Below, one piece after another: positions 1-21,577 of a DNA stretch of 21,577 nucleotides; the first letter of the stretch is position 1; the number at the start of each line of letters is the position of its first letter. Source of the stretch: a virus; the IMG/VR virus record IMGVR_UViG_3300006735_000314, positions 1 to 21,577 of that record, one strand, 5' to 3'. The notes beneath the pieces are model-generated. The model was not told the DNA's origin, did no database searches, and saw only the letters and a list, made by a program, of their open reading frames with translations. Made by a program: the position numbers and the translations under genes.

Positions 1-1151
1 AATGTTTGACTTGCTAATGTTGTTGTTCCATTAGTGTCTAACATTTTTAAATAATAGTATGTTCCACTATCATCTCCGATAACATCATCAGATAAATCCT
101 CATCTGCTGTGTTTGAGTCATCAGCGATAGTTTCTATATCATACCAATTAGAATTACTATCTGGATTAGTTTCATCTAATTCAAATACGACTTTCCAATA
201 AGGATAAGTTTTTTGAACAAATGTATCGTCATCTATTCCGTCATTATCTGTGTTGGTCTTTTCACCGATATATCTTGCGAAACCTTCAACATCAACAAGT
301 TTTGGGTGTAGAGTAATGTCTCCTCTTGCACCACCATTGTTTGTTGAGTTTGTTCCCCAATTACCATCTATGTAAACTTTATAAGGTAATAAATAATCAT
401 CACTTACATAAGTGTAATAACCACTACCACCACTATAAAGTGTTGGAATTCTAAATGAGTGTGGTTCATAATTATCTACTACATCATTAATTCTAAATTG
501 CAATTTAAGAACTTGTGCTTGATTTCCATTACCACTACCAAAATGTTTGTCTGGTATGTCGTCATTATTAGCATCAACTCCGTGTGATACCATAGTGATT
601 CTTAACCAATCGTAAGAAGTATCTCCTGCTGATTGTTCATTACCACTATTTTGGATACTATCCGTATATCCTACATTTTGAAAGTAAGTTACTTCAAATG
701 AATAGTCGGCACCTGATGATTCATCACCCTCGGTCCAACCTGATATATGACTGCCCTTAACTACTCGTGAGTTCCCTTGACTCCAAGCATTGATTGCTGT
801 TTCTTCATTAGTTCCGTCATCTTCTACCCAAGTAATTAAGTCATTATCGAATGCGATATCAAATCTAAATGCAGTAATATAATTAGTTCCTGTATTGTTA
901 TCGTCAAGAGTGACTTCTATTTCTAAAATGTCATCTCTCCACGAGTCAAAATTATTATTTAAATAAGCAGGTTGAGTTGTATCATCTGCCAAGAAAGTCT
1001 GTAATTGTACAGTTTCTTGATTTTTCCACCAATATTCTGGTGTTTTCCACTCACCTATTTGTTTAACCCTTATGATTGGAGTTTGAGTTTGCGCTAAAAC
1101 CATTCCAAACATAACTGCTGATATAACCATTTTTTTCATAAAACTAAACAT
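1..1151 (-). CDS. Exported protein with Sec signal peptide and possible cohesin-like beta domain (partial, runs off left edge)
   Basis: An open frame reads leftward from 1151 to the window edge without a stop (383 codons visible), so the C-terminus is missing. The start is supported by GGAG (1158-1161) six bases upstream of the ATG. The N-terminus, MFSFMKKMVISAVMFGMVLA followed by QTQ, is a classic Sec signal peptide: a Lys pair, a hydrophobic core, and a V-L-A cleavage site after residue 20. An alternative start is Met5. The mature part is acidic and beta-rich. Around residues 75-115 it has the alternating pattern seen in cohesin-like domains (ILEIEVTL... then YITAFRFDIAFDNDLITW). Asp/Asn-rich loops that look like calcium sites lie near 192-201 and 300-309. 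It follows the tail genes after a 49-bp spacer carrying a repeated 25-bp element. Export implies a periplasmic or surface role. Function is not recognised, and the cohesin resemblance is by eye only. Confidence 0.8.
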   Translation of the reverse strand, partial: MFSFMKKMVISAVMFGMVLAQTQTPIIRVKQIGEWKTPEYWWKNQETVQLQTFLADDTTQPAYLNNNFDSWRDDILEIEVTLDDNNTGTNYITAFRFDIAFDNDLITWVEDDGTNEETAINAWSQGNSRVVKGSHISGWTEGDESSGADYSFEVTYFQNVGYTDSIQNSGNEQSAGDTSYDWLRITMVSHGVDANNDDIPDKHFGSGNGNQAQVLKLQFRINDVVDNYEPHSFRIPTLYSGGSGYYTYVSDDYLLPYKVYIDGNWGTNSTNNGGARGDITLHPKLVDVEGFARYIGEKTNTDNDGIDDDTFVQKTYPYWKVVFELDETNPDSNSNWYDIETIADDSNTADEDLSDDVIGDDSGTYYYLKMLDTNGTTTLASQT

Positions 1152-1173
1152 TGTTTTCTCCGTTGGTTTTTTA

Positions 1174-1198
1174 CAATAATAAATATAAGATTGTTAAA
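1174..1198 (-). promoter_or_regulatory. Copy A of a repeated 25-bp AT-rich intergenic element
   Basis: This element fills most of the 49-bp spacer between the 329-aa tail gene and the signal-peptide gene. It matches 22 of 25 bases of the copy at 3915-3939. On the leftward strand its core reads TCTTATATTTATTA, preceded by TTTAAC. It ends 22 nt before the ATG of the downstream gene. It could be an internal late promoter, an RNA-processing site or a translation-control site. It does not match TATAAATA on the coding strand. Confidence 0.45.
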
Positions 1199-1200
1199 GA

Positions 1201-2190
1201 TTATACATCAAACCTAACTACAAATGTAGTTTCGATGTCGTCAGATAATTTGATAGGTTTTGCCAGTTTTCCGTGTGCCAATAGTTCATTATTCTCACTA
1301 TATAAACCTATATCAGTCACGAAAGGTCTAAAGTTAGACTCGGTTACAAATCCTAATGATTGAGTTGCTGCGTTGTAAAATGTTGCATAACTACCTGTTC
1401 CTTGTCCTGTTGGTTGGTCGCTTGGTCCAAAGTAGTTAGACATACTAACCACACCTTCTTTCATAGTGATACTACCACTACGACCTGGTGTAATACTGAT
1501 GTTTGTTGTGGTGTTGAACTCATTTGGTTTACAATTTACAAGGTATTCATATTGATAATGAGTTTGTGATGCTTTGTATTTTAAATTAAATGAAGTTCCG
1601 AATCCAACATCTTTATAAGAACCTGTATCGGTAAATACTAATAGTCCTTGTTCGTAAAAGATGTTTCCTACTTCTGAACCACTACCACGAGTAGCTGCAG
1701 TAGTTGAACTACCACTTTGAAATAAGTTTGTTTTAAATGTTGAGAAACTTGACGAGAAGTTGTTATCATACAAATTACCCTCTCCGTCATCTCGTATATC
1801 AAATGTTTGTCCACCTACGGTAGCTGATAACTGAATACTCTCTGGTTTAATTTGTTCACCAAACAATTCTCTTGGAACACTTATTACTGATGCTGAATTA
1901 TGTAGATTTCTATTCATAGAACCCGAACGAACATAGTTTTTTCCGTGATTAGAATAGAATAAATTATGCAACATAGTGTATGTTGGATATCCAAAAAAGT
2001 TTGTTGATACTGAACCTGATGTGATTGTAATGACAGCGTCTGATGAACTCACATAATTAAATCGTGAACCACTACGAGCTTTGATTGCGAATACACCGCT
2101 CCCACTATCGTTGTTGTTAAATGTAAAGTTCTTAAAAGTTTGAAAGGACTTTATTGTAGCGTCTGTATCTAAGTCAAGATTTTTGAACAT
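1201..2190 (-). CDS. Tail/baseplate-associated virion protein, paralogue of the upstream 340-aa protein
   Basis: The 329-aa protein is rich in Ser, Gly, Asn and Thr, typical of a beta-rich tail appendage component. I do not recognise a named family. Its last ~45 residues (VTDIGLYSENNELLAHGKLA, then a charged turn and an F-V-V-R-F-D-V ending) match the C-terminus of the 340-aa protein encoded just upstream (ITQVGLYNDSNELLAIAKLS). Weaker matches extend about 130 residues further in, for example NIFYEQGLLVFTD against GLFYPDLGVILLD. The two look like duplicated copies of one fold with divergent N-termini. It starts 9 nt after the preceding stop, with AGGA in range as a weak ribosome site, so it is probably co-transcribed. 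A virion role is inferred from position and composition. Confidence 0.75.
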   Translation of the reverse strand: MFKNLDLDTDATIKSFQTFKNFTFNNNDSGSGVFAIKARSGSRFNYVSSSDAVITITSGSVSTNFFGYPTYTMLHNLFYSNHGKNYVRSGSMNRNLHNSASVISVPRELFGEQIKPESIQLSATVGGQTFDIRDDGEGNLYDNNFSSSFSTFKTNLFQSGSSTTAATRGSGSEVGNIFYEQGLLVFTDTGSYKDVGFGTSFNLKYKASQTHYQYEYLVNCKPNEFNTTTNISITPGRSGSITMKEGVVSMSNYFGPSDQPTGQGTGSYATFYNAATQSLGFVTESNFRPFVTDIGLYSENNELLAHGKLAKPIKLSDDIETTFVVRFDV

Positions 2191-2199
2191 TAGGTTGTC

Positions 2200-3222
2200 C
2201 TAAAAATCAAGTTTCACTTTAATAATAGCTTCCCTTGAATATGATTTTAATAATGGTTTACTTAGTTTTGCAATAGCCAACAACTCATTTGAATCATTAT
2301 AAAGACCAACTTGTGTAATAAAAGTTTTAGGGTCTTTAAAGAAAGTCCCTTGTGTGAAACTTCCGTCTGAACCTGTTGAGAAAGTTGGGTTAGAACTAAA
2401 GTTAAAGTCTTTATTGTTTGCTCTAACAAAGAAACTTGTTGAACTAATTTCTTCTTCTCTTCTTGCTTGGAAACTTGAACCAGATTTTATTGAATTATAA
2501 AATGCTGCTGAACGACTTGTAAACATATCAGCGTCTCTTACATTTGCAGATAATCCACCACTTACTTCCATTTGTGATGCGTCTAACAATATTACACCTA
2601 AGTCAGGATAAAATAATCCTAACGCTCCACCCGGTTGGTTGGCTGCTGATGTATTGATTCCGTCTGAAATACTACCACTAACAACATTAAATACTCTACC
2701 ACCTTCATTTACGGTTGGATTTGTTGTTGCTCCACTATCATCAATCAATTGAATTTTTGCTGCTTTACCAGACATCTGACCTGTCAATTGTAATTCCCAA
2801 TTACCTGGGTCAATTTTTTCTCTTTGTCTTGCTCTCTGGAAAGATACAAAGTAAAAGTCATCACTTGATGATGGCGCACTTGTAAAAGTAAACTCGTCTG
2901 TATTTGGTGCTAATATAAGATTTCTAAATTGTCTATAAATAGCTGCAGTTTGTCTACCACCTGTTGTTAATTTAGTGGTATTTCCTGTTGAACCACTTCC
3001 GTGAATATTAGCGTATCCTACTGCAAATTGTACTTCTGCTGAACTAGATACATTTGGGTCTTCATTGTATAGTTCTAAAAAAGAACCTGTAATGTTTCCA
3101 TTAGAAGATTGTGTAAAGAAAGATGTAAGTGTAGAACTTCCACCAGTCCATAACCCACTTGAAATAGTAGTTCGTTGATTTTCAACTATGTCTGTGTTTT
3201 CGTTAAATATTTGAAATGCCAT
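2200..3222 (-). CDS. Tail/baseplate-associated virion protein, paralogue of the downstream 329-aa protein
   Basis: The 340-aa Ser/Gly/Asn/Thr-rich protein has no signal peptide or membrane segment. The C-terminal module (ITQVGLYNDSNELLAIAKLS, ending I-I-K-V-K-L-D-F) is shared with its downstream neighbour. Segments around residues 205-215 (LGLFYPDLGVILLDAS) and 260-290 also line up with the partner. Start at 3222 is supported by AGGAG a few bases upstream, in the 10-nt gap after the 212-aa gene. Proteins with this 'GLYN-x-x-NELLA-x-A-K-L-x-K-P' ending suggest a tail-fibre or baseplate attachment fold. That is inference from location in the virion operon, since I cannot name the family. Confidence 0.75.
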   Translation of the reverse strand: MAFQIFNENTDIVENQRTTISSGLWTGGSSTLTSFFTQSSNGNITGSFLELYNEDPNVSSSAEVQFAVGYANIHGSGSTGNTTKLTTGGRQTAAIYRQFRNLILAPNTDEFTFTSAPSSSDDFYFVSFQRARQREKIDPGNWELQLTGQMSGKAAKIQLIDDSGATTNPTVNEGGRVFNVVSGSISDGINTSAANQPGGALGLFYPDLGVILLDASQMEVSGGLSANVRDADMFTSRSAAFYNSIKSGSSFQARREEEISSTSFFVRANNKDFNFSSNPTFSTGSDGSFTQGTFFKDPKTFITQVGLYNDSNELLAIAKLSKPLLKSYSREAIIKVKLDF

Positions 3223-3232
3223 TATTTACTCC

Positions 3233-3871
3233 TTATGTAGTGCTTGGGTCTTTTTTCACGGTGATTGGTAAAGTAACGGTTGCTCCACTTGTATTACCTG
3301 TGACTTGTAAATTAGTATTAGTGTCGACCGTTAAAGACCTCGCAGTTAATTTTACACTTTTACCGACTACTGTAAATGAGCGTTTTCTTTCTGCTGCATT
3401 TAAAAATGCAGTTGTTGTTGCTGTATCAGTAAATCCGGTTTCACCTTCTGGTGATAAAGAAGCAAGGTCTGCATTGAATAGTGTAAATGTATAAGTTTCT
3501 GTTGGCGCGTTTCTTGTTGAAGGTGTGACATTGTTTGTCGTACCTGGTGCGTCAAAAGTAATTGTTCCATCGCTACCCGCAATGTCCAATATAGGAAGTT
3601 TTGCTGTTTCCTTTGGAAGTGTTACTAATTTATATCTCATTAATTGATTTTCATCTACGAACGCTTCTAATAATGGCATATTTTCAATTACTGCCGCAAA
3701 GAAGTTTGACCCGTTTGGGTGTGATGTATCGTAAAGGTTGTAATCAATCTCATCGTCTGCTAATGCAAACTTTGTAATTTTAAATTCGTTCTGCCCTCTT
3801 GCCAAAAGTTCACGACCTTTTTTTGTCAAAATTGCGTCTACTGTTATACTTGTATTATCTAAAAATCCCAT
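3233..3871 (-). CDS. Conserved phage tail/virion structural protein (212 aa)
   Basis: The N-terminus (MGFLDNTSITVDAILTKKGR, then ELLARG, ITKFALADDEIDYNLYD, and further on IENMPLLEAF) is a pattern I associate with a small structural protein found in many environmental T4-type phage genomes. The second half (roughly residues 95-212) is Thr/Asn/Val-rich and probably a beta sandwich. The start has a strong ribosome site (AGGAG, 3889-3893 region) upstream of the ATG. It is the first gene after an 81-bp spacer that contains copy B of the repeated 25-bp element, so it may begin a sub-operon with the two paralogous tail proteins downstream. The exact structural role is unknown. Confidence 0.75.
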   Translation of the reverse strand: MGFLDNTSITVDAILTKKGRELLARGQNEFKITKFALADDEIDYNLYDTSHPNGSNFFAAVIENMPLLEAFVDENQLMRYKLVTLPKETAKLPILDIAGSDGTITFDAPGTTNNVTPSTRNAPTETYTFTLFNADLASLSPEGETGFTDTATTTAFLNAAERKRSFTVVGKSVKLTARSLTVDTNTNLQVTGNTSGATVTLPITVKKDPSTT

Positions 3872-3914
3872 TTTATTTTACTCCTGTGGAAATGATATAA
3901 CTATTCTTTTATTT

Positions 3915-3939
3915 CATTAATAAATATAAGAAAGTTAAA
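3915..3939 (-). promoter_or_regulatory. Copy B of the repeated 25-bp AT-rich intergenic element
   Basis: It lies in the 81-bp spacer between the 1305-aa gene and the 212-aa gene, one of only a few real gaps inside the virion operon. It is identical to copy A (1174-1198) at 22 of 25 positions. The leftward-strand core is again TCTTATATTTATTA after TTTAAC. It ends 43 nt upstream of the 212-aa start. A shortened relative (the flanking parts joined without the centre) occurs at 16340-16354 in front of the first gene of the operon. A regulatory role is inferred from position and conservation. Confidence 0.45.
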
Positions 3940-3952
3940 TTTTCCATTAGTT

Positions 3953-6900
3953 TTATTCTACTTTCAATTTACTTGTTTCTGAATCCTGTGTTTTCAATAC
4001 GGTAGGTGCAACCTCGTTTACAATTACTGGTTCTTCTCCGTCTATTGTGTTATCTCTTGTTAATGATGTTCCTTGATAGAATGCTCTAAACAAAACCGTA
4101 TCGACTGCCATACTTTCTACATCTGATTGTAGAAATGATGAACTATAAGCGTGTGTTGGTCCAATTGATGCGCTTAGTGAACTTGAATAATAATATTCTT
4201 TAACATTTACTTTCTTTGATAATGTTGAACCCGTAATATTAGGTTGTAATACTTCAGTAAAAATATTATTATGTGAACCTGAAACGATACTTGCTGTCGC
4301 ATATAATGTTCCGTATTCACTTCGTTTATCAATATCATCTAACACCATTAGTGAACGATTGTTTAAAAATCCTAATGATGAACCTGTGTCGAAAAATGCT
4401 AAATTAATATCTCCACCATAGGTTGTATATTCACCACTTGTTTCAAAATAATTATCATTAGAACCTGTTATATATCTCGTTACTAAAATACCTTGTCCAA
4501 AGTGGTCAGCATTTTCATAATAACGATTAGTAAATTCCGTACTTGTATTTAATACTTGTTTAGAACGTTCCAATATATTTGGTTCAATCAATATACCCAT
4601 ACGAGTTTTTGCTCTTGCCGGAATTAATTGTCTTAATGTGTCATAAACACTTGAATCATAAAACTCTAGTATTCTCAAATAATCAAAGAAATTATTTGTC
4701 ATATCATATCGTTTAAAATATTCTTTTCTTAAATCTCTTAAATCTTTATAGATTGGTTTTGATTGGTCTCTTGGGTCTCCAATGTAATCATCAAAGTTAA
4801 AGTCTGCGATACTATATGTTATGTCCTCATTTATAATATCTGTTGGTGAAAGGTAAATTCCTAACGAGTTGTCATCAAGTGGTGCAAAGTCATCATTAGA
4901 CTTTTCTCTTCGTTTATCCACCATTAAAGGTAATGTATTACCAAGTTCATCTGCTTCAATAGTAGTGTCTTCAATCCTAATCTTTGTTGCACTTCTACGA
5001 CTTGGTCCTAAATTTGGAACTCTTAATTTTTCTTGGTCTGTTAATGACCTTGAAAAGTTTCCTGTAAATCCAGAAGCACTTATTGTTTGTGTTTCATAAC
5101 TTAAATCGTGTGCAGTATTTGATGCCGTTGATACGGTAGCATCAGAAAAATCTTTGTTATCATCTAATTGATAACGAACTAATAATTCATCATACGAAGA
5201 TGAATAGTGATTTCCATTATATGCTTTTGGTGTTCTAACGTGATTGTCAAATACACTTGAACTTAATGGTTCTGACCACAAACGATATTCCATTAATGAA
5301 CCTGTAAATTGTGTTCCGAATGAACTACCACTACCACCAAGGTAAACGTGTCCAGATGATGTGAATGCTGCATTTATAGTTGATGAAGTAATCTCCATAC
5401 TTTGACTATCTTGATATAAAATCTTTTGTCTTGATGCCTCATAATATTTTGTTGTTAATTCAAATGATGAACTTGCATAAATACTATCGTCATCAAATTC
5501 TAAATCATTACTTGCTGACTTTCTTGTCAACATAACTGACCAAAACTCATCATTGTAAAATGGTTGTAATGATGATGTTATAAAGTTTACACTTCCGTCT
5601 GAACCACTAATGGTAAATCTTAAGAATCCATATTCGTCTGTTTCACCATTATCCTGTAATGATATAGCAAAGTCATCATCTTTCTGTAAGATTACTTGGT
5701 CTTGTGATTTAGGACTTCTAAATCTAAACTCAATAGTATCTGGTATAAGTCCGTCTGAACCTGCTTTCCAATTTGATTTTAGATATTGTCCAGCTTTAAA
5801 ATCTAGTGCTCTTGTAAACTTTCTTTTAATTTCATAATTTACTCTTGTTCCTTTGTCTGGTCCACCATATTCTCTTACTCTCAATATCGAACTTGGAATA
5901 CCATAACAATTTAGTAAACCTTTTAATGCCCTTTCTGTTCCTTTTGATTTGATAAAGAAAGGTAAATTGGCTAATATTCTTTTCCAAATCTTTTCCGTAA
6001 CTTGTTCTTGTGATGACTCAAATAAATTTCCACCATCATTATTTTTACCCAATAGATATGTTGGTAAAATCATAATATCATTACCACTATATAAATCTAA
6101 ACCAAGTGCATTTGCATAGTGAATTGCAATATCTTTCGAAATACCCTCTGATAATTTATTCACTCTTACATTTAAATCTGTCAAAGATTTTGTATATGTC
6201 CAAACCTCATCAAATTGTTGTCCTACCATATCCATAAATTCTAAGAACACATTATTTTCAGTATCCGCATAAACGTGTTCTGGTAATGTATTTCTCAACG
6301 AATTAGCATTACCTTGGTCGTAAGTTGAAGAACTTAAAATCATATTATTAAACCAAGTTGTGGCTTGTGAACTTGTCGTGTGTGCTAATACATATGGTGA
6401 TGATGTATTTGTTTTTGGCCAAGAAGTATCGTGAAATTGTCCTGCTGATGAAGTTGCATAAGATGAACTTTCAAAATACATATAATTTTCAAATGGGTCA
6501 AATGAATTGATTACTCTTTGTCTTTTTCTTTCTATTTCTTGTATAGTTGATAATGAACTCGTAATATTTACCAAAGAAGAACTATCTGTGTTATGACCCT
6601 CAATTAATTCTAACTTCTTTTTAAAATTTCTTACTCTTGTCTCGGCATTTGAGAAATGAACAAAATTTCCAAAACCAGTATCATCAGTTTGTAAATTTAA
6701 ATCTACCGTAGTTTTTTGATAATCGATATTTGGTTGAACATCGAGCAAACTACCTGATAACAATAATCTTTCAATATCTCTTGTATCCGAATCACTATTA
6801 CTTAGAAGTCCTGTGTTTGTTTTATAATCTGTTTCTTTAAAACTAATTGGATTATCTACTGAATTAAAGTTTGGTAGTCGTAAGAATATTCCGTCATCAA

Positions 6901-7870
6901 TGTCATCTTCAAAAGGAACTAATCTTACATTGTCAATATAGTCTGGTAATCTTTTTTCAACAAATGAAAGCTTTTCTCCAATTTCAACATCACTTGAAAG
7001 TGGTAATTTAGTTTTTAAAATTCTTTGATTTCCATCAACACCTAATGAACTATTTACAACAAGATAATATTGTGAATCTACTTTTACATAAGTCTTAAAT
7101 CTATCAATATTATTTTTTACATAATTTACCTTGAAACCTTGAAAACGATTTCTAACTTGGTCCTCACCTCTATGTCCGTATAGATTTACTCCGTCATTAT
7201 AAGATAAAGAAACACGAATACGATTACTATCTAATACTTCTTCAATGGTTGCTACATAATCCCTTGGTGATAAATTTGCTTGTTCTTGACTTGGATTAAC
7301 AATTTCCTCATCAGCAGTTGCACCATCTTTGGTATTTACTTCACCATTTGGTTTGATAACTTTCTTTTTTATTAATTCGTCTTTTGTAAACGCTCCACCA
7401 ACATTACCAAGTCCGTCAGAAGTTAAAGCTGCTTTTGTTTCATCGGTTACAAAAAATGGTTCACCTGCTTCATCTCGACCACTTTCAACGTGGTCTCTAA
7501 ATTCATCTCTTAATGCTTGAATACTTGGTGGTGGATTTTTTGGGTCGAATCTCGCATCCTTAACTGGGTCAACAATCATTTTACCATCAGCACCAAATTC
7601 CTCTAATACTACTCCGTCTGGTCCAAGAACTTCCGTTACTCCGTCTGGTCTAACTAATGTTGGTGAACCTTTGTATGGTGCTCCCTCGGTATAATTATTT
7701 GGTTTAGGTTGTGGTACTGGATTAGTTCGTTTTGTGTCTGTTGCGCCTCTTCTACTGGCTCTACTGGCTCCACCAACTCCACCTCTTCTATTAGTAGAAT
7801 ATTCTTTTGTACCTCTTGTGCTCTCAGTTCTTCTCTCTGGATTAAAACTTCTATACTTTTCTCTAGCCAT
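3953..7870 (-). CDS. Large baseplate/tail protein with tail-protein-I-like segment and LamG-like domain (gp7 analogue?)
   Basis: At 1305 aa this is the largest gene in the window. Residues 1-70 are basic and disordered. Residues 625-665 (KRILANLPFFIKSKGTERAL, then GLLNCYGIP) resemble the conserved 'kGT-x-x-al...G' segment of phage tail protein I. In P2-type phages that gene follows the W (gp25) and J (gp6) genes, and T4 gp7 occupies the equivalent wedge position. Residues ~710-905 look like a LamG/concanavalin-type beta sandwich (TIEFRFRS... FTGSLMEYRLWSEPLS). Residues ~1020-1105 hold a conserved-looking block (FNFDDYIGDPRD ... LIPARAKTRMGILIEP). The start overlaps the previous stop (TAATG), implying translational coupling. 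Baseplate wedge plus glycan-binding function is inference. The ORF and its virion context are firm. Confidence 0.7.
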   Translation of the reverse strand: MAREKYRSFNPERRTESTRGTKEYSTNRRGGVGGASRASRRGATDTKRTNPVPQPKPNNYTEGAPYKGSPTLVRPDGVTEVLGPDGVVLEEFGADGKMIVDPVKDARFDPKNPPPSIQALRDEFRDHVESGRDEAGEPFFVTDETKAALTSDGLGNVGGAFTKDELIKKKVIKPNGEVNTKDGATADEEIVNPSQEQANLSPRDYVATIEEVLDSNRIRVSLSYNDGVNLYGHRGEDQVRNRFQGFKVNYVKNNIDRFKTYVKVDSQYYLVVNSSLGVDGNQRILKTKLPLSSDVEIGEKLSFVEKRLPDYIDNVRLVPFEDDIDDGIFLRLPNFNSVDNPISFKETDYKTNTGLLSNSDSDTRDIERLLLSGSLLDVQPNIDYQKTTVDLNLQTDDTGFGNFVHFSNAETRVRNFKKKLELIEGHNTDSSSLVNITSSLSTIQEIERKRQRVINSFDPFENYMYFESSSYATSSAGQFHDTSWPKTNTSSPYVLAHTTSSQATTWFNNMILSSSTYDQGNANSLRNTLPEHVYADTENNVFLEFMDMVGQQFDEVWTYTKSLTDLNVRVNKLSEGISKDIAIHYANALGLDLYSGNDIMILPTYLLGKNNDGGNLFESSQEQVTEKIWKRILANLPFFIKSKGTERALKGLLNCYGIPSSILRVREYGGPDKGTRVNYEIKRKFTRALDFKAGQYLKSNWKAGSDGLIPDTIEFRFRSPKSQDQVILQKDDDFAISLQDNGETDEYGFLRFTISGSDGSVNFITSSLQPFYNDEFWSVMLTRKSASNDLEFDDDSIYASSSFELTTKYYEASRQKILYQDSQSMEITSSTINAAFTSSGHVYLGGSGSSFGTQFTGSLMEYRLWSEPLSSSVFDNHVRTPKAYNGNHYSSSYDELLVRYQLDDNKDFSDATVSTASNTAHDLSYETQTISASGFTGNFSRSLTDQEKLRVPNLGPSRRSATKIRIEDTTIEADELGNTLPLMVDKRREKSNDDFAPLDDNSLGIYLSPTDIINEDITYSIADFNFDDYIGDPRDQSKPIYKDLRDLRKEYFKRYDMTNNFFDYLRILEFYDSSVYDTLRQLIPARAKTRMGILIEPNILERSKQVLNTSTEFTNRYYENADHFGQGILVTRYITGSNDNYFETSGEYTTYGGDINLAFFDTGSSLGFLNNRSLMVLDDIDKRSEYGTLYATASIVSGSHNNIFTEVLQPNITGSTLSKKVNVKEYYYSSSLSASIGPTHAYSSSFLQSDVESMAVDTVLFRAFYQGTSLTRDNTIDGEEPVIVNEVAPTVLKTQDSETSKLKVE

Positions 7871-8730
7871 TAGTATCTACCTCCTCTTCGTGTTGGTCTG
7901 GTAGACCTAGTTGGACTTATGGACCTAGTTGGACTTATGGACCTAGTTGGTGCAATTGGTCTTGGTGTTGGTGGTGGAACATCTGGAGCTGGTGGTGCTG
8001 GTCTTCTAATTGGTGCACCTGCAATTGTTCTTGTTGGTCTAACTTCCACTACTGGAACACTCGGTCTCGGACGAACCATTTGAACCATAGAACGAACTGG
8101 TGCTGGTGTTCTTTTCTTTTTAGTTTTTCTCGTAATGTCAATCTGTTCATTGATTACATTTATTACTGCTTCTGGACCTGATGCTTTTGCTCGTGGTTTA
8201 AATCCAACTTTAATATTATTTCTTGCATTTCCTTTTTTAGATTTAGCTTTCCTAACATCATTTCTTACTGGTTTCCTTTTAACAAACTTTTTCTTTTTCT
8301 TTTTTTTATCTTTTAATGAAACACCTAAAACTTTTTGTTGTTTAACATTAGCGTTTGAAACATTTAAACCTTTTTCAATATCAACTGAATCTGGAACAAA
8401 AAGTTTTATATCTTCTAATGGCGGTGGTGGTGGTGGTGGAAAGTCTTCCGGTTTAGCTCTTTCTTCATCTTTTAATATTACGAGTTCTTCTTCTTTTGAA
8501 ACATCTTCATTTCCTTTTGGTTCCGGAACTATTGGGTCGATAAGTTCCATATCAACTGGTAGTCCATTTACGGTTTGTGCAGGACCGGTAGGTAAACCTG
8601 GGTTATTAGGGTCTGACGAATCTCCTGTAAATAAAGTTGTTGGTCCACCAGCTACACCTGCAAATATTTTTCGTGGTGGTTTGATATCGTCAGTTCTTCT
8701 GTTTATTCCTATGAATGCTCTTCTCGCCAT
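7870..8730 (-). CDS. Basic, proline-rich low-complexity virion protein (286 aa)
   Basis: I do not recognise a family. The protein is almost wholly low-complexity. It has an acidic stretch near residues 75-98, a run of seven prolines near 100, a lysine/arginine-rich centre (~140-185, including six consecutive Lys), and a Pro/Arg-rich tail ending in repeats of S-I-S-P-T-R. These features predict an intrinsically disordered, strongly basic chain. It could be a linker or scaffold, or could bind nucleic acid or acidic partners. It sits between two structural genes, starting just after a TAG-TAA double stop and with its own stop overlapping the next ATG. Its neighbour downstream also begins with a basic disordered segment. 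Virion location is inferred from the operon. Confidence 0.7.
   Translation of the reverse strand: MARRAFIGINRRTDDIKPPRKIFAGVAGGPTTLFTGDSSDPNNPGLPTGPAQTVNGLPVDMELIDPIVPEPKGNEDVSKEEELVILKDEERAKPEDFPPPPPPPLEDIKLFVPDSVDIEKGLNVSNANVKQQKVLGVSLKDKKKKKKKFVKRKPVRNDVRKAKSKKGNARNNIKVGFKPRAKASGPEAVINVINEQIDITRKTKKKRTPAPVRSMVQMVRPRPSVPVVEVRPTRTIAGAPIRRPAPPAPDVPPPTPRPIAPTRSISPTRSISPTRSTRPTRRGGRY
7904..7950 (-). repeat. 18-bp in-frame tandem repeat (about 2.6 copies)
   Basis: Two identical units of gacctagttggacttatg (7904-7921 and 7922-7939) are followed by an 11-base partial copy. It encodes the S-I-S-P-T-R hexapeptide repeats at the C-terminus of the 286-aa protein. Exact nucleotide identity points to recent slippage or unit expansion. 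Confidence 0.9.
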
Positions 8731-8733
8731 TTA

Positions 8734-9654
8734 CTATCTCTGTTCGTTTGCTCTTTCTTGTAAAGCATCATCTGCTAATTGTCTTTCAACTGGGTCCGGG
8801 TCATTTCTTAATATATCGATTAATTTTTTCTTAGATACTTCACCTAAGAAATCTGTTGCTGAACCATTATCAAGTAGCCCTTGTAGTAGTGGTTCATCTT
8901 CACCATTGTCAGGAACATCAACATCACTATTGTCTGTATCTTCATCTCCGTCAATTTTGTAAAGGTTTGGAATGATGATTTGTCCACCCACCATATTTTG
9001 TGTAAACCCTCTATCTTGTGGGTTAATGTTAAACTCTAATACATATGGATTTTGTGATTCAAATTTTATTGTTCCAGCACCCCCACTATTTAGTGGACGA
9101 TATTGTATTGTTTCACCCATTTCAGAAAATTCAATTTTATATTCTTCGTCCTGTATTTTTTCATCTAATTGTAACATAAACTCAGTTCTATCTGGTGATG
9201 TCTCCACAAGTTCATATTTCATATCTCTGATAAATACTTCTTCTCTTGTAGGGTTATCTGTTTCATCACCGGTAGATTTAAAAAATTTTACTTCTCCATT
9301 AACAACTTCTCTATCAACTTGTCTATCCCAAATTTCTCCTGCCTCGTCCACAAATTGTGGTCTTTCTCTACCGGCTAGTCTTCTTAAAAATTTATAAGTT
9401 ACTTGATAATCTCCCTCACGAAATCCTAAATCTCGTAAGTGTTGACCAATGTTTATGTCGATAAAATCTAATCCATTATTAAAATGAATTTCATCTAATC
9501 CCATTATTTTACTAATAAGAAAATTACCTTCCATATCATAAACATATAGAACTGCAAAATCACTTGCTAAATCTCTACCCCAACTACTATAAACCTTTTC
9601 AGGATTAAAGTATTGGTTTCTTTCTTGTTGTGTAAATCCGTATTCGATAGCCAT
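8734..9654 (-). CDS. Virion-operon protein of unknown family (306 aa), probable baseplate component
   Basis: No family is recognised. The N-terminal ~115 residues look beta-rich (FAVLYVYDMEGNFLISKIMG ... DYQVTYKFLRRLAG), an arrangement that suggests an Ig- or fibronectin-like domain. Residues ~150-230 are again beta-rich, with TIQYRPLNSGGAGTIKF and PYVLEFNINPQDRGF. The segment at about 235-255 is an acidic Asp/Glu/Asn linker. The last ~45 residues are helical. The start overlaps the stop of the 245-aa gene by one base (TAATG). Its place between the gp6-like and 1305-aa genes makes a baseplate-peripheral role likely, but this is inference. Confidence 0.7.
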   Translation of the reverse strand: MAIEYGFTQQERNQYFNPEKVYSSWGRDLASDFAVLYVYDMEGNFLISKIMGLDEIHFNNGLDFIDINIGQHLRDLGFREGDYQVTYKFLRRLAGRERPQFVDEAGEIWDRQVDREVVNGEVKFFKSTGDETDNPTREEVFIRDMKYELVETSPDRTEFMLQLDEKIQDEEYKIEFSEMGETIQYRPLNSGGAGTIKFESQNPYVLEFNINPQDRGFTQNMVGGQIIIPNLYKIDGDEDTDNSDVDVPDNGEDEPLLQGLLDNGSATDFLGEVSKKKLIDILRNDPDPVERQLADDALQERANEQR

Positions 9655-10391
9655 TATTTTTCATCTCGTTGATATTTAAACCCTAATTTTAACCAAATTC
9701 TTTGACCCTCGTGTGTATGATATAATTGTTTGTTGATTATATCATCATAGTGGTATCCGTTTAAATCTCTTTTCAAATCTCTAAAATTAGCTCTTGGTCT
9801 ACCACCTCCACCTGGTCTTTTCTTTTTACCTTTCTTTCTAAACTTTTCTACTTTTATTTTATCTTGTCTAAACTTTACCCAACCTTCTGCATTTTTACCA
9901 CCTCTTGGTCCCTCTGCTCTGAAAAATTTATTTATTAATGAGTGTAGTTTGTCAGTTGATATTTCTGGTGTGTTTGATTCTGAAAAGTATTCATTCATAA
10001 CTTGAATTAAGTTATCTCGTTTTGTCATTTGAAATTCTACTTCTTCGTCAGTTGTTCCCTCAGCATCATCGCTATCATCTTCATCGTCCTCTGATTCTGG
10101 TTGAAAGTAGTATGTAAACTCAGTATCCATTTCCCCCTCAAAAAAGTATTGAGAGTTTTCTAAACGAACTTCCTCAAATTGTTCCTCTAATGCGATACCC
10201 GCTTCTTCAGATTCAAACGATACTAAAAATCCATCATCATCTCTTAATGGTGCATTGGCATCAACCGAACCTGAAATTTGTTGTTGTTGTTTTAAAAACT
10301 CAACTGCTCTTTGATATTCTAATTCAGCACCATTTAAAATATTACTATATAGTTCTGATTTTTTTGCTGCTTCACTTGGTAAATAAGGCAT
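9654..10391 (-). CDS. Virion-operon protein of unknown family (245 aa) with acidic and basic segments
   Basis: No family is recognised. The protein is sharply divided. The N-terminal ~40 residues are predicted helical (KKSELYSNILNGAELEYQRA and a Gln run). Residues ~95-117 form a strongly acidic patch of Glu/Asp. Residues ~120-165 are helical. Residues ~180-200 form a basic KKGKKKRPGGGGRPRANF patch, followed by a C-terminal domain rich in aromatic residues (LNGYHYDDIINKQLYHTHEG). Start and stop both overlap neighbours by one base (TAATG), so translation is coupled to the 385-aa and 306-aa genes. A structural or assembly role is suggested only by position. Confidence 0.7.
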   Translation of the reverse strand: MPYLPSEAAKKSELYSNILNGAELEYQRAVEFLKQQQQISGSVDANAPLRDDDGFLVSFESEEAGIALEEQFEEVRLENSQYFFEGEMDTEFTYYFQPESEDDEDDSDDAEGTTDEEVEFQMTKRDNLIQVMNEYFSESNTPEISTDKLHSLINKFFRAEGPRGGKNAEGWVKFRQDKIKVEKFRKKGKKKRPGGGGRPRANFRDLKRDLNGYHYDDIINKQLYHTHEGQRIWLKLGFKYQRDEK

Positions 10392-11548
10392 TATCTCACC
10401 ACTCTAAAATCATAGTTATCATCATAGAAATTTATTTGTTCATCTGTTGTTCCACTACCACTAACAACTTTAAATCCAAATCTGTAATTTCTCTCTGCTT
10501 GTAGTCCGTTCATTTGAACTCTGAAAAAATTACCTGTTGAATCACAACTAACTCTTGAACCTGTTCCATAAGGTATAATTACTTCTTCTGTATCTGCGTC
10601 TTTAACTTCATAGAATACTGAAGCGCTTGGTAAATATTTAATTGTTAGTTCTGCTGGTGTAGTGTCAAATGCAGTCGTTGGATATAATTCTCTACCAACA
10701 ATTCTAAATTTGACAATTGAATTTTCTTTATATTCTTGTCTTAAATTTTGGAAATATATTTTTAGTCTTTCTAAATCTGTTGTTGTTAATGGTGATAAAC
10801 TTCCTGTTGAAAAAGAACTATCGTCCCAAACTACTTCTAACTTAGGTGGATAGATTGTGTGTGTATCACGAGAAAAATATTTTAGATTTCCCAATCTTGA
10901 ACTATCACCCTCTTGTCCTGTGTTGAAATCAAACATTGACGAACTTGGGTGGTCTCCGTGAGAACCACTATCTTCTCTTTTAATTATAAATCCATTGTTA
11001 GGATAATCGGAAGATGAGTATATAAAGTTATTTACTAAGTCAGTTACATTTGCTCTAACATCTCGTCTATCAAATGTTATATCATAAGAAGTTGATACTT
11101 CATATTGACCTGAACTTGCAGTAAACCAAGAACCCCCGTCAGTCAATACTGAACCCGTTACCCAAGGTGTTTTTGCTTGGTGGTCTCTATATTGATAAGT
11201 AGCTCCGTCATCTGTTACTGGGTCGTGGTCAAGTTTTCCTGTTCCTTGTTTCCAACTACCACTAACCATATAAATATGAAGTGGTTGTTCTGCTTCAACT
11301 TCTTCAGAAGTTGCGTCATATAAATTTAAATAATACTTTGCAGTAGAAGGTATTTTTCCGTCCTGTATTGATTGTGAAATATAAGTTAAATCAAAGTCAA
11401 TCAATACTCTGGATACATTTCCTACCGTACCATTATTATTTACAACTTTATTAATTTCTAATATTTCATCTAAACCTGTATTTCTTGATGCGGTTGTTCC
11501 ACCTGAATAAAGTGTTGTATCTCTTTTACCGAATTCAAAATAATGCAT
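10391..11548 (-). CDS. Baseplate-associated protein with DNRLRE-like beta-sandwich domain (385 aa)
   Basis: The N-terminal ~250 residues resemble the DNRLRE/disaggregatase-repeat type beta sandwich. They show a degenerate 'D-x-T-L-Y-S-G... N-x-G-x-D-x-I-L' opening, then RVLIDFDLTYISQSI, then STAKYYLNLYDA, the usual 'FDls-ip... sA-x-L-x-Ly' pattern. Residues ~255-385 contain two or three further strand-rich blocks (IVKFRIVGRELYPT, and AERNYRFGFKVVSG), possibly a second beta domain. The gene starts where the gp6-like gene's predecessor cassette ends and overlaps its neighbours by one base on each side. DNRLRE-like domains occur on bacterial surface and carbohydrate-active proteins, so a role in surface contact is plausible. 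No catalytic residue is evident. Assignment is by pattern reading only. Confidence 0.65.
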   Translation of the reverse strand: MHYFEFGKRDTTLYSGGTTASRNTGLDEILEINKVVNNNGTVGNVSRVLIDFDLTYISQSIQDGKIPSTAKYYLNLYDATSEEVEAEQPLHIYMVSGSWKQGTGKLDHDPVTDDGATYQYRDHQAKTPWVTGSVLTDGGSWFTASSGQYEVSTSYDITFDRRDVRANVTDLVNNFIYSSSDYPNNGFIIKREDSGSHGDHPSSSMFDFNTGQEGDSSRLGNLKYFSRDTHTIYPPKLEVVWDDSSFSTGSLSPLTTTDLERLKIYFQNLRQEYKENSIVKFRIVGRELYPTTAFDTTPAELTIKYLPSASVFYEVKDADTEEVIIPYGTGSRVSCDSTGNFFRVQMNGLQAERNYRFGFKVVSGSGTTDEQINFYDDNYDFRVVR

Positions 11549-13515
11549 TATCTATCTCCTACTACTCTACCCTCGATATCATTATCAGGGAATTTAAGTT
11601 CAAATATACTTGGGTCTAATGAAGTATATATAATTCCATTTTTACTTGCAGAATTTATATCATATACATTACCACTATATCCATCACTTGCTGAATGTTT
11701 ATTTTCAATTAGAATTAAATCATTGTTTGAGTTGTTAATTTGTGGTGGAACTAATGATACCACGCCTTCACAAGTAGAAATTTGGTATGCTAAATCACTC
11801 AATACAATTGGTTGATTTATTTGCCATTTCTCAATTTGGAAAAACTCTTTTACTTTTTGTATTGTTCTAAGTAAAACATCATTTTTATTGTATCCTCGTT
11901 TTGTGATAATATCATATTTTACACAAATATTAATAACATACCCGTCTTTGATATTGATAGCATCTGTTAATATTCTGTATTGTGAAAGATATGTTTTAAT
12001 GTTTTGTTTTACTGCTCTATTTAATCTAGTTAAATTTTTATTTGAATCATAACCTAATAAATACATATTTAATGCGAGTGGGTTAAGAACTTCTTCTGTT
12101 CCCCTAGTATCAACGACCTGTCCGTCAATAACTTGTAATTGTCCAACCGCTTCTAATTGTTCATCTTGAACGATATATGCTTTTGCTACATTTCCATATT
12201 TATGTGGTAATGAATAAACTCTTGTTATGTAGTCTGCCTTTGTTACCGCTCTATTTTGTGCATTGAAGTAGGCTGCTGCATTTTCTTTTATTTCTGTAAT
12301 GGTTTCTATTGAAGCACCACCTGACGCAGGTTCTTCATTATTTACCACAAGACTATCTTCTACTTCTGCTAATGTGGTAAGATTTAAACCTGTTGTTGAA
12401 TTCGTATAAGTTAATCTATTAAATGATTGAATAGTATTTGTAGGAACATTATGTTCTACTGCTCCACCATAATTGTAAGTTATGGTGAGTGTTGTATTTG
12501 CAGGTGCTAATCCAAATGTTCTTGTTTTTAAAAAATTACTTGGGTCAATCGAATCATCTAACCTTGACACACCAAAACCTAATCTGGAACCAACATTATC
12601 TGGATTTGGAATTAGTTCCTCGTCTGCGTTATCACTAACCCCGGAACCAAATAGTAATTCCATTTTATTATCACTACGAACTCTTGTTGTAAATCTTCTG
12701 GCAGTCTTGATAAGTTTTAATAAATAAGGTGTATCATTTTTAAACTCTGCTAATTCAGGGTCGTTAAGAGTTGAATTCTCTTCATCTTCAAATACTGTGT
12801 CTTGTGCTAAAAATGGGACCTCATAGTATTTGTTGTCTTGACTATCTCTTACATCTACGATTGATGTAACTTTTTCCTTTGACAAAACTAATTTATCAAA
12901 TTCAATTGCGTTAGTAAAAGCAAATTCTTCTATCTCTCTAATCCCAGATTGAGCAATACCTTTTTTAGTAAGTCTAAAATTAGTAGGGTCTGTTCCTGAT
13001 GTAGGTTGTAACATTTTTATTTCCATAGTATCTAATGAACTTGACACTTTAAAATCAACATCATCTAATATAGTAAACTCCGTTCCGTTGTTTGATAATA
13101 CGGTAGAGTTTGATTGAATTTTTCCTGCAAAATCTAAATCAGGAACAAATCCATCGTCTCCGTCTGACTTTGCCGGAACATCAATACTAAAAGTTAATTC
13201 TGCCATAGCAGGTGTTGCTAATCTTGGTTTATATCCATATGATTGTGCTATTGATAAAACATTTTTTCTTTCTTCTGAAAATTGTAAAAGTGTTTCTCTA
13301 AATTGGTTATCAACATAGTAATTCAATACATCACCGACATAAGCAGCCATTTCAACAAACATCATACCTGGTGATGCTTCATTGAAATCATTGTATTGAT
13401 TTGGGAAATAAGTTTTTGCAAACTCAATTAAATTTTCTCTTATATCGGCAAAATCTCTACCAAGATAATTTACTTCTTTTTTTATTGCTCTTTTGTTTGT
13501 TCCGTAGTCGGCCAT
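11548..13515 (-). CDS. Baseplate wedge protein, gp6 / gpJ family
   Basis: This is the 655-aa baseplate wedge subunit that, in contractile tails, forms the iris-like ring around the hub. Residues 42-103 carry the characteristic opening (YNDFNEASPGMMFVEMAAYV, then GDVLNYYVDNQFRETLLQ and QSYGYKPRLATPA). Beta segments follow, including MELLFGSG (285-292) and TLTITYNYGG (342-351). The region NRAVTKADYITRVYS (421-435) matches the conserved 'RAVT-x-x-D-Y' motif of the J/gp6 family. Length is close to T4 gp6 (660 aa). It lies directly downstream of the gp25-like gene with a one-base TAATG overlap, reproducing the W-J order of P2-like and the wedge set of T4-like phages. A gene symbol is withheld because naming differs between phages. 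Confidence 0.9.
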   Translation of the reverse strand: MADYGTNKRAIKKEVNYLGRDFADIRENLIEFAKTYFPNQYNDFNEASPGMMFVEMAAYVGDVLNYYVDNQFRETLLQFSEERKNVLSIAQSYGYKPRLATPAMAELTFSIDVPAKSDGDDGFVPDLDFAGKIQSNSTVLSNNGTEFTILDDVDFKVSSSLDTMEIKMLQPTSGTDPTNFRLTKKGIAQSGIREIEEFAFTNAIEFDKLVLSKEKVTSIVDVRDSQDNKYYEVPFLAQDTVFEDEENSTLNDPELAEFKNDTPYLLKLIKTARRFTTRVRSDNKMELLFGSGVSDNADEELIPNPDNVGSRLGFGVSRLDDSIDPSNFLKTRTFGLAPANTTLTITYNYGGAVEHNVPTNTIQSFNRLTYTNSTTGLNLTTLAEVEDSLVVNNEEPASGGASIETITEIKENAAAYFNAQNRAVTKADYITRVYSLPHKYGNVAKAYIVQDEQLEAVGQLQVIDGQVVDTRGTEEVLNPLALNMYLLGYDSNKNLTRLNRAVKQNIKTYLSQYRILTDAINIKDGYVINICVKYDIITKRGYNKNDVLLRTIQKVKEFFQIEKWQINQPIVLSDLAYQISTCEGVVSLVPPQINNSNNDLILIENKHSASDGYSGNVYDINSASKNGIIYTSLDPSIFELKFPDNDIEGRVVGDR

Positions 13516-13925
13516 TATTGCTCTCCAATTCTAAAGTCAAAATTTAATATTTCAATGTCTTGTGGGTTTAATGAAACTGAAAACTCTACTTGTATATTGA
13601 CTTGATTTTGTTCTTGTACGGTAAATACATTGTTTATATTAATATAAGGTAAAAACTTTTCAGTAGATAGTCTGATAGTAGAATTAATTTCCTCATCTAA
13701 ATTTACTCTTTGTTCAAAAACAAGACTTTTTAAATTACTACCAAAATCTGGTTGAAATACTCTTTCACCCGGTGTTGTCAACAATAAGTTTCTAAGATTT
13801 GCTTTTGATTGTTCTAATATGGTTTTTGTTTTATAAAAAAAACCTTCAGGACTATATCCCAATGGAAATCTTATTCCAACATACTTGTCGTCATTTCTAT
13901 CTATTTCTCTTACACTTCTTGCCAT
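13515..13925 (-). CDS. Baseplate wedge protein, gp25-like (W family)
   Basis: The 136-aa length is typical of gp25-like proteins (T4 gp25 is 132 aa). These proteins link the wedge to the tail tube and sheath and help start sheath assembly. The key signature is LLTTPGERVFQPDFGSNL at residues 48-65, the family's 'GER-x-x-x-P-x-F-G' (EPR-type) motif. It is preceded by a helix (TILEQSKANLRNLL) and followed by two C-terminal strands (VNIQVEFSVSL, ILNFDFRIG). Although the family is often called 'lysozyme-like', the motif here is structural rather than catalytic. It overlaps the 160-aa gene upstream and the gp6-like gene downstream by single bases. Confidence 0.92.
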   Translation of the reverse strand: MARSVREIDRNDDKYVGIRFPLGYSPEGFFYKTKTILEQSKANLRNLLLTTPGERVFQPDFGSNLKSLVFEQRVNLDEEINSTIRLSTEKFLPYININNVFTVQEQNQVNIQVEFSVSLNPQDIEILNFDFRIGEQ

Positions 13926-14407
13926 TATGGTCTAAACCCACTTTCACCTTTTTTCTTTTTATCCATCGCTTTCATCAAACCAGAATAATCACGAGTTAGT
14001 GCATTTTGAACATCTTCAGGAACTTGGTCTACTGAAACACCTGCCTTTTTGATTGTATCAACTGCTGCCATTTCTCTTGCTTTTTCTTTATTCTGACCTC
14101 TACCTAAATCCCCATAACCCAATACATCTGCCATATTATCACTACCCAATACACCACCGCCCAATGTTGGATATTCATCGTCCATTGGTGCTCCTAATGG
14201 TTTGGTTTGATTCAATACTTCATTTAACGCTGGGTTTTTTGAATATTGTTTGTTAGGTTTACTGATAACCTTTTTAGGTTTAGGTTGTGAAATCGTTTCT
14301 GCTAATTTGATTTCTTTTTCTTCATTAATAAATATCTCACTCAGTTGTTTTTTGACTTCTTTGCGAACAACTAATTCAATAATATTTCTTAATTTATTTT
14401 TGTTCAT
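13925..14407 (-). CDS. Small lysine-rich protein of the virion operon (160 aa), unknown
   Basis: No family is recognised. The first ~35 residues form an amphipathic helix rich in Lys and Ile (LRNIIELVVRKEVKKQLSEI). A Pro/Lys/Asn-rich linker follows (~40-70), then a Gly/Asp-rich centre (GGGVLGSDNMADVLGYGDLG) and a helical C-terminus ending in a Lys run. The start is well supported by AAGGAG seven bases upstream of the ATG. It lies between the gp5-like hub gene and gp25, a position that in related phages is taken by baseplate or assembly factors. The composition would fit a small assembly chaperone or a disordered structural linker. Both are speculation. Confidence 0.7.
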   Translation of the reverse strand: MNKNKLRNIIELVVRKEVKKQLSEIFINEEKEIKLAETISQPKPKKVISKPNKQYSKNPALNEVLNQTKPLGAPMDDEYPTLGGGVLGSDNMADVLGYGDLGRGQNKEKAREMAAVDTIKKAGVSVDQVPEDVQNALTRDYSGLMKAMDKKKKGESGFRP

Positions 14408-14409
14408 TT

Positions 14410-15936
14410 TTAACTCCTTGCTTTAAATATATTTTGATATGACCTAGCCTGGTCTGCCATACCTATATTACCACTAATGCCTGAAACTTGGTTTTCGAAA
14501 CCACTCAATCCACCATTACTAATATATCTTCCTAATGCTTCATCACTTGGGTTATCACCAAGAACACCCTTTAAATCTCCTACACCATCAAAACTATCAA
14601 AACTTCCGTCAGCTAATAATCCACTTACGGCTGCTGCACTTGGTGGAACCGTTGATATTGCACTTTGTAGTTGAGATGCTTTTTGTAATTGTTCTGAAGA
14701 TGCTTTTTCCAATTCTTCTAATTTTTTGATTTGCTCATCTGTGATATTTGACACATCATCAATGATACCACCAAATCCTGCTGGTATAGGTAATACTGCT
14801 TTAATCTCCTCAATTGTTTTTGTTTCCAATCTTGACATACTTAAAAATTCTAAACCAATAATCGCTTGTATAAATGCTTCTGCTCCTTTTAAACCTTTCA
14901 TAATTTCTTTAACACCTAAAGGTATAGTAAATGGATTTACTAATTTAGGAACACCTAATAACATACCTTTAAAAAAGTCCGATATACCAAACATCATTTT
15001 TAAAAATCCCATCATTTCTAATTGTGGAAATGGTATTCCTGGTTTTGTTGTAGTTAATATTGTTCCACCATTTTCAATATCAAGGTCTATCGTGCTTCTT
15101 CTTGGTCTTAATCTAATCCTATCAGCAGCTTCTATTAGAACATTACCTCTATCAGAACTGATGTTAATATCATCTCTTGAATATATTCCTACTTTATTTT
15201 TTTTAGCATTTAATGTAATTCTATTTGAGTTTAAAAATATTTGCTCTCCCCCATAAGTCTCATAGGTTTCAAAATCTATACCAACTGGATATGTTGGTTG
15301 TGGTTCATCAGTTGTTAGTGATATAAATGTTTTGTTATCTGCTGCTATCCTAACATTTGGTGAATTAGGACTTGAAGGTTGATTACTACTCAATTGAATA
15401 TAGTTTCCAAATCTACCCTGCAGTAATGTTTTTCCTTCTTCATAAGGTGGGGATAATGGTGCTAAATCAACAAAGGTTTTACCATATGGTTTTAATTCTC
15501 TATCAGCAAAATTATCTTTAATATCTTTGTTATTTGTAAATGGTGAAACTAATTTTTGATTACGACCATCTTTTTTATAATTTATAGATACATTACTATC
15601 ACTTAGTCGTGATAAATAATAATGAACATCTTTGTATGTAAAACCTAACCACTCCTCGCCAACCAATGGATACTGAATAATATTAGAGTTCATTGGTCTA
15701 AACAATCTTAATTCTTCATCATCGTTTTGTGAGTATACAAATCTACCTCTAACAAATTCTGGAACGTCATCTATATTAATTTCGTCCACTACAAAAACTT
15801 CTAATATTGCATTAGTTTCTGGTTCCACATTTGTAATGTGTGCCTTTGCTAAAACATCACGCAGTTCTTTCTTTGTAACAAGACCATCGCCCTGTATATA
15901 TAAATTGTCAAGTGGTGTATCCACTATCTTGGCCAT
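14410..15936 (-). CDS. gp5/VgrG-like baseplate hub (central spike) protein
   Basis: The 508-aa protein has a probable OB-fold at about residues 55-115 (FVRGRFVYSQND ... PLVGEEWLGFTYKDVHYYLS). Next comes LLQGRFGNYIQLSSNQ (171-186), a signature I associate with gp5-like hub proteins of marine T4-type phages. Residues ~233-280 hold short alternating strands (QIFLNSNRITLNAKKNKVGI, YSRDDINISS, GNVLIEAADRIRLRPRR), consistent with a trimeric beta-helix spike as in gp5C/VgrG. A hydrophobic helical region (~305-365), a coiled coil (~398-425) and a Gly/Ser-rich tail follow. I see no lysozyme domain inserted, unlike T4 gp5. The start directly abuts the stop of the 129-aa gene (TAAATG). The family assignment is probable rather than certain. 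Confidence 0.7.
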   Translation of the reverse strand: MAKIVDTPLDNLYIQGDGLVTKKELRDVLAKAHITNVEPETNAILEVFVVDEINIDDVPEFVRGRFVYSQNDDEELRLFRPMNSNIIQYPLVGEEWLGFTYKDVHYYLSRLSDSNVSINYKKDGRNQKLVSPFTNNKDIKDNFADRELKPYGKTFVDLAPLSPPYEEGKTLLQGRFGNYIQLSSNQPSSPNSPNVRIAADNKTFISLTTDEPQPTYPVGIDFETYETYGGEQIFLNSNRITLNAKKNKVGIYSRDDINISSDRGNVLIEAADRIRLRPRRSTIDLDIENGGTILTTTKPGIPFPQLEMMGFLKMMFGISDFFKGMLLGVPKLVNPFTIPLGVKEIMKGLKGAEAFIQAIIGLEFLSMSRLETKTIEEIKAVLPIPAGFGGIIDDVSNITDEQIKKLEELEKASSEQLQKASQLQSAISTVPPSAAAVSGLLADGSFDSFDGVGDLKGVLGDNPSDEALGRYISNGGLSGFENQVSGISGNIGMADQARSYQNIFKARS

Positions 15937-16326
15937 TTAATTTTCCTTACTGATTGAATTTTCTATTTCGTCTTTTTTGATTTGTAACTCTTGAACATCA
16001 GACTCTATTGCATCCATAAGTTGTTTCTTTTCATTTTCAGATAAACCAAACTCATCTCCACTATCCGATACTCTCTTTTCTGCTGCTGTAATTCTTTGAA
16101 CGATTGTTGCTAACTTAACAAGTTGTTCATCGTTCTTGACATTAATTTCTAAATACTCTTTTAACATAGGGATAATCTGAACGGCTGTATCTCCGTCCTT
16201 GATAAATCCCACAACCTCTTTCATCAATACTTCTAATTGTGTTTTATTGGTTTTGGAATTATCGTATATGTCCTTAAAGACATCTGATAAGGTTTTACCC
16301 TTGAATATTTCGTAATCGTTCGCCAT
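15937..16326 (-). CDS. Small helical protein heading the late virion operon (129 aa), unknown
   Basis: No family is recognised. The sequence is almost entirely helical and strongly charged, with heptad-like patterns over ~85-129 (EKKQLMDAIESDVQELQIKK). It contains no signal peptide or membrane span. It is the first gene of the leftward virion operon, 49 bp downstream of an exact TATAAATA late promoter, and is followed without a gap by the gp5-like hub gene. A role as an assembly factor or minor tail component would suit this place. There is no direct sequence evidence for it. Confidence 0.7.
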   Translation of the reverse strand: MANDYEIFKGKTLSDVFKDIYDNSKTNKTQLEVLMKEVVGFIKDGDTAVQIIPMLKEYLEINVKNDEQLVKLATIVQRITAAEKRVSDSGDEFGLSENEKKQLMDAIESDVQELQIKKDEIENSISKEN

Positions 16327-16339
16327 AGTTTTTACCTAA

Positions 16340-16354
16340 CAATAAATAGTTAAA
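16340..16354 (-). promoter_or_regulatory. Shortened relative of the 25-bp intergenic element
   Basis: The plus-strand sequence caataaatagttaaa joins the two ends of the 25-bp element found at 1174-1198 and 3915-3939, missing the central ten bases. It lies downstream of the TATAAATA promoter, so it would fall in the 5' leader of the late mRNA, 13 nt from the first ATG. The similarity may be chance in AT-rich DNA. Confidence 0.25.
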
Positions 16355-16374
16355 TGTTAAAAAATAGGAATATA

Positions 16375-16382
16375 TATTTATA
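16375..16382 (-). promoter_or_regulatory. T4-type late promoter (TATAAATA)
   Basis: The leftward strand reads TATAAATA exactly, the T4 late-promoter -10 consensus recognised by the gp55 sigma factor. It sits 49-56 bp upstream of the first gene of the virion operon, which leaves room for a short leader. I saw no other exact copy on this strand in the gaps between genes. A gp55-like sigma gene lies at 18445-19170, which supports the assignment. Confidence 0.7.
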
Positions 16383-16424
16383 TACCAGTTTATTTTTTTG
16401 ATTTTACTATATAGTTATTATACG

Positions 16425-16446
16425 AAATCGGTTTCAAGACCGATTT
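16425..16446 (+). promoter_or_regulatory. Perfect 8-bp stem-loop in the leader of the rightward membrane gene
   Basis: AAATCGGT and ACCGATTT form a perfect 8-bp stem around a 6-nt loop (TTCAAG), followed by TTTTTG. It lies 27 nt upstream of the ATG of the 73-aa gene and just ahead of its ribosome site. No other rightward gene lies upstream in the window, so it is more likely a 5' stabilising or attenuator hairpin than a terminator for upstream transcription. Confidence 0.6.
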
Positions 16447-16472
16447 TTGTTCATTTAAAGGGGGAAACTAAA

Positions 16473-16694
16473 ATGAAAGACACAATCAAAATGATTATGG
16501 ACGCAGTAGGTGGAATTAAAGACTTACTACTTCACATAATCGGCTTAGGTGTTCTCGTACAATTAGTATTTGTAGGGGGATTCTTAGGAATTGACATTGT
16601 TGGTAATTTGATTAGTTTAGTAAATCTAATTGGTAATGCAGGATTTGCTGGATTTATATCACTAATCGTGATACTCGGATTACTCAACAAATAA
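16473..16694 (+). CDS. Small two-span membrane protein (73 aa), only rightward gene
   Basis: I place the start at 16473, because a strong ribosome site (AAAGGGGGA, 16458-16466) precedes this ATG. The longer frame from 16398 would run through the leader hairpin. The product, starting MKDTIKMIMDAVGGIKDLLL, is very hydrophobic, with likely membrane segments at about residues 17-40 (HIIGLGVLVQLVFVGGFLG) and 53-71 (GFAGFISLIVILGLL). The short ends carry a few Lys. Size and topology would suit a holin, an antiholin or a superinfection/immunity-type membrane protein. No motif separates these. It is an isolated monocistronic unit on the opposite strand to every other gene, with a 5' stem-loop and its own strong terminator, a layout suggesting high or separately timed expression. 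Confidence 0.75.
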   Translation: MKDTIKMIMDAVGGIKDLLLHIIGLGVLVQLVFVGGFLGIDIVGNLISLVNLIGNAGFAGFISLIVILGLLNK

Positions 16695-16704
16695 AGGTGG
16701 ATTA

Positions 16705-16734
16705 AAAAAGGGGAATAGAAATATTCCCCTTTTT
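16705..16734. terminator. Strong bidirectional rho-independent terminator
   Basis: A perfect 13-bp stem (AAAAAGGGGAATA with TATTCCCCTTTTT) closes on a GAAA tetraloop. It starts 10 nt after the stop of the rightward 73-aa gene and lies 4 nt beyond the stop of the leftward 26-codon ORF. The A/T ends supply a U-run in both directions, so it can end both convergent transcripts. Confidence 0.92.
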
Positions 16735-16738
16735 GTTT

Positions 16739-16819
16739 TTAGATGTTTCGGACATCAAGTCCAAATTTCATCCACATCATTTCGTTATGCATGATGTAGT
16801 CTAATGAAATTAACTTCAT
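16739..16819 (-). CDS. Micro-ORF, 26 aa, with strong ribosome site and terminator
   Basis: A leftward ATG at 16819 is preceded by AGGAG (16825-16829) at a 5-nt spacing. The frame runs 26 codons to a TAA four bases before the shared terminator hairpin. The peptide begins MKLISLDYIMHNEMMWMKFG and ends L-D-V-R-N-I. It is Met-rich (six of 26) and carries no clear membrane span. The ribosome site, the fit to the terminator, and the 78-nt gap after the HNH gene argue that it is a real small gene. It could be the last cistron of the DUF262-HNH operon. Its function is unknown, and a 26-codon frame can arise by chance. Confidence 0.5.
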   Translation of the reverse strand: MKLISLDYIMHNEMMWMKFGLDVRNI

Positions 16820-16897
16820 TCTTACTCCTAACTCGACCTGAGTTTAGTATGTTTCCATTCAATAATGGTCTATACCATTGACAATACTCGACATTGG

Positions 16898-17149
16898 TTA
16901 AATTAAATCTTCTACTGATATTACTTCGACTTTATTACAAGGTTTACAACTAACAAAAGTATTTTCTTTTGTCGTTACTCCACCTCGTTCAATTCCGTCT
17001 GAGTGTGGTATTTTGTGTGCCTTGATTGCTTTGTGTAAAGGTACTTCTTTTCCACAACGCTGACACTTCTTTCCACACTCAAACCAAAGTTCTTCAAACT
17101 CTTTATCAGAGATAACTCTTCGTTTGTCTACTCGTCTTATGAATGACAT
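16898..17149 (-). CDS. Small HNH endonuclease, partner of the DUF262 protein
   Basis: The 83-aa protein is essentially one HNH domain. It has Zn-binding Cys pairs at C29/C32 (CQRC) and C68/C71 (CKPCN). H45 and the nearby acidic and His residues lie in AHKIPHSDGIERGGVTTKEN, where N63 is the central Asn. N72 takes the last H/N position. It would be expected to bind one divalent metal and cut DNA. The ATG overlaps the stop of the DUF262 gene by one base (TAATG), so the two are translationally coupled. In GmrSD-type enzymes the DUF262 domain and the HNH-type nuclease (DUF1524) act together, while here they are on separate chains. A stand-alone homing-type HNH nuclease is the alternative, but the coupling favours a functional pair. 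Confidence 0.85.
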   Translation of the reverse strand: MSFIRRVDKRRVISDKEFEELWFECGKKCQRCGKEVPLHKAIKAHKIPHSDGIERGGVTTKENTFVSCKPCNKVEVISVEDLI

Positions 17150-18297
17150 TATTTAATTACTTTTAACAACTCATCAACGAGTGTATCTCTTCTGAACTCT
17201 ACATCGGTAGCACTTGAACCAAGTCTTGTCTTTTGTCCGTATGCTGTTTCTGTTATACCAATGTCTATATTATCTTGAGTTTGTTTACATAACTGAACGT
17301 GTTTGTCAAAAAACCACTCTCCAAACTCTTCCCAGTTATCTACTTTATGTTTGTTATCAACAACATACTTGATAATCATAGCTAAGTTTAAAAGAATACT
17401 TGAAGTATGATACTTCCAATGTGTAGTTTCGTTTTCGATTACCTTGAACATAATATCAAGAACCTTTTTGACTTTCTTGTCATCTTTAAATTCATTTTTG
17501 TAAGCTGTTGAATTATACATTTCGTCTAATGATTTATTATTAAATCCATTTACATAAGCAATACCATTGACCACGGAAACAATTTTTGCCAATAGTTCAT
17601 CTTGAACCATTTTCTTAAAGGTCATACGAATATATCTACCTTTTAAATTGTCTTCCATTGTGAATAGTTTGTGTGGTTCAAGTCTTGCTGTGTCTCTAAC
17701 ATATTCTGCAATATGAGAATTAATAGCATTTCTTTTTTCTTGTGCAGTCATATTGTTTAAGTCATTTAAATCCAGAAACATTTTGTGAATTAAATCCTCG
17801 TCATCTGAACAATTACAAATCATTGAAAATGAATGATTTTCAAATTTATCTGCAACTTCTGGGAATTGGGATTTGATTTCTGAAAAACTGCAATTATCAA
17901 GATTGTATTTTCTTGTAACCACTTTGTTATTTTTAATTTGGGTATAAACTGGTCTACACACCCCTAATCGAAACTTATCTTCCATAAAGTCTCTAATCGT
18001 TAAAGTTCGTTGTTGACCATCAATCATTTCAGTTGTGTATCCTAAAATCTTTAATGTATCTTCTTCATTAATTCTATTAGGATTGTCTATTTCCATATCC
18101 AATATTTCACTTGAAACTCGTGAATAAATTGGTGGAATGATTGATTGATTTTCTATTATATTTGTAATCAAGTTTTGTTGCCATTTAACATTGTCTTTGG
18201 CAATATATGCTCTTTGATAAGCTGGGTTGAAATTGATTACTTTTGATTGTTTATATAGGTCCTTGATTGGGACATCTATTCGGACTTGTCTATCCAT
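17149..18297 (-). CDS. DUF262 (ParB/GmrS-like) protein
   Basis: The 382-aa protein carries the DUF262 signature. FNPAYQRAYIAKDNVKWQ (23-40) matches the 'P-x-Y-Q-R-x-Y-x-W' motif. EMIDGQQRTLTIRDF (90-104) is the near-invariant 'DGQQRLT-type' motif of the ParB/Srx-like nucleotide-binding fold. KMFLDLNDLNNMTAQEKRNA (162-181) matches the 'F-x-x-LN... L-x-x-x-E-x-R-N-A' segment. The C-terminal half is helical and lacks the HxxP nuclease motif of DUF1524. The nuclease is instead the coupled downstream HNH gene. DUF262 proteins include GmrS (restriction of glucosylated DNA) and other NTP-dependent defence factors. A phage copy may exclude rival phages. It starts after AAGGAG in a 147-bp leader, so it probably has its own promoter. 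Confidence 0.85.
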   Translation of the reverse strand: MDRQVRIDVPIKDLYKQSKVINFNPAYQRAYIAKDNVKWQQNLITNIIENQSIIPPIYSRVSSEILDMEIDNPNRINEEDTLKILGYTTEMIDGQQRTLTIRDFMEDKFRLGVCRPVYTQIKNNKVVTRKYNLDNCSFSEIKSQFPEVADKFENHSFSMICNCSDDEDLIHKMFLDLNDLNNMTAQEKRNAINSHIAEYVRDTARLEPHKLFTMEDNLKGRYIRMTFKKMVQDELLAKIVSVVNGIAYVNGFNNKSLDEMYNSTAYKNEFKDDKKVKKVLDIMFKVIENETTHWKYHTSSILLNLAMIIKYVVDNKHKVDNWEEFGEWFFDKHVQLCKQTQDNIDIGITETAYGQKTRLGSSATDVEFRRDTLVDELLKVIK

Positions 18298-18444
18298 TTT
18301 TTACTCCTTGGCTTGCGCCTGTTTATTATTATTTCTCATTATTGAAAGTGATAATTTCTCATAAATTATGTTTCAATTAATTTAAATACCTCTTATGAAG
18401 TACATTAATACATATCAGACTAATTTCTGAAAATGTAATTTATT
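18298..18444 (-). promoter_or_regulatory. 147-bp intergenic leader of the DUF262-HNH operon
   Basis: This is a non-coding, AT-rich gap between the sigma gene stop and the DUF262 start. On the leftward strand it holds TTGAAA as a possible -35 and, nearer the gene, the repeated ATGAGAAATwAT element (see separate entry). A GC-richer patch, GGCGCAAGCC, comes just before the AAGGAG ribosome site. I see no convincing terminator for the sigma operon and no small ORF with a ribosome site. A promoter here is likely but its exact boxes are not clear. Confidence 0.45.
18328..18362 (-). repeat. Direct repeat ATGAGAAATwAT in the DUF262 leader (candidate operator)
   Basis: Two 12-bp copies (18328-18339 and 18351-18362) differ at one base and lie 23 bp apart, start to start (about two helical turns), 31 bp or more upstream of the DUF262 ATG. 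The spacing suits paired binding of a regulator on one DNA face. Chance in AT-rich sequence is not excluded. Confidence 0.35.
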
Positions 18445-19170
18445 TTACAATATATCCCAACTACCTGTCCATTTGGTTTCTATTGAACCAGTAGCAAGAT
18501 AATTCTTTTGTAAATTCTTGTGATGTTTTTTCAAAACATTTATCACACGAGTAATATGTTGTGTGTTGGAACCAGTCATTTCTCTAATCAAAATGTATAG
18601 AGCTTTCTTATTAAAGTTCTCAATGTTCTTTCTTTGTTCCATTAAATACAATACTGAATTAGCAACATCTATATCTTGTTTTCTTTTAAATACCGTAGTT
18701 AGATTATTGGACCAATATTCAATGAACAAATCCATATACTCTTTCTGACCCTCTAAAATATCTGCTCTATAAGTTTCTCCTAAAGCATCTCTTTTGTAAT
18801 CAGTTACTTCCTCACCCTCAGTCTGTTTAAGTTTTTTGTAATTGTTATTGTTGTGTAGAATTAAATAGTTCTTAGCAACAATACTGAAATAACTAAATGC
18901 CTTACCCTTACCCTCTGCGAACTTATGCATATTCATATATAAGAAACTCACCACTTCGTGCATTACATCTGTGCTCGGAACATCAAAGTAATAAAACTTA
19001 AATGTATGAATGATATTTTCTGCCAACTTCTCAAATGGTGTTCTGATATGTTCGTTGTAAATTCGTTCTCTCATATGTGGACGAGTTTCTTTATTGTGTC
19101 TAATGATTGCGTCTTCTGTTCCTTGGTGGAAGTAATATCTTGGTGAACCCTTTTTTGCTTTTCTTGGCAT
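18445..19170 (-). CDS. gp55-like late-transcription sigma factor
   Basis: The 241-aa protein shows a sigma region 2-like segment at residues ~43-115 (RTPFEKLAENIIHTFKFYYF ... YMNMHKFAEGKGKAFSYFSI, VAKNYLILHNNNNYKKLKQ). It parallels the T4 gp55 order of helix, 'F-x-x-x-K-x-x-x-x-Y-x-x-x-x-x-x-N-x-x-x' and a basic Asn/Lys stretch. Such proteins replace host sigma70 and recognise the simple TATAAATA late promoter, one copy of which heads the virion operon at 16375. Residues ~185-215 (KKALYILIREMTGSNTQHIT, then RVINVLKKH) look like an added helix-turn-helix. T4 gp55 is shorter (185 aa) and lacks sigma region 4. The start overlaps the upstream stop by one base (TAATG). The assignment rests on pattern and context, not on a search. 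Confidence 0.75.
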   Translation of the reverse strand: MPRKAKKGSPRYYFHQGTEDAIIRHNKETRPHMRERIYNEHIRTPFEKLAENIIHTFKFYYFDVPSTDVMHEVVSFLYMNMHKFAEGKGKAFSYFSIVAKNYLILHNNNNYKKLKQTEGEEVTDYKRDALGETYRADILEGQKEYMDLFIEYWSNNLTTVFKRKQDIDVANSVLYLMEQRKNIENFNKKALYILIREMTGSNTQHITRVINVLKKHHKNLQKNYLATGSIETKWTGSWDIL

Positions 19171-19421
19171 TATAACTCCTGTTCTGTTATTTCGTTTATC
19201 TCGTCTACTGCTTCTTTTATTGATGTGAACACTACACCGATTTCATCATCAGCTTTAAATGTTCCTTTGTTATCTAACTCATCTAAAACTTGTTTAGTAT
19301 CTTGTATTCGTTGTGCATAATTCTCAACCCAAGTTTCAAGTCGTTCTACTTTTCTTGTTAAGTTAAACACAACATAACTTAATGTCAAGGAAATTATTCC
19401 TAATATTATATATCCTATCAT
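19170..19421 (-). CDS. Small membrane-anchored coiled-coil protein (83 aa)
   Basis: The N-terminus is one hydrophobic span (MIGYIILGIISLTLSYVVFN, residues 1-20) without a cleavable signal pattern. A coiled-coil-like helix follows (~22-50, VERLETWVENYAQRIQDTKQ), then an acidic tail of about 30 residues. It should sit in the inner membrane with the coiled coil in the cytoplasm. It overlaps the HD gene by 4 nt (ATGA) and the sigma gene by 1 nt, so it is made together with both. No family is recognised. It could tether or regulate one of its neighbours, but the sequence does not show which. Confidence 0.75.
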   Translation of the reverse strand: MIGYIILGIISLTLSYVVFNLTRKVERLETWVENYAQRIQDTKQVLDELDNKGTFKADDEIGVVFTSIKEAVDEINEITEQEL

Positions 19422-20197
19422 TTTTTCTCTCCAAACAATTCATTAAATATATCTTTAGCGTCTGTTGATTTGGTAAACTTTTCTTTTACTTCTGTGTCAA
19501 CTGCTTCTTTGATTTTACTTACTGACTTTTGAACTTTCTCACTCTCAACTTCATCTCCCGCTCTCCATTGGTCTGATTCAATGTGAGTAGCCATCATATC
19601 TGCTTGGTGTAAGATGTAAGCAATATTACTTCTTAATCCAAAGTCTGGATTATATCCTTTTAGATATTTTTCATTTGCTTCCTCATACAATCCGTCAGTC
19701 AATCTTAATCCAATAAACTCCCATTGTGTCATAGAAATTCCAAAGTGTTGTAGTATCCAACATGCTCTATCCGTTACGGTCATATATTGTAATTCTTTGT
19801 TATGAGTAAAAATCTCTCCCAAAGTTTTAACTCTCCAATCATTATCTTGTGGAACATAATAATCGTGTTCTAAATCTCCGACCTTTCCTAAGTCGTGATG
19901 TAGAGCTGCAAAGATTAGTTCTTCATCTGTAAAGTTTATCATAGCACCTTGTTTTTCCCAAATGTCTTTTAGTAGTTGTGCATTTTTTACCACATGCAAT
20001 ATGTGTTCTACATAACCACCAACCATAGCATTATGGAAAGTAGCTCTACCACTTGCTGGAGCCATAACCATTCTGTCCTCAAAGTAATCATACATCTTGT
20101 TGAGTTTTTCTAATCTATCTCCACTAAATGTATTGTTGACAATTGTTCTAAGTTCGTTCCAATTATCTGTTATTTGTTTTTCTGTTAGTTGTTTCAT
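19418..20197 (-). CDS. HD-domain metal-dependent phosphohydrolase
   Basis: The 259-aa protein carries the HD-superfamily metal ligands in order: H65 in the segment NAMVGGYVEHILHVV, H101-D102 in AALHHDLGKVGD, and D200 in ILHQADMMATHIESD. Extra histidines that may be ligands are H131 and H151. The 'GG-x-x-E-H' element before the HD pair resembles the YhaM-type (3'-5' exonuclease) and related HD phosphohydrolases. Known substrates of the superfamily range from nucleotides to RNA and cyclic dinucleotides. The substrate here cannot be told from sequence. The C-terminal ~45 residues are charged and helical. It overlaps both neighbours by 4 nt (ATGA), between the DruA-like gene and the membrane-anchored protein. 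A role in nucleotide salvage, RNA turnover or degrading host signalling nucleotides is possible. Confidence 0.85.
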   Translation of the reverse strand: MKQLTEKQITDNWNELRTIVNNTFSGDRLEKLNKMYDYFEDRMVMAPASGRATFHNAMVGGYVEHILHVVKNAQLLKDIWEKQGAMINFTDEELIFAALHHDLGKVGDLEHDYYVPQDNDWRVKTLGEIFTHNKELQYMTVTDRACWILQHFGISMTQWEFIGLRLTDGLYEEANEKYLKGYNPDFGLRSNIAYILHQADMMATHIESDQWRAGDEVESEKVQKSVSKIKEAVDTEVKEKFTKSTDAKDIFNELFGEKK

Positions 20198-21372
20198 CTA
20201 CCAATTTCTCCTAAGTATTTTTCTTTTGTTTCTTCCCAAGAAGTATTGATGATATCTTTATAATATAACTTCTCTGGTTTGATTCTGTTTTGTTCTAATA
20301 ATTTTGTATATCGTTTGATTGCTTTTGATTTCCACCAATTACTAATATACTCTACATCTTGTTCGTATTTAGGTTTCATAATTAATTCATCTTCTGTGAT
20401 TTCACTTCTTAGAAACTCTTTTCCGTTTTGATATAAATCTGCATAATAACAACCTCGTTTAAATCCGTGTTCATATTCTGCTCGTTTAATTCCTAACTCT
20501 TTATAAATCAATTGTAGAATTTTTTGTTTAATACCTGTTACGGGTTGTCCAGTTGTTGATGTTGTAACCCTATCGTATTCTTCTCGTCTATTATCTTTTA
20601 ACCAATGGTGCCAGACATCATAAAATTTATCGTCTGGTTTCAAACTAATCTTACCTTTGGTTTCTCCAAGAGTTTTCCAATGTGGTATTCCATTATACAT
20701 TGAGTGAATACCATACAAAGCAGTAGTAGAAAAACCAACTAAGGTTTGACCATATTGTTTTTTCCAAGTATCACGAACTCCACTTGATGTAACCATAGCC
20801 GCTACTAACTTACCACCCAAGAAATTAAATCCAAGTGGTTGTGTGCAACAAATCGTAGAACCGATTGCAGTATGATTTAGTTTTCCGTCTTTGAACTTAT
20901 TGTCTTTTGTCCAACCGATAAACTCATCTCTAACTCCTAATGAAGTTACATCACTACCTAATGAGATTACACCCAATACTTTATTTGTAGTTTTGTCTTT
21001 AACGAAAAACTTTACATTACGACCTGGATTTGCTGTGAACTCCATAGAGTGAATTAGTCGTCTTGTTAATATCCAATCATCACCTTGTCCTTGTTCAACA
21101 ACTTCTATGACTGGTTCAATTGCATTTATTTCTGATATAGTTAATTCTTTATTGTAGATATCTGTTGGTGTCCAAAGTGTTTTCTCTAACCTATCAATAC
21201 TATCTGCTCTATCCATATAGTATTGTGGGTCCTTGTTGAACTCTTCCCACTTCTTCCATAGTGTTGCTTCTTGGACTGACTGAGATTTTAGATAGTCCAT
21301 ATTGTCTATGAACTTTTGTTTTTCTCCGTCATAATCAAATTCGGGTGTCCCGAAAAAGTTTTCAAAACTCAT
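20194..21372 (-). CDS. Protein resembling the DUF4338/DruA family
   Basis: The 392-aa protein has, at residues ~132-242, an arrangement I recognise from DUF4338/DruA proteins of the Druantia defence system. It reads VLGVISLGSDVTSLGVRDEF, then IGW (148-154, the 'RD-x-x-IGW' motif), a segment of hydrophobic and Leu/Ala-rich sequence (LGGKLVAAMV), DTWKKQYGQTLVGFST, and HWKTLGETKGK (231-241, the 'W-x-x-LG-x-T-x-G' motif). The N-terminal ~100 residues are helical and the C-terminal ~150 include a basic helical region. The biochemical activity of DUF4338 is not established. It starts after GAGG seven bases upstream and overlaps the HD gene by 4 nt. A DruA-like gene in a phage may be a rival-exclusion or anti-defence component, or may have an ordinary phage function. 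The family call is by eye. Confidence 0.6.
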   Translation of the reverse strand: MSFENFFGTPEFDYDGEKQKFIDNMDYLKSQSVQEATLWKKWEEFNKDPQYYMDRADSIDRLEKTLWTPTDIYNKELTISEINAIEPVIEVVEQGQGDDWILTRRLIHSMEFTANPGRNVKFFVKDKTTNKVLGVISLGSDVTSLGVRDEFIGWTKDNKFKDGKLNHTAIGSTICCTQPLGFNFLGGKLVAAMVTSSGVRDTWKKQYGQTLVGFSTTALYGIHSMYNGIPHWKTLGETKGKISLKPDDKFYDVWHHWLKDNRREEYDRVTTSTTGQPVTGIKQKILQLIYKELGIKRAEYEHGFKRGCYYADLYQNGKEFLRSEITEDELIMKPKYEQDVEYISNWWKSKAIKRYTKLLEQNRIKPEKLYYKDIINTSWEETKEKYLGEIGR

Positions 21373-21390
21373 TTATAACCTCTTATTGTT

Positions 21391-21577
21391 TTAGTTTTTA
21401 TTTGTGACAAATTTTATGTCTTCGTTTAAGTTTGCTTTTTTAATCTTAGCATCAGTAAACTTGTATGGTTTTACTCCTGGACTTTCTAATATATCAATAC
21501 GATTTACAAATCGTTTATTCATTGTATCTTTGACTTGATATACTCCGTCTTTACCACTTGTTCCGGATAAGACAATA
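21391..21577 (-). CDS. C-terminus of an unidentified protein (partial, enters from right edge)
   Basis: A leftward frame runs from the window edge to a TAA at 21391-21393, giving 61 visible residues (beginning I-V-L-S-G-T-S-G-K-D and ending F-V-T-N-K-N). It is basic and mixed alpha/beta, with no motif I can name. The stop lies 18 nt before the ATG of the DruA-like gene, so the two are probably co-transcribed. Its start and most of its length are outside the window. Confidence 0.75.
   Translation of the reverse strand, partial: IVLSGTSGKDGVYQVKDTMNKRFVNRIDILESPGVKPYKFTDAKIKKANLNEDIKFVTNKN

What the first reader, a model, noticed from the sequence alone, without database searches (positions are those of the whole stretch)
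16898..18297. Phage-borne DUF262 + HNH pair that looks like a split GmrSD-type restriction module
The sequence shows DUF262 motifs (P-A-Y-Q-R, I-D-G-Q-Q-R-T-L) in one gene, and a compact HNH nuclease whose ATG overlaps its stop. Established: GmrSD-type systems pair a DUF262 NTPase domain with an HNH-type DUF1524 nuclease and restrict modified foreign DNA. Inference: this phage carries a two-chain version, with the nuclease a canonical Cys4-type HNH instead of DUF1524, perhaps to exclude co-infecting phages. It has its own leader and sits between regulatory and virion blocks, an accessory location.
Basis: partly seen in the sequence, partly recalled or inferred. Interest (0 to 1): 0.65.

Follow-up and report, generated by a model that had tools for sequence, protein, structure and literature searches.

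The report
Phage two-chain DUF262–HNH nuclease module
An uncultured marine virus of bacteria carries a DNA-cutting enzyme of a known anti-virus type as two overlapping genes, where all its close relatives carry it as one gene, in a spot of the genome where related viruses swap nucleases; it is probably a weapon against competing DNA, but what it cuts is unknown.

Summary
17149-18297(-) encodes a DUF262/GmrSD_N protein with an intact DGQQR motif; 16898-17149(-) encodes an 83-aa Cys4 HNH protein; they overlap by one base (TAATG). The pair recurs in three further contigs with the same junction (plus one HNH fragment), and both genes are under purifying selection. Profile searches showed what it is: the closest relatives (43% identity) and every full-length phage homologue in the same clade carry DUF262 and HNH in one chain, and the window's HNH aligns end to end with that C-terminal domain. 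So this is a genuine two-chain form of a fused DUF262-HNH family, most likely made by gene fission. It is not GmrSD proper: DUF1524 is absent, and bacteria already have DUF262 fused to a canonical HNH. The pair is an insert with its own leader in a site that is empty in most related phages and otherwise holds other, often nuclease-like, genes. In relatives the fused gene lies directly before a GT4-type glycosyltransferase gene. The likeliest mechanism is NTP-gated HNH cleavage of competing DNA. Target and activity are untested, and the usual metal-binding Asp before the catalytic His is Ala here. Known in kind; moderately interesting as a natural two-chain, phage-borne variant.

The parts
17149..18297 (-). 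DUF262 (GmrSD_N, ParB/Srx-like NTPase) protein, 382 aa; NPAYQR and DGQQR motifs intact; helical C-terminal part
   Evidence: fold by its 43%-identical relative L158
16898..17149 (-). HNH nuclease-like protein, 83 aa; C29xxC32, H45, N63, C68xxC71, N72; residue 44 is Ala where most relatives have Asp or His
17147..17151 (-). TAATG stop/start overlap, suggesting translational coupling; same junction in L005, L006 and L004
18298..18444 (-). 147-bp leader with ribosome-binding site AAGGAG (18304-18309) and a GGCGCAAGCC hairpin-like element (18310-18319)
18408..18441 (-). promoter-like segment AAATTACATTTTCAGAAATTAGTCTGATATGTAT, shared (33 of 36 nt) with the leader of a different cargo gene at the same site in L026/L040; contains TCAGA-N6-TCTGA
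   Evidence: shuffles at most 23 of 36
16705..16734 (.). terminator hairpin, the boundary of the insertion site, present in empty sites too
16739..16819 (-). possible 26-aa ORF with its own AGGAG, after the HNH gene; probably dispensable, as one sister contig (L007) lacks the segment
   Evidence: sequence reading

Best explanation
The pair is a two-chain form of a DUF262-HNH enzyme family that is otherwise encoded as one chain; it most likely arose by gene fission (homology shown; direction inferred by parsimony). As in BrxU and SspE, the DUF262 chain probably binds and hydrolyses NTP when it senses a feature of DNA and thereby licenses the partner HNH chain to nick or cut (inferred from those families). 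Expressed from its own leader inside a swappable cargo site of a T4-like marine phage, it would attack competing DNA in the infected cell: co-infecting phages, satellites or plasmids (inferred). What it recognises and how the phage's own DNA is spared are unknown.
For: Domains and motifs. Same pair and TAATG junction in three further contigs, purifying selection. Fused relatives: L158 matches the DUF262 chain (43% over 383 columns) and the HNH chain (41% over 75) in order; five of five fused proteins tested match both. A profile of the family hits the window's two ORFs at 2e-92 and 8e-18. Tree joins window to fused L158/L159 at 100/99. HNH profile scan: 7 loci, all DUF262-linked. Fold: DUF262 part nearest SspE (Z 7.5, 140 aligned, 4.2 A) and BrxU (Z 7.5, 282 aligned, 13.9 A), HNH part nearest Gme HNH nickase (Z 6.8, 66 aligned, 2.6 A) and Cas9 HNH. 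Accessory site: 43 of 74 distinct sites empty, 25 with over 300 bp of cargo. Mechanism of relatives: PMC8565348, PMC13251355. A two-chain GmrSD stayed active (PMC4437046). A phage HNH acting against a co-infecting phage: PMC11620839.
Against: Residue 44, just before the catalytic His45, is Ala in all four window-type copies and Gly in L158/L159; the matching D507A mutation abolished Eco94GmrSD activity (PMC4437046). Fold matches are in the middling Z range and Foldseek E-values are weak (0.02 at best). No target, no self-protection factor and no activity were tested. There is no relative in 50,697 cultured phage records at tblastn sensitivity, so no phenotype to lean on. The same site also takes homing-type nucleases.
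Confidence: 0.55

Rival explanations
1. It is a mobile, homing-type nuclease: the complex cuts phages with the empty site, and repair copies the insert in; DUF262 supplies DNA recognition.
For: The site is empty in most relatives and elsewhere holds an endonuclease VII-type HNH gene and an HNH + sigma-4 gene that match homing or recombination nucleases. Insertion lies precisely between a stop codon and a terminator. Nuclease genes sit at boundaries of phage gene exchange (PMC10448857). The shared leader could be a recombination joint.
Against: DUF262 NTPases are not known homing modules (general knowledge). The family occurs at two different sites and beside a glycosyltransferase gene in 32 of 34 informative loci. 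Only one distinct site of 74 holds it, low for an active homing gene.
Confidence: 0.2
2. The HNH chain has lost catalysis (Ala44) and the pair now works as an NTP-gated DNA-binding or regulatory complex.
For: Asp/His to Ala/Gly at the metal-ligand position in this subclade; D507A is inactive in Eco94GmrSD.
Against: His45, Asn63, Asn72 and all four zinc-type cysteines are kept; dN/dS of HNH is about 0.1; position 44 was judged by sequence alignment only.
Confidence: 0.13
3. It degrades host DNA for nucleotide supply or blocks the host, not competing phages.
For: Phages commonly encode host-DNA-degrading nucleases (general knowledge); its own leader would allow early expression (inference).
Against: Accessory and absent from most relatives, whereas host-degradation genes tend to be core; the NTPase sensor architecture is that of self/non-self discrimination enzymes.
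Confidence: 0.08

Closest known systems
Fused DUF262-HNH proteins of uncultured marine phages (L158/L159 and about 23 others; no published name found)
   Same: DUF262 with DGQQR, helical middle, C-terminal HNH with the GG-T-N signature; phage-borne; accessory position
   Different: One chain instead of two; usually at another site (after a DruA-like gene), followed by a glycosyltransferase gene; most have Asp before the catalytic His
GmrSD / BrxU type IV restriction enzymes
   Same: DUF262 NTPase coupled to a His-Me-finger nuclease; BrxU is among the best fold matches
   Different: Nuclease is PF01844-type Cys4 HNH, not DUF1524; no evidence yet of modified-DNA specificity; two chains
SspE (phosphorothioate-sensing)
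   Same: DUF262 domain is the best or joint-best fold match; C-terminal HNH-type nickase
   Different: No phosphorothioation genes recognised in the window; sequence similarity weak (PADLOC SspE E=0.0043)
Bacterial single-chain DUF262 proteins with canonical HNH (L198, L199, L200, L204, L209, L213)
   Same: Same two domains in the same order, canonical HNH rather than DUF1524
   Different: Cellular, single chain, low identity (about 21-25%); His or Asp before the catalytic His
Free-standing phage homing nucleases (seg/mob type)
   Same: Small HNH gene in a phage accessory site
   Different: Constant partner with a DUF262 NTPase

Membership tests
GmrSD type IV restriction enzyme | DUF262 (PF03235) with DGQQR NTPase motif | tested here: met
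   (just under the Pfam cut-off in one search, over it in the other)
GmrSD type IV restriction enzyme | DUF1524 (PF07510) nuclease domain with (D/E)HxxP..N | tested here: not met
   No PF07510 match up to E=1 in the HNH protein; PF01844 HNH matched instead; Ala-His in place of Asp-His
GmrSD type IV restriction enzyme | Cleaves modified DNA, NTP-stimulated | not testable with these tools
   needs biochemistry
SspE | Phosphorothioation genes (sspABCD) nearby | tested here: inconclusive
   none recognised in the window proteins scanned, but the record is a fragment and the host is unknown
DUF262-HNH (canonical HNH) family | DUF262 and PF01844-type HNH as one functional unit in this order | tested here: met
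   here as two chains
Homing endonuclease | Nuclease gene occurs independently of the partner | tested here: not met
   all 7 loci found with the HNH profile are DUF262-linked or lie in the same synteny
Homing endonuclease | Cuts the cognate empty site | not testable with these tools
   empty site defined; cutting needs an assay
Septu (PtuAB) | PtuA ATPase next to the HNH PtuB | tested here: not met
   partner is DUF262, not PtuA; PtuB match weak, E=0.0058

The most novel reading that the evidence does not exclude
In these marine phages a DUF262-HNH (or another sensor + nuclease) gene and a GT4-type glycosyltransferase with a winged-helix-like C-terminal tail form a phage-owned modify-self, cut-other module that phages use against each other; the window carries the nuclease half, in two chains, moved to a second cargo site.
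Probability: 0.18. Interest if true: 0.75.

Novelty: new variant of a known kind. Interest (0 to 1): 0.45.

Why it matters
DUF262 NTPases coupled to HNH-fold nucleases are known from bacterial defence. A conserved, naturally two-chain version on a marine phage, within a family that has no tblastn relative of the window proteins in 50,697 cultured phage records, suggests that phages use this enzyme class for their own competition. It also gives a natural system in which sensor and nuclease can be purified apart and recombined, to test how NTP hydrolysis licenses the HNH; the known two-chain GmrS/GmrD was a cloning artefact.

Tried and rejected
Cultured phages: no tblastn hit for either window protein; two distant DUF262 hits for fused L158 without a clear HNH partner listed. 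DNA glucosylation as the partner modification: no thymidylate-synthase/hydroxymethylase family match over the cut-off in ten related virus records up to 137 kb, though all may be incomplete, and the glycosyltransferase fold matches general GT4 enzymes, so a DNA-modifying role stays unproven. The 26-aa ORF as an immunity peptide: missing in L007. A sequencing error as the cause of the split: rejected, three other contigs carry the same TAATG. Sigma-70 scan of the region: no more hits than shuffles. A literature search for NsnA, the best PADLOC match (E=1.9e-9), found nothing relevant. Structure prediction of the two-chain complex was not available; the fused relative L158 was folded instead. 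The HNHs of L158 and L161 were first missed by a regular expression and found on reading the sequence.

Full report
WHAT IS THERE. Two minus-strand ORFs lie at the stated place: 17149-18297 (382 aa) and 16898-17149 (83 aa). The first matches Pfam GmrSD_N/DUF262 (E=1.1e-7, half a bit under the curated cut-off; over the cut-off in the genome search) and keeps NPAYQR and DGQQR. The second matches the canonical HNH family PF01844 (E=9.1e-7, over the cut-off), with two CxxC pairs, His45, Asn63 and Asn72. The stop of the first and the start of the second overlap as TAATG.

IT IS REAL. Three other uncultured-virus contigs carry the same two genes with the same junction and the same neighbours, and a fourth record holds a fragment of the HNH. 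One copy differs from the window by 3 bases in the DUF262 gene; the other two are 81-87% identical in DUF262 protein where it is covered. dN/dS is 0.10-0.13 for HNH and 0.24-0.40 for the DUF262 part compared, so both proteins are maintained.

WHAT IT DERIVES FROM. A profile search brought in 41 viral and 16 bacterial loci. In the phage clade of the window each full-length homologue is one chain of about 450-570 aa with an HNH at its C-terminus. In L158, the closest complete relative, residues 12-375 align with the DUF262 chain (43%) and 384-454 with the HNH chain (41%), in order. A profile of 28 homologues (27 fused proteins plus the window's DUF262 chain) hits the window's two ORFs separately, at E=2e-92 and 8e-18; the DUF262 hit is partly by construction, the HNH hit is not. 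The tree puts the window with fused L158/L159 at 100/99 support. The plain reading is one gene fission in the window's lineage. Two chains should still be able to work: the original two-chain GmrS/GmrD of E. coli CT596 was a cloning artefact (stop plus re-initiation) that remained active (PMC4437046).

DO THE TWO GENES BELONG TOGETHER? A scan of the viral contigs with an HNH profile returned 7 loci: four of the window's synteny (one cut off by the contig end before the DUF262 gene) and three fused. The search is limited by its seed peptides, but it gives no support for independence.

FOLD. The predicted structure of fused L158 (mean pLDDT 80) has a DUF262 part whose top solved matches are SspE and BrxU, followed by ParB proteins, and an HNH part whose top matches are the Gme HNH nickase and Cas9 HNH domains. 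Z-scores are 6.8-7.5, in the range that can also arise by chance, but they agree with the sequence evidence.

THE SITE. In phages that share the flanking genes, the pair's position, between the stop of a 241-aa gene and a terminator hairpin, is empty (about 50 bp) in 43 of 74 distinct cases and holds more than 300 bp in 25. Other cargo there includes an endonuclease VII-type HNH gene, an HNH + sigma-4 gene, a ParB-like protein and large unassigned proteins with GQHR-like motifs (motif reading for the last). The window's leader shares 33 of 36 nt with the leader of such a large cargo gene in L026/L040 (shuffles at most 23), so cargo genes bring, or recombine within, a common promoter-like segment.

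THE RELATIVES' CONTEXT. The fused genes lie at a second variable site, in many loci after a DruA-like (DUF4338) gene, and are followed directly by a glycosyltransferase gene in 32 of 34 informative loci, several of them near-identical contigs. Among phages sampled by flanking genes alone, all 12 distinct filled copies of this site hold the glycosyltransferase, preceded by different genes: DUF262-HNH, GIY-YIG-like, ParB-like and others. The glycosyltransferase is GT4-like; its last 60 residues are predicted as three helices and a hairpin, which looks like a winged helix. The window itself has an empty second site and no glycosyltransferase. Whether the glycosyltransferase acts on DNA is unknown; no hydroxymethylase-family gene over the cut-off was found in ten related records.

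MECHANISM. For BrxU and SspE it is shown that NTP binding or hydrolysis in DUF262 controls enzyme state and DNA cleavage (PMC8565348; PMC13251355). By homology the window pair should be an NTP-gated nickase or nuclease assembled from two chains. That the target is competing phage or plasmid DNA is inference from the accessory site, the own leader and the precedent of a phage HNH that blocks a co-infecting phage (PMC11620839). The main caution is Ala44: relatives have Asp or His there (L158/L159 Gly), and the corresponding D507A mutant of Eco94GmrSD is dead.

CLASS AND NOVELTY. Not GmrSD (DUF1524 absent). It is a member of a DUF262 + canonical HNH family that also occurs in bacteria in one chain. 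What is new is the conserved two-chain form and the phage setting. The finding is real, mostly explained, and of moderate interest.

Noticed in passing
window 16735-18444; L011-L156: Cargo hotspot between the 241-aa gene and a terminator: 43 of 74 distinct sites empty, the rest with varied genes, several nuclease-like.
   Followed up: yes
L014-L072 (between DruA-like and HD-domain genes); window 20194-20197 (empty there): Second hotspot: all 12 distinct filled sites hold a GT4-like glycosyltransferase gene preceded by a variable gene (DUF262-HNH, GIY-YIG-like, ParB-like, GHKL-like by eye).
   Followed up: partly
L190:4340-5698 and homologues: Glycosyltransferase with a predicted winged-helix-like tail, no relative in cultured phages by tblastn; may act on DNA.
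   Followed up: partly
window 18408-18441; L026, L040, L075, L030: Promoter-like segment with TCAGA-N6-TCTGA (imperfect or absent in L075 and L030) shared by different cargo genes at the same site.
   Followed up: partly
window 20194-21372(-): DruA-like (DUF4338) gene, Pfam E=1.1e-24, PADLOC DruA E=1.4e-23; conserved upstream of fused DUF262-HNH genes in many phages, also present in Pelagibacter and Synechococcus phages.
   Followed up: partly
L183:3466-4845 and L199:2308-3531: A viral and a Paceibacterota DUF262-HNH protein group together at 100/99, suggesting gene exchange between a phage and a patescibacterium, or a prophage.
   Followed up: no
L121:4808-5584: HNH motif joined to a sigma-70 region 4 domain in one 259-aa phage protein.
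   Followed up: no
window 16739-16819(-): Possible 26-aa ORF with ribosome-binding site after the HNH gene; present in three sister contigs, absent in L007.
   Followed up: partly
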